DNA of 64,000 nucleotides from Thermoanaerobacter ethanolicus JW 200. GTDB taxonomy: Bacteria > Bacillota > Thermoanaerobacteria > Thermoanaerobacterales > Thermoanaerobacteraceae. The stretch's first letter is position 1. Every line of letters begins with the position of its first letter. The stretch lies in the NCBI RefSeq assembly GCF_003722315.1, contig NZ_CP033580.1:1363001-1427000 (forward strand). The letters run 5' to 3'. This document shows, piece by piece, positions 1 through 64,000 of the stretch. The notes beneath the pieces were generated by a model that made no database searches, was not told the origin of the DNA, and saw only the letters and a list, made by a program, of their open reading frames with translations. Made by a program: the position numbers and the translations under genes.

Positions 1-198
1 GATGCTTTTAGAATATTTGAACTTGTACTTGTTCTTGCAGGCCGTGCTACTCCTGTTATTTCTACTTTTGCGTATGATGAGTATAATAATTATGCAAATG
101 CTTATACATCTGCGGCAGCATCTACAATATTGCTCCTAATAATAGCAGTATTTATAGTGAGCTACTTAAAAATAGCTGGTACTAAGGAGGAACAATGA
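1..198 (+). CDS. Sugar ABC transporter permease, MalF-type (3' end only)
   Basis: Only the last 65 codons are in the window. The frame is open from base 1 and ends at a TGA at 196-198. The tail has the hydrophilic loop (residues like TFAYDEYNNYANAYTSAAA) followed by a final membrane segment (STILLLIIAVFIVSYL), as in MalF-family inner-membrane subunits of CUT1 carbohydrate importers. Its stop overlaps the start of the MalG-type subunit in an ATGA arrangement, so the two permeases are translationally coupled. Substrate cannot be told from this fragment; the GH65 phosphorylase three genes downstream suggests an alpha-linked disaccharide. Confidence 0.85.
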   Translation, partial: DAFRIFELVLVLAGRATPVISTFAYDEYNNYANAYTSAAASTILLLIIAVFIVSYLKIAGTKEEQ

Positions 199-1028
199 TG
201 AGAAAAATAGATATTAGTGAAAAGATTTCAAATACAGCGTATATTCCAATAGCTATAATAGCGGCAATATTGATGATTATACCAGTATATATACTTTTTA
301 TAACTTCTTTTGCAGTGCCAAGTGATATATTAAAGCCTCATCCAGACTTTTTCATCACTCGCTTTACTTTGGACCATTGGAAAGACGTATTTCTTTCAGG
401 AAATATATGGCCTCCTTTTAAGAAAAGTTTTGTAGTGGCAACAATGACTACTATCATCGCAATTATAATAGCTGCTCCAGCGGCTTATGTTATAGCGAGG
501 ATGCCATCGAAAATAAAATACGCAGTAGTATTATCACTGTTTTTTACAAGAATGTTTCCTGATGTAGGTATTGCTCTTCCGATAGCAGTTGAGTTTATAA
601 AATTAAATTTAATGGACACTTATTTAGGATTAGTTATGGCACACCTTATTGTAAATTTACCTTTTGCAGCATGGATATTGGTTGGAACTTTTGAGACAAT
701 ACCAAAGGACTTAGAAGAAGCTGCATTGGTTGATGGAACAAGTAAATTGACGGCATTGATGAGGATTATAATGCCAATTGCACTTCCTGGTATAGCTGTT
801 ACTGCTATATTTGTGTGGCTGAATTCCTGGAATGAATTTACTTATGCTCTTTACTTGACTATTTCAGACAGGACTTTGCCTCTTCAAACTTACTATTATG
901 TTCAAAGAGGAGGAATTTTTGATTCTGCCACATATGCGGCAATACTCACAATCCCTGTAATGCTTGTGACATTCTTCTTACAAAAGTACATGAAGAGTGG
1001 TTATCTTGCAGGGGCTGTTAAAGGTTAG
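195..1028 (+). CDS. Sugar ABC transporter permease, MalG-type
   Basis: A 277-residue inner-membrane permease of the CUT1 carbohydrate uptake family. About six hydrophobic segments are visible, and the cytoplasmic EAA loop that docks the ATPase is clear near residues 175-200 (EEAALVDGTSKLTALMRIIM). Length and C-terminus (YLAGAVKG) are typical of MalG homologues. The start overlaps the upstream permease stop by four bases; a second ATG directly follows (198) and cannot be excluded. No ATP-binding subunit is encoded here; in this family it is often a shared MsmX/UgpC-type protein encoded elsewhere. Confidence 0.93.
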   Translation: MMRKIDISEKISNTAYIPIAIIAAILMIIPVYILFITSFAVPSDILKPHPDFFITRFTLDHWKDVFLSGNIWPPFKKSFVVATMTTIIAIIIAAPAAYVIARMPSKIKYAVVLSLFFTRMFPDVGIALPIAVEFIKLNLMDTYLGLVMAHLIVNLPFAAWILVGTFETIPKDLEEAALVDGTSKLTALMRIIMPIALPGIAVTAIFVWLNSWNEFTYALYLTISDRTLPLQTYYYVQRGGIFDSATYAAILTIPVMLVTFFLQKYMKSGYLAGAVKG

Positions 1029-1029
1029 C

Positions 1030-1062
1030 ATATACGTATCCGAATTTTTCGGATACTGTATA
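1030..1062 (+). repeat. Intercistronic hairpin between permease and binding-protein genes
   Basis: A 9-bp perfect inverted repeat (GTATCCGAA / TTCGGATAC, 1036-1056, 3-nt loop) with further A/T pairing outside it. There is no good U-tract, so it is more likely an mRNA processing or stabilising structure, or a leaky terminator, than a full stop. It may set different expression levels for permeases and binding protein. Confidence 0.6.
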
Positions 1063-1100
1063 TATAAAAAAATTAAATTTTAAGGAGGTTTTCTGAAGTT

Positions 1101-2345
1101 ATGAGGAAGTTTTATGCTAAGGTAATAGCAGTATTAGTGATTCTCTCCCTTTTGGGTACCCTTATCGCAGGATGCGGGAGTAAAAATGTGTCAGATGCTA
1201 GGAAAAAAGTCTTGAAAGTTTCAATGGGACTTGGAGAAGCAGAATGGAAAGTGATGAAGGAAGATATTTTCCCACCATTTGAGCAAAAGTATGGTGTAAA
1301 AATTGAGCCTCTTCAAATTGAAGCAGGAGACCTTATTAAAAAGTTAGATGCTATGCACAAAGCAAATGCGATGGATATAGATATTATAACTCAAGATAAC
1401 ATGCAACTTGCTCCGCTTGTGGCAAAAGGGCTTGTGGAAGATTTGTCTCAGTATAGAGACATGATACCAAAGGAAGTAATACCAAGTCTTGTGCCAGTAG
1501 GAGAGTTTGATGGAAAGTTGTACTTTATGCCGTATAGACCAAATGTAGAAATAGCTTTCTACAACGAAGATAAATTCAACGAATACGGTTTAAAACTTCC
1601 TACAAATTGGGATGAGCTTTTGCAGGTTGCAAAGACTTTTAAAGAAAAAGAGGGCATAGGCAGAGTTATAATTAAAGAAAATTTGGGGCCTGACAGCACA
1701 GTTCAAATGTTTGACCTTATAAGGTCTGCTGGTGGTGACCCAACAGTATTGAATGATGAAGGTTCAATAAAAGCATTTACACTCTTGAAAGAATTACAGC
1801 CATACCTCTCTCCTGACTCAAAGAAAGCTGACTGGAATACACCTGTAGAATATCTCGCAAAAGATAGTGTATATTTGGTTGAAAATTGGCCTTACACTGC
1901 AAACGTTCTTGTAGAGCAGTATGGCAAAAAGAACATTTTGGCATATCACGGTTGGGCAGGTCCGGTTAAAGAGTCCCACGTTTTAGGAGGAGAAGTTATA
2001 GGAATACCAACTGGTGCACCTAATAAAGAGATGGCTATAAAGTTTATGGAATACCTTATGAGCAAAGAAGTTCAAGAGAAGCTTGTCACTAAATTAGGAT
2101 GGCCATCAATGAGAAGCGATGCTTATGGTAAGGTTGCAGATTGGCAGAAACCATATTTTGAAGCTATAAATGAGGCATTAAAACATGCAGAACCAAGGCC
2201 AAACCTTGTATACTGGGCTGATGTGGACAAAGCTATAAATGGAGCATTGAGAGAAATAATATTTGAAGGCAAAGATATCAAGACAACTCTTGATAAATAT
2301 CACAACATGATAGAAGAAGCTAAGAAAGCTGCAGAAAGCAAGTAA
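1101..2345 (+). CDS. Extracellular solute-binding lipoprotein of sugar ABC transporter
   Basis: A 414-residue family-1 (MalE-like) substrate-binding protein. The N-terminus is a lipoprotein signal: basic MRKFYAK, a hydrophobic core, then a lipobox ending LIAGC, so it should be anchored outside the membrane through Cys25. The mature part has the usual two-lobe binding-protein features, for example the hinge-region motif KLYFMPYRPNVEIAFYN and a C-terminal helix rich in Lys/Glu. A strong AAGGAGG ribosome site lies 12-18 bases upstream. Together with the two upstream permeases it forms an uptake system; the downstream GH65 enzyme suggests the imported sugar is trehalose or a related alpha-glucobiose, which is inferred. 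Confidence 0.92.
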   Translation: MRKFYAKVIAVLVILSLLGTLIAGCGSKNVSDARKKVLKVSMGLGEAEWKVMKEDIFPPFEQKYGVKIEPLQIEAGDLIKKLDAMHKANAMDIDIITQDNMQLAPLVAKGLVEDLSQYRDMIPKEVIPSLVPVGEFDGKLYFMPYRPNVEIAFYNEDKFNEYGLKLPTNWDELLQVAKTFKEKEGIGRVIIKENLGPDSTVQMFDLIRSAGGDPTVLNDEGSIKAFTLLKELQPYLSPDSKKADWNTPVEYLAKDSVYLVENWPYTANVLVEQYGKKNILAYHGWAGPVKESHVLGGEVIGIPTGAPNKEMAIKFMEYLMSKEVQEKLVTKLGWPSMRSDAYGKVADWQKPYFEAINEALKHAEPRPNLVYWADVDKAINGALREIIFEGKDIKTTLDKYHNMIEEAKKAAESK

Positions 2346-2360
2346 ATGTTTTAAATTGTT

Positions 2361-2392
2361 TTTAGTCGGAAACGACTTTGTTTCCGACTAAA
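2361..2392 (+). terminator. Hairpin after the binding-protein gene
   Basis: A 13-bp perfect inverted repeat (TTTAGTCGGAAAC / GTTTCCGACTAAA) with a 6-nt loop, 16 bases after the binding-protein stop. Only a short run of T (ATTTTG) follows, so it may act as a partial terminator or 3' stabiliser that keeps binding-protein mRNA above the level of the phosphorylase downstream. Confidence 0.6.
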
Positions 2393-2423
2393 ATTTTGAA
2401 TAAAGTAAGAGTGGAGGATGGAT

Positions 2424-4766
2424 ATGGCCAACAAAACGAAGAAACCAATTTACCCTTTTGAAGATTGGGTTATAAGAGAGACGCAGTTTAGTATAGACAC
2501 TAACTACAGAAATGAAACTATTTTTGCTTTAGCAAATGGATATATTGGAATGAGAGGAACTTTTGAAGAAGGATATTCAGGGCCTAAAAATACCTCTTTT
2601 AATGGGACGTATATCAATGGATTTTATGAAATACACGATATAGTTTACCCTGAAGGGGGATATGGTTTTGCAAAAATAGGGCAGACGATGTTAAATGTGG
2701 CTGATAGTAAAATAATAAAATTATATGTAGATGGGGAAAAGTTTGATTTGTTACAAGGGAAAATCCTCTTTTATGAGAGAGTACTTGACATGAAGAAAGG
2801 TTTTGTAGAAAGAAAAGTAAAATGGGAATCTCCTACAGGAAAAATTTTAGAGGTAAAAATAAAGAGAATTGTATCATTAAATAGACAACATTTAGCGGCG
2901 ATTTCTTTTACTGTGGAACCTGTAAATTTTACCGGAAAAATTAGATTTGTTTCCGCTATTGACGGAAATGTTTCAAATATAAATGATAGTGAAGATGTAA
3001 GAGTAGGGTCAAATTTAAAAGGAAAGGTTTTAAAGACTATAGATAAAAGTGTAGAGGGTTTAAAAGGGTGGATTGTTCAAAAGACGCAAAAGAGTAATTT
3101 CTCCTATGTTTGCGCGATAGACAATGTATTAGTGGGAGATAGTAAATATGAAGTCTCAAATAGTTTAGAAGAAGATGGAGTAAAAGTAATTGTAGATCTA
3201 GAGGCTGAAAAAGGCACCTCATACACATTGAATAAATTTATTTCCTATTACACTTCAAAGGATTTTGATGAAAATAAATTAGTTGTTCTTGCTTTAGAAG
3301 AAATAGAAAAAGCCAAAAATGACGGCTTTGAAACGATAGAAAAAGAGCAGGAAGAATTTTTGAATTCTTTTTGGAAAGATGCTGATGTAATCATAGAAGG
3401 AGATAAAGCTCTGCAGCAAGGCATACGCTTTAATGAATTTCATCTACTTCAATCTGTCGGAAGAGATGGAAAGACAAATATTGCAGCAAAAGGGCTGACT
3501 GGAGAAGGTTATGAAGGCCATTATTTTTGGGATTCTGATATCTATATAATGCCTTTCTTTCTTTATACAAAGCCTGAAATTGCAAAAGCTTTGGTAATGT
3601 ACAGGTATAATCTTTTGGATGCAGCAAGATCCAGGGCAAAGGAATTAGGTCACAAAGGAGCTTTGTATCCTTGGAGAACGATAGATGGTCCTGAATGTTC
3701 TGCTTACTTTCCAGCTGGCACGGCACAGTATCACATAAATGCTGATATAGTTTATGCTTTGAAAAGATATGTAGAAGCGACGAATGACGTGGATTTTCTT
3801 TATGACTATGGCTGTGAAATAGTGTTTGAGACAGCAAGGTTTTGGGAAGATTTAGGGGCGTATATTCCTCTTAAAGACAATAAATTTTGCATAAACTGTG
3901 TAACTGGTCCAGATGAGTACACTGCATTGGTTGATAATAACGCCTATACTAATTACATGGCAAAGATGAATTTGGAATACGCTTATGATATTTCAAATAA
4001 AATGAAAAAAGAAGTGCCTGAGAAATACCAAAAAATTGCTTCTAAGTTAAATCTAAAAGATCAAGAAATTAATGCGTGGAAAAAAGCTGCTGACAATATG
4101 TACCTTCCTTATTCAAAAGAACTTGATATTATACCACAGGATGACAGCTTTTTGTATAAAGAAAGGATAACAGGGGATGAAATACCACAAGATCAATTTC
4201 CACTTTTGTTGCACTGGCATTACCTAAATATTTATAGATATCAAATATGTAAACAGCCTGATGTGTTGCTTTTGATGTTTTTACAGAGAGAAAAATTTAC
4301 TAAAGATGAACTTAAAAAGAATTACGATTATTATGAACCTATTACCACTCACGACTCCTCCTTGTCGCCAGCTATATTTAGCATACTAGCCAATGAAATA
4401 GGATATACTGACAAAGCTTATAAATACTTTATGATGACTGCAAGAATGGATTTGGACGACTACAATGACAATGCTAAGGACGGAATTCATGCTGCTTCTA
4501 TGGCGGGAACATGGAGCGCAGTTGTGAATGGTTTTGGTGGAATGAGGGTTTATACAAATGAACTGCATTTTGAGCCGAGATTGCCAAAAGAATGGAATTT
4601 GCTCTCTTTTAATGTGAGATACAAAGGTAGAAAAATAAATGTCAAATTAACCAAAGAAAGTGTTGTGTTTGCACTATTAGAAGGAGAGCCTATAGAAATC
4701 TACTGCTTTGACGAAAAAATTTTACTTGAAAAAGGAGAAAATAAAGTAGAAAGTCGCAAAAATTAA
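2424..4766 (+). CDS. treP: GH65 disaccharide phosphorylase, probably alpha,alpha-trehalose phosphorylase
   Basis: A 780-residue glycoside hydrolase family 65 enzyme. The family layout is visible: N-terminal beta-sandwich (about 1-270), helical linker, (alpha/alpha)6 barrel, and a short C-terminal beta domain. The general-acid Glu sits in TGPDEYTALVDNNAY (Glu498). The family carries out phosphorolysis of an alpha-glucobiose to beta-glucose-1-phosphate plus glucose in the cytoplasm. I recall the sequence start (ANKTKKPIYPFEDW) as that of the characterised Thermoanaerobacter brockii trehalose phosphorylase; kojibiose phosphorylase is the main alternative. The start at 2424 is preferred because GGAGG lies 6 bases upstream; the ATG at 2418 touches the ribosome site. 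The sugar ABC transporter upstream fits import of the substrate. Confidence 0.88.
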   Translation: MANKTKKPIYPFEDWVIRETQFSIDTNYRNETIFALANGYIGMRGTFEEGYSGPKNTSFNGTYINGFYEIHDIVYPEGGYGFAKIGQTMLNVADSKIIKLYVDGEKFDLLQGKILFYERVLDMKKGFVERKVKWESPTGKILEVKIKRIVSLNRQHLAAISFTVEPVNFTGKIRFVSAIDGNVSNINDSEDVRVGSNLKGKVLKTIDKSVEGLKGWIVQKTQKSNFSYVCAIDNVLVGDSKYEVSNSLEEDGVKVIVDLEAEKGTSYTLNKFISYYTSKDFDENKLVVLALEEIEKAKNDGFETIEKEQEEFLNSFWKDADVIIEGDKALQQGIRFNEFHLLQSVGRDGKTNIAAKGLTGEGYEGHYFWDSDIYIMPFFLYTKPEIAKALVMYRYNLLDAARSRAKELGHKGALYPWRTIDGPECSAYFPAGTAQYHINADIVYALKRYVEATNDVDFLYDYGCEIVFETARFWEDLGAYIPLKDNKFCINCVTGPDEYTALVDNNAYTNYMAKMNLEYAYDISNKMKKEVPEKYQKIASKLNLKDQEINAWKKAADNMYLPYSKELDIIPQDDSFLYKERITGDEIPQDQFPLLLHWHYLNIYRYQICKQPDVLLLMFLQREKFTKDELKKNYDYYEPITTHDSSLSPAIFSILANEIGYTDKAYKYFMMTARMDLDDYNDNAKDGIHAASMAGTWSAVVNGFGGMRVYTNELHFEPRLPKEWNLLSFNVRYKGRKINVKLTKESVVFALLEGEPIEIYCFDEKILLEKGENKVESRKN

Positions 4767-4800
4767 AGAAGTATGGAGCCAATCGGCACCATACTTCTTT
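4765..4800. terminator. Bidirectional terminator between phosphorylase and protease genes
   Basis: A 12-bp perfect stem (AAAGAAGTATGG / CCATACTTCTTT) with an inner GCC/GGC extension and AATC loop. It is flanked by A-runs on the left and T-runs on the right, so it can terminate both convergent genes. Confidence 0.9.
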
Positions 4801-4805
4801 AATTT

Positions 4806-6536
4806 TTATATATCGTTATTTGAAAGGGTGAGTGAACCGCCGCCCGTACTTAAATCAAAGTAATAATTTCCACTGCCTCTATATGAATATACTTTGATAT
4901 AATAGGTTCCCGTTTGTGTTGGAATATATGTTATTGTTTCCTGCCTTTGTGTTCCAGTTGAACTTTTAACAAGAGTACCGGTGGGGTCATAGAGGTATAT
5001 ATCGAAATCAGGGTTATAGTTTGCCCAATCAGGTATTATGAAAGTTATTGCAATAGGATATGATGTGTCTGTCACGTTAAATGTCCAAATGTCACTGTAA
5101 CGAGACCCAGGGAGTGAATCTTTAGCATAATAATGGTTTGGCACAGATATATTAGTTCCTGTGAAATTTCCAGCTGTTTTAATTGCTTCATATGCATCCA
5201 ATCTTCCTACACCATAGTCAATGTTTTTGCTTGGAGGACCCCAACTTTTTGCAGTAGTCATTATTATATTTTTTACATCAAGTGGTGCAAGGCTTATATT
5301 TGCATTGAGCATAAGGGCTACTGTACCTGCTACAAAAGGTGTTGCCATGCTTGTGCCACTGTATGTCACATAACCATTTATAGAGTTTGCTTTTGCGGCA
5401 GTTATATTGTATCCGGGTGCTGCAATGTCAGGTTTTATCCTTCCGTCAGCTGTGGGACCACGGCTGGAGAAGCTTGCAAGGTTGAATCCAAGTTCTCCTA
5501 CATCCGCCATTGCTGCAACGGTTATGGCTTTTTCTGCTGCACCAGGTGATCCTATGGTGTACCTTGCAGGGCCTGAATTTCCAGCTGCAACTACTACTAC
5601 AATTCCGCTATCTACGGCGCTGTTTACTGCTAATGAGGTAGAGTCAGTTCCATCAGAACTTGTAGAAGTGCCGAGGCTTAAATTTATAACTTTGATTCCG
5701 TATACATCTTTGTTTTGAACAGCCCAATCAATTCCTGCCGTTACAGTGCTCATACTTCCGCTTCCATTTGAATCGAGTACTTTTATTCCTACCAAAGCTG
5801 CACCAGGAGCAACACCTGTATAAAGGTTGTTCCCTGTCCCAGTGCCTGCCGCAATGCTTGCTACATGAGTTCCATGTCCATTATCATCGTAAGGGGTAGT
5901 TTTACCGTTTACAAAATCTTGCCATCCTATTATTTTGCCACCAGCAAGGTCAACATGGGATCCATCAATACCTGTATCAATAACTGCTATTACTATATCA
6001 TTCTTGGAGTAAGAGGAAGGATTACCATCTTTGTCTCCAGTTACGCCAAAGTCACTTCTCGCTTTTGTAACGCCAAACCATTTTGTTGCAGTGTCTAATG
6101 TCGCATATACAGGCTCGTCATACTCAATTTGCTTTACTATATCTAATTTTGACAAAGCGTTTATTTGTCCTTTAGTTAAAGTAGCAGCAACTCCTGGAAT
6201 AATTTTGTATTTATGCTTTATATTAAACTTTCCAATGGATTTAGAAATATTTAATAGTTCGTTATCATCTATGTTTTTGTTGAAGGTTATTATGACAGGG
6301 AATTCCGCACTGTCAGGCTTATCAGTAAGCTTTGCTTCCAAGTTATCAAAGATTTTGTTTTTGTTAGAATCTTGCATCAAAACTTTTTGAATTTGAGGCG
6401 AGTAATTTTTTGTTGGAGAGTCGCCAGATAAGTTTGTTAAGTTGGGCTGAGCTTGGACTAATACTCCACTTAGCGACATTAAAGCTACAATTAACACAAA
6501 AGCCAGTAAAGCTTTTAATGTTTGTCGGTTCTTCAT
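4806..6536 (-). CDS. Secreted subtilisin-like serine protease (S8) with inhibitor prodomain and PPC-like domain
   Basis: A 576-residue exported protease. A Sec signal peptide (MKNRQTLKALLAFVLIVALM...) is followed by an I9-type propeptide (about 60-145, PVIITFNKNIDDNELLNISK), then the S8 catalytic domain with the full triad: Asp187 (AVIDTGIDG), His221 (NGHGTHVAS) and Ser396 (SGTSMATPF), plus oxyanion Asn in AAGNSGP. The C-terminal 110 residues look like a PPC beta-sandwich (FDIYLYDPTGTLVKSS, TGTYYIKVYSYRGSGNYYF). A TAAGGAGG ribosome site precedes ATG. The gene reads from an apparent sigma54 promoter (6668-6685) and stands divergent from an enhancer-binding-protein gene, which suggests nutrient or c-di-GMP-linked control of protein degradation outside the cell. 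Confidence 0.95.
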   Translation of the reverse strand: MKNRQTLKALLAFVLIVALMSLSGVLVQAQPNLTNLSGDSPTKNYSPQIQKVLMQDSNKNKIFDNLEAKLTDKPDSAEFPVIITFNKNIDDNELLNISKSIGKFNIKHKYKIIPGVAATLTKGQINALSKLDIVKQIEYDEPVYATLDTATKWFGVTKARSDFGVTGDKDGNPSSYSKNDIVIAVIDTGIDGSHVDLAGGKIIGWQDFVNGKTTPYDDNGHGTHVASIAAGTGTGNNLYTGVAPGAALVGIKVLDSNGSGSMSTVTAGIDWAVQNKDVYGIKVINLSLGTSTSSDGTDSTSLAVNSAVDSGIVVVVAAGNSGPARYTIGSPGAAEKAITVAAMADVGELGFNLASFSSRGPTADGRIKPDIAAPGYNITAAKANSINGYVTYSGTSMATPFVAGTVALMLNANISLAPLDVKNIIMTTAKSWGPPSKNIDYGVGRLDAYEAIKTAGNFTGTNISVPNHYYAKDSLPGSRYSDIWTFNVTDTSYPIAITFIIPDWANYNPDFDIYLYDPTGTLVKSSTGTQRQETITYIPTQTGTYYIKVYSYRGSGNYYFDLSTGGGSLTLSNNDI

Positions 6537-6558
6537 TTTTTCTTACCTCCTTAAAAAT

Positions 6559-6630
6559 TTAATATTTTTTAAAATTTAAGTCAGCCCTTCTAGTCGCTAA
6601 GTGAAACTGTTTCTTTCTTCTATTCATCAT
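6559..6630 (-). CDS. Possible 23-codon basic leader peptide in the protease mRNA
   Basis: A short frame (MMNRRKKQFHLATRRADLNF..., very basic) lies between the predicted sigma54 start site and the protease gene. AAAGGAG lies directly against its ATGATG, which is closer than ideal (0-3 bases). It ends 22 bases before the protease start codon. It may be fortuitous; no homologue is recognised. Confidence 0.25.
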   Translation of the reverse strand: MMNRRKKQFHLATRRADLNFKKY

Positions 6631-6667
6631 CTCCTTTCTGTAAGATTTATTTTCTATAATAAAACTC

Positions 6668-6685
6668 AAGCAATTTTTATGCCAA
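6668..6685 (-). promoter_or_regulatory. Sigma54 (-24/-12) promoter of the protease gene
   Basis: On the minus strand the sequence reads TTGGCATAAAAATTGCTT. The invariant GG (-24) and GC (-12) are separated by exactly 10 bases, matching the RpoN consensus TGGCAc-N5-TTGCt. It points at the protease gene, with a predicted start near 6658 and a leader of about 120 bases. A sigma54 activator is encoded divergently next door. Confidence 0.8.
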
Positions 6686-6722
6686 TTTACTGTATATAGA
6701 CAAAATTAATAAAAGTTTTTAA

Positions 6723-6757
6723 TGTGTATAATTTTTTATACACATTTTTGATACACA
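6723..6757. promoter_or_regulatory. Palindrome, candidate enhancer (UAS) for the sigma54 activator
   Basis: A perfect 9-bp inverted repeat with 4-base spacer (TGTGTATAA-TTTT-TTATACACA, 6723-6744), followed by a third half-site ATACACA (6751-6757). Its centre is about 75 bases upstream of the predicted sigma54 start site of the protease gene, where enhancer-binding proteins commonly bind. It also lies upstream of the activator gene itself, so it could serve both. Confidence 0.55.
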
Positions 6758-6892
6758 AAAGAATGCATAAAACACATACATTTAGAAATTAGTATAAATT
6801 TAACGAATTATGTAGAAAAAATCTTTTTTAAAAATAGAAGGAAAATTCATATTTATGTCGAAATAGTAATATAGGAAAATTAGATAAATTTT

Positions 6893-6981
6893 TGTTGAAA
6901 AAGGCAAACTCGTCGAAAGGCGGGGACGCAAAGCTACGGGTCTAATGCAACAGTTTTGCTATGATAGCCGGGCTACCAACA
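6893..6981 (+). promoter_or_regulatory. Cyclic di-GMP-I (GEMM-I) riboswitch aptamer
   Basis: The conserved GEMM-I blocks appear in order: AGGCAAAC, a GAAA tetraloop hairpin (CTCGTC-GAAA-GGCGGG), GGGACGCAAAGC, the tetraloop-receptor strands TCTAAT and CTATGA around a small stem-loop (GCAA/TTGC), then GCCGGGCTACC. A closing P1 helix TGTTG/CAACA is present. The base equivalent to G20 of the Vibrio Vc2 aptamer is G, which favours c-di-GMP over the cGAMP variant (which carries A). It is followed at once by a terminator, so it acts at transcription of the enhancer-binding-protein gene. Confidence 0.9.
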
Positions 6982-6990
6982 TTTATATAT

Positions 6991-7020
6991 AACCTCCTGC
7001 CTTTTGGTAGGAGGTTTATT
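6991..7020 (+). terminator. Riboswitch expression-platform terminator
   Basis: An 11-bp stem (AACCTCCTGCC / GGTAGGAGGTT, one G-U pair, TTTT loop) followed by TTATTAATT. The aptamer's 3' CTACC (6973-6977) is complementary to GGTAG (7006-7010) in the terminator's second strand. An antiterminator can therefore form when the aptamer is not folded; by inference ligand binding frees the terminator, making this an OFF switch. Confidence 0.82.
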
Positions 7021-7039
7021 AATTAAGGTGGTGTTTTAT

Positions 7040-8332
7040 ATGACTAATAAGGAAAAAATTTATAATATTATTGTAGAAAAAAGTAAAGAATTTGATATTC
7101 AAAATTTTTTGATAAGTAGAAAAGGTGGAATCACTACAGAAGAAGTAGCACAATTGCTAAAAATGGCTCGACCAAATGTGTCTTTTATTTTAAATCATCT
7201 TGTAAGAGAAGGGAAAATAGTTAAAATTATTTCAAAACCTGTGTATTATATTGAAAAAAATAGATTAGCTTATTTTTTAGGGAATAAGGTTAAGGAAGAA
7301 ATGCTTCTAAAAGACTTAATTGATTTTTTAAACTTAAGGAAAGAAAAAGAATGTGCTTTTGAAAATATAATAGGACATGATGGCAGCCTCAAAGGACAAA
7401 TAGAACAGGCCAAAGCAGCTGTATTATATCCTCCTTATGGGCTCCACACTCTTATCATAGGACCGCCTGGCTCTGGTAAATCTTTTTTCGCAGAGATGAT
7501 GTACAAATTCAGTCTTCAAAATGGTAGGGTAGGACCTCTTGAAGTATTAAACTGTGCGGATTACTATAACAATCCTCAACTTCTTATGTCTCATTTGTTT
7601 GGACATGTTAAAGGAGCCTATACTGGAGCTGATGTAGATAAGATAGGTTTAGTCGAAAAAGCTGATAAAGGGATATTATTCCTTGACGAGGTTCACAGAT
7701 TACCTCCAGAAGGCCAAGAAATGTTATTTTATCTTATTGACAAAGGAGTATATCGGAGATTAGGAGATACTGTTGAAAGAACGGCTAACTTAATGATTAT
7801 AGCAGCTACTACAGAAAAACCTGATTCTTTTCTTTTAAAAACTTTTATGAGACGAATACCAGTTATCATCCAACTGCCATCTTTTGAGGGAAGGCCTCTA
7901 AACGAGAAAATTGAGATAATTGTTTACCTTTTTAAAGAAGAAGCCAAACGGCTAAACTTAAATATTATTGTACATCCAGAGTTAATTTCTTTACTTTTGT
8001 CTTTGCAGTATGAGGGAAATATTGGAGAATTAAAATCTATCATTCAATTGCTTTGTTCTAAAGCTTTTTTAATGAATTACGAAACGAAGAGAAATTTTTT
8101 AAAAATTGATCTTACTCTGTTGCCCTCCGTTTATTTTAATGTAGGGAAAAGTAAAACGATAAATTTTGATAAATTTTTAATCATTTCCTCTGAAATTGAA
8201 AGGGAAATAGACAAATATGATTTTTATGAGTTTATTGCTATGAAGTATAATGAGTTAAAAGAAAAAGGAATAGTAGAAATATTTGAAATTATGTTGGGTG
8301 ATAATTTTGGGAAAAATGGGAATCATCCATAG
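7040..8332 (+). CDS. LevR-like sigma54 enhancer-binding protein lacking PTS sensory domains
   Basis: A 430-residue transcription activator. The N-terminus is a winged-helix domain (about 25-75: TTEEVAQLLKMARPNVSFIL). The AAA+ sigma54-interaction domain follows, with Walker A GPPGSGKS (141-148), the sigma54-contacting loop GAYTGA (192-197), and Walker B LFLDE (Asp216, Glu217). LevR proteins normally run to about 900 residues with PRD and EIIA/EIIB domains after the AAA+ part; here the protein stops shortly after it. The start at 7040 (AAGGTGG upstream) is chosen because the earlier GTG lies in the riboswitch terminator. Control is probably by transcription through the c-di-GMP riboswitch rather than by PTS phosphorylation. 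Likely target: the divergent protease promoter. Confidence 0.9.
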   Translation: MTNKEKIYNIIVEKSKEFDIQNFLISRKGGITTEEVAQLLKMARPNVSFILNHLVREGKIVKIISKPVYYIEKNRLAYFLGNKVKEEMLLKDLIDFLNLRKEKECAFENIIGHDGSLKGQIEQAKAAVLYPPYGLHTLIIGPPGSGKSFFAEMMYKFSLQNGRVGPLEVLNCADYYNNPQLLMSHLFGHVKGAYTGADVDKIGLVEKADKGILFLDEVHRLPPEGQEMLFYLIDKGVYRRLGDTVERTANLMIIAATTEKPDSFLLKTFMRRIPVIIQLPSFEGRPLNEKIEIIVYLFKEEAKRLNLNIIVHPELISLLLSLQYEGNIGELKSIIQLLCSKAFLMNYETKRNFLKIDLTLLPSVYFNVGKSKTINFDKFLIISSEIEREIDKYDFYEFIAMKYNELKEKGIVEIFEIMLGDNFGKNGNHP

Positions 8333-8460
8333 ATTAGTATATCTAAGAATATACCACTATAATATATCATTCTGGAGATATTTTTAATTAACGGAGAATT
8401 ATCGGGAAATACAAAGGATGACAATATTGATGCGAGAGTTTATAATTGTAATCGAATTAA

Positions 8461-8490
8461 CTCCTGCTATTGCGCAACAATAGAAAGGAG
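8461..8490 (+). promoter_or_regulatory. Hairpin that can mask the ribosome site of the SleB-like gene
   Basis: CTCCT-G-CTATTG (8461-8472) pairs with CAATAG-AA-AGGAG (8478-8490) around a CGCAA loop, placing the AAGGAGG Shine-Dalgarno in the stem. The preceding 8333-8460 stretch holds no convincing gene and only a weak TATAAT at about 8351; it may be a structured leader, but I recognise no known riboswitch in it. Confidence 0.5.
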
Positions 8491-8497
8491 GAAACTC

Positions 8498-9109
8498 ATG
8501 ATGAAGAATAAAATTTTGAAAATTGCTGTAGCATATTTAATGATATTTATAATGCTATTTGGAGGAATTACTTCGGCATACGCTTACGACAAAATCCACG
8601 TTGTTTCAAAAGGTGAATCATTGTATTTAATAGCGAAATGGTATGGTAGTGATGTAAATAACATAAAACAGGCAAATGGGAATTGGAGCGATTTGATATA
8701 TCCTGGTGAAAAATTAGTGGTGCCAGTAGATGAAAATAGTGCTTATTACAATTATCTTGTTGACAGATATTTAATCGCAAAAATGATTTATGCTGAAGCT
8801 CGTGGAGAAAGCTTTGAGGGTCAGGTCGCTGTAGGTGCGGTGATTTTGAATAGAGTAAAAAGCGGTATTTTCCCAAATACTGTAGCAGGAGTTATATATC
8901 AGCCAGATGCTTTTGAGTCTGTAACGAATGGTGAATTTTTCAATCACGAACCTGACCTTACAGCTTTTAAAGCAGCAGATGCAGCTTTAGCCGGATGGGA
9001 CCCAACAGGAGGAGCCCTATACTTCTTCAATCCAGCTACTTCAACTTCTTGGTGGATATGGACAAGGACAATTACAAATGTGATAGGACACCACTGGTTT
9101 GCAATATAG
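8498..9109 (+). CDS. Secreted LysM / SleB-type cell-wall hydrolase
   Basis: A 203-residue exported wall enzyme. Signal peptide (KILKIAVAYLMIFIMLFGGITSAYA), one LysM peptidoglycan-binding domain (about 31-75: IHVVSKGESLYLIAKWYG...YPGEKLVVP), then a Hydrolase_2/SleB catalytic domain (about 85-203: IAKMIYAEARGESFEGQVAVGAVILNR with the catalytic Glu). SleB-family enzymes are lytic transglycosylases acting on spore cortex or vegetative wall. AAAGGAGG precedes tandem ATGs, either of which may start. The ribosome site can be hidden in an upstream hairpin, suggesting translational control. Confidence 0.92.
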   Translation: MMKNKILKIAVAYLMIFIMLFGGITSAYAYDKIHVVSKGESLYLIAKWYGSDVNNIKQANGNWSDLIYPGEKLVVPVDENSAYYNYLVDRYLIAKMIYAEARGESFEGQVAVGAVILNRVKSGIFPNTVAGVIYQPDAFESVTNGEFFNHEPDLTAFKAADAALAGWDPTGGALYFFNPATSTSWWIWTRTITNVIGHHWFAI

Positions 9110-9134
9110 GAAGGCAGAAGCCTTCCTATATTGC
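9101..9134 (+). terminator. Terminator overlapping the SleB-like stop codon
   Basis: A 15-bp perfect inverted repeat (GCAATATAGGAAGGC / GCCTTCCTATATTGC) with loop AGAA; the gene's TAG lies inside the left arm. It is followed by ATATATTTTAC, a moderate U-rich tail. Confidence 0.8.
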
Positions 9135-9205
9135 ATATATTTTACATTATAAAATTTTACTTTTGTAAAAGAATAAGAATAGCATTAAAAATAGGAGCTG
9201 ATTAT

Positions 9206-9748
9206 ATGGTACATATATTTGTAGGAGGAAGTTCAGAAAAAAGTTCTATTATAAAATTTTTATCCTACTGTGTACATTCTAAAGAAATTGTGATAGAAGA
9301 GTTAAAGAATTATAAAGAGAGAGCAGATATTTTAATTATCTCTGATATTCTATGTGATGAGGATTTTCACAAGTTAAAAAATTATATTTATAATTTTCCG
9401 AGCGGTATTATAATAACAAATGCAGATGATGAGCTATCAAATAAACTCTTTGCACAGGGAATAAATTCTACCCTTATAACATGCGGTTTAAATCCAAAAT
9501 CTTCCATTACTGCTTCTTCAATATCTTATGAAGATGAAGGTTATGAATTTAATTATTGCGTACAAAGGACTTTTTTTAATTTAAAGGGCAAATTGATAGA
9601 GCCAATGGAAATACCTGTTGAAATAAAAGTTCCTGGACAGTATAATATATATAACTCATTATTTGTAATAACTTTATTATTAATTTTAGGATATGAAATT
9701 AAAGATATACAAAATGTGGTTAAAACCTTTGAGAATAGTGGGCGGTGA
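9206..9748 (+). CDS. Mur-ligase middle-domain-like protein (no ATP-grasp P-loop)
   Basis: A 180-residue protein of unknown role. Its second half resembles the central part of Mur ligases (CGLNPKSSITASSI... FNLKGKLIEPMEIPVEIKVPGQYNIYNSLFVITLLLILGYEI, matching the typical GxxNxxNxLAAxxxA helix). The N-terminal GKT loop and the C-terminal ligase domain are missing, so ligase activity is unlikely. The start at 9206 is favoured by AGGAG 8 bases upstream; the longer frame begins inside the preceding terminator. It sits before an SSB-like gene with about 110 bases between them. Confidence 0.65.
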   Translation: MVHIFVGGSSEKSSIIKFLSYCVHSKEIVIEELKNYKERADILIISDILCDEDFHKLKNYIYNFPSGIIITNADDELSNKLFAQGINSTLITCGLNPKSSITASSISYEDEGYEFNYCVQRTFFNLKGKLIEPMEIPVEIKVPGQYNIYNSLFVITLLLILGYEIKDIQNVVKTFENSGR

Positions 9749-9860
9749 TAAATTTTTTGAAGATAATTTTAACGATTACTTTTGCCACCTGTCATAAATG
9801 CTTTCCAATTTTAATATATATTTTTAGAAGGACACATAAGGGGAAGGGGAGAGTGAACAC

Positions 9861-10508
9861 ATGGCAGGCAACTTTTTGGAGAACAACGTAGTTGTAGTTG
9901 TAGGAAAAATTTTTACTGATTTAGAGTACAGTCATGAACTATATGGCGAAGAATTTTTTAATTTTATTTTGGAAGTGCCAAGATTGAGTGAAACAAAGGA
10001 TTATCTTCCGGTTACTATTTCTAACCGCCTGTTTGAAGGTATGAATTTACAGGTAGGCACAAGGGTAAAGATTGAAGGGCAATTGAGGTCTTATAATAGG
10101 AAATCTCCAGAAGAAGGGAAAAATAAATTAATTTTGACCATATTTGCCCGGGACATAATGACGATACCTGAGGAGGAAGTAGTAAAAAATCCAAATGAAA
10201 TTTTTTTGGACGGCTTTATTTGTAAAAAACCTGTTTATAGAACTACTCCTTTTGGGAGAGAGATAACTGATTTATTAATTGCGGTAAATAGGCCTTATAA
10301 CAAATCTGATTACATACCTGTCATAGCGTGGGGAAGAAATGCAAGGTTTTCTGAAAAGTTAGAAATAGGAGATCGTATACGTTTATGGGGAAGAGTACAG
10401 AGTAGGGAATACCAAAAAAAACTGGGCGATGAAGTGGTTACAAAGGTCGCTTATGAGGTTTCTATTACGAGAATGGAAGTGGTTGAAAAAGAATTACAAA
10501 AGAGTTAG
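9861..10508 (+). CDS. Single-stranded-DNA-binding-like protein with two OB folds
   Basis: A 215-residue protein made of two SSB-type OB domains in tandem (about 5-105: NNVVVVVGKIFTDLEY...VGTRVKIEGQLRSYN; about 112-205: NEIFLDGFICKKPVYRTT...IGDRIRLWGRVQSREY). Each half shows the SSB pattern of strand-strand-loop followed by GDRIRLWGRVQSRxY. A duplicated, tail-less form differs from housekeeping SSB, which has one OB fold and an acidic C-terminal tip; no DDDIPF-like tip is present here. A GGGGAAGGGGAGAG ribosome site precedes ATG. It is followed after 36 bases by the adenosyltransferase gene. Confidence 0.85.
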   Translation: MAGNFLENNVVVVVGKIFTDLEYSHELYGEEFFNFILEVPRLSETKDYLPVTISNRLFEGMNLQVGTRVKIEGQLRSYNRKSPEEGKNKLILTIFARDIMTIPEEEVVKNPNEIFLDGFICKKPVYRTTPFGREITDLLIAVNRPYNKSDYIPVIAWGRNARFSEKLEIGDRIRLWGRVQSREYQKKLGDEVVTKVAYEVSITRMEVVEKELQKS

Positions 10509-10544
10509 AATGGAAATAACAGAGGACACAAGGGGGAATGAGTT

Positions 10545-11072
10545 TTGGAGAGAGGACTTATACAAGTTTATACTGGAGATGGCAAAGGAAAGACGACGGC
10601 TTCTATTGGACTTGGCATAAGAGCGGTGGGAAGAGGCTTTAAAGTTTATATGGTACAATTTCTGAAAGGCACGGATACAGGGGAGTTGCATACACTTAAG
10701 AATATTGAAAATTTCAAGGTTTTTAGGTTTCAATCAACAGAAAAGTTTTTTTGGAGTTTAAATGAAGAGGAAAAGAAGATTCTTGCTGAAGATATGAAGA
10801 AAGCCTATGAATTTGTTGTAGATGTCCTCCAAAACAAAAAGTGCGATATTTTAATTTTAGATGAGATAATGGCGGCAATACATAGTAAAATGTACACAGT
10901 GGAAGATGTGTTAAAGTTAATAGATATGAAACCGACGGAGATGGAATTGGTTTTGACAGGAAGGAGTGCTCCTCAGGAGATAATTGAAAAAGCGGATTTG
11001 GTTACAGAGATGAAAGCGATTAAACATCCTTTTGAAAAAGGAATACCAGCGAGATACGGAATAGAATATTAA
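10545..11072 (+). CDS. cobO: Cob(I)yrinic acid a,c-diamide adenosyltransferase (CobA/CobO/BtuR family)
   Basis: A 175-residue cytoplasmic enzyme that transfers the adenosyl group of ATP to cob(I)alamin or its precursors. The P-loop GDGKGKTTAS (about 11-20) is the family variant; the later motifs QFLKGTDTGEL, LILDEIMAAI and VLTGRSAPQEII match CobO/BtuR. TTG start with AGGGGG 8 bases upstream. It may form an operon with the SSB-like gene and ends at a terminator shared with the converging dap operon. No other cobalamin genes are visible, so salvage is as likely as synthesis. Confidence 0.93.
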   Translation: MERGLIQVYTGDGKGKTTASIGLGIRAVGRGFKVYMVQFLKGTDTGELHTLKNIENFKVFRFQSTEKFFWSLNEEEKKILAEDMKKAYEFVVDVLQNKKCDILILDEIMAAIHSKMYTVEDVLKLIDMKPTEMELVLTGRSAPQEIIEKADLVTEMKAIKHPFEKGIPARYGIEY

Positions 11073-11097
11073 AACACCCGACAAAATCGGGTGTTTT
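11071..11097. terminator. Bidirectional terminator between cobO and dapH
   Basis: An 11-bp perfect stem (AAAACACCCGA / TCGGGTGTTTT) with a CAAAA loop, A-rich on the left and T-rich on the right. It serves both converging genes. Confidence 0.88.
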
Positions 11098-11099
11098 AT

Positions 11100-11825
11100 T
11101 TAACCTCGCAAGTCTTCCATGAGTTTTGTTTTTTCACGGGTTTTGTCGTCTACTATTTTTACAATCTTTGCTGGAACTCCTGCAACTACTGTGTTAGGTG
11201 GTACATCTTCTGTCACAACTGATCCTGCTGCTACAACAGCTCCATGACCTACTCTTACTCCTTCTAATATAACTGCGTTTGCCCCGACAAGTACGTTATC
11301 TTCAAGCACAACTGGTACACTGCTGGGGGGTTCTAATACCCCGGCTATAACAGCTCCAGCTCCTACATGGACGTTTTTGCCTATAATTCCTCTGGCGCCT
11401 ATTACTGCGTTCATATCTATCATAGAATTTTCACCAATTTCTGCACCTATGTTTATTACTGCCCCCATCATTATCACAGCGTTTTTGCCTATTTTTACTC
11501 GATCTCTAATTATTGCACCTGGTTCTATTCTCGCGTCAAGATGCTTAATATCCAGCAAAGGAATTGCAGAATTTCTGCGGTCGTACTCTAAGCGATAATG
11601 TTTTATTTTATCTTTATTTGCTTCAATCAATTTTTCAACGACATCTAGTTCTCCAAAGACGATTTTAAAGTTGTCACAGCCATATACTTCTAATTCTTCG
11701 GTTTCTTCAATTTCTATATTCCCTTGTATGTAAGCTCTAACAGGTGTGGTTTTTTTCGCTTCTTTGATATATTTTGCAATTTCATAAGGGTTTGTCAAGT
11801 TATCATTTGTGCTCAAAATTATCAT
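11100..11825 (-). CDS. dapH: 2,3,4,5-tetrahydropyridine-2,6-dicarboxylate N-acetyltransferase
   Basis: A 241-residue acetyl-CoA-dependent enzyme of the acetylase branch of diaminopimelate/lysine synthesis. The DapH N-terminal domain (about 1-80, [22 protein letters not shown]) is followed by a left-handed beta-helix of hexapeptide repeats ([23 protein letters not shown]..., [21 protein letters not shown]) ending with the [13 protein letters not shown] cap. Its ATG overlaps the dapB stop by four bases. Last gene of the asd-dapA-dapB-dapH operon. Confidence 0.96.
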
Positions 11826-12577
11826 CCTTTCTTCACAAGGTCTTCCATTGTATATAAGCCAGGTTTTTGATTTATTATGAATTTTGCAGCTTGTAGGGCA
11901 CCATAACCAAAAATTTCACGGGATTGGGCAGAGTGACTTATGGTGATTACTTCATCGTGACCTGCAAAAATTACTTGATGTTCACCCACAATTGTGCCGC
12001 CCCTTACTGCGTGTATTCCTAACTCGTTTGGCTTTCTCTGTTCAGTTTTAGTATGGCGTCCATACACGTATTCCTTTTTGTCATTTAGCACTTGGTTTAT
12101 GCTATCTGCAATCATTAACGCAGTGCCACTTGGAGCGTCTTTTTTCATATTGTGATGCTTTTCTATTATTTCTATGTCAAAATCCTGCTGTAAGATTTTT
12201 GCAGCTTCTTTTACAAGGTTTATAAGTATGTTTACTCCAAGGGACATATTGGCAGATTTAAAAATCGGTATTTCTTTTGATGCTTCTTCTATGACCTTTA
12301 ATTCTTCTTCACTAAGTCCAGTCGTGGCAATGACTACAGGAAGCTTCTTTTGTAGAGCGGCTTTCACTAAATTAGGTACAGCTTCATGGTATGAAAAGTC
12401 AATTACTACATCTGCTTCTTCTTTTACATCTTTTAAATCGCTGTAAACAGGAAAGTCGAGAGGAGAAGTATTTTTATCTACTCCTGCTACGACTTTGAAA
12501 TCAGGATTTTCTGCTGCCAATTTTGTTATTACTTTTCCCATTTTTCCATTGCAACCGTGAATTATGATTCTAATCAT
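11822..12577 (-). CDS. dapB: 4-hydroxy-tetrahydrodipicolinate reductase
   Basis: A 251-residue NAD(P)H-dependent reductase, second committed step to diaminopimelate. The Rossmann glycine motif is at the N-terminus ([12 protein letters not shown]). The substrate/catalytic motif [15 protein letters not shown] is intact (His-His, Lys). The C-terminal [19 protein letters not shown]...[10 protein letters not shown] block is family typical. It overlaps dapA by one base (TAATG) and dapH by four, so translation of the operon is coupled. Confidence 0.97.
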
Positions 12578-13470
12578 TAATTTGCCTCCTTCAGCAAACC
12601 GTATTTTGTAAGAACAGATTTCAGATATTCTAAGTTTTTATCGCTCATTTCAACAAGTGGGAGGCGCAAAGGTCCTACATTAAATCCCATTAAGTTCATA
12701 GCAGTTTTTACGGGTATAGGATTTGTTTCTATAAAAAGGGCTTTATTTAGAGGATTAAGTTCTAACTGCATGTCTCTTGCCCTTTCAATATCTCCATTTA
12801 AATAAGCGGTTGTCATTTCATGTATTTTTGCCGGGATTATATTTGCCGTGACGGATATTACGCCTAAGCCGCCTAAAGACATTATTGGTATTACTTGGTC
12901 GTCATTTCCTGAGTATATTTCAAAAGATTTACCCATAATGCGGGCAATTTCAGCTACCTGTACGATGTCACCACTGGCTTCTTTTACTCCAACTACGTTG
13001 TCTACATGTTTACTCAATTCAAGATAAGTTTCTGGCAGCATGTTGAGAGATGTCCTGCTGGGGACATTATAGATAATAATAGGTATGTCTACGTGTCTTG
13101 CTATTTCAGTAAAGTGAGCCACTAATCCCTTTTGTGTTGTTTTGTTGTAATAGGGTGTTATAACTAAAAGAGCATCAGCACCTGCAGATTGAGCATATTC
13201 ACTCATTTCAACAGCATGGGCAGTGTTGTTAGAACCGGTTCCTGCAATTACTGGTATTCTTCCGGCGACTTTCTCTACTGTAAATTTAATTGCCGCTTGT
13301 TGCTCTTCTTGTGTCATTGTAGAGGCTTCACCAGTGGTACCACATATGATGATAGCATCAGTTCCTTCTTTGATATGCCATTCAATAAGCTCGCCAAGTT
13401 TTTCAAAATTTACGCCCTCTTCGTTAAATGGAGTAACAATAGCGACACCTGACCCTTTAAAAACAGGCAT
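12577..13470 (-). CDS. dapA: 4-hydroxy-tetrahydrodipicolinate synthase
   Basis: A 297-residue TIM-barrel class-I aldolase that condenses pyruvate with aspartate semialdehyde. The Schiff-base lysine is in GVKEASGDI (about residue 163), the catalytic Tyr in [10 protein letters not shown], and the GTTGEAST loop is present near residue 45. It lies 13 bases after asd, within the same operon, which supplies its substrate. Confidence 0.97.
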
Positions 13471-13483
13471 AATTATTCTCCTT

Positions 13484-14473
13484 TCACATATTTTTAATTA
13501 AAAGTTCTGCTATTTGAACGGCATTTGTTGCCGCTCCTTTTCTTATGTTGTCGGCTACAATCCACATGTTAAGACCGCTGTAAACTGTCTCATCTCTTCT
13601 TATTCTACCTACAAAAACTTCATCTTTTCCTGTAGCATAAGTTGCAAGAGGATAAATATTATTTTGAGGATCGTCTTGTACAACAACTCCCGGGGCATGT
13701 TTTAAGACTTCTATTAGTTCTTCCATTTCATAAGGCCTTGCAAATTCTACATTGACAGATTCGCTGTGAGAGTTTGCAACAGGTACTCTTACTGTGGTTG
13801 GAGATACCTTTATTGAACTATCTCCCATGATCTTCTTGGTTTCGTTTATCATCTTTAATTCTTCCTTTGTGTATCCGTTTGGTGCGAAAGAATCAATGTG
13901 AGGAATACAGTTGTTTGCAATAGGATGAGGGAATACTTGGCATGGTTCTCCTCTTAAACTTCTTTCAAGGTCATCTACACCTTTTTTACCTGCTCCAGAC
14001 ACTGCTTGATAGGTGGATACCACTATTCTTTTTATTTTATATTTGTCGTGAAGAGGCTTTAAAGGAACTACCATTTGAATGGTAGAGCAATTGGGATTTG
14101 CTATTATTCCTTTGTGCCATGAAATGTCTTGAGGATTTACTTCAGGGACAACCAAAGGTACATTTTCATCCATTCTCCAAGCGCTGGAATTGTCAATTAC
14201 GACTACGCCATGAGAAGCAGCTATTGGAGCGAATTGTTTGCTTATAGTTGCACCAGCAGAAAAAAGAGCGATTTGAATGTCTCTTTTAAAACTTTCTTCA
14301 GTAAGTTCTTCTACAATGTATTCATTACCTCTAAATGTGATTTTTTGACCTGCAGATTTTGACGAAGCAAATAAATAAAGTTTGTCAACTGGGAAATTTC
14401 TATCTTCCATTACTTTAAGAAAAGTCCTACCTACCATTCCGGTAGCTCCTACAATTGCTACATTAACTCCCAT
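13484..14473 (-). CDS. asd: Aspartate-semialdehyde dehydrogenase
   Basis: A 329-residue NADP-dependent enzyme making aspartate semialdehyde from aspartyl phosphate. N-terminal [10 protein letters not shown] nucleotide-binding motif; catalytic Cys in [10 protein letters not shown]; the [11 protein letters not shown] and [16 protein letters not shown] motifs are intact. First gene of the lysine/DAP operon, with GAGGAGG upstream. A TATAAT lies near 14515-14525 on the minus strand but no good -35; no lysine riboswitch is seen in the short leader. Confidence 0.96.
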
Positions 14474-14603
14474 TATTATCCTCCTCTAAAGTTCTAAAAT
14501 TATGACAATATTTCAATTATACTGCATTAAAGCAGGTTTATTTAATTTAAAATATATCATTATTATTATATGAAGTCAATAAAATAAGGATTACAGATGA
14601 ACA

Positions 14604-14641
14604 AAAAGCCTAAAAAGTAATTTTTTACTTTTTAGGCTTTT
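14604..14641 (-). terminator. Terminator of the lipoprotein gene
   Basis: A 17-bp perfect stem (AAAAGCCTAAAAAGTAA / TTACTTTTTAGGCTTTT) with a 4-nt loop, overlapping the lipoprotein stop codon. On the minus strand it ends in TTTTTGTTC. Confidence 0.85.
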
Positions 14642-15441
14642 GCAGTTTTTTCAAGAGATTTTATATCTTGTAAAAGTACTTCTGCCTTTATTTTAGTTAA
14701 AACTTTATTTTGAGATTTTATTGCTTTTTGTAATTCAGTAATTCCTGCCTCAAATTTGTCAGCTGAATTTTTTGCTTCTTTAGGAAGTTTTGGCTTAAAA
14801 GTTTGCCACACAGAATTTATATCTATCAAATCTTTTGAAATTTCTTCCCACTTTTGCACTTCACTTTTAAAAGCGATATCTTGAGCGTAAAATTTTAATC
14901 GTTTTATGTCAGTAGTTGCCTCTGTTTGAAAAAGGTCTTCTAAATCAGGAATATATTTATACACATTATTTGCATATATCAAAACATCAATTTTTGATTT
15001 TTTATTTGCTATAATAGTAAGGTCATTTATAGCGGCACTCATACTATTTATTAGATTTAATTTTGCTCCTTCTTTAGTAACTAAAGGAGTTAATGAGTTC
15101 CAATCTGTATGAATATCTTTTATTGCTTTGTTAATTTCTTCCCAAGATTTATTTTCAGGAGTTTTCTTTGGTGATTTTTTATCCTCTTCCTTTTTATCTT
15201 TTTTTTCTTTATCACTTTGTTTTTCCTGATCACTTTGTGGTTTTTCCTTTATTTTCTGTGCTTCTTTTATTATTTTTTCTATATTTTTTTCTATTTTAGA
15301 TAGTTCTTTTGGTACTTCTGTTTTTTGACTTGTTTGAGGCTTTTTTTGAGGTTTATTTTGTTGTTTATTTTTACAGCCTGATAAGTTGAATAAAAGTAAG
15401 AAAATAAAGATGGCACATACTATTTTAGAGTATTTTCTCAT
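14632..15441 (-). CDS. Lipoprotein of unknown function with Lys/Glu-rich linker
   Basis: A 269-residue exported lipoprotein: MRKYSKIVCAIFIFLLLFNLSGC gives a clean lipobox with Cys23. A charged, low-complexity Lys/Gln/Glu-rich stretch (about 24-100) acts as a surface spacer. A mostly helical domain follows (about 102-269) containing two related blocks, SWEEINKAIKDIHTDWNSLTP and KWEEISKDLIDINSVWQTFKP, suggesting an internal duplication. No enzyme motif is seen. Single transcription unit with its own terminator. Confidence 0.8.
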   Translation of the reverse strand: MRKYSKIVCAIFIFLLLFNLSGCKNKQQNKPQKKPQTSQKTEVPKELSKIEKNIEKIIKEAQKIKEKPQSDQEKQSDKEKKDKKEEDKKSPKKTPENKSWEEINKAIKDIHTDWNSLTPLVTKEGAKLNLINSMSAAINDLTIIANKKSKIDVLIYANNVYKYIPDLEDLFQTEATTDIKRLKFYAQDIAFKSEVQKWEEISKDLIDINSVWQTFKPKLPKEAKNSADKFEAGITELQKAIKSQNKVLTKIKAEVLLQDIKSLEKTAKA

Positions 15442-15489
15442 ACTATCACCTCAAAAATAGTATGTCCATCATAAATCTTAGTATGCTAC

Positions 15490-17292
15490 TTATGCTTCTT
15501 TTTCTATTAATTGGTCTTTGTACTGCAACATATATAAGTTATAATACAGACCTTTCTTTTGCAAAAGCTCGTTGTGAGTACCCATTTCTCTTATGCGTCC
15601 CTTGTGAAGTACAATTATTTTATCTGCATGCTGTATTGTAGATAGTCTATGGGCTATTACAAGGGTAGTACGGCCTTTTGTTAGTTTTTTTAATGCATCT
15701 TGTATAAGCCTTTCTGTTTCTGTATCAATATTCGCTGTTGCTTCATCTAATACTAATATTTTTGGATTAAAAGCTAAAGCTCTTGCAAAGGCTAAAAGCT
15801 GTCTCTGACCGGCTGACAAAGTGGAGCCTCTTTCGGTTACTTTTGACTCATAGCCTTCTGGAAGTTTTTTTATAAAGTGATGAGCATTTACATATTTTGC
15901 TACCATGTAAATATCGTTGTCTGTTATGTTTTTGTTGTTTAGTCTTATGTTTGATTTAATATCTCCCGTAAAAAGAAAGACATCTTGTAATACAACACCT
16001 ATATGTTTTCTTAAATCTTGTTGCCTTACTTTTCTTATGTCAATTCCGTCAATTAAAATTTCTCCTTTTTGTATGTCATAAAATCGACTTAAAAGGCTTA
16101 TTATAGAGCTTTTTCCTGCACCAGTTGCCCCTACAAAAGCTACTGTCTCGCCAGGATTGACCACAAAACTTACATCTTTTAATACCCACTCTTTTCCGTT
16201 GTAAGAAAACCAAACATTTTTAAATTCTATTTTTCCTTGGATGTCTTCCAAAGGAATAGGTTTTTCAGGGTCCTTTATTTGTTCTTTTGTATCTAAAAGT
16301 ATAAAAATTCTTTCTGCTGAAGCCATTGCCGATTGAAGTATGTCATATTTTTCTGATATATCAAAAATTGGCTGAAACAGTTGTTGCAGATAATTTACAA
16401 AAGCGTAAAGTACGCCAAATTCAATTTTGTGAGATATTATGTCTTTCCCACCATACCAGATTAAAAGAGCCAAAGTTAAAGAATATATTACATCCATAGA
16501 AGGACGGAATATTGCAAAAATTGTAAGCTGCCTCATGTTAGCGTCATAATAATCTTTATTTATTTTTTCAAATTCTTTGCTTTTTTTATGCTCTGTTACA
16601 AAAAGTTGTACAATTTTCATCCCACTTATATGTTCTGAAAGAAAAGCATTTATTCTGGCAAGGCGAACTCTTACAAGTCTATAGGCTTGTGAAGCTAATT
16701 TTCTGTATATGTACATTCCTCCAATAATTAACGGAGTAGTAGAGAGGCTGATTAATGCAAGTTTTACATTATAACTTACCATGGCAATGATTATTCCTAA
16801 TATTATAAAGATGTCATTAAAAAGGTTTGCTATAACACTTGTGTACAATTCATTTAAAGTGTCAGTGTCGTTTGTAACACGGGTCACCAACCTTCCTACA
16901 GGGTTTTTATCAAAAAATGATAATGATAAACTCTGTAGATGTTCAAATATCTGTTGCCTTAAGTTAAAAATTATTTTTTGACCTGTGTATTGAATCAAAT
17001 AAATCTGTCCATAATTTATGATAAAGGCTACAGTTATGATTATTAAATACAAAATCCCTATATGTGTAACGCCATTTATTGCTTCTACTTTAGGAATGTT
17101 AGGATTATTTATATAGTTATCAATAGCTTTTTGGACGAGGTATGGTCGTAAAAGGTTTGATGCTGTTACTAAAAGTATACCTACAGCTGCTATAAAAATG
17201 TACAACCAGTAAGGCTTAGCGTATGTCAAAAGCCTTTTCATTATTTTAATGTCAAAAGGTTTGGTCATTACTTCTTCTTGTTGGTATTCCAT
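15490..17292 (-). CDS. ABC exporter subunit, catalytically competent half of a heterodimer
   Basis: A 600-residue membrane/ATPase fusion: six-helix ABC-exporter domain (about 20-310) then an ATP-binding domain (about 340-590) with Walker A GATGAGKSS, Q-loop VLQDVFLF, signature LSAGQ (LSGGQ altered), Walker B ILVLDE with the catalytic Glu, and H-loop IAHRLS. It lies 12 bases after its partner. The partner has a degenerate catalytic site, so the pair fits the asymmetric BmrCD/TM287-288 type of multidrug or peptide exporter; this is the BmrD-like half. Confidence 0.92.
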   Translation of the reverse strand: MEYQQEEVMTKPFDIKIMKRLLTYAKPYWLYIFIAAVGILLVTASNLLRPYLVQKAIDNYINNPNIPKVEAINGVTHIGILYLIIITVAFIINYGQIYLIQYTGQKIIFNLRQQIFEHLQSLSLSFFDKNPVGRLVTRVTNDTDTLNELYTSVIANLFNDIFIILGIIIAMVSYNVKLALISLSTTPLIIGGMYIYRKLASQAYRLVRVRLARINAFLSEHISGMKIVQLFVTEHKKSKEFEKINKDYYDANMRQLTIFAIFRPSMDVIYSLTLALLIWYGGKDIISHKIEFGVLYAFVNYLQQLFQPIFDISEKYDILQSAMASAERIFILLDTKEQIKDPEKPIPLEDIQGKIEFKNVWFSYNGKEWVLKDVSFVVNPGETVAFVGATGAGKSSIISLLSRFYDIQKGEILIDGIDIRKVRQQDLRKHIGVVLQDVFLFTGDIKSNIRLNNKNITDNDIYMVAKYVNAHHFIKKLPEGYESKVTERGSTLSAGQRQLLAFARALAFNPKILVLDEATANIDTETERLIQDALKKLTKGRTTLVIAHRLSTIQHADKIIVLHKGRIREMGTHNELLQKKGLYYNLYMLQYKDQLIEKEA

Positions 17293-17304
17293 TTTATCAC
17301 CGCC

Positions 17305-19053
17305 TTAAACCTCTTTTAATATTGCATCTTCTAATTGCTGTTTTTCATATATGCTGTTATAAAGACCTTTTAGCTTAATAAGTTCTTCATGGGTTCCCCT
17401 TTCAACTATTTCTCCATTATCTAATACTATGATTTCATCAGCGTTTTTTATAGTAGAGATTCTATGAGAGACGATTATAGTTGTTCTATCTTTCATATAT
17501 TCGCGTAAATTGTTTAGTATGGTTTCTTCTGTGTTTGTATCTACAGCAGAGAGACTATCATCTAAAATAAGGATTTTTGGTTCTTTTATTAAAGCCCTTG
17601 CGATAGCTATCCTTTGCTTTTGACCGCCTGAGAGAGTTACTCCTCTTTCGCCTACAATTGTTTGATATTGCTGTGGAAAGTCCATTATATCTTTATGTAC
17701 ATCTGCCATTGAAGCAAATTCTTGTATTTTTTCTAGAGGCTCTTCATTGACAAAGGCTATATTATTGGCTATAGTATCTGAAAATATAAAGTTGTCCTGA
17801 GGTACAAAACCCATGTTTTGTCTTAGAACTTTTAAAGGTATTTCGTTGATGTCATGCCCATCAATAAATATGGTATCTTGCGGTACTTTATAAAGTCTTG
17901 CAAGTAAATTTACAAGAGTGCTTTTACCACTGCCGGTTTTACCTATTATAGCCAGAGTTTTTCCCTTTGGAAGACTTATATTTATATTTTTTAAAACAGG
18001 AGGTAGGCCTTTTTTATAAGAAAATGAGAGATTTTTTATTTCTATATTTCCTTCAATTAGTGTAATATTTGGATCTGCATAGTTATCGGTTATTTCTGGT
18101 ACTTCACTGAAAATTTTATTAAGCCTTTCCATAGAAGCAGAACCTCTTTGAAAAATATTTATCACCCAGCCAAAAGCCATCATAGGCCAGATGAGCATTC
18201 CAAGGTAACTGGTAAATGCTACAAAATCACCCAAAGTGATTAGCCCTTTTATTACTTGTATTCCACCGTAAAGCAAAGCTATTGTAAAACTTAATGCTGC
18301 TAAAAATTGAACAGTAGGGTCAAATAATCCCCAGATTTTAATCATGTTCATATTTGTTTTAAAATTTCTTAAATTTTCCTGTCTGAAGTTTTCTATTTCT
18401 TCTTTTTCTTGAACAAAGGCTTTAATAACTCTGATACCGGATATGCTTTCTTGAACTTTATCTGTTAAAGAGGAAAAAGCTTCTTGAACTTTTAAAAATC
18501 TTGAGTGAATGAGTTTGCCAAAGCGAGTGACTACCAATGCGATAATAGGTAAAGGCAGAAGTGCTAATATAGTCAATTTTGGATCGATAGTAAAAATCAT
18601 TATGATTATTATGGATATGCCTAAAAATAATGCATCTACAGACATTACAATTCCAGGTCCTACTGCCATTCTGACGGCGTTTATGTCATTGGTGGCATGA
18701 GCCATTAAATCACCTGTTTTGTGTTCATTGTAATATTGTGGCGAAAGTTCAAGAAACTTAGCAAAAAGTTGTTCCCTTAGTTCTTTTTCCAAAAGCCTTG
18801 ACATCCCCATTATTTTCATACGCCAAATAAATCTAAAAGCAAATACCAAAATAGCTATACCTATTATCCAAAACGAATACGTTAATAGTACTTTTGGAGT
18901 TAAATCTTTACTTTTAAATAAATCAGTTACTGAACCTAGTAAATGGGGAACTATCATTTGAAGCAAGTCTACTGCTAATAAAAAAATTATACCTATTATG
19001 TAATCCCACTTGTGCTTTTTTATAAATGGAATAACTATTGTAAAACTTTTCAT
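17305..19053 (-). CDS. ABC exporter subunit, degenerate-site half of a heterodimer
   Basis: A 582-residue ABC exporter half. Six membrane helices (about 10-305) and an ATPase domain with Walker A GKTGSGKST, Q-loop FVPQDNF, canonical signature LSGGQ, and Walker B ILILDDS, where the catalytic Glu is replaced by Asp. That replacement, together with the LSAGQ signature in the partner, leaves one normal and one degenerate ATP site, as in BmrC/BmrD. The start at 19053 is chosen because GGGGGA lies 4 bases before it; the longer frame lacks a ribosome site. Confidence 0.92.
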   Translation of the reverse strand: MKSFTIVIPFIKKHKWDYIIGIIFLLAVDLLQMIVPHLLGSVTDLFKSKDLTPKVLLTYSFWIIGIAILVFAFRFIWRMKIMGMSRLLEKELREQLFAKFLELSPQYYNEHKTGDLMAHATNDINAVRMAVGPGIVMSVDALFLGISIIIIMIFTIDPKLTILALLPLPIIALVVTRFGKLIHSRFLKVQEAFSSLTDKVQESISGIRVIKAFVQEKEEIENFRQENLRNFKTNMNMIKIWGLFDPTVQFLAALSFTIALLYGGIQVIKGLITLGDFVAFTSYLGMLIWPMMAFGWVINIFQRGSASMERLNKIFSEVPEITDNYADPNITLIEGNIEIKNLSFSYKKGLPPVLKNINISLPKGKTLAIIGKTGSGKSTLVNLLARLYKVPQDTIFIDGHDINEIPLKVLRQNMGFVPQDNFIFSDTIANNIAFVNEEPLEKIQEFASMADVHKDIMDFPQQYQTIVGERGVTLSGGQKQRIAIARALIKEPKILILDDSLSAVDTNTEETILNNLREYMKDRTTIIVSHRISTIKNADEIIVLDNGEIVERGTHEELIKLKGLYNSIYEKQQLEDAILKEV

Positions 19054-19153
19054 AAAATCCCCCCTGAAACTACAGACAGGCATAATTATTTTTGGATATA
19101 ATATAATTATAACGTAAACATTTAAAATTTCAAAAAAGGAAGGAGGTGTTAAA

Positions 19154-19435
19154 ATGTGGAATTATAAACTCAAAAAAATATCTGTTTTGTCAGTTTTTAA
19201 ATTTACTTTGATTTACGGGATTGTGATAGGCCTAATTCTGGGACTCATTGGTGGTTTATTTGGTGGACTTTTTGCAAACAGCTTTGGAGCTTTTGGTGCA
19301 GGAATAATTGGTGGCCTCATTGGCGGAATAGTTTATGGCATAATTTTTTCTATAGTTAGTGCTTTTGGAGCATGGCTTTTCAACGTAGTTTCTGGCTGGA
19401 TTGATGGCATTGACATACTAGTAGAGAAAAAATAG
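19154..19435 (+). CDS. Small glycine-rich membrane protein, unknown
   Basis: A 93-residue protein, mostly two to three hydrophobic segments with repeated glycine patterns (GLILGLIGGLFGGLF, AGIIGGLIGGIVYGI). GGAAGGAGG ribosome site. It is divergent from the ABC exporter genes with 100 bases between them. No known function; resembles the many small Firmicutes membrane proteins with a short cytoplasmic N-terminus. Confidence 0.75.
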   Translation: MWNYKLKKISVLSVFKFTLIYGIVIGLILGLIGGLFGGLFANSFGAFGAGIIGGLIGGIVYGIIFSIVSAFGAWLFNVVSGWIDGIDILVEKK

Positions 19436-19456
19436 CAAAAAATTATTAAAACTATA

Positions 19457-19484
19457 TTGCACTGTGAAAAAAATGTGATATAAT
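19457..19484 (+). promoter_or_regulatory. Promoter of glnA
   Basis: TTGCAC (19457-19462), 16-base spacer, TATAAT (19479-19484). Start predicted near 19491, giving a leader of about 100 bases that holds the ANTAR-type RNA. Confidence 0.75.
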
Positions 19485-19518
19485 ATTTCTTAGTTAAAAT
19501 TTAATAATAATTTATAGG

Positions 19519-19580
19519 GAAGGCAAGGGCGTCTTCAAATGGGTATTGGCACCCTATTTGAGTGCGCCCTTAATTTATTA
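19519..19580 (+). promoter_or_regulatory. ANTAR-target leader RNA (two hexaloop hairpins) with overlapping terminator
   Basis: Hairpin P1: GAAGGC-[AAGGGC]-GTCTTC (19519-19536, one G-U). Directly after it hairpin P2: AAATGGGT-[ATTGGC]-ACCC(T)ATTT (19537-19559). Both end in six-base loops with A at position 1 and G at position 4, the known ANTAR recognition rule. A competing stem AAGGGCG (19525-19531) / CGCCCTT (19565-19571) destroys P1 and is followed by AATTTATTA, forming a terminator-like hairpin that extends P2. By inference ANTAR binding holds P1+P2 and lets transcription into glnA. Confidence 0.8.
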
Positions 19581-19593
19581 GAGGAGGAAGATT

Positions 19594-20928
19594 ATGGGTA
19601 AAAAATATAGCAAAGAGGATGTTTTAAAACTGGCAAATGAGTATGGAGTGGAATATGTACATCTTCAATTCAGTGACATCTTTGGAGTCATGAAAAATGT
19701 TTCTATCCCAGTAGAAGAACTAAATAAAGCTCTCAACAATGAAATTATGTTTGACGGATCTTCAATTGACGGATTTGTGAGAATTGAAGAATCAGACATG
19801 TATTTAAGGCCGGATCCTGATACGTTTGTGATCTTCCCATGGAGGACAAACTCTGGTGTAGAGGCAAGACTCATATGTGATATTTACAATTACGATGGAA
19901 CTCCCTTTGAAGGAGACCCTCGCTATGTTTTAAAAAGAAATTTAGAAGAGGCGAAGAAATTAGGTTATCAATTTAATGTAGGGCCTGAATGCGAGTTTTA
20001 TCTCTTTTTGACGGATGAAAAGGGTAATCTTACAACAATAACTCAAGACGATGCAAGTTATTTTGACATGGCACCTGTGGACTTAGGAGAAAGCGCAAGA
20101 AAAGAAATGGTATCCACTCTTAAGCAACTAGGGTTTCAAATTGAAGCATCTCATCATGAAGTAGGACCAGGACAACATGAGATAGATTTCAAATATGACG
20201 ATGCATTAACTACTGCTGACAATGTGATGACTTTTAAAATGGTGGTAAGAATAATTGCTCAAAAACATGGGTTACACGCCACCTTTATGCCAAAACCAGT
20301 TTTTGGCATTGCAGGTTCTGGAATGCATATGAACATGTCACTTACAAAAGATGGTAAAAATGCTTTTTATGACCCTTCTGACCCTATAGGGCTAAGTAAA
20401 GTATGTTATAACTATATAGGAGGAATTATAAAACATGCAAAAGCTATGACAGCTATTACTAACCCTATTGTTAATTCTTATAAACGCCTAGTTTCAGGCT
20501 ATGAAGCTCCTGTAAATATTGCTTGGTCTGCAAGAAACAGAAGTCCTTTAATACGAATTCCTGCCAAAAGAGGAGAATCTACAAGAATAGAGCTTAGAAG
20601 TCCTGATCCAACCAGCAATCCTTATCTTGCTTTGGCTGTTGCATTGGCAGCAGGATTAGATGGTATAAAGAATAATATAACACCGCCACCACCTGTAAAT
20701 GCAAATATATACCATATGAATAAAGAAGAATTAGAAAACTTAGGAATTGAAAGACTGCCAGGCTCTTTAGAAGAAGCTTTAAACGAGTTAGAAAAGGATG
20801 AAGTTATAAAAGAAGCATTAGGCGATCATGTGTATACAAAATTCTTGGAGGCTAAAAGAGCAGAATGGGATGAGTACAAAATATACGTTACTCAGTGGGA
20901 ATTAGATCAATATCTTTCTAAATTCTAA
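19594..20928 (+). CDS. glnA: Glutamine synthetase, type I
   Basis: A 444-residue GSI-alpha enzyme that makes glutamine from glutamate, ammonia and ATP as a dodecamer. N-terminal beta-grasp (about 1-105) with the D50-type loop [10 protein letters not shown]; catalytic domain with [19 protein letters not shown], the ATP motif [12 protein letters not shown] and the [12 protein letters not shown] / [16 protein letters not shown] blocks. A GAGGAGG ribosome site is 6 bases upstream. Expression is probably set by transcription antitermination in its leader, by the ANTAR protein encoded 20 bases downstream. Confidence 0.98.
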
Positions 20929-20948
20929 GTTAAATTAGAGGTGTCTCG

Positions 20949-21521
20949 ATGAGCCAATGGCGAATTGTTTTAGCAGACAGTAGCGATTTGTCTCGGCAGT
21001 TCATAAAGAATGTGTTATTAGCGAATGGACACTTGGTTTATGAAGCGAGAGATGGCGGAAGTGCTATAAGGCTTTGTCGCGCTCTCGCTCCTGATTTAGT
21101 TATAGCGGATTTGAATCTTGCCAATATAAATGGTTTTGAAGTTGGACGCATTATAAATGAAGATGATATAGCACCTGTAATTTTGATGACTTCTACTCTT
21201 CAAAGAGATTTTCTTGAGGAAATAAGAAAATATTCTGTATTTTCTTATTTATTAAAACCAGTAGACAGAGGGGTACTTTTGTCGACAGTTGAATTTGTCA
21301 TAGAAAATTACAAAAAGTTTAGGAGCATGAAAGAAGAAATTCAAAAATTAAAGCATGAACTTGAAGCGAGAAAAAAGATTGAAAAAGCAAAAGGGTATAT
21401 TATGAAAGCTAAAGGATTGAGTGAAGAGGAAGCTTATAAAATTATGAGAAAGATGAGCATGGATTTGTCAATTCCAATGGAAATAATAGCTGAAATGATA
21501 TTGCAAGAATATAAAGAATAA
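20949..21521 (+). CDS. Response regulator with ANTAR RNA-binding domain (glnA antiterminator)
   Basis: A 190-residue regulator. Receiver domain (1-120) with phospho-acceptor Asp54 (VIADLN), Thr in LMTST and Lys in LLKPVD. A coiled-coil linker (about 122-140) leads into a C-terminal ANTAR three-helix domain (about 140-188: KAKGYIMKAKGLSEEEAYKIMRKMSMD). ANTAR proteins bind pairs of hexaloop hairpins in nascent RNA and prevent termination; such a pair lies in the glnA leader just upstream. Similar glnA-linked ANTAR regulators exist in clostridia. No partner kinase is encoded nearby. Confidence 0.93.
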   Translation: MSQWRIVLADSSDLSRQFIKNVLLANGHLVYEARDGGSAIRLCRALAPDLVIADLNLANINGFEVGRIINEDDIAPVILMTSTLQRDFLEEIRKYSVFSYLLKPVDRGVLLSTVEFVIENYKKFRSMKEEIQKLKHELEARKKIEKAKGYIMKAKGLSEEEAYKIMRKMSMDLSIPMEIIAEMILQEYKE

Positions 21522-21541
21522 GAGGCGTGAGACCGCCTCTT
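21520..21541. terminator. Bidirectional terminator between ANTAR regulator and iadA
   Basis: Stem AAGAGGCG / CGCCTCTT with loop TGAGAC, overlapping the regulator's stop codon and followed by TTATTC; A-rich on the other side, so usable in both directions. Confidence 0.88.
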
Positions 21542-22717
21542 TTATTCTTCAAACATGCTTTTTTTTACTATTTTTTTATCTTTTATCATGAATACTCCTT
21601 TTGCAATAACAGAATGAATATTTAAATTGCTATCTAATACTACTATATCCCCGTCTGATTTTTCCTTGATACACCCCTTGTTTGGATATAAATTCAACAC
21701 TTTTGCTACATTTTCTGTTATTATTTTAATTGCTTGTTCTATTGGCAGTATCCCTTCCACTATAACTTCTCTTAAATCGCGGTATAGAGTTTGTGCACTT
21801 CCCACCATAACCTTTACCAATCGCTTATTTTCATCAAATACTGGAATGCTACCGTTACTGTCAGAACTCATAGTTACCTTTTCTATTGGCAATTTATTTT
21901 CTATAATTTTTTTAATTGCTTCTTTAGGGGTTAAAGCAGTTTTTGTGTGGGCGTCCGGCTTTATATCAGAAGTAAGGTCAATTACGCCACCCATTTCTAT
22001 AAATTTCAATCCTTGTTCAAATAAATGTCCTATTCTGTTTATATGAGTAGGAACAAATTGCGTAATAGGTATTTCAGTATTTTCCACTATTTCAAATAAC
22101 GGGGACAATCCTCTTATTCCATCTCCAACGTGTAAGTGAACTATTCCAGGTTTACCACCCAAAAGTCCTCCAACTCTTGCTTCTGCAGCAAGTTTTGTTA
22201 AATCTTCAGTAGTTGGTTGTGCAGACCTGTGATCTGAAATGGCAATTTCTCCAGTACCTATTACTTTGTCGATTAAAACTAAATCAGACCTTACACTTCC
22301 TGTTAAAGTGCGGGTGGGAAGTTCATAAGCACCGGTATATATGTAGGTAGTTATGCCTTCTTGCTCTAAAGCCCTCGCTTTTGCAAGAAGAGAAGCCATG
22401 CTTCTGGTTATTCCATCTGCTCCCAAGAGGCCTACAACTGTAGTTATTCCACCTTTTGTGATATCAGATAGAGTTATTTCAGGTGTCCTTGTGACTGGTC
22501 CTCCTTCTCCACCGCCTCCTGCGATGTGGACGTGTTGGTCAATGAATCCGGGAACTATGATAAAGCCTTGCAAATCTACAATTTCTACATTTCCAAATTC
22601 CTTCATAGGTTTTATTTCATCAGCAATTCTTATTATTTTTCCATTGCAGATTAAAATATCTTTTCTACCTAAAGGCTGAGGAGAGTAAACTTCTCCACCT
22701 TTTAAAAGTAAAAACAT
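21542..22717 (-). CDS. iadA: Beta-aspartyl (isoaspartyl) dipeptidase
   Basis: A 391-residue amidohydrolase-fold metalloenzyme that cleaves isoaspartyl dipeptides from damaged proteins. Metal-binding HVH in GFIDQHVHIAGGGGEGG (about residues 66-68), the further ligands in YTGAYELPTRT, HLHVGDG and THINRI, and the catalytic Asp in TMSSDSNGS. A composite beta domain frames the barrel at both ends. GAGGTGA ribosome site. Monocistronic, converging on the glnA regulator. Confidence 0.94.
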   Translation of the reverse strand: MFLLLKGGEVYSPQPLGRKDILICNGKIIRIADEIKPMKEFGNVEIVDLQGFIIVPGFIDQHVHIAGGGGEGGPVTRTPEITLSDITKGGITTVVGLLGADGITRSMASLLAKARALEQEGITTYIYTGAYELPTRTLTGSVRSDLVLIDKVIGTGEIAISDHRSAQPTTEDLTKLAAEARVGGLLGGKPGIVHLHVGDGIRGLSPLFEIVENTEIPITQFVPTHINRIGHLFEQGLKFIEMGGVIDLTSDIKPDAHTKTALTPKEAIKKIIENKLPIEKVTMSSDSNGSIPVFDENKRLVKVMVGSAQTLYRDLREVIVEGILPIEQAIKIITENVAKVLNLYPNKGCIKEKSDGDIVVLDSNLNIHSVIAKGVFMIKDKKIVKKSMFEE

Positions 22718-22811
22718 GATCTCACCTCATTTGGTTTCTTTATAATATTTCTTCTCCCATATCCATTATAATACATTTTAAAATTAAAAAGAATTTTTGT
22801 CATGATAATGA

Positions 22812-22835
22812 TATAATAATTGTAGCGATACAATT
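22812..22835 (+). promoter_or_regulatory. -10 box and palindromic operator before the MocR-type gene
   Basis: TATAAT (22812-22817) is followed at once by a 7-bp inverted repeat AATTGTA-GCGA-TACAATT (22818-22835), covering the expected start site. TGTA...TACA half-sites are common for GntR-type regulators, so autorepression is likely. No convincing -35 is seen. Confidence 0.55.
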
Positions 22836-22850
22836 TTGCGAGGGATGGAT

Positions 22851-24284
22851 ATGAATAAAATAACAATTGATAAAAGTAAAAATGTACCTTTGTATATTCA
22901 GTTGTACAGCCAAATAAAAAGATTTATAGAGAATGGCAGCCTGCCAGGCGGTTATAAACTCCCCACTATAAGAAGCCTTGCAAAGGAGTTGGGAGTAAAC
23001 AATATTACAGTGATAAACGCTTATAAGCTTTTAGAACAAAATGGATATGTATATACTAAGGTAGGAAGTGGTACTTATGTATGTGAAGATATAAAAAAAG
23101 AGGAGGACCTTGATGAAACCTTTAAATTAACAGACCAAGGAGAAATTCCCTTAAGGAAAGGAATTATAAATTTTGCTTCTTCATCTCTTAATCCAGAGCT
23201 TTTTCCAGTGGAGGATTTTGGAGATTTAATCAATAGAGTATTGAGAAGAGATGGAGGATATGCATTTGAGTATCAAGACACAAGAGGATATAAACCATTA
23301 AGAGAATCTATAAAAGAATTTGTAAAGAAAGATGAAATATTTACTTATGTTGAAAATATACAGGTAATTTCTGGGGGACAACAAGGTATAGATGTAGTAT
23401 CGAAAGCGCTAATAAATTTTGAAGATAGCATAATTGTTGAAAGACCCACCTATTCGTGGGCTTTAGCCTCTTTTGAATCGAGAGGAGCAGAGATTTTAGA
23501 AGTAGATTTGCAAAAAGATGGCATAAATTTAGAGGAATTAGAGGATAAGTTAAAGAAGTTTAAGCCTAAGTTCATATATACTATACCTAATTTTCACAAT
23601 CCGACCGGCATTGTCTATAGTGAGGATAAAAAAAAGAAACTGATAGAGCTAGCGGAAAAATACGAGACTTATGTATTAGAAGATGATTTTGCCAGTGATT
23701 TAAGTTTTACAGAAGAAAAGATATTGCCACTTAAGGCCTATGATAAATATGACAGAGTCATTTATATAAGAAGTTTCTCAAAGATATACATGCCTGGCTT
23801 GAGGTTAGGGTTTATAATTGCTCCTGAAAGGTTAGTAAGTAGTTTTTTAAAAGCAAAATATGTGACAGATTTATCTACTTCAGGTTTAATGCAAAGAGCC
23901 TTTGATTTATATCTTAGAGAAAATATTTGGAAAAGCCATATTGGGGAAATAAAACAAGTGATGAAAAAAAGATTTGAAAAGATGGGTAAAGGGCTTCAAA
24001 CATTAAAAAATTATGTAGAGTTTGAATATCCTAAAGGGGGTTTTTACTACTGGTTAAGGCTTAAAAACAATATTTCTGCTAAAAATTTGTATTCTAAATG
24101 TTTAGAGAGAAATTTACTTATAGTTCCAGGGGATATGTTTTTTGCAATAAAAAAAGAAAACAATTTTATAAGATTAAGTTTTGCCTCTTGTGAGCTGGAG
24201 GAGATAGAAAAAGGGATAAATATACTGAAAGAGGTTTTAGAAGGAGAATCTAATGAAAACGGCATATATCTTCCTATAATATAA
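22851..24284 (+). CDS. MocR-family regulator (GntR winged helix + aminotransferase-like domain)
   Basis: A 477-residue PLP-dependent transcription regulator. Winged-helix GntR domain (about 5-75: VPLYIQLYSQIKRFIENGSLPGGYKLPTIR). A fold-type-I aminotransferase-like domain (about 110-470) follows, with the PLP-binding Lys in YIRSFSKIYMPGLRLGF and the Asn/Asp contacts in PNFHNPTGIV and LEDDFASDL. The start at 22851 fits the GAGGG ribosome site 6 bases upstream better than the TTG at 22836. An operator-like palindrome covers its promoter. It could also be a true aminotransferase of the LysN/2-aminoadipate type; the DNA-binding domain favours regulation. Confidence 0.9.
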   Translation: MNKITIDKSKNVPLYIQLYSQIKRFIENGSLPGGYKLPTIRSLAKELGVNNITVINAYKLLEQNGYVYTKVGSGTYVCEDIKKEEDLDETFKLTDQGEIPLRKGIINFASSSLNPELFPVEDFGDLINRVLRRDGGYAFEYQDTRGYKPLRESIKEFVKKDEIFTYVENIQVISGGQQGIDVVSKALINFEDSIIVERPTYSWALASFESRGAEILEVDLQKDGINLEELEDKLKKFKPKFIYTIPNFHNPTGIVYSEDKKKKLIELAEKYETYVLEDDFASDLSFTEEKILPLKAYDKYDRVIYIRSFSKIYMPGLRLGFIIAPERLVSSFLKAKYVTDLSTSGLMQRAFDLYLRENIWKSHIGEIKQVMKKRFEKMGKGLQTLKNYVEFEYPKGGFYYWLRLKNNISAKNLYSKCLERNLLIVPGDMFFAIKKENNFIRLSFASCELEEIEKGINILKEVLEGESNENGIYLPII

Positions 24285-24309
24285 AAAAGGCCGTAAGATG
24301 GCCTTTTTA
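24283..24309. terminator. Bidirectional terminator between MocR and bactofilin genes
   Basis: AAAAAGGCC / GGCCTTTTT stem with loop GTAAGAT, flanked by A-run and T-run. Confidence 0.88.
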
Positions 24310-24705
24310 TTTTGTTTGTTCATCTTTTTTGTTAAAATCTGAAGGAGAAGACTTTGTCATTTTAGACTTTCCTTCAAAAATAGCTCCCTCTTCAATTATC
24401 AAATTTTGAACTTCTATATCTCCATAAAGTTTTCCAGTAGAAGTAAGTTGTAGCTGGCCTTTGGCAAATATATTTCCCTTTACTTCACCTGAAACGATTA
24501 TATTATCTGTTGTTATATTCGCTTCTATTTTTGCTGACTCACCTATTACAACATTTCCTTTTGTTTCTATTTGACCTGTAAAATTACCGTCTATCCTTAG
24601 AGTGCCTTCTGATTTAATTGTGCCTTCAAAAGTTGAATTTTTTCCTATGACGGTATCAATTTTGTCTGGATTAACTTCTACAATCTGTTCTCTTTTTTGA
24701 AACAT
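24307..24705 (-). CDS. Bactofilin (polymer-forming cytoskeletal protein)
   Basis: A 132-residue protein with the bactofilin DUF583 beta-helix (about 18-110: DTVIGKNSTFEGTIKSEGTLRIDGNFTGQI...GKLYGDIEVQNLIIEEGAIFEGKS). Short polar N- and C-terminal tails are usual. Bactofilins form nucleotide-free filaments at the membrane and often scaffold wall enzymes. The start at 24705 has AAAGGGG 7 bases upstream and follows the M23 peptidase stop by one base, so the two are coupled; bactofilin-M23 pairing is a recurrent arrangement. Confidence 0.93.
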   Translation of the reverse strand: MFQKREQIVEVNPDKIDTVIGKNSTFEGTIKSEGTLRIDGNFTGQIETKGNVVIGESAKIEANITTDNIIVSGEVKGNIFAKGQLQLTSTGKLYGDIEVQNLIIEEGAIFEGKSKMTKSSPSDFNKKDEQTK

Positions 24706-24706
24706 A

Positions 24707-25612
24707 TCAATTCCCCTTTGCAAGATATTTCATTGGATCTACAGGATTGCCATTTACTCTAATCTCAAAGTGAACATGAGGTCCAGTGCTTCTTCCGGTA
24801 TTTCCTGATTTTGCTATTATATCGCCTCTTTTTACACTTTGACCTACTTTGACAAGAATCTGAGAATTATGTCCATATACTGACTGAATCCCATAACCAT
24901 GGTCTATGATTACCACATTACCATATCCTGATAACCATCCTGCATATGTAACTACACCTTTTCCAGCGGCTTTTACTGGAGTTCCTACAGGTACCGATAT
25001 GTCAATTCCAGGGTGAAATTCACTTCCATATCCAAAAGGAGACTTTCTCGTTCCAAAAGAGGAGGTTGTTGCACCATATACTGGATAAACACTGGGTATT
25101 GAATTCAGATAATCAAGTCGAGCTGCTACTTTTGAAATAAGGTCTTGTAAATTTTGTGTTTTTTGATCTATTTCCGAAATAAGTTCAGCGGTTGTTTCAT
25201 TGTCATAAGATATGTTGCTTTCACCTCTAATATCTCTTGATACATTGCCACGGCTTGGAGTGGAAGTGGATAATCCCACCATACGCCTTACCTTTTCTTC
25301 TAATTCATCTAAGCTTTTAATTTTTTCATTGACCAATTGAGCATTTTTGTCTAAAGTAGCTATTTTTTTGTCTTGTTCTTCTTTAAGGGAGGTTAGTTGC
25401 GCGATTTTTTTATCTTTTTCTGCTATTACAGTGTATAGGTAAGCAGTTGTTTTGCCAAAATAGACTAAAGAAATTGTAGCAGCCATAATTATTGAAAAAG
25501 CCACTATTACTACGGTTTTTATAAGGGGAATAGAAATTTTAAAGCTTTTGATTTGTTGATTTGAATCAGGAATAATCATAATATTGAGGTATTTTTCTTT
25601 TTTCTTTTTCAT
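24707..25612 (-). CDS. Membrane-anchored M23 murein endopeptidase
   Basis: A 301-residue protein. Short cytoplasmic N-terminus, one membrane helix (about 29-52, TVVIVAFSIIMAATISLVYFG), a coiled coil (about 60-110), then a LytM/M23 domain (about 185-295) with zinc ligands in HPGIDISVPVG (His, Asp) and the HVHFEIRVNG motif. It cuts peptide cross-links of peptidoglycan outside the membrane. Immediately upstream of, and coupled to, the bactofilin gene, which may localise it. Confidence 0.93.
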   Translation of the reverse strand: MKKKKEKYLNIMIIPDSNQQIKSFKISIPLIKTVVIVAFSIIMAATISLVYFGKTTAYLYTVIAEKDKKIAQLTSLKEEQDKKIATLDKNAQLVNEKIKSLDELEEKVRRMVGLSTSTPSRGNVSRDIRGESNISYDNETTAELISEIDQKTQNLQDLISKVAARLDYLNSIPSVYPVYGATTSSFGTRKSPFGYGSEFHPGIDISVPVGTPVKAAGKGVVTYAGWLSGYGNVVIIDHGYGIQSVYGHNSQILVKVGQSVKRGDIIAKSGNTGRSTGPHVHFEIRVNGNPVDPMKYLAKGN

Positions 25613-25785
25613 TTATACCCCCACCCTAAAAAAATGGACAACTATACTTATTCTATATAAAGGTGTCAAAATCCTGCTAAAAAATCAAATTTTAAATTTT
25701 TATAATATTATGATAAATTATTTTAATTTGCTTTTGTGATATAATCAAAATGTAATTTATAGAAGTGGAGAAATTGAGGTGGAGT

Positions 25786-26127
25786 ATGAAAAAAGGAATT
25801 ATTTTAGGAATTGTGTTGGGAATAATAGCAATAGTGCTTAACATTATAGTAAATGGTTTTTTTACTTCTTTCGTATATTATAGCAATTATCTTTTTTTAA
25901 TAGGAGTTGGTATAGGATTATTAGGGGGCGTATTGTATATTTCTTATTGGATCAATGATTTAAGACTTGTCAAAAAAATTTATTATAAAGAAGAGTTACC
26001 AGAACGGCGAGATGAGATAAAATTTATAAAAATATGGGGAAGCTATCTTATTATTGCCATGTTAGTAATGTGGTTTTTGTCTTTCATAGTTGTCTTAGTC
26101 GGAGAAGCAATTAGAGGTATAAAATAA
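25786..26127 (+). CDS. Small membrane protein, unknown
   Basis: A 113-residue protein with three predicted membrane helices (about 4-24, 32-56, 85-108) and a basic cytoplasmic loop (KKIYYKEELPERRDEIKF). Start at 25786 because GAGGTGG precedes that ATG; an upstream GTG (25765) is less likely. Function unknown. A near-perfect short tandem repeat (AATACTACTATTTGA-type, 26140-26168) follows the gene. Confidence 0.7.
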   Translation: MKKGIILGIVLGIIAIVLNIIVNGFFTSFVYYSNYLFLIGVGIGLLGGVLYISYWINDLRLVKKIYYKEELPERRDEIKFIKIWGSYLIIAMLVMWFLSFIVVLVGEAIRGIK

Positions 26128-26192
26128 TTGGTATAGAGAATACTACTATTTGAAAATACTACTATTTAATAAGAGCTACAGGAGGTGTTGGT

Positions 26193-26444
26193 GTGGGGAA
26201 AAGAGTAGCGGTAGAAAGTCAGCTTTCCAATATTAAAGAGTATTTAAAGCAAAAAGGATATGAAGTTGTAGAATTAAAAGAAACTCTTTCAGAAAAAAAC
26301 AATTTAAATGCCTATGATGCCATAGTTATAACAGGGCAAAGTAGAAATATGCTAGGCATAGATGATATTTCGACAAAAGTTCCGGTGATAGATGCAACGG
26401 GAATGAGTCCTTTTGATGTAGAAGAAAGTATAAAAAGATTATAA
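26193..26444 (+). CDS. UPF0180 (YkuS-like) family protein
   Basis: An 83-residue cytoplasmic protein of the UPF0180 family, of unknown function. Family pattern visible: RVAVESQLSNIKEYLKQKGYEVV, DAIVITGQSRNMLGID and PVIDATGMSP. GTG start, GGAGGTG 6 bases upstream. Followed closely by a small Cys-rich protein gene, so the two are probably cotranscribed. Confidence 0.88.
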   Translation: MGKRVAVESQLSNIKEYLKQKGYEVVELKETLSEKNNLNAYDAIVITGQSRNMLGIDDISTKVPVIDATGMSPFDVEESIKRL

Positions 26445-26462
26445 TTACAGGTGGTGAATTTT

Positions 26463-26666
26463 GTGGTAAGTACTGAACAATTGAAAGCTGTAGGAAGAAG
26501 CTGTGAGGATTTTGAGTTAGATCCATCTCGCTATGGAAATAATTTGAGTATGTCTGTGTCTTTACAAGAAAGAAGCTGCGAAATATGTCAACATTGGGAT
26601 GTGAATAGAAAAATTTGCAGAATAGGAGTTTTTGATGAAGTTTTATCAAGCCTTGATCAGACTTAA
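26463..26666 (+). CDS. Small Cys-containing protein, unknown
   Basis: A 67-residue protein with four cysteines, three in RSCEICQHWDVNRKICRIG, a pattern suited to binding zinc or an Fe-S cluster. GTG start at 26463 with AGGTGGTG upstream; another GTG at 26451 overlaps that ribosome site. Follows the UPF0180 gene by 18 bases. No function recognised. Confidence 0.7.
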   Translation: MVSTEQLKAVGRSCEDFELDPSRYGNNLSMSVSLQERSCEICQHWDVNRKICRIGVFDEVLSSLDQT

Positions 26667-26784
26667 ATCTTGAAATGTCAAAAGGATTTTTTTAAACTTT
26701 GTAGAATATAATATACTTATAAGACTAATTTAAGGATTTAAGTGTGGGATAGAAATGAGAGGGAAAATTTTACAATTTAATAAT

Positions 26785-26816
26785 AAAACGCGAGAGGAAA
26801 AGCTCTCGCGTTTTTT
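26785..26816 (+). terminator. Terminator or attenuator upstream of hutH
   Basis: AAAACGCGAGAG / CTCTCGCGTTTTTT with a GAAAAG loop and a strong T-run. It ends about 43 bases before hutH and lies inside a 29-codon frame (26755-26844) that stops 14 bases before the hutH start, so it may be an attenuator rather than a simple stop for the upstream pair. Confidence 0.85.
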
Positions 26817-26858
26817 GTTTTATTGCGATAAAGAATTAACGTAAAAAGGAGGGGGATT

Positions 26859-28385
26859 ATGGGAAAGGTCATAATAGATGGCAATAATCTTACAATAGAA
26901 GATGTAGTGCACGTAGCAAGAGATGGGTATAGAGTAGAACTTAGCAATATTGCTGAAGAGAGAGTACTTCATTCTAGAAAAATAGTAGAAAAATATGTAA
27001 ATGATGAAAAAGTAGTTTATGGAATCACGACGGGTTTTGGGAAATTTAGCGATGTCGTAATATCTAAAGAAGACACAGAAATTTTGCAAAAGAATTTGAT
27101 TATGAGCCATTCTTGTGGAGTAGGAGAACCATTACCGGAAGAAGTAGTAAGAGCAATTATGCTTTTGAGGGCAAATGCCCTTGCGAAAGGTTTTTCAGGT
27201 GTAAGGCTTGAAACTTTAAACACGTTGATTGAAATGTTAAATAAAGGAGTAACTCCTGTTATACCTGAAAAAGGATCTTTAGGAGCAAGCGGAGACCTTG
27301 CACCTTTAGCTCACATGGTTCTTGTGATGATAGGGAAAGGTGAAGCTTTATACAAAGGTGAGAGAATGACTGGAGAAAAAGCAATGAAAGAGGCAGGGAT
27401 TAGTCCAGTTGTTTTGAGTTCAAAAGAAGGTTTGGCTTTGATAAATGGCACTCAAGTTATGTCAGCAATAGGATGCTTAAATGTATATGATGCTAAAAGA
27501 CTTATAAAATCTGCTGATGCTGTATCTTCTATTACTTTAGAAGCTTTAAGAGGAATAATTGATGCTTTTGATGATAGAGTCCAAATGGTGAGGCCTCATA
27601 GAGGTCAGATGATCACTGCTAAAAATATAAGAAAAATGTGTGAAGGAAGTACTCTAATAACGAGACAGGGAGAAATACGGGTTCAGGATGCTTATACCCT
27701 AAGGTGTATTCCACAAGTCCATGGAGCTATAAGAGATGCTATTGAATATGCGGAAGAAGTTCTTACAAGAGAGATAAATTCTGCAACAGATAATCCTTTA
27801 ATTTTCCCTGAAGATGGCGAGGTGATATCTGGGGGCAATTTTCACGGAGAGCCTATTGCATTAGCAATGGATTTTTTAGGTATTGCAGTTTCTGAAATTG
27901 CTAATATTTCTGAAAGAAGGATTGAAAGGCTTGTAAATTATCAGTTAAACGACCTTCCTCCTTTTTTGACTGAAAAAGGGGGACTAAATTCTGGTATGAT
28001 GATAGCTCAATACACAGCAGCTTCTTTAGTGTCAGAAAATAAGGTTTTGGCGCATCCAGCTTCTGTTGATTCTATACCATCTTCTGCAAATCAAGAAGAC
28101 CATGTGAGTATGGGCACTATTGCTGCGAGAAAGGCAAGGGAAATAATAGAAAACGCTACAAGGGTTATAGCAATAGAACTTATGGCAGCTTTGCAGGCAA
28201 TGGAGTTTAGGAAAGGTTTTAAAAAAGGGAAGGGCTCTCAAATAATATATGATTTAGTAAGAGAATACGTTAAGCCGTTGGAAGAAGATAGGGAGCTTTA
28301 TATTGACATAAATGCCTGCTTTAATATTATAAAATCAGGTAAAGTATTGAAGGTCCTTGAAAAAGAAGGTATAATATTAGAATAA
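26859..28385 (+). CDS. hutH: Histidine ammonia-lyase
   Basis: A 508-residue cytoplasmic enzyme that deaminates histidine to urocanate. The self-formed MIO cofactor arises from Ala-Ser-Gly in GSLGASGDLAPLAH (about residues 142-144). Other family blocks are intact: YGITTGFGKF, the NGTQVMSA motif, and the PRVDxQDHVS-like VDSIPSSANQEDHVSMG. A strong AGGAGGGGG site precedes ATG. The other hut genes are not adjacent; an HD-domain gene follows after 10 bases. Confidence 0.96.
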   Translation: MGKVIIDGNNLTIEDVVHVARDGYRVELSNIAEERVLHSRKIVEKYVNDEKVVYGITTGFGKFSDVVISKEDTEILQKNLIMSHSCGVGEPLPEEVVRAIMLLRANALAKGFSGVRLETLNTLIEMLNKGVTPVIPEKGSLGASGDLAPLAHMVLVMIGKGEALYKGERMTGEKAMKEAGISPVVLSSKEGLALINGTQVMSAIGCLNVYDAKRLIKSADAVSSITLEALRGIIDAFDDRVQMVRPHRGQMITAKNIRKMCEGSTLITRQGEIRVQDAYTLRCIPQVHGAIRDAIEYAEEVLTREINSATDNPLIFPEDGEVISGGNFHGEPIALAMDFLGIAVSEIANISERRIERLVNYQLNDLPPFLTEKGGLNSGMMIAQYTAASLVSENKVLAHPASVDSIPSSANQEDHVSMGTIAARKAREIIENATRVIAIELMAALQAMEFRKGFKKGKGSQIIYDLVREYVKPLEEDRELYIDINACFNIIKSGKVLKVLEKEGIILE

Positions 28386-28395
28386 AGGTGATTTT

Positions 28396-28872
28396 GTGAA
28401 TAGGATAAAACAATATTTTAAAGCTAAAAGAGCTAAAATTTATGAAAAAGATTATCAATTTTTACTTGGATTCCTAAATGAAAAGGAATTAGAATATTTT
28501 AATAAATTGCCTGTTTATGAAAAAAGGCATTCATTAGATGTGTGCTATTATCTTATTAATAAATACGGAATAGAAGACCAAGACCTTTTAAAAGCGGCTC
28601 TTTTTCATGATATTGGAAAGATAAAAGCGAAAATTACTCCTGAAAGAAAAGCCATGACGGTGATTTTAAAGAAAATTCCTTTTTTGGCTAAGTTTCTTGA
28701 AAAACATATATATTTTTTTAAAGTCTATTATAATCATGCAGAATATGGTGCAGAAATTTGTAAGGAAATTGGGTTAAATGAGAGAATAGTAGGCATTGTA
28801 AGGCAGCACCATGACAAAAATCTTATGGATGAGGATGTTATAAAACTTCAAGAGGCAGATGAAAAAAATTAA
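28396..28872 (+). CDS. HD-domain phosphohydrolase-like protein
   Basis: A 158-residue protein with the HD metal-binding pattern: His in EKRHSLDV, the HD pair in ALFHDIGKIK, and later His in NHAEYGAEI and RQHHD. The family hydrolyses nucleotides or phosphodiesters; the substrate is unknown. GTG start with AAAGGTGA upstream; read with hutH, though a functional link is not evident. Confidence 0.88.
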   Translation: MNRIKQYFKAKRAKIYEKDYQFLLGFLNEKELEYFNKLPVYEKRHSLDVCYYLINKYGIEDQDLLKAALFHDIGKIKAKITPERKAMTVILKKIPFLAKFLEKHIYFFKVYYNHAEYGAEICKEIGLNERIVGIVRQHHDKNLMDEDVIKLQEADEKN

Positions 28873-28897
28873 AGATAGAATTTTTCTCTATCTTTAA
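28869..28897. terminator. Bidirectional terminator between HD protein and amidase genes
   Basis: TTAAAGATAGA / TCTATCTTTAA, 11-bp stem with a 7-nt loop, overlapping both stop regions. Confidence 0.85.
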
Positions 28898-30045
28898 TCA
28901 TTTATATGTATAAATCTATAAATCACTCTCTTATCCCATCCTAAGTCAAAAGGGACATGGTATCTATCGGAAGTATGAGTATTTACAACGGGTATCCCTA
29001 TAGAATCAAAACCTGTAACTACGCCAAAGTGTACTATTTCTCCCTTTTCTTCATAGCATATAAGGTCTCCTTTTTCAATTTCTCTTATGGCACCTTTTGG
29101 GTGCTGTTCAGTAGGCTTTACCATATCTAAATAGTATCCTTTTGCAATTAATTTACCTTTTCCTGTATAAATGAGATAGTTAAAAAGAGCGGGTGCTTGT
29201 GCCCAAGCGGTGGAAGAGTCTTTGCCGTTGAAGTTCCATACATAGTCCATTGGAAGGCCTCCTCCTTCATGTAATACTTGAGAGACGAAATTGGTGCAGT
29301 CTCCTCCTACCCCGTTATAATCCCTATATTTTGGATTGTACTCGTAGTTATTGCCGCTTCCCCAAGCAGCTCCTGCGTATTTGTCAGCATAAGCTACTGC
29401 TCCTTCTCTGTCGTATTTACCCTTCTTTTTAGGCTTTGCTTCTTCTTCAGTTTCTGGCTTTGAAGTAGTAGGTGCAATTTCAGGCATTATGCCTTCAGCA
29501 GGAGCAGCATCTATATAGGCGGAATCTTCGTCAAGAGGGTCATAGTACCAATCTCTTCTTATAAGCCATTTTCCATCAACTTTTACAAGCTGTACAGAAT
29601 GTCGTATACCTAATCCCATGTAATTTATTACATCACTTTTTATGTTGTAAGCGTATCCCATTTTCATAGTTTCCACAAGGTAAACCCATACGGAATTTTC
29701 GCCAGCTTTTACACTTTTTATCCTGTAAAAAGATTCTGCTTCTGTAAATTTAAGATTTCTTTTTTCTGACCATCCTTTAACGTATTCAACTCGCCTCCTT
29801 TCATGGTCCAATGCCCATTTGCCATAAGTGGAAGATTTGTCATAAAAGCCTTCTATCTCTTTTAAGTCACCGCTTAAAAGCACACTTCCTCTTTTTTTAA
29901 AAAATTCATCCAGTACAGTTTTTATCTCTTCTTTGTTGTTTGCAACTGTCTCTATGGTTTTATTGAAAAAGGAAATAGAAAAGTAAGTTAAAAAAATGAG
30001 TGCTAGTAAAAGGAGAATTGGTTTGTAATATTTTTTGGTGTCCAA
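28894..30045 (-). CDS. Membrane-anchored protein with C-terminal Amidase_6 (papain-like) domain
   Basis: A 383-residue protein. One N-terminal membrane anchor (ILLLALIFLTYFSISFF), an NTF2/DUF-like region (about 40-165) and a charged Pro/Glu/Lys linker (about 175-205). A C-terminal Amidase_6 domain (about 210-383) follows, with the nucleophile Cys in GGDCTNFVSQVLHEGG and the His in GEIVHFGVVTG. Probably acts on wall peptides or glutamine side chains outside the cell; substrate unknown. TTG start chosen from GGGAGGAGAG 6 bases upstream. Confidence 0.87.
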   Translation of the reverse strand: MDTKKYYKPILLLLALIFLTYFSISFFNKTIETVANNKEEIKTVLDEFFKKRGSVLLSGDLKEIEGFYDKSSTYGKWALDHERRRVEYVKGWSEKRNLKFTEAESFYRIKSVKAGENSVWVYLVETMKMGYAYNIKSDVINYMGLGIRHSVQLVKVDGKWLIRRDWYYDPLDEDSAYIDAAPAEGIMPEIAPTTSKPETEEEAKPKKKGKYDREGAVAYADKYAGAAWGSGNNYEYNPKYRDYNGVGGDCTNFVSQVLHEGGGLPMDYVWNFNGKDSSTAWAQAPALFNYLIYTGKGKLIAKGYYLDMVKPTEQHPKGAIREIEKGDLICYEEKGEIVHFGVVTGFDSIGIPVVNTHTSDRYHVPFDLGWDKRVIYRFIHIND

Positions 30046-30188
30046 TTGCTCTCCTCCCTGCCAATGTAATTCAAAATAATAATATGAAGGTTAAAAGTTT
30101 TTTAACACTATCTTTTTATTAATTTTATTGGCAAATTTTAAACAATTTTATGTTATAATAGAAAAGTGAGAAAATGGAGGTGTAAAAC

Positions 30189-30911
30189 TTGATAGAATTA
30201 AAAGGTGTTTCAAAATCTTATAACAAAGTTAAAATAAAAGCTGTTGACAACATTGACCTTGTTGTAAATCCTGGTGAAATATTTGGATTTTTAGGTCCTA
30301 ATGGGGCTGGCAAAACTACCACGATAAAAATGATAGTAGGCCTTTTGTCCCATGATACAGGAGAAATTAAAGTAGACGGAATTGATATTGACAAAAATCC
30401 TATAGAGGTCAAAAAGCGCATAGGATATGTTCCAGATAGCCCTGATATTTATGACAAACTGACAGGCATAGAATATCTCAATTTTATTGCAGACGTATAC
30501 GGGGTATCTGAAAAAGAAAGGAAAGAAAGGATTGAATATTTTGTTGAAGCTTTTGAGCTAAAGAATGCTATTGGAGACCTAATACAGACCTATTCCCACG
30601 GAATGAAGCAAAAAATTCTCCTTACAGCCGCACTTATTCACAATCCTTCTGTTTGGATTTTGGATGAACCAATGGTAGGATTAGACCCGAAATCAGCATT
30701 TTTACTCAAAGAGTTGATGTCAAAGCATACAAAAGCAGGTTTTACTGTATTTTTCTCAACTCATATATTGGAAGTTGCTGAGAAGCTCTGTGATAAAATA
30801 GCAATAATAAACAAAGGCAAAATAATAGCTTATGGTACTATGGAAGAGATAAAGAGCCAACATGAATGGGAATCTTTAGAAAAAATATTCTTGGAGTTGA
30901 CAGAAAAATGA
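30189..30911 (+). CDS. ABC transporter ATP-binding protein
   Basis: A 240-residue ABC ATPase of the ABC-2 exporter class: Walker A GPNGAGKTT (about 36-44), Q-loop YVPDSPDIYDKLT, signature region YSHGMKQK, Walker B VWILDEP and H-loop FFSTHIL. TTG start, GGAGGTG upstream. Its stop overlaps the permease start by four bases. Confidence 0.93.
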   Translation: MIELKGVSKSYNKVKIKAVDNIDLVVNPGEIFGFLGPNGAGKTTTIKMIVGLLSHDTGEIKVDGIDIDKNPIEVKKRIGYVPDSPDIYDKLTGIEYLNFIADVYGVSEKERKERIEYFVEAFELKNAIGDLIQTYSHGMKQKILLTAALIHNPSVWILDEPMVGLDPKSAFLLKELMSKHTKAGFTVFFSTHILEVAEKLCDKIAIINKGKIIAYGTMEEIKSQHEWESLEKIFLELTEK

Positions 30912-32572
30912 GGGAGTTTTTATCGTTTTTAAGAACACAAATGAAAGTTTATTATGGCATTTCCGCAATGAAATACAAATATTTTGTAAGAAAGAAAGAT
31001 TTATGGGAAATAGTGCTTGCTACATTTGGAATAGCTGTTGGCGGTGGAACATTGCTTTTTATGTACATAATGTATTTAAACAGCATGTATGCAGCAAGCA
31101 TGTTAATTAACCAGCCTCAGCTTATGTCTGTGACAGTCCTTCTTTTAGCTCAGCTCTTGACATTGGTATTCGGCTTTTTTTGGACTATTTCTGTGTTTTA
31201 TTTTTCTGATGATATAAATATTTTGCTTCCTCTTCCTATACAGCCTTATAAAATAGTTTTGTCAAAATATAGCATAATTTTATTGAATGAATATGTTACA
31301 TTGGCATTTTTAATGCTACCAGCAATCTTTATATATGGCATTGGCACGCAGGCAGGAATTTTATACTATCTCGTTTCATTTATTGTATTTATATTTACAC
31401 CTATTATACCTCTTTCTATTGCGGCAATTGCTTCTGTTTTAATTATGAGATTTGTAAATTTGAAAAGGAAAAAGGACTTGTATACAGTTATAGTGAGTAT
31501 ATTAGCGCTAATTTTCTTCTTTACAATACAATTTTTTATCAATCGGATTCCTCAAAATGGAGAACAACAGGCAATAGAAAATTTTATTTTGCAAAATGCT
31601 AACCTTGCAAAGATGATATCTAGAAGTTTCCCTCCTGCTTTATGGGGAGCAGTTTCTATGACGGATTATAATACTTTGTCAGGGGTTTTAAATCTTTTGA
31701 TGTTTATCGCTGTATCAATAATATTTACAGCCGTTTTGGCTGTTTCTGCTCAAAAAATGTACTTAAAAGCTGTAATTTCAGGGCAAGAGGTTGAAGCAAA
31801 AAGAAAAGAAGTTTCATTGAAAAAAGAAATAGTGAGATCCAGCCTATTGAAGGCATTACTGTTAAGGGAATGGAAGCTTTTTATAAGAGTTCCTGTATAT
31901 GCTATGAATGTGTTGCCTGTGGCTATAATAATTCCCTTTGTGTTTCTTGTTTCTTTTGTGGGGAATCCACAAATTGGGCTTGAAATGGCTATAAAATACA
32001 CCTCAGCTCCTGACGGCTGGTTTTGGGTTTCGATGATAGGGCTTTTCTTTTCTCTTTTTGTAGCAGGAAGTAACAGCCTTTCCTCTACTTCCTTCTCTAG
32101 GGAAGGAAAAATGTTTTACATATCAAAATTGATGCCTGCAGACCCTGCAATACAGTTAAAAGCAAAATGGATTTTTGGTATAATTATTACAATAGTGATT
32201 ATACTTCCTACATATGTATTGGGCTGGTATCTTTTTAAAATACACCTTTTAAGTATGGTAATACTGATTGTTTTAATGCTTATAGGCATTTCCGCAGTAA
32301 ATATACTAAGCCTTTTGATAGACGCCATGAAGCCTTCCTTTGAATGGGAGAATCCTCAAAAGGCTATGAAGGGGAATTTAAATGTGCTTTTGAGTCTTAT
32401 ACTGACTACTATTTTGATAGGGTGCATTGTTGGAATTGTGTTGTTACTAAAGAAATTATATGTTTCTGAAATAATAATAACTTTAATAATAGGGATTTTG
32501 CTCATTTTATTAAACTTAGGTGTTTATTTATTGGCAAAAAGTGTTGTAAAAAAGCTGTACAAAGGAGAATGA
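30908..32572 (+). CDS. ABC exporter membrane protein
   Basis: A 554-residue polytopic permease with about 12 hydrophobic segments, fitting the large putative ABC-2 exporters of Firmicutes. Start at 30908 because ATGA overlaps the ATPase stop. Central soluble loop SAQKMYLKAVISGQEVEAKRKEVSLKKEI. Substrate unknown. sppA follows 15 bases downstream, suggesting one envelope-related operon. Confidence 0.85.
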   Translation: MREFLSFLRTQMKVYYGISAMKYKYFVRKKDLWEIVLATFGIAVGGGTLLFMYIMYLNSMYAASMLINQPQLMSVTVLLLAQLLTLVFGFFWTISVFYFSDDINILLPLPIQPYKIVLSKYSIILLNEYVTLAFLMLPAIFIYGIGTQAGILYYLVSFIVFIFTPIIPLSIAAIASVLIMRFVNLKRKKDLYTVIVSILALIFFFTIQFFINRIPQNGEQQAIENFILQNANLAKMISRSFPPALWGAVSMTDYNTLSGVLNLLMFIAVSIIFTAVLAVSAQKMYLKAVISGQEVEAKRKEVSLKKEIVRSSLLKALLLREWKLFIRVPVYAMNVLPVAIIIPFVFLVSFVGNPQIGLEMAIKYTSAPDGWFWVSMIGLFFSLFVAGSNSLSSTSFSREGKMFYISKLMPADPAIQLKAKWIFGIIITIVIILPTYVLGWYLFKIHLLSMVILIVLMLIGISAVNILSLLIDAMKPSFEWENPQKAMKGNLNVLLSLILTTILIGCIVGIVLLLKKLYVSEIIITLIIGILLILLNLGVYLLAKSVVKKLYKGE

Positions 32573-32587
32573 AGGAGGAAGAAAAAA

Positions 32588-33502
32588 ATGAGTAAAAAAG
32601 CGTTAATAGGATTAATTTTTATAGTCTTGATAATTAGTACTGTTATTGCTTCCATTTTTCTTACAATGCCCCAAGAGAATAAAAGTGTGCCATCGGTTTC
32701 AAACACAATAGGTGTTATAACAATTGAAGGAGTTATAGGGGAGACAAACATATTGGGGATTCCACAAGTCACAGGGGATCCAGTCGAGCAGATAAGAAAA
32801 GCTCAAGAGGATAGTACTGTAAAGGCAGTTGTTGTCAAGATAAATAGTCCAGGAGGTTCTGCAGCAAAATCTGTAGAAATATACACAGAGCTTAAAAGGT
32901 TAAAAGAAACAGGGAAAAAAGTGATAATTTCAATGGGGGATGCGGCTGCGTCAGGAGGATATATGGCAGCTTGTGGCGGAGACATAATAGTGGCAAATCC
33001 TGCCACAATAACAGGAAGTATTGGAGTTATAATGCAGTATACAAATTATGAAGGGCTTTACGATAAGTTGGGATTAAAAGAGATAACAATAAAGAGCGGT
33101 CCTTATAAAGATATGGGTTCTCCTACCAGAGATTTAACTCCGGAAGAAAAGAAAATATTACAAGGAGTCATAGATGATACTTATGAGCAGTTTGTAGAGA
33201 TTGTATCTGAAGGGAGAAAGATGCCTATAGACAAAGTAAAAGAATTAGCAGATGGCAGGATATTCACAGGAAGGCAGGCACTTAAAGTTGGTCTTGTAGA
33301 TAAATTAGGGGATTTTTACGATGCGGTTGACATTGCAGCCAAAGAGGCTGGCATACAGGGCAAACCTGTGTTAAAATATTACACAACTCCAAACCCTTTG
33401 AGTATACTTTTTGGAAGCGGGGCAAAGAGCAATTTAGAAGGTACGGGACTTGAGATATTAAGGCTTTTGTTTATTGATAAATGGAGTTTAAATTACAAGT
33501 AA
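32588..33502 (+). CDS. sppA: Signal peptide peptidase SppA (S49)
   Basis: A 304-residue short-form SppA. One N-terminal membrane anchor (ALIGLIFIVLIISTVIASIFL) and an extracellular serine/lysine protease domain: catalytic Ser in GDAAASGGYMAACG and Lys in ITIKSGPYKDMGSP. The GRIFTGRQALKVGLVDKLG motif is typical. It degrades left-over signal peptides in the membrane. Strong AAGGAGGA ribosome site. Confidence 0.95.
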   Translation: MSKKALIGLIFIVLIISTVIASIFLTMPQENKSVPSVSNTIGVITIEGVIGETNILGIPQVTGDPVEQIRKAQEDSTVKAVVVKINSPGGSAAKSVEIYTELKRLKETGKKVIISMGDAAASGGYMAACGGDIIVANPATITGSIGVIMQYTNYEGLYDKLGLKEITIKSGPYKDMGSPTRDLTPEEKKILQGVIDDTYEQFVEIVSEGRKMPIDKVKELADGRIFTGRQALKVGLVDKLGDFYDAVDIAAKEAGIQGKPVLKYYTTPNPLSILFGSGAKSNLEGTGLEILRLLFIDKWSLNYK

Positions 33503-33532
33503 AGATGAGTTTGTTATGTGAGGGTAAAGTTT

Positions 33533-33988
33533 ATGTTTTATGAAATAGATGGTGTCTTTTATGACAAAGAAAAATTAAGTGAGTTTGTGAAAGAATACGA
33601 TGTATCTTTAATCTTGATATTTGGTTCTTATGCAAGAGGAAAGGCAAATGAATTGAGTGACTTAGATATTGGAATAAAATTTACTAAAAAGATAGATATG
33701 AATTTGTATAATTCAATATTAAAAGAGCTTATAGAAATTTTTAAAAGAGATGACATTGATGTTGTTATTTTAAATTATGCAGATCCTCTTTTGCGCTTTG
33801 AAATCATAAACAATTGCAAGGTTTTATATGAGGCTTATTCTGGAGCTTATTTGGATTTTTATTTATATTCTGTAAAAAGCTATGATGATATGAGGAAATT
33901 AAAAAAGTTAGAAGAAAATTATTTAAAAAAGGGGATAAAAAATGAATTACAAAGATGTCATCCGCCGCAAATTAATAAGTCTTTCTAA
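33533..33988 (+). CDS. mntA: MntA-type nucleotidyltransferase antitoxin (HepT/MntA system)
   Basis: A 151-residue minimal nucleotidyltransferase. The active-site pattern GSYARGKANELSDLD (residues 31-45) is exactly GS-X10-DxD, as in MntA antitoxins that AMPylate a tyrosine of the HepT toxin. ATG at 33533 has GAGGG 8 bases upstream; the GTG at 33518 is less likely. Its end overlaps the start of a HEPN gene, the usual arrangement. The partner gene is frameshifted here, so the antitoxin may be an orphan. Confidence 0.88.
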   Translation: MFYEIDGVFYDKEKLSEFVKEYDVSLILIFGSYARGKANELSDLDIGIKFTKKIDMNLYNSILKELIEIFKRDDIDVVILNYADPLLRFEIINNCKVLYEAYSGAYLDFYLYSVKSYDDMRKLKKLEENYLKKGIKNELQRCHPPQINKSF

Positions 33989-34369
33989 TTATGTGAAACA
34001 CTTTTACCAATAACGGAATATACTTATGAGGAATATATAAGCAATTATTTTATCTATTACACTGGAGAAAGGCTTATACAGCTCATAATAGAAACTTGTA
34101 TGGATATAAACTCCTTAATTGCAGAATATAAAGGCTTTAAACCTCCTAAAAGTTATTATGAATCCTTCATAATGCTTGGTGATAATCAGATTTTGCCTAA
34201 AGAAGTTGCAGGAGAGCTAGCTTCTTTTACTGGCATGAGAAATAGAATTGTTCACCAATATGAAGATGTAAACCACAAGATAATTTTTGACAATTATAAA
34301 AATCTTATAGAGTTAGTTGACAAATATATTGATATTGTGACTGATTTTATAGAAAAAATTGAAGAATGA
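33942..34369 (+). pseudogene. hepT: HepT-type HEPN ribonuclease toxin, frameshifted
   Basis: Reading from ATG 33942 gives 23 residues (NYKDVIRRKLISLSNYVKHF...) before a TAA at 34011. The next frame continues from 34001 without a break (LLPITEYTYEEYISNYFIYYTGERLIQLIIE...) to 34369. One missing base near 33998-34001 restores a toxin of about 142 residues. The downstream part holds RNRIVHQY, the RX4HXY motif in which R/H cut RNA and Tyr is AMPylated by MntA. The longest downstream frame starts at 34100 and still contains that motif, but a truncated product is unlikely to fold normally. Confidence 0.85.
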
Positions 34370-34411
34370 ATTTTTTATAGGAAATTGCATATAAGAGGGG
34401 GGTTACAAAAA

Positions 34412-35313
34412 ATGATACATTATATTTATCTTGATGGTATAAATGCACTTAAAGAGTTAAATTGGGAGGCATTTTTAAATAATTATCTTGAAAAGAATCG
34501 ATTAGTTATAAAGGAATATTGCAATAATTTCTTTTTCACAAAAGAGGTGCCATGGGAAAGATGCATTGAAGAGTATAAAAAGCATTGGTTTGAAGAAAGT
34601 AAAAATAGGGAAGATTTGTTTTCTAAGTTTAATGAAGAAAAAATACGCTTTAATGTATCTAAGGGGATAGATAAAATTAAAGAAGTTTTTCCAGAAGCTG
34701 AAGATATAGATGTGTATGTGCTTATAGGACTTTACAGTAGCAATGCTTTTCAATATTTTCTTGAAGGTCGACCTGCTGTAGGTTTAGCAGTAGAGGCTCA
34801 TGGGACGATTTTTTTGGTATACCTATGCCTTATGAAGATATACCTTTATGGCTTTCTCATGAAATAGGCCATGCACTTCACTATAAAAATCCTTCACATC
34901 CTTTGGCAAAATGGCTTTACCAAAATGGTCTGAAATTAGATAAAGCAGTGGAGGAACTTCCGCTTTTTGAATTTTTAATTGATGAAGGCTTGGCAGTTAT
35001 GACTACAAGATGGGTTTTTCCTGAAGAGCCTTTGCATAAAGTATTAGGATATACAGAGGATGTTTACCACTGGTGTGTGAATAATGAAAAAGAACTTTTG
35101 AGTAGGTTAAGAAATATTTGGGATAAACCTCCAGGTAAAGAAGAGTATTTTAGATATTTTAGTGGATATGATGAGAGTATTCCTCCACGCACAGGATATT
35201 ATATTGGAATGCGCCTTATAGAAAGTTTTATTGAAAGGCACCCTGAAATAGATAAAAGTGAGCTTTTTACAATTCCGGCAGAGGAAATAGTATCACCGTC
35301 GGTGTATAATTGA
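34412..35313 (+). pseudogene. Zinc metalloprotease-like protein (HExxH), frameshifted at a T7 tract
   Basis: Two overlapping frames make one protein: 34412-34815 (MIHYIYLDGINALKELNWEAF...GLAVEAHGTI) and the frame one base back from about 34810 (FFGIPMPYEDIPLWLSHEIGHALHYK...). A loss of one T in the run 34809-34815 explains the break. The rebuilt protein is about 300 residues with HEIGHALHY and, about 60 residues later, FLIDEGLAVM. That is the HExxH...E layout of gluzincin-type DUF2268-like proteases. It could be a real pseudogene, a phase-variable tract or a sequencing error. Confidence 0.75.
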
Positions 35314-35425
35314 CCAAGGAGTAATGAAAAAATTGACTCCTCGCTCGAAATATGATATACTAGCCTGGTGGTTTGAAGATTTTATATTCTCTTTTTGTGT
35401 ATTCGTTTACACAAGGAGGCATTAT

Positions 35426-36238
35426 ATGAAAATAGAAAAAAATATAATGAAGTTCACGCTGTATAATATTTTTACGAAGGCGTTATTCATGGATGCTATT
35501 TTTACACTGTATTTATTTGCCCACGGTTTGAATGTAACCCAGATTATGTTGCTTGGGACTTTTTCTTTTTTAACGACAACTTTTTTTGAAGTTCCAGGTG
35601 GTGCTGTAGCAGATAAGTTTGGCAGAAAATATGGTTTATTTTTTGGAGCATTTTTACAAGCAATTGGCGTCGTATTTTTTATAATTGGACAGAGTTATCT
35701 ATTTTTTATTGCCGGGTCGGTAATATTTTCGATTGGAGCTACTTTTATATCGGGGACGGACAACGCTTATTTGTATGACTTTTTAAAGGAAAATAATATT
35801 GCAGATAAGTTTCAACAAATTGATGGCAGTAGAAAAAGCAAGCGTATAACTGATTTATTTAAAGATAAAGGACAGGTTTATATATATGTAGTATTATTCT
35901 TGTTTTTAATATTGATGAGTCAAATTAAATCTTTATATTTCGCTTTACCATTACTTTTTATTTTCCATGCAATTAGAGGTACAGCTTCTCCCTATATTTT
36001 CAGACGTTTGAATGAGTGTATAATTTCAGAAATGCGTGCCTCAATATTATCTTTTTACAATTTATTGATGGATTTATTTGTGGCTGTTGCTGCTCCTCTA
36101 CTGGGATATTTGATGGATAGAACAGGCATATATTATACATATCTGATAATGTCGCTAAGTTTTTTATGTCTGATAGCCGTTATTTCTCTTTTAAAGGCGA
36201 AAAAAATTAAAAAAAGGGATATTAACACTTTTGAATGA
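35426..36238 (+). CDS. MFS transporter with internal deletion (remnant)
   Basis: A 270-residue protein in one open frame, against about 400 for the family. The N-terminal half has helices 1-4 with the MFS motif GGAVADKFGRKYG. After KFQQIDGSRKSKRITDLFKDKGQ the sequence resumes with helices like those of the C-terminal bundle (FHAIRGTASPYIFRRLNECI... PLLGYLMDRTG). About four helices (5-8) appear to be missing, leaving roughly eight; transport is doubtful. AAGGAGG 6 bases before ATG. Lies beside two frameshifted genes. Confidence 0.75.
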   Translation: MKIEKNIMKFTLYNIFTKALFMDAIFTLYLFAHGLNVTQIMLLGTFSFLTTTFFEVPGGAVADKFGRKYGLFFGAFLQAIGVVFFIIGQSYLFFIAGSVIFSIGATFISGTDNAYLYDFLKENNIADKFQQIDGSRKSKRITDLFKDKGQVYIYVVLFLFLILMSQIKSLYFALPLLFIFHAIRGTASPYIFRRLNECIISEMRASILSFYNLLMDLFVAVAAPLLGYLMDRTGIYYTYLIMSLSFLCLIAVISLLKAKKIKKRDINTFE

Positions 36239-36259
36239 GTTAATAATTTCCGAAATGAA

Positions 36260-36298
36260 TAGAGGGAGGTTTTTGTCTCAGACATAAACCTCCCTCTA
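36260..36298. terminator. Bidirectional terminator between MFS remnant and SOD-like gene
   Basis: TAGAGGGAGGTTT / AAACCTCCCTCTA with an inner TGTC-TCA-GACA hairpin. Convergent genes on both sides; T-rich on the right and A/T on the left. Confidence 0.82.
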
Positions 36299-36310
36299 TA
36301 TAAGTTTTAT

Positions 36311-36907
36311 TTAAAAAGAATGCATTTCTATCCAAGAGGTCACCCTTTTATTTACTTCCTCCCATTTTATATTGTTCATAAAGGCCTCTATATAGCTTCT
36401 TTTATCAGTTCCGTAGTCTATAAAATAGGCATGTTCATAAGTGTCAAGAACTAAAAGAGGAATTGTCCTTAATACTATTCCTTGATTGTGAAGGTCTTGA
36501 AGGTAATTGTGAAGTTTTAAATCTATAGGGTCAAAACAAAGGACAGTCCAACCGCGGGAAGCCATTCCACAGGCTATGAAGTCCTGTCTCCAGTTTTCAA
36601 AAGAGCCAAAGTCAAGTGTAATCATTGAAGCTATTATGCCATCTGGGATGCCACCTGGTCCTCCTAAGTTTTCAAAATATAACTCGTGAAGTTTTACTCC
36701 ATCTAAATTGTAAGTCTCTTCTAATTTAAGTTCTCTGTATTCACTATAACTGGCATTTGCTTTTGAACGATCGACTGTTTTTAATTTTTCACGTATTTCG
36801 TTTGTCTTTTCTACATATCCATTGTATAACTTGTAGTGTTCTTCAAGAGTCCTTTGAGATATTCCTCTTAAAACTAAATTATATTTTTTTGCTACAAGCT
36901 TATCCAT
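36311..36907 (-). CDS. Divergent Fe/Mn superoxide dismutase-family protein
   Basis: A 198-residue protein with the SOD fold: N-terminal helical hairpin (about 15-90) and C-terminal alpha/beta domain. All four metal ligands can be placed: His in LEEHYKLYNGYV, His in LHELYFENLGGPGG, and Asp and His in LVLDTYEHAYFIDYG. Surrounding residues differ from typical SodA/SodB (for example the usual WDVWEHAYY is altered), so activity and metal are uncertain. AGGAGGA ribosome site; single gene. Confidence 0.85.
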   Translation of the reverse strand: MDKLVAKKYNLVLRGISQRTLEEHYKLYNGYVEKTNEIREKLKTVDRSKANASYSEYRELKLEETYNLDGVKLHELYFENLGGPGGIPDGIIASMITLDFGSFENWRQDFIACGMASRGWTVLCFDPIDLKLHNYLQDLHNQGIVLRTIPLLVLDTYEHAYFIDYGTDKRSYIEAFMNNIKWEEVNKRVTSWIEMHSF

Positions 36908-36980
36908 ATTATTCCTCCTCTTGCATATCTAATTTTAGCATATGAAAAGATATATAATTAGTGCATATAAAAATTTACAC

Positions 36981-37080
36981 AGAGGGTCTGTGCAAAATGC
37001 CATTGTAAGCTATCGACTAACTTTTGACACGCACAGACAGAGGAACCGTCCCCATGTCTTAGTCCCCATGTCTTACAAAG
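36981..37080. repeat. REP-like intergenic repeat
   Basis: In the 347-base gap before the toxin-antitoxin genes, GTCTGTGC (36986-36993) and GCACAGAC (37031-37038) form inverted arms. They are followed by GACAGAGGAACCGTCCCCATG and a tandem copy of GTCCCCATGTCTTA. The GAGGAACCGTCCCC core resembles a repetitive element scattered in intergenic regions of clostridial thermophiles; copy number cannot be judged here. Confidence 0.5.
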
Positions 37081-37092
37081 TTTTGATATAAA

Positions 37093-37135
37093 GGTCCTGT
37101 AGAGGGTAATTACCCTATACAGGGCCATAATTTTT
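37093..37135 (+). terminator. Long intergenic hairpin with T-run
   Basis: GGTCCTGTAGAGGGTAA pairs with TTACCCTATACAGGGCC (two mismatches), followed by ATAATTTTTC. It has terminator shape but no gene directly upstream on this strand; it may isolate the toxin-antitoxin promoter from readthrough. Confidence 0.6.
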
Positions 37136-37185
37136 CAGATGATAAATGAAGTTAGTAATTCATTAAAATTTTCATTAATTTTTAA

Positions 37186-37214
37186 TTGAAAATTTGTTAT
37201 ACTACTGGTATAAT
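37186..37214 (+). promoter_or_regulatory. Strong promoter of the Phd/RelE pair
   Basis: TTGAAA (37186-37191), 17-base spacer, extended -10 TGGTATAAT (TATAAT at 37209-37214). Start predicted near 37221, about 34 bases before the antitoxin gene. Confidence 0.85.
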
Positions 37215-37254
37215 TTAATTGAGCAAAGAATAAAATAGGAAGGAAGGATGTACA

Positions 37255-37632
37255 TTGATAAAAGTGGGTGATGCAGTTATGAGCAAAAGAAAGTTTTTAA
37301 ATCTTAAAGATTTGGCTTCGTATATGATTTCCGTGAGTGATTTAGGGAGAGGGAAAGCATCAAAAATTATAGAGAAGGTTGCTAAAAAAAAGGAACATTA
37401 TATAGTTGTTAAAAATAACAAACCTCAAGCAGTAATTATACCTATCGAAGAATATGATGAACTTATAGAAGCACAGGAAGACCTTGAACTTTTACAGCTT
37501 GCAATCGAAAGGACAAAAAATTTAAAAGAAGGAGAAACTATACCTTTTGAGGAGATTCTTAAAGAAGATGGATTGACAAAAGAAGAATTAAAAGAATTAA
37601 AAAAGTACATCGATATTGTGGAGATTGAATAA
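37255..37632 (+). CDS. Phd/YefM-type antitoxin
   Basis: A 125-residue antitoxin. The DNA-binding/dimer part (about 10-70) carries the family pattern SVSDLGRGKASKIIEKVAKKKEHYIVVKNNKPQAVIIPIEEYDEL. A long acidic helical tail (about 75-125) is the usual toxin-binding region. TTG start fits AGGAAGGAAGG 7 bases upstream; ATG 37279 is the alternative. Stop lies one base before the toxin gene. Probably autoregulates the promoter just upstream. Confidence 0.88.
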   Translation: MIKVGDAVMSKRKFLNLKDLASYMISVSDLGRGKASKIIEKVAKKKEHYIVVKNNKPQAVIIPIEEYDELIEAQEDLELLQLAIERTKNLKEGETIPFEEILKEDGLTKEELKELKKYIDIVEIE

Positions 37633-37633
37633 T

Positions 37634-37996
37634 ATGTGGGAAGTGGCATTTATACCAGAAGCAAAAAAAGATTTGGATAAGCTGGATAAAAGTATTAGAA
37701 CTATTGTATACGCGGGCATTGAAAAAGTAAGGTCTAATCCTCTCCCTCAAAGTGAAGGTGGTTATGGAAAACCTTTGGGTAATAAACAAGGAAACAATTT
37801 GACAGGCTTTTTTAAGATCAAGTACAAGGATATAGGAATAAGAGTAGTGTATACACTCGTTAGAGATAAAAAACTCATGAATATAGTAGCGGTTTCTCCA
37901 AGAGATGATTATTGTTACTCAGTAGCAGAGAAGAGAAGAAGAAAATACGGGAATGATTTATTTACCAAAGGATTCGAAAAGTTAGAAAGTGAATAA
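37634..37996 (+). CDS. RelE/ParE-superfamily toxin
   Basis: A 120-residue toxin of the RelE/ParE fold: WEVAFIPEAKKDLDKLDKSIRTIV (N-terminal helical hairpin), the basic strand GFFKIKYKDIGIRVVYTLV and the NIVAVSPRDD strand. Family members cut mRNA at the ribosome or poison gyrase; sequence alone does not separate them. The extra C-terminal 25 residues (EKRRRKYGNDLFTKGF) are longer than in short RelE. Its ATG follows the antitoxin stop by one base, so the pair is coupled and intact. Confidence 0.88.
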   Translation: MWEVAFIPEAKKDLDKLDKSIRTIVYAGIEKVRSNPLPQSEGGYGKPLGNKQGNNLTGFFKIKYKDIGIRVVYTLVRDKKLMNIVAVSPRDDYCYSVAEKRRRKYGNDLFTKGFEKLESE

Positions 37997-38115
37997 AAAA
38001 CATATGCCAATGGGACATTTTAACACAAGATTTAGTGTTTTTTATTAAGGACAGTGAAAGGATTCATTTTGAATATGGTATAATGGTGGTAAAGGGTAGT
38101 TCAGGAGGGATAGAA

Positions 38116-38670
38116 ATGGATTTAAAAGAGATTTCAAAGCAGGCAGAGGAGGTCATAGAGGAGTTACTTGACATAGCAAATTTAAAGCCGGGGAGTCTTT
38201 TTGTCTTGGGTGGAAGTACAAGTGAAATATTGGGCAAGAAAGTGGGAACTGCAGGAAGTCTTGATGTGGCAAAAGCAGTGGTGGACCCAATTTTAGAGGC
38301 TCTACATAAGCGAGGGTTATACCTTGCAGTACAGGGTTGTGAGCACATAAACAGGGCGCTTTTGGTGGAGGAAGAAGCACAAGAGAAGTACGGGCTTGAA
38401 GTGGTAAATGTCATTCCTCATGAACATGCAGGAGGGTCAATACAGACTTATGCTTATCAGCAGTTTAAGAATCCTGTAATGGTGGAAAATTTGAAAGGGT
38501 TGGGACATGCAGGGCTTGATATAGGGCTTGTACTGATTGGAATGCACTTAAGGCCTGTGGTTGTTCCTGTGAGATTAAGCCGAAATAAAATAGGGGAAGC
38601 TACAATTGTTGCTGCAAGGACTAGGCCTAAGATGGTAGGAGGAGAAAGGGCAAGATATAAAAAATTATAA
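38116..38670 (+). CDS. UPF0340 (YwlG-like, DUF436) protein
   Basis: A 184-residue cytoplasmic protein of the conserved UPF0340/TIGR01440 family, function unknown. Family blocks: FVLGGSTSEILGKKVGTAGS, LAVQGCEHINRALLVE, VIPHEHAGGSIQTYAYQ and HAGLDIGLVLIGMHLRPVVVPVR. The start at 38116 is chosen from CAGGAGGGA 5 bases upstream. An extended -10 TGGTATAAT sits at 38079-38087. Confidence 0.9.
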   Translation: MDLKEISKQAEEVIEELLDIANLKPGSLFVLGGSTSEILGKKVGTAGSLDVAKAVVDPILEALHKRGLYLAVQGCEHINRALLVEEEAQEKYGLEVVNVIPHEHAGGSIQTYAYQQFKNPVMVENLKGLGHAGLDIGLVLIGMHLRPVVVPVRLSRNKIGEATIVAARTRPKMVGGERARYKKL

Positions 38671-38672
38671 AA

Positions 38673-38693
38673 GGGCACGGAAGACCGTGCCTT
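38673..38693. terminator. Hairpin between convergent UPF0340 and SLH-protein genes
   Basis: GGCACGG / CCGTGCC stem with AAGA loop, flanked by AAG and CTTAA. Weak T-run in the plus direction. Confidence 0.65.
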
Positions 38694-38696
38694 AAG

Positions 38697-40832
38697 TTAT
38701 TTATTCAATTGAAGGTATCTTACTATTACAGCAGCAGCCTGGGCTCTTGTTAAAGGCTGTTGTGGGTCAAAGTATCCATCTGAACCATTCATTATTTTAA
38801 GACCTGATATTATAGCTATATATCCTATCATGTCTTGAGGTATTTTATCTTTGTCTTTAAAGTTTATTGTAAATATATCTGAAATATCAGCTATATAACC
38901 CACACCTAAACTTTTTACAAGCATCTTTGCTGCTTGTTGTCTTGTGACCATAGAATCAGGGCTTTTCTCTTTTTCTGTTATGATGTTTTTATTTATTGCT
39001 ATGGCATAGTAAGTGTCATAATCATCTGGAGATTTTGGCACAGGGTCATAATAGGGAGGCTGTATTGCTCTAATGAGCATTTTTACAAAATCTTTTTGGA
39101 GTATGTCTTTATCTGGATAGAATTTGTCTTCTTTTACATCAATTATTCCGTATTGCACTAAGAGTTTTATATCCTTTTCTGCCCAGTTGCCTTCTATGTC
39201 TGTAAAAACAACCTCTGATTTTTTAACTACAAGTTTTCCACTGTAATCTACAATTTGGCCAGTTTTCGCATTTATATAGTTGTAGAAGTTTGATTGATAC
39301 GCAAGTCGTATTGTTGGTGGTTTATCTGGAGATTTATAGTCATAGTCTGGAATGTACGTTAATGTAAATTCAGAGTTGTCAAACATTATCTTGTAAGCTT
39401 CCTCAAGGCTTATTATATTTTCCGGAGAAGGCAATTTTACAGAAGTCCAATGTATGGAATATGAGACTATTTCCCCTGTATATGGACTTACATTGACGTT
39501 TATATTGTTGAAAGGACACAAAATTCCATTTGTTACTTCTACATATCTGAATGGATATGCTGGCATTTCAATCATTTTGGAGCTTTCGGGAATATTTGTT
39601 TCTTGATATGCTGTTTTGCTGAACTTTTCAGGTACTATTTTTTTAAGGTAATCTTCAGCGATTTTTCTCATCTGTTCTTTGGTGTAGGAAAGTTCTTTTC
39701 CTTGCACATTGTCTATGTCGGGACCTCCTCTGGAAAAGGAAGTTAGTTCACCTGTAACTGCATCGACAGAAGCGGTTACATAGTAGTATTTATTGTCTTT
39801 AGTTAAAGTCCAATCAAGATACCATATAGGATTTGATTTTGCAGGAGGATAATCATAGCCGCTATATAAGTTTACGCTGCTTAGCTTGTAATCGCTTATT
39901 GAAAAAGGAAGGCTGTTTTTAACTACTTCAATAGCTTTGTCTTTTGATATGTATTTTTCTGAGGCTTCGACTGCTTTTTGCTCTTCTGGAGAGAGTTTTT
40001 GTGTAGATTCTCTTCCTACTTCGCTGCCTCCACCTCCGCCATCATACATTGACACATAATAGTATTCATTTGTTTTTATTTCTCCTGTAATAGCATCAAT
40101 TGGCGCATTTTGGTATATGCCATAGACTAATATTGCTTGAGGTTCATTGCCGTATACTTGGTTGTAGACCAAGTTGTATTGAAGTTTTAAACCTATTTTT
40201 TCTTTAAAGATTTTTATTGCCTCTTCCTTAGATATTGCAGCTTTTGGGTCGGGGAAGGAATAATCTTCCCAATTTAATGAGTAAGAGGTTACTTTTAAAG
40301 TATTTTTATTTACTGTGACGTATAAGGCGTTATACGGGAAAGGTATACCGTTTACTATTCTTTCAAAGGTGAAGTTATAGTCATTAGAATAGTATTCATT
40401 GTAACCATAGTTATTATTGTTAATTTGTTCTTTTGTTTCTTTGAATTTTTCAGGAGCTACTTTTTGTAAGAATTCAATTGCCACTTTTTTTGCTTCATCC
40501 TGCGTGTATTTTGGGATTCTTGGCTGTTCTTGTGCAATGGGGCTCCAACTGTAATAGTTTGTAATTTCACCTGTATCGGCATCTATTGTGACGCTTATGT
40601 TGCCTTTTGAAGAAGAATTCCAATTGAGATTCCATGACTTTTTATTGCCGTATTCATAGTAGTTAGAGTTAAAGTCGTAGCCGCTATCACTTATGCCGAG
40701 TTTTTGTTTTGCTATTTCAATGGCCTGTTTTAAACTTATCTTTGTATCAGCTTGTGCCTGTGCCATGTTTGATGGTATCATAAGTGTAAACAGGAAGGCA
40801 AGGGCAATTGCGATGGAAATAAATTTTTTCAT
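38697..40832 (-). CDS. Surface protein with YcdB/YcdC repeats and S-layer homology domains
   Basis: A 711-residue exported protein. Signal peptide (KKFISIAIALAFLFTLMIPSNMAQA). Two long YcdB/YcdC-type units (about 27-300 and 310-545) are made of PepSY-like repeats, such as ISLKQAIEIAKQKLGIS, WNLNWNSSSKGNISVTIDADTGEITNY and its counterpart WYLDWTLTKDNKYYYVTASVDAVTGELTSF. The C-terminal 160 residues hold SLH domains (FTDIEGNWAEKDIKLLVQYGIID; GSDGYFDPQQPLTRAQAAAVIVRY) that bind wall polymers. The start at 40832 has AAAGGAGGAGG upstream. Likely an S-layer-attached protein; its role is unknown. Confidence 0.9.
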   Translation of the reverse strand: MKKFISIAIALAFLFTLMIPSNMAQAQADTKISLKQAIEIAKQKLGISDSGYDFNSNYYEYGNKKSWNLNWNSSSKGNISVTIDADTGEITNYYSWSPIAQEQPRIPKYTQDEAKKVAIEFLQKVAPEKFKETKEQINNNNYGYNEYYSNDYNFTFERIVNGIPFPYNALYVTVNKNTLKVTSYSLNWEDYSFPDPKAAISKEEAIKIFKEKIGLKLQYNLVYNQVYGNEPQAILVYGIYQNAPIDAITGEIKTNEYYYVSMYDGGGGGSEVGRESTQKLSPEEQKAVEASEKYISKDKAIEVVKNSLPFSISDYKLSSVNLYSGYDYPPAKSNPIWYLDWTLTKDNKYYYVTASVDAVTGELTSFSRGGPDIDNVQGKELSYTKEQMRKIAEDYLKKIVPEKFSKTAYQETNIPESSKMIEMPAYPFRYVEVTNGILCPFNNINVNVSPYTGEIVSYSIHWTSVKLPSPENIISLEEAYKIMFDNSEFTLTYIPDYDYKSPDKPPTIRLAYQSNFYNYINAKTGQIVDYSGKLVVKKSEVVFTDIEGNWAEKDIKLLVQYGIIDVKEDKFYPDKDILQKDFVKMLIRAIQPPYYDPVPKSPDDYDTYYAIAINKNIITEKEKSPDSMVTRQQAAKMLVKSLGVGYIADISDIFTINFKDKDKIPQDMIGYIAIISGLKIMNGSDGYFDPQQPLTRAQAAAVIVRYLQLNK

Positions 40833-40910
40833 AAAAGAAACCTCCTCCTTTAGTTTTTTCATTTTATTAGACGTAAAAAAGATAAAAAAGTTCCCATAAA
40901 GATAAAAAAG

Positions 40911-41834
40911 TTATCTTCCTCTTAAAATATTCCATATATTAGGGTCTTCTTGGTCCAATCTCCATACTGCTATACCGGATAGTTTGTAGCTGTCTACTAA
41001 AGATAATTTTGCAGAAAAGCTTTTTGAATCTTCAAACCAGACTGTATGAACTTTGCCATCTAATACGTAAGTGTAAGTGGATTCTTGAGCTGTTTCGTCA
41101 TACAGTATATTTATTCCTAAATTTTTAGCTAGAGTTATCGCTTGTTGATATGTGGGAGTTCTGGGATAATTTACTCCCTGTGTCCAGTCATATCCATAAA
41201 CGGCCATTCCTAGCCATATCTTTTGAGGAGGTATAACTGTTGTAGCGTAATTTAAAACATTTGTTACAAAACCTATAGAGGCGATGGGACCAGGTTGTGA
41301 AAAATGTTCATCATAGGCTAAAATATATACTTCGTCGGCATATTGGGCGATAAAGGAATATTGAAAAGCGCCTGAAAAAGGATGCCTTGGATTGTCAGCC
41401 AGTTCTGCTGGGACAGAAATTGTGACAATTTTTCCTATGGCTTTTAAAGAAGTGTATAAGTCTCTTATAAAAATGTTTAAATTTTCTCTGTCTTCGGGCG
41501 GTACAAATTCAAAGTCTATATTGATACCAGGGTAATTGTTAATTACTGCAACATCTCTGATACTTGCAATAAGAGTGTTTCTTAAAGAGGAAGTCGACAA
41601 TAAATCGTGTATTAGTTGTGACTTTTTAGGGTCTGAATAGTTGTGGATTATGGCATAAATAGGTAAATTGTTGTCGGAGGCAATTTTTTTGACGTCAGTA
41701 GAAGACATGTCAGCGAGAGTTCCATCTTCTTTTACTCCATACCAAAAAGGGATGAGGGTTGTTATATCCTTTGCATGGGCCTTCAAATCATCGATAGCAC
41801 CGGGAGCTATATCAAAATACCATTTGTTATCCAT
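40911..41834 (-). CDS. GH18-family glycoside hydrolase (YaaH/SleL-like catalytic domain)
   Basis: A 307-residue TIM-barrel enzyme. The GH18 acid is in NYPGINIDFEFVPPED (DxxDxE-type), with further family blocks DEVYILAYDEHFSQPGP and KIWLGMAVYGYDW and the closing LSGIAVWRLDQEDP. This matches the catalytic part of the spore-cortex N-acetylglucosaminidases YaaH/SleL. No LysM domain and no signal peptide are present, so it may work in the mother cell/spore or be a cut-down form. GGAGGTG ribosome site. A transposon inserted 24 bases upstream of its start may have separated it from its promoter. Confidence 0.88.
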   Translation of the reverse strand: MDNKWYFDIAPGAIDDLKAHAKDITTLIPFWYGVKEDGTLADMSSTDVKKIASDNNLPIYAIIHNYSDPKKSQLIHDLLSTSSLRNTLIASIRDVAVINNYPGINIDFEFVPPEDRENLNIFIRDLYTSLKAIGKIVTISVPAELADNPRHPFSGAFQYSFIAQYADEVYILAYDEHFSQPGPIASIGFVTNVLNYATTVIPPQKIWLGMAVYGYDWTQGVNYPRTPTYQQAITLAKNLGINILYDETAQESTYTYVLDGKVHTVWFEDSKSFSAKLSLVDSYKLSGIAVWRLDQEDPNIWNILRGR

Positions 41835-41858
41835 TATTACACCTCCAAAGTTATTTTT

Positions 41859-43506
41859 TTAGACTTGTGCAAAATTCAGAAGCCTTAATTTAAGCCATTC
41901 TACAGACATACTTTTTTCCTATCACTCTTGAATTTTTTATCTTTTATGTAGGATTTCCCCTCCCATTTGTCGAATTATTATATATACACTATAAAAAATT
42001 TTTTAAGAAGGAGGAAATCCTACATGTACCAGCTTCAATTGCTTTTAAATATACCTGAACTCTTTACCTCTCAGTCTAAAATTGATTTCTATTCTTCTAT
42101 GTTTGAAAATCTTGACCTGTCTTCAATACCTGAATTCCCTTCCTCTAGTCCTGGCCGTAAGGGTTATTCTCACCATGCACTTTTTAGAGCTTTTATTGTC
42201 ATGAAAGCTGAAAGATTCGGCACAATTTCTGACCTTTTAGATTATCTCCGCAATAATCTTATCATTGCTCATCTTTGTGGCTTCGACATTTCTAAACCTC
42301 TTCCTTCTTATTGGACTTTTCGCCGTTTTATTAATGACTTCTCTCATGATTATTTGACCTCTATTTTTCAAAATCAGGTCAATATCCTCAAAAATATGGG
42401 TATTATCTCCGGTGAGTTTATTTCCATGGATTCTACCCCTATTAAAGCTAACACTAAGTTAAATAACCCTAAGTCTTTTTCTAAAAATAAATTCTCTAAA
42501 GATAATCAGCCTAAGTCAGATAAGGATTGTAAATTAGGCGTTTATTCTGCTTCTAACGATTCTTCTAATAAACGCTATAAGTTTTATTGGGGCTATAAAA
42601 ATCACATTATTGTTGATGCTATCTCTGGTTTACCCATCGCTGAAACTACTACCCCCGCTGATGCCCCTGATTTTGAAGCCGCTTTATCTTTGCTTGAGAA
42701 GACTAATAAGTGGTTTAACCTTAAGTATGTTAATTTTATTGCTGATAAAGGCTATGATGTTAAGAAACTTTATAATTATGTTAGAAATATTCTCCACGGT
42801 CATTGCTTTATTCCTCTTAACAAGCGTAATTCTAAAAATCCCCCTCTGACTGATGATGGTTATATGGTCTGTGAAGCGGGTATTAAAATGCTTAAAGATG
42901 GCAAGCAATATTTTGATGGTTTTATTAAGCAAAAATTTGTTTGCAAGTTCTGTAATTCTAAGGATGATTCTGCCTGCCCTATAAATCATCCTAAATATTT
43001 TAATGGCAAAAAGCATAGAGGCTGTACTAAGTATGCTATTATATCTTCTGATTATAGGTCCTCTATTAATAGAGACTCCCTATATTTTAAGGCCGTCTAC
43101 AAATTGAGAATTGAATCAGAAAGATATAATTCCCGCTTTAAAGCTCTGGATTTTGAAAAGGCTTATGTTAGAAATATTAATTCTGTGAGCAACCTTAATA
43201 CTTTTGGCCATATTACTTTGCTTACTGTCGCTATTGTAGCTATTAAATTGGGCAAATATGATGAGTTTAGATCTCTTGTTGCTTTGATGCAATCGGCCTA
43301 ATTTTTATTGAATCTATTTCATGCCATTTTTTAACATTTGACTTCTACAGGATATTTATGCCCTTTTTTAGCTCCTCTTTTTGTCTTTTCTTTTCCCTTA
43401 CCACTTCCTTTATGTTTGATTGTCAGTGTTGATTACTATATATTGTATGTAATACATATTTTGGTTTTTGATTATGATTATTTTAATTAATTTTGCACAT
43501 CCCTAA
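41859..43506 (+). mobile_element. Insertion sequence copy 1 (1648 bp, DDE transposase)
   Basis: Bounded by imperfect terminal inverted repeats TTAGACTTGTGCAAAATT (left) and, reversed, TTAGGGATGTGCAAAATT (right). Same length as the second, inverted copy at 50596-52243, with only scattered base differences. No flanking target duplication is seen here (GTTATTTTT versus TTTTTTATA), so this copy is older, was rearranged, or lost a flank. About 200 bases after the transposase stop are non-coding IS sequence. Confidence 0.88.
42024..43301 (+). CDS. DDE transposase (copy 1)
   Basis: A 425-residue transposase. N-terminal DUF772-like helical domain (GYSHHALFRAFIVMKAERFGT). Catalytic Asp candidates are in SMDSTPIKANTK and FIADKGYDVKK, and the Glu in YKLRIESERYNSRF. 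A Cys cluster (CKFCNSKDDSACPIN) lies in the insertion region. ATG at 42024 has AAGGAGG 8 bases upstream; frames extending further left lack a ribosome site. I do not assign an IS family beyond the IS4/IS5/IS1182-type DDE superfamily. Intact, and identical in protein sequence to the other copy. Confidence 0.9.
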   Translation: MYQLQLLLNIPELFTSQSKIDFYSSMFENLDLSSIPEFPSSSPGRKGYSHHALFRAFIVMKAERFGTISDLLDYLRNNLIIAHLCGFDISKPLPSYWTFRRFINDFSHDYLTSIFQNQVNILKNMGIISGEFISMDSTPIKANTKLNNPKSFSKNKFSKDNQPKSDKDCKLGVYSASNDSSNKRYKFYWGYKNHIIVDAISGLPIAETTTPADAPDFEAALSLLEKTNKWFNLKYVNFIADKGYDVKKLYNYVRNILHGHCFIPLNKRNSKNPPLTDDGYMVCEAGIKMLKDGKQYFDGFIKQKFVCKFCNSKDDSACPINHPKYFNGKKHRGCTKYAIISSDYRSSINRDSLYFKAVYKLRIESERYNSRFKALDFEKAYVRNINSVSNLNTFGHITLLTVAIVAIKLGKYDEFRSLVALMQSA

Positions 43507-43529
43507 TTTTTTATAAAAATTTTTTTATT

Positions 43530-43559
43530 TTGACTTTATACTTTCATAATATGTATAAT
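43530..43559 (+). promoter_or_regulatory. Promoter of the small membrane/PspC genes
   Basis: TTGACT (43530-43535), 18-base spacer, TATAAT (43554-43559); lies just outside the IS end. Confidence 0.75.
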
Positions 43560-43595
43560 GTTTTATAGAGTGAAATAAAGGAGGCAACGGTAAAA

Positions 43596-43877
43596 ATGAA
43601 AAAAAGAACGGGAATTTTAGCTAGTGCACTTTCTCTTATATTTGTGGGGATTTTGTTACTTTTACCGAACTTTAATGTATATGTGCCTTATTTTGTTTAT
43701 AAAATGGTATGGCCTGCCTTTTTTATTTTGCTAGGTTTAGAGTTGATATTTAGCAATAAACTCTATGGAGAAGAAAATAGTAGCATTAATTTAGGGGTCA
43801 TATTATTGGCAATTTTGATTTTAATTTTTACAAGCAAACTTTTTTATTTAGATCCTTTAAGTATCATCAATTTTTGA
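43596..43877 (+). CDS. Small membrane protein, LiaF/DUF5668-like transmembrane region
   Basis: A 93-residue protein with three hydrophobic segments (about 8-26, 34-52, 64-82) in the pattern of DUF5668 (GILLLLPNFNVYVPYFVYKMVWPAFFILLGLELIF), also found at the N-terminus of LiaF-like envelope-stress proteins. AAAGGAGG site. Likely works with the PspC protein 84 bases downstream, whose C-terminus has the same kind of segment. Confidence 0.75.
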   Translation: MKKRTGILASALSLIFVGILLLLPNFNVYVPYFVYKMVWPAFFILLGLELIFSNKLYGEENSSINLGVILLAILILIFTSKLFYLDPLSIINF

Positions 43878-43961
43878 CAGGTAAAGTAGTAAGGAAAGAA
43901 AAAATTTATCTGCAAAGCTGTAGAGATAGTATATATAATAAATTAGATTGGAGGTCAAAAT

Positions 43962-44375
43962 ATGGATAGAAAATTGTACAGGTCTAGGGAACAAAAAATG
44001 TTAGGAGGAGTTTGCGGGGGAATAGCGGAGTACTTTGATGTTGACGTGACTTTAGTAAGGCTTATTTGCCTTTTGGCTATATTTAGCGGTTTTGGATTGA
44101 TTCCATATATCATTGCGTGGATAATAATACCAGAAAATCCTTATCAATTAAAGGAAAAAATTATAGATGAAGAGCCTAAAACCGGAGAGCAACAAGATAA
44201 CGCAGTAGAAACAGAAGATAAAACTAACAAAGCAAATGAAGTTTTAGGTTGGGTTTTAGTGATTTTGGGAGTATTGCTTTTATTAAATAGATTATTACCT
44301 TGGTTGAGTTTTAAAATTATTTGGCCAGTTTTGCTGATTATAATTGGTTTAGGGATTTTATTTAAAAAAACATAG
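43962..44375 (+). CDS. PspC-domain membrane protein
   Basis: A 137-residue protein. The PspC domain covers 1-65 (KLYRSREQKMLGGVCGGIAEYFDVDVTLVRLICLLAIFSGFGLIPYIIAWIIIPE), followed by an acidic linker and a C-terminal DUF5668-like pair of helices (VLGWVLVILGVLLLLNRLLPW...IIWPVLLIIIGLGILF). PspC proteins sense or respond to membrane stress. Its terminator is the palindrome that was split and duplicated by an IS. Confidence 0.9.
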   Translation: MDRKLYRSREQKMLGGVCGGIAEYFDVDVTLVRLICLLAIFSGFGLIPYIIAWIIIPENPYQLKEKIIDEEPKTGEQQDNAVETEDKTNKANEVLGWVLVILGVLLLLNRLLPWLSFKIIWPVLLIIIGLGILFKKT

Positions 44376-44392
44376 GGAGCATGTGCTCCCTA
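44373..44392. terminator. Terminator palindrome, left copy of the IS target duplication
   Basis: TAGGGAGCATGTGCTCCCTA, a near-perfect palindrome at the PspC gene stop. The identical 20 bases occur at 45959-45978 on the other side of the IS, so this is a target-site duplication of a whole terminator. Confidence 0.85.
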
Positions 44393-45865
44393 CAGTTTGT
44401 TGACAAAGTAAAATTTTAGCCCCTGTTTTCTTAGTACCGAAAACAGGGGCTGTATATATCTGGATAAAATTTTCTTTAAAACTCCAAATAATGGATAAAG
44501 TTTTGAAATGTCAAAGGGCCCTTTGCCCTTCCTCCATAACCATAAGGCCATTTTCTTTAAATTCATGGCAGCAAAAACAAGCATCGCTTGCATGGACAAT
44601 TTTTCTTTCCCTCTTAATGTTGTCCATCGCAAACCATGCTTCTCCTTTAAATCTGCAAACACTCTCTCTATTGTCTCTTTCCTTCTCTCATATACTTCTT
44701 TACAGTAAGGTGTATGCCTTAGGTGTTCTGCTTCTTCTACATATCCTTCCCATATGTGCCTGAATATCCTCTTTGTGTAGTCTTTACTTTGGGTACACTT
44801 TTCTCTTAAAGGACAGTTTTTACATTTTTCTGGGTTTGATTTGTATTCTCTATATCCTTCTCTATTGGTTGTAACATATGTTAGTATTTCATTCTGCGGG
44901 CATATGTAACAGTCATAATATTCATCATACACAAACTCATGTTTCTTCATAAAACCGTCTTTTGTTTTTGGTCTTGTGTATGGCACTGCTGGTATTATTT
45001 CTCTATCAAATATTGTCTTTAATATGTACGGATTTTTGTATCCTGCATCTACTGCTATTGCTTTCGGTTTTCCTACCCTATTTTCAACTTCTTTTAGTAC
45101 TTCTTCAAACATTACGCTGTCGTGTACATTCGCTGCTTCAACTTTTACTCCTAATACAAATCCGTTTTTATCGCAGGCTGTGTGAAAGGAATATGCAAAA
45201 CATTTTTCTTTTTCATTTTTGTTTAACATTCCACTATCTGGGTCTGTTTTGCTTACTTTTACTTCTTTCGTCTTTATCGTCTTGATTTTCTTTAATGGCT
45301 TTTTTCCATGAGCTTCTCTATCTTTGTTTATTTCTTCTTCTAGTTTTTCTTGGTAAGTCTTGGCTTCTTGTTCTATTATTTCTTTTGTATATTTTTTCTT
45401 ATTGGCACTTGCTTTTACGTGAGTGGAATCTATGAATACTTCCTCTGCATTTACTAACCCATGCCTTATTGCTTCTTCTAAAATCTTCGTAAATATTTTC
45501 TCAAATATGTCTGTCCCTTTGAATCTTCTTATGTAGTTCTGGCTAAATGTTGAAAAATGAGGTATTTCTTCTGTTAGTCCATACCCTAAAAACCATCTAT
45601 ATGCAACGTTTGTTTTTATTTCTGCTATTGTTCTTCTTATCGACGGTATACCAAAAAGATATTGAATGAACAGTATTTTTATCAATACTACTGGATCTAT
45701 ACTTGGTCTGCCGTGATCTTCGGAATATTTGTCCTTTACTAAATCGTATATGAAGCTAAAGTCTATGACTTTTTCTATCTTTCTTAAAAGGTGGTCTTTT
45801 GGTACTAATTGATCTATGCTTACAAATTCTATTTGATGTCTTGCATCCTGTTTCTTTGTTAACAT
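44390..45865 (-). CDS. IS1182-family transposase
   Basis: A 491-residue DDE transposase. DUF772 N-terminal domain (PSIDPVVLIKILFIQYLFGIPSIRRT). Catalytic Asp is in VFIDSTHVKASANKKKY, Asp in AIAVDAGYKNPYI, and Glu in RRKETIERVFADLKEKHGLR. A Cys motif CPLREKCTQS and a long charged insertion (about 170-225) are typical. The frame is intact and its stop overlaps the duplicated target site, so the last codons depend on the insertion point. Confidence 0.93.
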   Translation of the reverse strand: MLTKKQDARHQIEFVSIDQLVPKDHLLRKIEKVIDFSFIYDLVKDKYSEDHGRPSIDPVVLIKILFIQYLFGIPSIRRTIAEIKTNVAYRWFLGYGLTEEIPHFSTFSQNYIRRFKGTDIFEKIFTKILEEAIRHGLVNAEEVFIDSTHVKASANKKKYTKEIIEQEAKTYQEKLEEEINKDREAHGKKPLKKIKTIKTKEVKVSKTDPDSGMLNKNEKEKCFAYSFHTACDKNGFVLGVKVEAANVHDSVMFEEVLKEVENRVGKPKAIAVDAGYKNPYILKTIFDREIIPAVPYTRPKTKDGFMKKHEFVYDEYYDCYICPQNEILTYVTTNREGYREYKSNPEKCKNCPLREKCTQSKDYTKRIFRHIWEGYVEEAEHLRHTPYCKEVYERRKETIERVFADLKEKHGLRWTTLRGKEKLSMQAMLVFAAMNLKKMALWLWRKGKGPFDISKLYPLFGVLKKILSRYIQPLFSVLRKQGLKFYFVNKL

Positions 45866-45958
45866 CTTCCTTCTCCTCTCCTCTTTTGCTTTATACCACT
45901 AAAATAACAAGGAACCCTTCTCATCATAACGGGTTCCCGATATTTTGTCAACAGTCTG
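44393..45958 (-). mobile_element. IS1182-family insertion sequence (1566 bp)
   Basis: Ends are inverted repeats CAGTTTGTTGACAAAGTA and, reversed, CAGACTGTTGACAAAATA (about 15 of 18 match). It is flanked by a 20-bp direct duplication that is itself a terminator palindrome. Inside the ends are hairpins (GCCCCTGTTTTC/GAAAACAGGGGC at the left, GGAACCC/GGGTTCC at the right) that would block readthrough into the element. Confidence 0.9.
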
Positions 45959-45978
45959 TAGGGAGCATGTGCTCCCTA
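45959..45978. terminator. Terminator palindrome, right copy of the IS target duplication
   Basis: The same 20 bases as at 44373-44392. It covers the stop codon of the polysaccharide deacetylase gene and can terminate it. Confidence 0.85.
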
Positions 45979-47061
45979 ATCTTTTTGCTGTTCTTGGTTG
46001 TTATTTGCTATATTATTTTTTTCATAATTTAAAAGCTCTGATACAGTTACAAAACTATAACCTTCAGATTTTAGTTTTTCTATTATCTGAGGAAGTGCAG
46101 CTAAAGTATTAGTTTTTCCTTCATGCATGAGAATTACTGAACCGTTTTTTGTGTGACTTATCACCCGATTGACTACATTTTCTACTGCTGGGCTTCGCCA
46201 ATCATCTGGGTCTACATTCCATAAAACAACGTGAAGTCCCAATGCATCTGATATTTCTAAAAGAGTTTTGTTAAAAGCTCCATAAGGAGGTCTAAAAAGT
46301 ATAGGTTTTACTCCTGTAGATTCAACGACGATTTTTTGCGTTTTGTAAAGTTCCTCTACCATTTGCTCTGGTTTCATTTTCGACATATTAAAGTGGCTGT
46401 AGGAATGTAGTCCAATTTCATTGCCATTTTCATAAATATATTTTAGAAGTTCAGGATGTTTTTGAGCATTTTTACCAATGACAAAAAATGTAGCTTTTAC
46501 CTCCATGCTTTTTAAGATATCAACATATTTCTCTGTATATTCTGGTATCGGTCCGTCATCAAAGGTAAGAGCAACTACTTTACCTGCACTTTTGTTGTAA
46601 CCAAAAACCCTTTTATTAAAAGGGATAGGAGGTCCAAAGAGTTTTTCTATCTCAGATTTATTGAGCAATTTGAATATGAAAGTACTTATGCCATAATCTT
46701 TATCTAAATTATCAATTTGAGGAGAAATATTTTCCTCAGGTGACACATTTGTAGTATCACTTACTTTAGTGTCTTTTGTAGTATTAGGGTTTACAGAATT
46801 TTGGTTTGAAGAAGTTTGTTTAGAATTATTTTTTTCCTGATTTTTGGTAGTATTAGGTTGTTGTTGCAGTGGGGAGGAACTTTTTTCTTCGTCAGATGGT
46901 GTGTCCCAAATTTTTGTGGTAGAATTTACTTGTACATATCTATCCTCAAACATATATTTATAGGCAAAAGCTGCTGAACCAATGAGGACTGACAGTAAAA
47001 ACACTATTATAAGTGTATAAATTATACTTCTATTTTTTTTGCGGCGTCTTCTTGGGGCCAT
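45976..47061 (-). CDS. Polysaccharide deacetylase (CE4), membrane anchored
   Basis: A 361-residue protein. Basic N-terminus (PRRRRKKNRS), one membrane anchor (IIYTLIIVFLLSVLIGSAAFAY), and a long Ser/Asn/Thr-rich linker (about 60-125). A NodB domain (about 165-345) follows with the metal-binding motifs LTFDDGP, HSYSH and RPPYGAFN, and LMHEG. Probably deacetylates peptidoglycan or another wall glycan outside the cell. The start at 47061 has GAGGAGAT upstream. Confidence 0.92.
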   Translation of the reverse strand: MAPRRRRKKNRSIIYTLIIVFLLSVLIGSAAFAYKYMFEDRYVQVNSTTKIWDTPSDEEKSSSPLQQQPNTTKNQEKNNSKQTSSNQNSVNPNTTKDTKVSDTTNVSPEENISPQIDNLDKDYGISTFIFKLLNKSEIEKLFGPPIPFNKRVFGYNKSAGKVVALTFDDGPIPEYTEKYVDILKSMEVKATFFVIGKNAQKHPELLKYIYENGNEIGLHSYSHFNMSKMKPEQMVEELYKTQKIVVESTGVKPILFRPPYGAFNKTLLEISDALGLHVVLWNVDPDDWRSPAVENVVNRVISHTKNGSVILMHEGKTNTLAALPQIIEKLKSEGYSFVTVSELLNYEKNNIANNNQEQQKD

Positions 47062-47184
47062 ATAATCATCTCCTCGTTGCTTCAATTATACTATTTAAAC
47101 TGTTAGCAGTTATTAATAATTAATTAATTTTATGTTACAAATTTGTAATATTTAGAGGAATTAACTCTTGAGGTTTATTTTTAA

Positions 47185-48577
47185 CTATAGATGAGAAAAA
47201 TTGATAACAAATATTACCATAAAATAGATGCACTACACCTATGCTAACTGTAGTTCTGCTAAAATTTCATCAATAGGTACTTTATTATTAGCTCGCTCAT
47301 ACAGCCATTGAACACGCTGCTTTTGTACTTCTTTGCGTACCATTTTTATTCCTTGCCCAAATTTGCAATATTCGTCGCCTGAAGTCGTACAATACAGGTA
47401 TGTCAATGATATAAGCCATAATAATCTATCTATTGATTTTGTTGATCGTACTTGATATGTATTTAGTCCAAGATTATTCTTTGTCTGCCTAAAGAATATT
47501 TCTATAGGCCATCTTTGACTGTAGTAATTTAGAATAGTCTCGGTATCTAATTCAGTATCAGTACAGATAAATGCATGTAGAGCATTTTCATTTTTAAAAG
47601 CTTTCTCAGGCCAGCACAATACTACTACAGCATTATCTATGCCATTTAAGGCTCCTTCATAGCGATATACCCAGTAATTAGAACCGTTTACTGTAACGAG
47701 GCAAACTTCGTTCTTTTCGATATATTGGGCAAAATCTTTTATCTGAATTCTGATGCCTTGTGGATAGATAATCCTGTTAGTTTTTAATGCTCCTATGAGA
47801 TGGTATCCTCTTTCGAAATGTGCTTCTATTACTTTTTTGTTTATGTACCATGAATCACATAGTCCATATGCTGGTCCTTTAGGTATTGGAAGCATAGATA
47901 CCATTTCACATATTCTTTCGATTTTGCTTTTGCCACCTTTTTCATAGCGCTCAATGCAGTAAGGTAATACCACATTGCCGCAAGATAGCATCATGGTAAG
48001 AAGTTGATGTCCCCAAACTTGCTTCCCTTTTAAATGTGATTGATGGAATCCTGTTGCCTGGATAGTATGTTTAGCCTGTAACGAAGGCTTTGTCTTCTCA
48101 GCAATAGTATCATCAAAAATCACAAATATCGGCTTGTTGCTAGTTTGGGATAATTCAAATATAATGCGAATAACTTCTCGCCTTATAGCTCTCCATGCAT
48201 ACTCTATATTCCAAACACCTTGGCTTAAGAATTTGCCAAACGTGGTTCTATGGCAATTAGCAAGGCTTAAATTAACTATATCTGTAACAGTACCACTATA
48301 ACCTTTTTGAGTGGCAGCAATTATAAATTCTAAAATATGACGAATAACAGGTTTAGTAAAATATAATGCAAAATTTAATTTCATTAAGTACTGGATTATT
48401 GATGAATTTTCTGTTATTCTTTTATTATGAGACATTTGCTCCACTCCTATGATTAATATTGTTATAGGGTAACAACATATTAATACCATAGAAGCGAGCA
48501 TTTGTCTCTATTTTTATTAAATTTTTTCATATAAGTTTGTTATGGTAATTTATGTTAGTGAATTTTCTCATCTATAG
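47185..48577 (-). mobile_element. IS701-like insertion sequence (1393 bp)
   Basis: Terminal inverted repeats about 38 bases long and imperfect: both ends begin CTATAGATGAGAAAA and finish ATTACCATAA. A direct duplication TTTTTAA flanks it (47178-47184 and 48578-48584). Inserted in the gap between the deacetylase and amino-acid permease genes. Confidence 0.88.
47239..48435 (-). CDS. IS701/IS4-type transposase
   Basis: A 398-residue DDE transposase of the IS4/IS701 kind. Asp in IFVIFDDTIAEKTKP, Asp in YGLCDSWYINKK, and Glu in QRWPIEIFFRQTKNNLGL (Y-(2)-R-(3)-E-(6)-K signature). The start at 48435 fits AGGAGTGGAG upstream; a longer frame to 48501 lacks a site. Appears intact. Confidence 0.9.
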   Translation of the reverse strand: MSHNKRITENSSIIQYLMKLNFALYFTKPVIRHILEFIIAATQKGYSGTVTDIVNLSLANCHRTTFGKFLSQGVWNIEYAWRAIRREVIRIIFELSQTSNKPIFVIFDDTIAEKTKPSLQAKHTIQATGFHQSHLKGKQVWGHQLLTMMLSCGNVVLPYCIERYEKGGKSKIERICEMVSMLPIPKGPAYGLCDSWYINKKVIEAHFERGYHLIGALKTNRIIYPQGIRIQIKDFAQYIEKNEVCLVTVNGSNYWVYRYEGALNGIDNAVVVLCWPEKAFKNENALHAFICTDTELDTETILNYYSQRWPIEIFFRQTKNNLGLNTYQVRSTKSIDRLLWLISLTYLYCTTSGDEYCKFGQGIKMVRKEVQKQRVQWLYERANNKVPIDEILAELQLA

Positions 48578-48660
48578 TTTTTAATTATTTTTGGTTTCCA
48601 TATATGTAGACGTAGCAGGAATGACAAAGTTTCAAAAAATATGACAAATTATTAGTACTT

Positions 48661-49980
48661 TTACCATACGTCAAAAAGATTAAGTTTTTTAGTTATATAA
48701 TATAAAAAGAAGATTATTAGGAGTATTATAATTCCTCCGACAAATCCAACAGATTGTTTTGGTATTAACAATGAGGAAGACAATACTATCCCTATCAGCA
48801 TTATTGTAAACCATTCTTTTTTTGAAGATGATGTATTTCCCATGACAGGTTTGTATTTTATAAATGTGTAGAGTATTATTATCCAGTTGAAAAATTGTAC
48901 AAACCCTGTAGCGCTTGTTATATATTCGTAGACGTCCTTTGATAGTATGTAAGAAAGAATAACTGCTATGAAAAGCCCAAAACTACTTAAGGCAAGAGCA
49001 TATATGGGTACATCTCTTTTTGTTTTTTTTGTTAGAAAAGTAGGAGCAAACCTGCTTTGTCCTAAAGAGTAGAGGACTTGTGTTACGGCATACATTGCGC
49101 CATTCATTGTAGTTAAAGCTGCCGTAAGTATTACAAAATTCATTATTGAAGCTATAAAGGGAATTTTGGTAAAGGACAAAAGTTTTATAAAAGGGCTTTC
49201 GTTAATGGAGATGGTGTCCCATGGTATTATCATTAGTAATAGGGTTATTGAGGAAATGTATAATATTGTAAGAAATAAGACTATATATTTACGAGCTATT
49301 GGAGTATATTTTTGAGGATTTTTCGTTTTTACTGCTGACATTGCTACAACTTCTACACCGCCAAAGGGGATTAGTGACATGAGCATTGCACCTAAAAATC
49401 CTTTTATACCGTGAGGTGCAAATCCCCCATGAACATAGAGATTTTTAATTCCCATAGTAGGAGTCTTTGCAAAAAAGCCCATTAGTGTAAGGATCCCTAC
49501 TATGACTATAATAAATAAAGCCACTATTTTTATAGTAGAAAACCAGGATTCAATTTCTCCAAAGTTTTTCGTTCCAGTTAAATTGATAGTTATAACTAAA
49601 GCGGAATATATAAGAGAAAAAATCCATAAGGGTACTTTAGGAAACCAATATTTTGTAAATATAGCTGATGCAGTTACTTCACTGGACATGATGAAAACTC
49701 CTGCTGTACAGTACACCCAGCCGCTCAAAAAACCTCCAATATCTCCCAAAGCTTCTTCTGCGTATACTCTAAAAGTTCCTTCTACCGGTTTATAAGTAAT
49801 CATTTGTGACAGTGCATAAAAAACTTGTGACATGATAAAAGCTGATACAACGTAATTAAGTATAATAATAGGGCCGGCAGTATGAATTGCAATGCCACTG
49901 GCTAAGAAAAATCCTGCCCCCAAAATTCCTCCAACGCCGATAAGTACTAATTCGTTGACAGATAGTGCACCTTTTTCCAT
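48661..49980 (-). CDS. APC-superfamily amino-acid permease
   Basis: A 439-residue transporter with about 12 membrane helices. Helix 1 has the substrate-binding GVGGILGAGFFLASG motif, and the loop after helix 2 reads ALSQMITYKPVEGTFRVYAEEALGDIGGFLSGWVYC, as in AnsP/ProY/GabP-type permeases. The start at 49980 is placed by GGAGGTG 6 bases upstream. Substrate unknown. Confidence 0.9.
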   Translation of the reverse strand: MEKGALSVNELVLIGVGGILGAGFFLASGIAIHTAGPIIILNYVVSAFIMSQVFYALSQMITYKPVEGTFRVYAEEALGDIGGFLSGWVYCTAGVFIMSSEVTASAIFTKYWFPKVPLWIFSLIYSALVITINLTGTKNFGEIESWFSTIKIVALFIIVIVGILTLMGFFAKTPTMGIKNLYVHGGFAPHGIKGFLGAMLMSLIPFGGVEVVAMSAVKTKNPQKYTPIARKYIVLFLTILYISSITLLLMIIPWDTISINESPFIKLLSFTKIPFIASIMNFVILTAALTTMNGAMYAVTQVLYSLGQSRFAPTFLTKKTKRDVPIYALALSSFGLFIAVILSYILSKDVYEYITSATGFVQFFNWIIILYTFIKYKPVMGNTSSSKKEWFTIMLIGIVLSSSLLIPKQSVGFVGGIIILLIIFFLYYITKKLNLFDVW

Positions 49981-50095
49981 ATTTACACCTCCACAAATTG
50001 TTAGTATTATTATTGGCAAATTAGTGTTAGCTTATTATTGCAAATTTAACTATTCTATAGTAAAATTCGATATTATAAATTGAAGGAGGTGCTGC

Positions 50096-50599
50096 ATGAA
50101 ATACAAAACTTTTACAAAAAAAGAAAGGGTGCTCTTATATCTTTTGATATTATTGATTTATACAGTGCTTTTAGTGAGCTTTTTTAATGCTTTTATTGAT
50201 GTAAACGAAAAAAGGATTCATGTATTTGATACTTTGCTTGAGTGGTTTTTATATGTTTTTTTAGTGATGGTATTTTCAGGATTTTTGCTATCTTTGGCTA
50301 ATTCTTTTCACGAGTTAAATGAAGACCGGTTGATATTGAGATTTGGAATTTTAGGATTTATGCATATAAGATATAGTGATATATCTGCGATTTCAGAGTA
50401 TAACGAAAAAGACATTCCTTTTGGGGGAATGCGTATTTTGAAAAATACTTGTTATATGGCTTTTGCTAAAAGAAGTCTTGTTAAGATAGAATTAAAAAAG
50501 AAAGTTCGAGTATATTATTTATTCTTTTTCAAAAGATGGGTAGATACTGCTATTTTTTCTGTGGATAAAAGAGAGGAATTTATAAAAGAGTTAAATTAG
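50096..50599 (+). CDS. Membrane protein of unknown function, 3' end replaced by IS
   Basis: A 167-residue protein with two N-terminal membrane helices (about 14-34, 48-70) and a PH-like beta-rich C-terminal part (EDRLILRFGILGFMHIRYSDISAI). An IS entered at codon 167; the present TAG stop lies in the IS terminal repeat. Joining the two copies of the target duplication restores ...FIKELNKKAGKMP then TAA, so seven residues were lost and the gene was cut from its terminator at 52257. GAAGGAGG ribosome site. Confidence 0.75.
   Translation: MKYKTFTKKERVLLYLLILLIYTVLLVSFFNAFIDVNEKRIHVFDTLLEWFLYVFLVMVFSGFLLSLANSFHELNEDRLILRFGILGFMHIRYSDISAISEYNEKDIPFGGMRILKNTCYMAFAKRSLVKIELKKKVRVYYLFFFKRWVDTAIFSVDKREEFIKELN
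50587..50595. repeat. 9-bp target duplication, left
   Basis: AGAGTTAAA, repeated at 52244-52252 on the far side of IS copy 2. Confidence 0.9.
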
Positions 50600-52243
50600 G
50601 GATGTGCAAAATTAATTAAAATAATCACGAACAAAAACCAAAATATGTATGACATACAATATATAGTAATCAACACTGACAATCAAACATAAAGGAAGTG
50701 GTAAGGGAAAAGAAAAGACAAAAAGAGGAGCTAAAAAAGGGCATAAATATCCTGTAGAAGTCAAATGTTAAAAAATGGCATGAAATAGATTCAATAAAAA
50801 TTAGGCCGATTGCATCAAAGCAACAAGAGATCTAAACTCATCATATTTGCCCAATTTAATAGCTACAATAGCGACAGTAAGCAAAGTAATATGGCCAAAA
50901 GTATTAAGGTTGCTCACAGAATTAATATTTCTAACATAAGCCTTTTCAAAATCCAGAGCTTTAAAGCGGGAATTATATCTTTCTGATTCAATTCTCAATT
51001 TGTAGACGGCCTTAAAATATAGGGAGTCTCTATTAATAGAGGACCTATAATCAGAAGATATAATAGCATACTTAGTACAGCCTCTATGCTTTTTGCCATT
51101 AAAATATTTAGGATGATTTATAGGGCAGGCAGAATCATCCTTAGAATTACAGAACTTGCAAACAAATTTTTGCTTAATAAAACCATCAAAATATTGCTTG
51201 CCATCTTTAAGCATTTTAATACCCGCTTCACAGACCATATAACCATCATCAGTCAGAGGGGGATTTTTAGAATTACGCTTGTTAAGAGGAATAAAGCAAT
51301 GACCGTGGAGAATATTTCTAACATAATTATAAAGTTTCTTAACATCATAGCCTTTATCGGCAATAAAATTAACATACTTAAGGTTAAACCACTTATTAGT
51401 CTTCTCAAGCAAAGATAAAGCGGCTTCAAAATCAGGGGCATCAGCGGGGGTAGTAGTTTCAGCGATGGGTAAACCAGAGATAGCATCAACAATAATGTGA
51501 TTTTTATAGCCCCAATAAAACTTATAGCGTTTATTAGAAGAATCGTTAGAAGCAGAATAAACGCCTAATTTACAATCCTTATCTGACTTAGGCTGATTAT
51601 CTTTAGAGAATTTATTTTTAGAAAAAGACTTAGGGTTATTTAACTTAGTGTTAGCTTTAATAGGGGTAGAATCCATGGAAATAAACTCACCGGAGATAAT
51701 ACCCATATTTTTGAGGATATTGACCTGATTTTGAAAAATAGAGGTCAAATAATCATGAGAGAAGTCATTAATAAAACGGCGAAAAGTCCAATAAGAAGGA
51801 AGAGGTTTAGAAATGTCGAAGCCACAAAGATGAGCAATGATAAGATTATTGCGGAGATAATCTAAAAGGTCAGAAATTGTGCCGAATCTTTCAGCTTTCA
51901 TGACAATAAAAGCTCTAAAAAGTGCATGGTGAGAATAACCCTTACGGCCAGGACTAGAGGAAGGGAATTCAGGTATTGAAGACAGGTCAAGATTTTCAAA
52001 CATAGAAGAATAGAAATCAATTTTAGACTGAGAGGTAAAGAGTTCAGGTATATTTAAAAGCAATTGAAGCTGGTACATGTAGAATTTCCTCCTTCTTAAA
52101 AAATTTTTTATAGTGTATATATAATAATTCGACAAATGGGAGGGGAAATCCTACATAAAAGATAAAAAATTCAAGAGTGATAGGAAAAAAGTATGTCTGT
52201 AGAATGGCTTAAATTAAGGCTTCTGAATTTTGCACAAGTCTAA
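50596..52243 (-). mobile_element. Insertion sequence copy 2 (1648 bp), inverted relative to copy 1
   Basis: Same ends and length as the element at 41859-43506, in opposite orientation, with a few base differences (for example near the right end). It is flanked by a perfect 9-bp duplication AGAGTTAAA, a sign of simple and fairly recent insertion. Confidence 0.92.
50801..52078 (-). CDS. DDE transposase (copy 2)
   Basis: A 425-residue transposase with the same protein sequence as the copy at 42024 and the same catalytic residues. The only coding-region changes seen are silent or upstream of the start. Ribosome site GGAGGAA upstream. Intact, so both copies could supply transposase. Confidence 0.9.
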   Translation of the reverse strand: MYQLQLLLNIPELFTSQSKIDFYSSMFENLDLSSIPEFPSSSPGRKGYSHHALFRAFIVMKAERFGTISDLLDYLRNNLIIAHLCGFDISKPLPSYWTFRRFINDFSHDYLTSIFQNQVNILKNMGIISGEFISMDSTPIKANTKLNNPKSFSKNKFSKDNQPKSDKDCKLGVYSASNDSSNKRYKFYWGYKNHIIVDAISGLPIAETTTPADAPDFEAALSLLEKTNKWFNLKYVNFIADKGYDVKKLYNYVRNILHGHCFIPLNKRNSKNPPLTDDGYMVCEAGIKMLKDGKQYFDGFIKQKFVCKFCNSKDDSACPINHPKYFNGKKHRGCTKYAIISSDYRSSINRDSLYFKAVYKLRIESERYNSRFKALDFEKAYVRNINSVSNLNTFGHITLLTVAIVAIKLGKYDEFRSLVALMQSA

Positions 52244-52256
52244 AGAGTTAAATAAG

Positions 52257-52296
52257 AAAGCAGGGAAAATGCCTTAATAAGCAATTTCCCTGCTTT
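52257..52296. terminator. Terminator originally of the IS-interrupted membrane protein gene
   Basis: AAAGCAGGGAAA / TTTCCCTGCTTT, 12-bp stem, 16-nt loop, usable in both directions. It now serves the minus-strand CC-motif gene and is cut off from the gene at 50096 by the IS. Confidence 0.85.
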
Positions 52297-52579
52297 AAAT
52301 TACTTTCCATCCATTGATTGCAAGATATTTTATACCTAAAATACTTTTAAGTTCAATTGTTAGATTTTCTAATTCCCTTTCATATATTATTTTGTCTACG
52401 TATACGTTAATTCTGTCAACTCCTACAATATAGTATTTTTCTTGATTTTTTGGAATACCAATAAATATTTCTGGGGTGAGGTTAGGCTCTATACAGCAAT
52501 TTTGGATGTCATGATATTTAATGTATATATTGCCGCCTTTTTTGAGTATATATACTTTTGCAGCTTTAGTGATTTTCAA
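52295..52579 (-). CDS. Small protein with CC motif (IscA/HesB-like shape), unknown
   Basis: A 94-residue protein. KITKAAKVYILKKGGNIYIKY... resembles the start of IscA/HesB-type folds. A vicinal Cys-Cys in QNCCIEPNL could bind metal or act in redox; related clostridial proteins are described as CC/Se-motif proteins in which one Cys may be selenocysteine. TTG start at 52579 fits CGGGGTG 6 bases upstream; GTG 52588 overlaps that site. It lies 27 bases after cstA. Confidence 0.65.
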   Translation of the reverse strand: MKITKAAKVYILKKGGNIYIKYHDIQNCCIEPNLTPEIFIGIPKNQEKYYIVGVDRINVYVDKIIYERELENLTIELKSILGIKYLAINGWKVI

Positions 52580-52606
52580 ATAAAACACCCCGTTTCAAAA
52601 TCTACT

Positions 52607-54403
52607 TTAATTAAATACACTTGCTTTAATTGCCTCTTTTGTGAGTTTTCCTTTTTTGAGCCATCCATACCATTTTACTACAGAATCTATTATAATGATG
52701 ATTGCTAGCAGTATTATTGTAATTGAAAGCACTACAAGTAACATGTTACCCTTTGGAAGGTAATTGGTGACTATATTTAAGTATGCAGCGTATAATGTAG
52801 TCGTAGCCATAAATATAAAGGGAATCAATGTTATCCACATGTATTGAGGTTTTCCTTTTTTAATGATGACAGTTGTTCCTAGGGCTAAAGCTATTGCTGC
52901 AAGTAATTGGTTGGAAGTTCCAAATAGAGGCCATATTGTTGAAATATTTCCAGTATATACTAGGTAACCCCATGCGAAAGATATTAAGAAGCTTGTAAAA
53001 ATTATCCCTGGCCACCAATTTCTATCTCCTAAAGGTTTGTATATTGCTTCACCTGCTTCTTGTAACAAATATCTTCCTATACGAGTGCCTGCGTCTATTG
53101 TAGTTAGAATGAATAATGCTTCAAATAGTATTACAAAATGATAGAGATATGCACTGAGATGCTCTAAAAAAGGAATTTTGGAGAAGATAAAGGTCATACC
53201 TACACCAAGAGTTACTGCACCACCTGGCCTTCCTGCTACATTTTCACCGACTAACTGAGATAAAACTGGTAAGTCTACGACTTTCATGCCCAACTTTTGG
53301 AAGACTTCAGGAGATACATTTATAGCAAAGTAATCAGCAGGGATTAAACTTGTTGCAGCTATTAACGCCATCATTGCAACAAAACCTTCTGCTAACATTG
53401 CTCCATAAGCTATAGGCAGTATATCTTTTTCGTTTTTTATCATTTTAGGCGTTGTTCCAGATGACACAAGAGAATGAAAACCAGATATGGCTCCACAGGC
53501 TATTGTTATAAACACATAAGGCCATACTTTTCCAGGGATTATAGGACCTCCTCCTGCGACAAATTGTGTTACAGCAGGCATTCTTATTTCAGGATTTACG
53601 ATTATAACTCCTATTGCAAGAAGAAGCATTACACCTAATTTCATATAAGTGCTCAAATAATCCCTGGGCACTAACAAAAGCCACACGGGTAATACTGCCG
53701 CAATGAAACCATAACTAGCCAATATTACAGTCATTTCTTTTTGGCTAAATGTTAAATAACGAGCTAAAGCCGTGTGTTCAATGTAAGGTCCTGCCACAAC
53801 GGACAATATCAAAAAAGTCACACCTATTATTGTTGCTCCTTTTACATCGTCAGGTCTAATCCATTTCATGTATATTCCCATAAAGATTGCTATAGGAATT
53901 GTGGCAGCAACTGTAAATGTTCCCCATGGGCTGTTGTATAAGGCATTTACTACAACAAGTGAAAGACCTGCCAGTGTAATTATAATTATTAAAAGGACGG
54001 CTATAGCAGTTGCTACTCCTGATACTTTACCTACTTCTTTTCTGGTAATGTCTATTATAGAAGATCCATCATGCCTTACAGAAGCGAAAAGTATTACCAT
54101 GTCGTGAACTGCTCCTGCTAGTACTGCGCCAATTAAAATCCACAAAGCTCCTGGCAGATAGCCAAATTGTGCAGCAAGTACCGGTCCTACAAGAGGTCCT
54201 GCACCGGCTATTGCAGCAAAATGATGTCCAAAAAGGACCCATTTGTTAGTTGGAACGTAGTCATAGCCATTTTCCAGTCTATAAGCAGGTGTTGTCCTGT
54301 TTTCATCAAATGCCAGAACTTTGGCAGCGATGAAGGCGCCATAGAACCGGTATGCTAAAGCGTATACACTTGCTGTTATGATAACTAAAACTAGACCGTT
54401 CAT
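52607..54403 (-). CDS. cstA: CstA-family carrier (carbon starvation / pyruvate or peptide transporter)
   Basis: A 598-residue membrane protein with about 16-18 helices. Family blocks: NGYDYVPTNKWVLFGHHFAAIAGAGPLVGPVLAAQFGYLPG, VSSGTTPKMI and FLTTIDAGTRIGRYLLQE-like IDAGTRIGRYLLQEAG. CstA and BtsT move peptides or pyruvate. It lies 135 bases downstream of a LytS/LytTR-type two-component pair on the same strand, the arrangement known for pyruvate-responsive BtsSR-BtsT. A strong AGGAGGGG site precedes ATG. A TATAAT lies about 35 bases upstream of the gene. Confidence 0.93.
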   Translation of the reverse strand: MNGLVLVIITASVYALAYRFYGAFIAAKVLAFDENRTTPAYRLENGYDYVPTNKWVLFGHHFAAIAGAGPLVGPVLAAQFGYLPGALWILIGAVLAGAVHDMVILFASVRHDGSSIIDITRKEVGKVSGVATAIAVLLIIIITLAGLSLVVVNALYNSPWGTFTVAATIPIAIFMGIYMKWIRPDDVKGATIIGVTFLILSVVAGPYIEHTALARYLTFSQKEMTVILASYGFIAAVLPVWLLLVPRDYLSTYMKLGVMLLLAIGVIIVNPEIRMPAVTQFVAGGGPIIPGKVWPYVFITIACGAISGFHSLVSSGTTPKMIKNEKDILPIAYGAMLAEGFVAMMALIAATSLIPADYFAINVSPEVFQKLGMKVVDLPVLSQLVGENVAGRPGGAVTLGVGMTFIFSKIPFLEHLSAYLYHFVILFEALFILTTIDAGTRIGRYLLQEAGEAIYKPLGDRNWWPGIIFTSFLISFAWGYLVYTGNISTIWPLFGTSNQLLAAIALALGTTVIIKKGKPQYMWITLIPFIFMATTTLYAAYLNIVTNYLPKGNMLLVVLSITIILLAIIIIIDSVVKWYGWLKKGKLTKEAIKASVFN

Positions 54404-54531
54404 TGAATATAACCCCTCCTGTAATAAATTTCAATTATAAGTTTAACACAGATTTTAAACGATTTCAGTCAATTTGAAATGAAAAGAAGAAATTAAACTA
54501 TGAAAAGAAATATATATAGATAAAAAGAAAT

Positions 54532-54553
54532 GACAGGGTTAATTATCCCTGTC
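54532..54553 (-). terminator. Hairpin between LytTR regulator and cstA
   Basis: GACAGGG / CCCTGTC with an 8-nt loop, overlapping the regulator stop; on the minus strand followed by ATTTCTTTTT. Probably separates cstA as its own unit. Confidence 0.7.
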
Positions 54554-55306
54554 AAGACCCAGCAAAAGTTTTAGTTCTTTTATTTGAGATTTGCCTACAG
54601 GTATTTGGGTTTTTTTGTTGTCATCCATTACCACCCAGTAAGTGCCTTTGAACCAAGGCAATATTTCTATTATTTTATTTAAGTTAACAATGTAACTTTT
54701 TTGAACCCTAAAAAAGGCATTTTCTTTAAGCTTTTCTTCAAGGCTTTTTATCGTTCCTTTGTATATAAAATTGTCACTTTTAGTTTTTACCATAACGTCT
54801 CCTTCATAGGCTTCTGCAAAAATTATTTCATCTAAATCGATAAGTTTTATTCTTCCATTTTTTTCAACAGCTAATTTTTCTATTTTTTTGTTTTCAAATT
54901 CTAAGGGGGGATTATATTGTTGTTTCCATTCCATATCTTTATAAAAGGTTCTTATTTTTTCTAATGTCTTATATAGCCTATGCTGACTTATTGGTTTTAA
55001 AAGATAATCAAGGGCTCCTATTTCAAAAGCTTCTATTGCGTGCATATCATAAGCGGTTACAAAAACCACATAAGGCAGTTTCCCGACAGAAGATATATGT
55101 TTTGCTACATCGGAACCGTTTATTTTTGGAATGTTTATGTCGAGAAATACTACTTCAGGCTTTAACTCTTCTATCAATTTTAGCGCTGAAAGACCGTTGT
55201 CAGCCTCTCCTACAATTTCTATGTCTTCATACTCACTAAGAAGATATTTGAGTTCATCTCTTGCAGGTGGTTCGTCGTCAATAATTAACGCTTTCAATTT
55301 CTTCAT
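54539..55306 (-). CDS. LytTR-family response regulator
   Basis: A 255-residue regulator. Receiver domain (1-120) with acidic pocket IDDEP, phospho-acceptor Asp in VVFLDINIPKING (about residue 55), and Lys in YLLKPIS. A LytTR DNA-binding domain (about 145-250) contains FFRVQKSYIVNLNKI. The start at 55306 is chosen because AAGGG lies 11 bases before it and an earlier ATG touches the ribosome site. It overlaps the kinase gene by about 29 bases, so the two are coupled. Likely target: cstA. Confidence 0.92.
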   Translation of the reverse strand: MKKLKALIIDDEPPARDELKYLLSEYEDIEIVGEADNGLSALKLIEELKPEVVFLDINIPKINGSDVAKHISSVGKLPYVVFVTAYDMHAIEAFEIGALDYLLKPISQHRLYKTLEKIRTFYKDMEWKQQYNPPLEFENKKIEKLAVEKNGRIKLIDLDEIIFAEAYEGDVMVKTKSDNFIYKGTIKSLEEKLKENAFFRVQKSYIVNLNKIIEILPWFKGTYWVVMDDNKKTQIPVGKSQIKELKLLLGLDRDN

Positions 55307-57017
55307 ATACATCATCCCTTTTTAAGTAAGCTTTGGGTATTTTAAAAGAAACTTTTGTACCAATCTTTTCTTCGCTTTTAACTACTAGAGAACATTCTTT
55401 ACAAAATATAGTAGTAAGCCTTTCATTTACATTATAAAGACCAATTCCTGCTCCATTGCCAAAACCTTTTCTCAAAAGATTTTGTTGGTCTTCTTGTTTT
55501 ATTCCTATTCCATCGTCTTCTACACAAAAGCTAATGTAGTCTACTTTGTCTTTTATTTTTATTTTGATAGTTCCACCATTACCTTTCGGGAGGATACCGT
55601 GTTTTACGGCATTTTCAACTATTGGCTGAAGGGTAAAAGAAGGCATGTAATAGGACAGTACACTTTCATCAATGTCTTGTTCTATGTTTAGTTTATCTCC
55701 AAAACGAGCTTTTTCTATATATAAGTAAGCATTGATATTATTTAACTCTTGCTCAATAGTGACATACTTTCCTACATTTTTTAAATTGTGTCTAAAATAT
55801 TCACTTAAATTTATTAAAAGTGCTCGCGCTTCATCAGGTTTTGTTCTTATAAAAGATATGACAGTATTTAAAGCATTAAACAAAAAGTGAGGATTAATTT
55901 GAGCTTGTAAAGCGTTAAGTTTTGCTTCAGTAGCTAATTTTCTCTGATATTCTGCATCAGCAATTTCTAATTGATAAGATATTAAATGTCCTAACCCTTT
56001 TGCAAGCTCAATTTCTGTATTTGAGATGACATTATTTCTCGATTTATTTCCTCCTTTGTAGAGTTTTAATGTTCCTACCACTTTATCGTACTTAAAAAGA
56101 GGCACAATTACAGCAGAGGATAAAGGACAATCCTCATGGGAACATCCGATTTCTTCTTTTGATTTGGCTATGCGGATTTTTCTGGTTTTTAAAACTTCTT
56201 TTGTCGCTTTTGTGAGTACTGGTGTACCAGGTTTATGGTGGTCTGAAGCGATACCTACGTGGGCTAAAATTTTCTTTTTGTCAGTTAATGTAACAGCCGA
56301 TACATTTGTGGAATTATATATTATTTCTGCTGTTTTTTGTGCCGATTCTTCATTTAATCCTTTTCTTAAGTATGGCAGAGTTTTGGATGCAATTTCAAGG
56401 GCGATTTTTGCTTGCATGGCAGAGATTTGTTCTTTTTCATCGAAGACCGATTTAATTATTATCATAAATATAGCTATACCTGTTGCATTGACTATCATCA
56501 TAGGTAATCCTATAATATCTACCAATTCTAAAGCTTGGGAAAAAGGCTTGGCAGTTGTTAAAATGATTAACATTTGTACAGCTTCACCTATAAATCCTGC
56601 TACAAATGCCAATTCCCAAGGGACATGTTCCCCTTTATAATATTTTCTTATAAGTCCACCAGAAAATCCTTCTAAAATAGTAGATACGCCACAAGACATT
56701 GCTGTAAAACCACCTAAGAAAAATCTGTGAACTCCTGCTATTAAACCTGCACCTAAACCTACTAAAGGGCCTCCTATTAAGCCTGCTACCATTGGACCTA
56801 CCACTCTTGAGTTTGCAATAGCGTCTTTTATAGGTACACCGACGTAAGTTCCTGCAATACCTATTACCCCAAAGATGACCATGGTCAAAAGAAGGTCTTT
56901 TTTTGTAACGCGACTGTTATAGATTATTTTTTTGAAAAATTCTGCCTTAGAAAGCACAAAAGCTAGAAGAGCTATTATGCTAAACCTTTCTGCAAGTATT
57001 ATCAGAAGCTCATACAT
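55278..57017 (-). CDS. LytS-type sensor histidine kinase
   Basis: A 579-residue kinase. The 5TMR_LYT membrane domain (about 1-200, with NSRVVGPMVAGLIGGPLVGLGAGLIAG) is followed by a GAF-like domain (about 215-355) holding Cys residues (GCSHEDCPL), then a His_kinase/HATPase module with the phospho-His in QINPHFLFNALNTVISFIR and ATP-binding motifs VENAVKHGILP and EDDGIGI. Same class as LytS/BtsS, which sense pyruvate or membrane state. GGAGTG site. First gene of the kinase-regulator-cstA set. Confidence 0.93.
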   Translation of the reverse strand: MYELLIILAERFSIIALLAFVLSKAEFFKKIIYNSRVTKKDLLLTMVIFGVIGIAGTYVGVPIKDAIANSRVVGPMVAGLIGGPLVGLGAGLIAGVHRFFLGGFTAMSCGVSTILEGFSGGLIRKYYKGEHVPWELAFVAGFIGEAVQMLIILTTAKPFSQALELVDIIGLPMMIVNATGIAIFMIIIKSVFDEKEQISAMQAKIALEIASKTLPYLRKGLNEESAQKTAEIIYNSTNVSAVTLTDKKKILAHVGIASDHHKPGTPVLTKATKEVLKTRKIRIAKSKEEIGCSHEDCPLSSAVIVPLFKYDKVVGTLKLYKGGNKSRNNVISNTEIELAKGLGHLISYQLEIADAEYQRKLATEAKLNALQAQINPHFLFNALNTVISFIRTKPDEARALLINLSEYFRHNLKNVGKYVTIEQELNNINAYLYIEKARFGDKLNIEQDIDESVLSYYMPSFTLQPIVENAVKHGILPKGNGGTIKIKIKDKVDYISFCVEDDGIGIKQEDQQNLLRKGFGNGAGIGLYNVNERLTTIFCKECSLVVKSEEKIGTKVSFKIPKAYLKRDDVYEEIESVNY

Positions 57018-57169
57018 ATTTGTTCACTCCATTATCAAAAATTTTCTAAATTAGAAGGATAAAGTAATCAGCATGTCGTATTATTAATATATATCTTAAT
57101 TATATTTATTCTACAGAAATAACTTTTTTCCTGCAACACATATTTTCCATATATTGCATCTTAATATTT

Positions 57170-57197
57170 GGGAACAAGTTTTATTTTTTTACGTCTA
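57170..57197 (+). promoter_or_regulatory. ECF-type promoter of the sigma factor gene
   Basis: GGGAAC (57170-57175), 16-base spacer, CGTCTA (57192-57197), matching the GGAAC-N16/17-CGTC pattern of SigW/SigX-type ECF promoters. It is placed 25 bases before the sigma factor gene, indicating autoregulation. Confidence 0.75.
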
Positions 57198-57222
57198 AAT
57201 TGAATGAAAGGGAGGTTAGAAG

Positions 57223-57798
57223 GTGGGACAGGAGGAGTTGTTGGAGAGGGCAAAAGCTGGAGATGTGGAGGCTTTTGAAATTCTCGCAAGTGAGCATCAA
57301 AAATACATCTACAATGTGATATTAAGGATTATTTTTGACAGAGAAGAAGCATTAGACCTTACGCAGGAGACGTTGCTTAAAGCGTATTTAAATATAAAAA
57401 AATTTAAAGGGAATAGTAGTTTCAGAACATGGCTTTATAGAATTGCTGTAAACAGTGCTATAGATTATTTAAGAAAAAGAAATGTGGAAAGAAGTAATTT
57501 TAGAGAGATAGAGGAATTTGAAAATGGAGTAAAAGATTTTGAAACTCCTGAAGAGGTGGTAGATAAAAAATTAACTGCGGAAATTGTAATGAAAGAAATA
57601 AACAAACTTCCTATAGACTATAAAGTGGTTTTGATTTTAAGAGATATAGAAGGTTTAAACTATGAAGAAATATCCAAGATAATGAATTTGAATTTAGGCA
57701 CTGTAAAGTCTCGCTTGTGGCGAGCAAGGAATCTGCTTAAAGAGAGAATAAAGTCTTTGCCAGAATTTTTATCATTAGACGAAAGGAGGCAAGTATGA
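57223..57798 (+). CDS. ECF-type RNA polymerase sigma factor
   Basis: A 191-residue sigma-70 family ECF factor. Region 2 (about 10-85: FEILASEHQKYIYNVILRIIFDREEALDLTQETLLKAY...FRTWLYRIAVNSAIDYLRK) and region 4 (about 125-180: LPIDYKVVLILRDIEGLNYEEISKIMNLNLGTVKSRLWRARNLLKERI) are complete. GTG start with AAAGGGAGG upstream. Its stop overlaps the anti-sigma start (ATGA). An ECF-type promoter lies directly upstream. Confidence 0.95.
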   Translation: MGQEELLERAKAGDVEAFEILASEHQKYIYNVILRIIFDREEALDLTQETLLKAYLNIKKFKGNSSFRTWLYRIAVNSAIDYLRKRNVERSNFREIEEFENGVKDFETPEEVVDKKLTAEIVMKEINKLPIDYKVVLILRDIEGLNYEEISKIMNLNLGTVKSRLWRARNLLKERIKSLPEFLSLDERRQV

Positions 57799-58943
57799 TG
57801 GATTGCAAAAAGGCACTTCAACTTATACCCCGATATATAGATGGTGAATTGGATGTAGCACAAAAGGAAGAATTAGAAAAGCACATAGAAAGCTGTGAAA
57901 GTTGCAGAAAAGAATATCAACTGGAGAAAAATATAATAGAAAGTTTAAAAAATATGCCTCCTTTAGAACTACCTGAAGATTTCAATAAAAAAATACACGA
58001 AAAATTGGTTTACCAGAAAAATATTTTAGAGAAGAAAAAAGAAAGGCTAAAAAAGACGTTAACAGTAGCAGTTATTGCAGCTTCTTTCATACTTATGACA
58101 GTATTTGTAGTAAATATTTTTAAATTTGATAAATCCTCACGAATAGAATCGAGTGCTCCTTCAAACAATATCAAAATGACTCAAAGTGCTGATTTGTCTA
58201 AAAAGGAAGGAATTAATAATGAAGTTAATATGTTTTCAATCACTGGTCAAAGAGGATTGCCAGCAGGAACTTCAAGGAAAATTACAAAAAATGCAACCAT
58301 CTCCTTAGAAGTAGAAGATGTCAATGTATGTTATGATAAAGTGTTTAAATTGGTAAAAGAAGCAGAAGGCTTTATTGAAAGTTCTGATGAAACTGTATTT
58401 ACCGATAATACCAAAAGGATAAATCTTGTTTTGAAGGTGCGGGAAGATAAATTTGAAAGTGTGATTTCTCAGATTAAAGAATTTGGTAAAGTAACAGCTT
58501 TAAGAATAGATAGTAAAGACGTTACAGAGCAGTATTATGATTTAAAAGCAAGACTAAAAAACTTAGAAATAGAGGAACAAAAACTTCAAGACATTATGAA
58601 TAAGGCTTCTACAGTCAAGGAAATGCTTGAAGTAGAATCCGAAATAAACAGGATAAGAAGCGATATAGAATCAATGAAAGAACAGTTAAAAGTATGGGAA
58701 AATCTTACGAGGCTAGGAACCATAAATCTTTTAATAAGAGAGGTTTCCAAGGTTGAGAAACCTACGACTCTAGTTTCTTTTAAGGGAATCGGTAGAGATA
58801 TAAAACAAGCTTTTATAAATAATGTAAATTTTTTAATATTTTTTATAAAGAAGCTGATAATAATATTGGCAATAGTTTTACCTTATGGTGCACTGGCTTT
58901 TATTGGGTATAAAGTGTATATCTATTTCAAAAAAAGAAGATGA
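57795..58943 (+). CDS. Transmembrane anti-sigma factor with zinc-finger and DUF4349 domains
   Basis: A 382-residue protein. A cytoplasmic zinc-binding anti-sigma (ZAS) domain (1-50, HIESCESCRKEY = Hx3Cx2C) binds the sigma factor; a membrane helix spans about 92-112. An extracytoplasmic DUF4349 region (about 155-340) has a long coiled coil (LKARLKNLEIEEQKLQDIMNKASTVKEMLEVESEINRIR) and is followed by a second membrane helix and a basic tail. It is coupled to the sigma gene by four-base overlap. Presumably releases sigma on envelope stress; the signal is unknown. Confidence 0.92.
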   Translation: MMDCKKALQLIPRYIDGELDVAQKEELEKHIESCESCRKEYQLEKNIIESLKNMPPLELPEDFNKKIHEKLVYQKNILEKKKERLKKTLTVAVIAASFILMTVFVVNIFKFDKSSRIESSAPSNNIKMTQSADLSKKEGINNEVNMFSITGQRGLPAGTSRKITKNATISLEVEDVNVCYDKVFKLVKEAEGFIESSDETVFTDNTKRINLVLKVREDKFESVISQIKEFGKVTALRIDSKDVTEQYYDLKARLKNLEIEEQKLQDIMNKASTVKEMLEVESEINRIRSDIESMKEQLKVWENLTRLGTINLLIREVSKVEKPTTLVSFKGIGRDIKQAFINNVNFLIFFIKKLIIILAIVLPYGALAFIGYKVYIYFKKRR

Positions 58944-58966
58944 CAATTTACATCTTCTTTTTTTTG
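58931..58966 (+). terminator. Terminator of the sigma/anti-sigma operon
   Basis: AAAAAGAAGATG / CATCTTCTTTTT, 12-bp stem, 8-nt loop, then more T; the anti-sigma TGA lies in the stem. Confidence 0.88.
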
Positions 58967-59008
58967 CGGTATATTAAAATACAAAGAAATAAAAATGGGA
59001 GTGATTTA

Positions 59009-61627
59009 ATGTCTAAATTTTTAGTAATTGACGGGAGTAGCCTCATGTACAGAGCCTATTATGCCTTGCCAATGCTTACTACAAGTGAAGGATTACATAC
59101 AAATGCCTTATATGGCTTTACTATGATGCTTATAAAACTTATTGAAGAGGAAAAACCTGATTATATAGCTATAGCTTTTGACAAAAAAGCTCCTACTTTT
59201 AGACACAAAGAGTATCAAGACTACAAAGCTACAAGACAAGCAATGCCTGAGGAACTCACAGAACAAGTAGACCTTTTAAAAGAAATTATAGATGGCTTTA
59301 ATATAAAGACTTTAGAATTAGAAGGTTACGAAGCCGATGACATCATAGGTACTATTTCAAAGCTGGCAGAGGAAAAAGGAATGGAAGTGCTTGTAGTTAC
59401 AGGAGATAGGGACGCGCTTCAATTAGTTTCAGATAAAGTGAAAGTTAAGATTTCTAAAAAGGGTATAACTCAGATGGAGGAATTTGACGAAAAGGCTGTT
59501 TTAGAAAGATATGAAATAACTCCTCAGCAATTTATTGATTTAAAAGGGTTAATGGGGGATAAATCTGATAATATCCCAGGGATACCTAATATAGGAGAAA
59601 AAACAGCGATTAAACTTTTAAAAGAATTTGGCAGTGTTGAAAATTTGCTTCAAAATCTTTCTCAACTCAAAGGTAAGATAAAGGAAAATATAGAAAATAA
59701 TAAAGAATTAGCTGTAATGAGTAAAAGACTTGCAACTATAAAAAGAGACATTCCTATTGAGATAGATTTTGAGGAATATAGAGTAAAAGACTTTAATGAG
59801 GAGAAGCTTTTGGAGCTTTTTAATAAATTAGAATTCTTTAGTTTGATTGATAACATAAAGAAAAAAAATAACGTAGAGATTGTAAATAATCATAAAGTTC
59901 AAAAATGGTCAAAAGTAGATATAAGAAAATTAATAACTTTATTGCAAGACAGCAGAAATATTGCTTTTTATCCACTAATTTATGAAGGGGAAATAAAGAA
60001 AATAGCTTTTTCTTTTGGAGAGGATACTGTTTATATTGATGTTTTTCAAATAGAAGATTTAAAAGAGATTTTTGAAAAAGAAGAGTTTGAATTTACAACC
60101 CACGAAATAAAAGATTTTTTAGTTAAACTCTCTTATAAAGGAATAGAGTGTAAAAGCAAGTACATAGATACTGCTGTAATGGCTTATCTTTTAAATCCTT
60201 CTGAGTCTAACTATGATTTGGACCGCGTGCTGAAAAAATATTTAAAGGTGGATGTTCCATCTTATGAAGAGGTATTTGGCAAAGGTAGGGATAAAAAGAA
60301 GCTTGAAGAAATAGGAGAAGATATACTTGCAGATTACATTTGCAGTAGATGTGTACATCTATTCGATTTAAGAGAAAAGTTGATGAATTTTATTGAAGAA
60401 ATGGACATGAAAAAACTTTTATTAGAAATAGAAATGCCTCTTGTAGAAGTTTTAAAATTAATGGAAGTAAGTGGTTTTACATTAGATAAAGAAGTCCTAA
60501 AAGAGCTTTCACAAAAAATAGATGATAGAATAGCAGAAATACTAGATAAAATTTATAAAGAGGCAGGGTATCAATTTAATGTAAATTCCCCTAAGCAATT
60601 AAGTGAATTTTTGTTTGAAAAGTTAAATTTACCAGTAATAAAGAAAACAAAAACAGGATATTCTACAGATTCTGAAGTTTTAGAGCAATTAGTTCCTTAT
60701 AATGATGTTGTCAGTGATATAATAGAGTATAGGCAACTTACAAAACTTAAATCTACTTATATAGATGGATTTTTGCCTCTCATGGATGAAAACAATAGAG
60801 TACATTCTAATTTTAAGCAAATGGTCACTGCTACAGGCAGAATAAGCAGTACCGAGCCGAATCTACAAAATATACCTATAAGAGAAGAGTTTGGCAGACA
60901 AATTAGAAGAGCTTTTATTCCGCGGACTAAAGATGGGTATATTGTCTCGGCTGATTATTCTCAGATTGAACTAAGGGTTTTAGCACATGTTTCGGGGGAT
61001 GAGAAGCTAATAGAATCTTTTATGAATAACGAAGATATACATTTAAGAACAGCTGCTGAAGTTTTTAAAGTCCCAATGGAAAAAGTTACACCTGAAATGA
61101 GAAGAGCGGCAAAAGCCGTAAACTTTGGTATAATATATGGCATTAGCGATTATGGGCTTTCTCGAGACCTTAAAATATCAAGAAAAGAGGCAAAAGAGTA
61201 TATAAATAATTATTTTGAAAGATACAAAGGAGTAAAAGAATATATTGAAAAAATAGTGCGATTTGCAAAAGAAAATGGCTATGTGACTACAATAATGAAC
61301 AGAAGAAGATATATTCCTGAGATAAACTCAAGAAATTTTACTCAAAGGTCGCAGGCTGAGAGGTTAGCAATGAATGCTCCAATACAGGGAAGTGCGGCTG
61401 ATATAATAAAAATGGCAATGGTTAAAGTTTATGAAGATTTTAAAAAATTGCAGTTAAAGTCTCAACTTATATTGCAAGTGCACGATGAGCTTGTAGTAGA
61501 TACGTATAAAGATGAAGTAGATATTGTAAAGAAAATATTGAAAGAAAATATGGAAAATGTGATAAAACTAAAAGTTCCTCTTGTTGTTGAAATTGGTATA
61601 GGGCCCAATTGGTTTTTAGCCAAGTGA
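59009..61627 (+). CDS. polA: DNA polymerase I
   Basis: An 872-residue polymerase for Okazaki-fragment processing and repair. N-terminal 5'-3' exonuclease (about 1-290: [49 protein letters not shown]) is intact. The middle 3'-5' exonuclease-like domain (about 300-465) lacks the DxE metal motif ([19 protein letters not shown] at that place), so proofreading is probably lost, as in Taq and Bst enzymes. The polymerase domain has motif [13 protein letters not shown], motif [15 protein letters not shown] and motif [13 protein letters not shown] 59009 is chosen by GGGAG upstream. Confidence 0.97.
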
Positions 61628-61638
61628 GGTGTACAAAA

Positions 61639-62235
61639 ATGCAAGTAATTGGACTTACTGGCGGTATTGCATCAGGAAAAAGCACTGTTTCTAAGCTTTT
61701 AAAGAAGATGGGTGCTGTGATTATTGATGCAGATATTGTATCGAGAGAAATAATGGTAAAAGGAACAGAAGCATATAATAAAATTGTAGAATATTTTGGA
61801 AAAGAAATTTTAAAGGAAGACGGAGAAATTGACAGAAAAAAATTGGGTAATATTGTGTTTGCTGACAGAAGGAAGCTTAAAAAATTAAACGAAATTACTC
61901 ATCCTATAATAATAGAGCGGATAAAAGAAAAAATAGAAGAAGAAAGAAAAAAAAATCAGCAAAATGCAATTGTATTAGATGCAGCTCTTTTAATTGAAAT
62001 GAAACTTTATAAAATGGTAGATGAGGTTTGGCTAGTAGTAGTAGATTCAAAAACTCAAATAAAGAGGGTTATGGAAAGGGATAAACTTTCTTATAAAGAT
62101 GCAATAAACCGAATAAAAAGTCAAATGCCTTTGGATGAAAAGATGAAGTACGCAGATTTTATAATAAACAATAGCAAAGATTTTAAAGCTATGGAAAAAC
62201 AAGTTACACTATTTTGGGGAAGATTTGCAACATAA
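61639..62235 (+). CDS. coaE: Dephospho-CoA kinase
   Basis: A 198-residue P-loop kinase, last step of CoA synthesis. Walker [10 protein letters not shown] (about 8-16), substrate motif DADIVSREI, lid region RMKxR-like [21 protein letters not shown], and VLDAALLIE. It starts 11 bases after polA stop with GAGGTG upstream; polA-coaE order is common in Firmicutes. Confidence 0.96.
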
Positions 62236-62258
62236 ATCATAATATCGGAGGAGTTACT

Positions 62259-62819
62259 TTGAGGAAAAAAGTTGCGGTAATATTTTTGATATTAGTAGGT
62301 CTTTTGTTTACTTACGAGTTAAATACTCATTATTTTTTAAAAAAAATTTATCCTCTTAAATACCACAATTATGTAGTTTATTACGCAAAAGAGTATGGCG
62401 TAGACCCCTATCTTATTTTTGCTGTAATAAAAGTAGAAAGTAATTTTAAAAGTGATGCAATTTCTAGCAAAAATGCTATAGGATTAATGCAAATTTTACC
62501 AGATACTGGAAGATGGATTGCCAATAAAGTAGGGATAAAAAACTACAGCGATGATATGCTTTTTGAGCCTAAATACAATATTCAGATGGGGACATGGTAT
62601 TTGACTTATCTTCTTAAAACTTTTAATGGAAATATACAGTTAGCTGTAGCAGCTTATAACGGAGGTAGTGGAAATGTAGATGCATGGCTTAAAGACAAGA
62701 GATTTTCCAAAGATGGGAAACAGCTACATGCTGTTCCTTATCCTGAGACAAATAGATATATAAAAAAGGTGTTAGCAGTTTATCAGATATATAAATTTAT
62801 ATATGAAACTAAAAGTTGA
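62259..62819 (+). CDS. Membrane-anchored lytic transglycosylase (SLT)
   Basis: A 186-residue protein with an N-terminal membrane anchor (KVAVIFLILVGLLFTYEL) and an SLT domain (about 40-180). The catalytic Glu is in IKVESNFKSDAIS, followed by the family motifs AIGLMQILPDTG and AVAAYNGGSGNVDAWL. It cleaves glycan strands of peptidoglycan. TTG start at 62259, 5 bases after GGAGGAG; the upstream ATG (62214) lies inside coaE without a site. Part of the polA-coaE-slt unit. Confidence 0.93.
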   Translation: MRKKVAVIFLILVGLLFTYELNTHYFLKKIYPLKYHNYVVYYAKEYGVDPYLIFAVIKVESNFKSDAISSKNAIGLMQILPDTGRWIANKVGIKNYSDDMLFEPKYNIQMGTWYLTYLLKTFNGNIQLAVAAYNGGSGNVDAWLKDKRFSKDGKQLHAVPYPETNRYIKKVLAVYQIYKFIYETKS

Positions 62820-62845
62820 TATGAATATACAAAAAAAGCTGAAAA

Positions 62846-62856
62846 ATTGGTATAAT
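62846..62856 (+). promoter_or_regulatory. Extended -10 promoter before the nicotinate phosphoribosyltransferase gene
   Basis: TTGGTATAAT with TATAAT at 62851-62856; no good -35, but the TGG extension can compensate. Confidence 0.55.
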
Positions 62857-62894
62857 AGTATCGTTAAAAAAGAAAATAAAAAGGGAGGACACAA

Positions 62895-63929
62895 ATGAAA
62901 CTATTAAAGCATTTAAAAGACTTAAATGAAGTAAAAATTGAAAAGGATAGGGAGTTTTTCTCAGCTACTCATGAAGAAATAAAAAATGCATGGACTACAG
63001 ATGTGTATTTTTTAAGAACCCAGGATATTTTGTCATATCTTGGTGTACAAGATAAAATAGTCACAGCGGAGATATTTCCAAGAAAAAAAGGAGTTTTTGC
63101 AGGGTTACCAGAAGTAATGAGTTTACTTAAAGACAAAAATGTGGAAGTATGGTCTTTGGAAGAAGGGGACACTTTTGAAGCTAAAGATACAGTAATGAGG
63201 ATAAAAGGGCCTTATAGTGAGTTTGGAATTTATGAGACGGCAATATTAGGAATTCTTGCAAGTTCTTCCGGTTGGGCAACAGCAGCAAGGGAGCTTAAAG
63301 AAGTTGCCAAAGACAAACCAATATTATGTTTTGGTGCAAGGCATGTACATCCAGCTGTGGCACCTGTGATGGAAAGGGCGGCTTTAGTAGGAGGGGCAGA
63401 TGATGCCAGCTGTATTTTAGGTGCAAAATTAATGGGGAAAGACCCTAAAGGGACAGTACCTCATGCTGCTTTTTTGCTTGCAGGAGATACATTAGAAGTG
63501 GCGAAAGCTTACAGAGATATAACTCCCCTTGATGAAAAGATAACCATTTTAGTTGATACTTTTAAAGACGAAGTGGAAGAGGCTTTGAGGGTTGCTGAAT
63601 TTTTAGGGGATAGATTATACGGAGTAAGACTTGATACTCCATCAGAAAGAGGTGGAGTTACACCTAGTTTAGTGTATGAACTAAGGCAAAGATTAAATCA
63701 AAAAGGATTTACAAATGTAAAAATTATAGTTTCTGGAGGTTTAAACCCAGAACGGGTAGCAGAACTTTCTGAAAGTGGAGCAGATGCTTTTGGAGTAGGA
63801 AGTTACATATCTGATGCTCAACCTATTGATATGACAATGGATATAAAAGAAGTGGAAGGAGTACCTATTGCTAAAAGAGGGAGAATTCCTGGAATTATCG
63901 AAAATAAAAAATTGAAAAAGATAAAATAG
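62895..63929 (+). CDS. pncB: Nicotinate phosphoribosyltransferase
   Basis: A 344-residue enzyme of the short archaeal/thermophile-type NAPRTase group: makes nicotinate mononucleotide from nicotinate and PRPP for NAD salvage. N-terminal beta-sandwich (TAEIFPRKKGVFAGLPEVMSLL) and a TIM-like barrel with CFGARHVHPAVAPVMERAALVGGADDAS, LDTPSERGG and the phosphate loop IIVSGGLNPERVAELSESGADAFGVGSYI. AAGGGAGG site. Quinolinate phosphoribosyltransferase shares the fold, but the length and N-terminus fit NAPRTase. Confidence 0.92.
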   Translation: MKLLKHLKDLNEVKIEKDREFFSATHEEIKNAWTTDVYFLRTQDILSYLGVQDKIVTAEIFPRKKGVFAGLPEVMSLLKDKNVEVWSLEEGDTFEAKDTVMRIKGPYSEFGIYETAILGILASSSGWATAARELKEVAKDKPILCFGARHVHPAVAPVMERAALVGGADDASCILGAKLMGKDPKGTVPHAAFLLAGDTLEVAKAYRDITPLDEKITILVDTFKDEVEEALRVAEFLGDRLYGVRLDTPSERGGVTPSLVYELRQRLNQKGFTNVKIIVSGGLNPERVAELSESGADAFGVGSYISDAQPIDMTMDIKEVEGVPIAKRGRIPGIIENKKLKKIK

Positions 63930-63948
63930 TTTTCGGAGATGATAGTTA

Positions 63949-64000
63949 ATGAGAAAATTTATTATATTATCTTTCATTTTGATGTTTATTTTTACAGGAT
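63949..64000 (+). CDS. Start of an exported protein (cut by window end)
   Basis: Seventeen codons (MRKFIILSFILMFIFTG) forming the start of a signal peptide or lipoprotein signal, with CGGAG upstream; 19 bases after the nicotinate phosphoribosyltransferase stop. Identity cannot be judged. Confidence 0.6.
   Translation, partial: MRKFIILSFILMFIFTG

Follow-up and report, generated by a model that had tools for sequence, protein, structure and literature searches.

A LevR-derived sigma-54 activator without PRD and EIIA domains, placed behind a c-di-GMP-I riboswitch and probably acting on a divergent protease gene in Thermoanaerobacter

Most enhancer-binding proteins bear their own sensory domains, and the gene at 7040 to 8332 raises the question of what governs a LevR/DagR-type activator in which these domains are missing. 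The gene lies in a stretch of 64,000 nucleotides from Thermoanaerobacter ethanolicus JW 200 (NZ_CP033580.1, positions 1,363,001 to 1,427,000), which was analyzed as a whole and is called the window here. It was compared across a genus sample of ten genomes, in which G000 is the window genome and G007 is Caldanaerobacter subterraneus DSM 13054. A first-pass annotation had described the product as a LevR-type activator lacking PRD and EII domains and had suggested that its control may have moved from PTS phosphorylation to a riboswitch. The protein is laid out as follows.

7040 to 8332, plus strand: PRD-less LevR/DagR-type sigma-54 activator, 430 aa, ATG start.
Activator residues about 24 to 60: HTH.
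Activator residues about 110 to 340: AAA+ module, followed by a short tail that ends before the position of PRD1.

The ATG is preceded by AAGGTGGTG; the mechanically called open reading frame begins further upstream, at a TTG at 7004 that falls within the terminator described below. Pfam placed Sigma54_activat (PF00158) on residues 110-271 (1.7e-39), and the Walker A motif GPPGSGKS, the GAYTGA loop and a Walker B-like GILFLDEVHRL are all present, as first annotated, giving the protein the AAA+ module of a sigma-54 enhancer-binding protein. According to the part of PMC3162934 available, the exchange of F3 for Y in the GAFTGA loop is known from the validated activator TouR. The N-terminal segment is winged-HTH-like, with a match to HTH_24 slightly below cut-off (21.4 versus 21.9 bits; Pfam; residues 24-60). 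Neither PRD nor EIIA occurred among the matches listed for the window protein (25 of 28 Pfam families at E <= 1), nor did a C-terminal HTH among the Pfam families listed. The NCBIfam DagR profile aligned through its positions 1-431 of 938 with activator residues 1-409 (4.3e-113), covering the N-terminal HTH and AAA+ module that the protein shares with LevR, DagR and CelR. Because no PRD or EIIA match was found and the DagR score was 379 against a cut-off of 1400, the activator, judged by its domain content, is LevR-derived but no longer a LevR.

The comparison with about 900 residues made in the first-pass annotation also holds within this genome, where the four long LevR-type paralogues examined measure 887-1032 aa and all carry PRD and EIIA-man. 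The same two domains were present in all six long forms scanned and absent from the window protein and the three other short proteins scanned; aligned with the long paralogues, the short proteins stop where PRD1 would begin. The PRD-bearing LevR-type paralogues of this lineage presumably answer to sugars. In combining an AAA+ module with a DNA-binding domain and lacking a sensory domain, the activator resembles PspF. PspF carries its DNA-binding domain at the C-terminus, whereas the HTH found here is N-terminal and belongs to a protein of LevR-type descent. A structure prediction from eight sequences was poor (mean pLDDT 49) and was left out of the conclusions.

An intact short orthologue was found in eight of the ten genus genomes, with 430-443 aa counted from the aligned start (the longest possible frame in G007 is 463). 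Since the frame is equally short in these eight genomes, a frameshift or assembly artefact was ruled out, and sequence comparison indicates that the shortness is neither chance nor local truncation; the seven intact orthologues besides the window gene thus agree with what had been annotated, and no full-length orthologue with a local frameshift was found. In the remaining two genomes the activator is broken, being open for 171 codons in G003, where an IS110-type transposase gene interrupts it, and for 201 codons in G008, a draft assembly. In the tree, the eight short proteins formed one clade (100/99) nested among the long PRD/EIIA forms, with G007 as its basal member. Conservation among close strains carries little weight, as related genomes share ancestry; dN/dS over residues 1-410 against the window gene was 0.08-0.39, the value of 0.39 coming from very few changes, and it was 0.13 against each of the two most distant members, G002 and G007. 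These values indicate purifying selection on the short protein. GAYTGA and the Walker A-type motif are invariant among the short orthologues, and GILFLDEVHRL is unchanged across all eight.

Outside the genus, searches of the family (20 genomes), order (24) and class (37) at cut-offs of E <= 1e-60, 1e-60 and 1e-95, respectively, listed no open frame under 600 codons; frames of 625 and 638 codons were listed in G013 and G015. A phylum search of 249 genomes, with at most seven candidates scored per genome, gave at least 75 matches in 38 genomes; besides the window gene, two open frames under 700 codons (G149, G114) were among the candidates scored. The former was rejected as a long form split over two adjacent reading frames, and the latter (511 aa) seems, by eye, to retain part of PRD1. 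Similarly, a 651-codon frame in G008 with 57% identity (L010/L021) has a PRD, part of an EIIA and an additional ORF and was counted as a long form. A profile scan of contigs with the alignment of the eight short proteins yielded six loci, all matching genomes of the genus. By these searches, the PRD-free short form has so far been seen only in this genus. G002 additionally holds a 241-codon fragment of another homologue.

The DNA after the stop codon had been annotated as free of any PRD remnant, and tblastn of six long C-terminal halves (that of L021 incomplete) against the 1500 nt following the window stop bore this out, giving nothing better than E = 2.2. One better match, in G007 (E = 4.6e-4), falls within a Mur-ligase-like ORF at a distance of 1.2 kb and was taken as spurious. 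The window has a short ORF at 9131-9748 (plus strand) that matches the Mur ligase middle domain only (Mur_ligase_M, 4.2e-8), with no full ligase.

The leader of the activator gene contains the riboswitch that the annotation had placed there, together with the elements of a predicted terminator/antiterminator pair.

6893 to 6980, plus strand: c-di-GMP-I riboswitch aptamer (RF01051, 87.4 bits against a gathering score of 35, full model 1-87).
6991 to 7016, plus strand: intrinsic-terminator hairpin between aptamer and start codon.
6913 to 6925, plus strand: predicted antiterminator 5' arm, part of aptamer P2, UCGAAAGGCGGGG (static folds).
6995 to 7007, plus strand: predicted antiterminator 3' arm, overlapping the 5' arm and loop of the terminator (static folds).

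The aptamer is present at the activator locus in nine of the ten genomes, G007 being the one without, and GGDEF domains occur in all ten. In static folds, 6913-6925 paired with 6995-7007 when the window leader ended at 7008 or when the 3' arm of the terminator was blocked. With this arm blocked, a P2-consuming antiterminator helix, exact or near, formed in eight of nine leaders; the exception, G006, adopted a different fold. The unconstrained minimum had the terminator in eight of nine leaders and was of the antiterminator type in G003. Shuffled segments matched the energy of the antiterminator duplex in 0 to 6.6% of cases, moderate support for a helix whose 5' arm lies in P2, which carries conserved sequence of its own. 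Because aptamer and predicted antiterminator share P2 and are mutually exclusive, the ligand should favor termination, and c-di-GMP should turn the activator off. This direction agrees with C. difficile, whose class I c-di-GMP riboswitches are OFF switches, one of them governing the secreted protease ZmpI/PPEP-1, according to the available parts of PMC6200980 and PMC11477304.

The same circuit might run with the reverse sign, an ON riboswitch letting c-di-GMP raise both activator and protease. The free-energy minimum of the window leader, folded as naked RNA, does hold aptamer and terminator together, and the part of PMC6200980 available reports a C. difficile class I locus, CD630_19900, that rose with c-di-GMP in RNA-seq. 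The abstract of that paper nevertheless calls class I riboswitches uniformly OFF, and the alternative fold here uses up P2 in the way that makes the ligand favor the terminator; we regard an ON switch as unlikely.

As for the suggested transfer of control from PTS to riboswitch, it fits nine of the ten loci and is only partly supported, because the basal Caldanaerobacter activator is short but has no riboswitch. As G007 has neither PRD nor riboswitch, the comparison suggests that the domain loss may predate the riboswitch, or the riboswitch may have been lost in Caldanaerobacter. Upstream of the riboswitch, a well conserved block (6795-6875, plus strand), also found in G007, contains AAGGAAAATT and TGTCGAAAT; the block could be the promoter of the activator, perhaps of a sigma-H/Spo0A-like type.

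On the other side of the leader, a protease gene diverges from the activator in all ten genomes.

4806 to 6536, minus strand: subtilisin-like (S8) protease, 576 aa, with propeptide and PPC domains (Pfam); proposed target.
6669 to 6684, minus strand: sigma-54-type -24/-12 promoter TGGCATAAAAATTGCT, reading towards the protease, with one mismatch to TGGCACN5TTGCW.
6722 to 6745, no strand assigned: palindrome ATGTGTATAATTTTTTATACACAT, candidate activator binding site (UAS), at conserved spacing to the -24 element.

The N-terminus of the protease is signal-peptide-like by eye. Its gene is open in eight genomes (561-576 codons) and broken in the other two, and these are the two with a broken activator: the G003 protease has a frame break after 164 codons and that of G008 an early stop and an internal deletion, while both genes are open in the other eight genomes. 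In all ten genomes, including G007, a -24/-12 box was found with a palindrome-like site centred some 49 bp further upstream, by a search expression composed after the alignment had been viewed. The 15-base promoter core TGGCATAAAAATTGC is unchanged in eight; G002 differs in one spacer base and G008, with its broken protease, in three, and GG and TTGC are kept in both. By pattern alone, the window has five sites with at most one mismatch on its two strands, and 37 with up to two mismatches versus 23 expected. The palindrome is exact in the window and imperfect in G009, G002, G007 and G008; it is the sole site with fewer than three mismatches in the window genome. Between the window and G007, where 49% of columns in the protease upstream region are identical, no 18-mers are better conserved than the promoter box and one UAS arm, each with 17 of 18 positions identical. 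Taken together, this arrangement points to the divergent protease as the likely target of the activator.

The palindrome also sits upstream of the activator gene, and it might serve autoregulation only, with the main target elsewhere, for example the LysM/SleB-type hydrolase downstream (8498-9109) or a PTS operon. The hydrolase gene directly follows the activator in seven of the ten genomes. However, within 4 kb downstream G004 has no hydrolase and G006 only a match of 43 residues, and in G002 the gene lies 2.4 kb away; the interval 8333-8497 has no -24/-12 match at up to two mismatches, and its sigma-70-like match is of a kind found there at chance level. As the genome has no second copy of the palindrome at 0-2 mismatches, we give such a target a rather small chance and keep the protease as the likely one.

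The protease gene itself had no Rfam riboswitch before it, and structure in its 5' leader was not above that of shuffled sequences (z -0.88). This leader contains an ORF of 22-23 codons (6559-6630, minus strand) with a good ribosome-binding site, MNRRKKQFHLATRRADLNFKKY; it is identical in six of the ten genomes, its frame is altered and the peptide shorter in G002, and the same expression did not find it in G009, G007 or G008. A DNA block within the leader, 6575-6606, is unique in the window genome.

Transcription from such a promoter would depend on sigma-54. In the window genome, a DDE transposase gene splits rpoN at about codon 323 (L069, G000:C1 2244057-2246822); the rpoN pieces share three codons, an overlap of the kind that a target duplication leaves. 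The gene is intact (456 aa) in T. wiegelii (G001), which is of the same species, and is one open frame in seven of the ten genomes; in the drafts G007 and G008 it is spread over two overlapping frames, perhaps through sequencing error. Because of the split rpoN, the circuit is probably silent in the window's own strain, where all LevR-type activators may be without their sigma factor; this is a property of the strain and not of the protein fold. The broken rpoN and the broken activators of G003 and G008 show that the circuit is dispensable and, with the last approximately 20 residues ill-conserved between distant members, could suggest that the protein is a LevR relic in decay, persisting by chance next to an independently controlled protease, but this is very improbable given the uniform length, the monophyly, the purifying selection that already strains it, the invariant GAYTGA and Walker A-type motifs and the constant promoter-UAS spacing.

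We consider it probable that the truncated LevR-type activator, an OFF riboswitch and sigma-54 transcription of the protease form one circuit. An enhancer-binding protein derived from LevR/DagR would have been cut back at the domain border, losing the PTS-sensing C-terminal half, and would probably be active whenever it is made; truncated B. subtilis LevR is reportedly active without its C-terminus. The amount of activator would be governed by the c-di-GMP-I riboswitch and terminator: bound c-di-GMP would stabilize the aptamer and remove the antiterminator, stopping transcription before the start codon, and at low c-di-GMP the activator would be made. It would then bind the palindrome at 6722-6745 and drive sigma-54 RNA polymerase at 6669-6684, and the divergent, probably secreted, subtilisin-like protease would be transcribed. 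We lean somewhat towards the broader reading that an RNA sensor took over the input of a LevR-type activator and that the sigma-54 promoter of a secreted protease thereby came under c-di-GMP control.

If so, a natural truncation dropped the sensory domains and an RNA sensor controls the expression level instead, and the short activator offers a natural experiment on the activity of the LevR AAA+ core in the absence of PRDs. Unlike LevR, DagR and CelR, the activator has a leader riboswitch and no PRD or EIIA, and a protease gene takes the place of a PTS operon as its divergent neighbor. The cascade would have three steps, from c-di-GMP through sigma-54 to an exoprotease, and would parallel C. 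difficile ppep-1/zmpI, where a class I c-di-GMP riboswitch cuts secreted-protease output at high c-di-GMP (available parts of PMC11477304, PMC6200980 and PMC4591827). In C. difficile, a metalloprotease gene is under the riboswitch directly; here, control would pass through a sigma-54 activator to a subtilisin-like protease. The available part of a survey of 490 Clostridiales activators (PMC6615313) assigns N-terminal regulatory domains to 431 and a C-terminal PRD to 48, counts 11 as PspF-like, and describes no LevR-type protein without PRD. Among titles retrieved for a c-di-GMP riboswitch together with sigma54/LevR, an enhancer-binding protein or Thermoanaerobacter, none reports such a circuit.

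Altogether, 17 c-di-GMP-I sites were found in the genus, nine of them at the activator locus. The other eight are the following.

G000: c-di-GMP-I site before a cheY-like gene.
G007:C4, locus 4027-4114 (L071): c-di-GMP-I-GGC type riboswitch (RF03167) before a cheW-like gene, the only copy in G007.
G002 and G005: c-di-GMP-I sites before FapA-like genes, followed by a GGDEF gene.
G008: c-di-GMP-I site before a GGDEF gene.
G005: c-di-GMP-I site before a GGDEF-EAL gene.
G002: weak c-di-GMP-I site (37.4 bits) before a hydrogenase/MCP-type gene.
G008: c-di-GMP-I site before one further gene.

These neighbors fit a motility or attachment theme.
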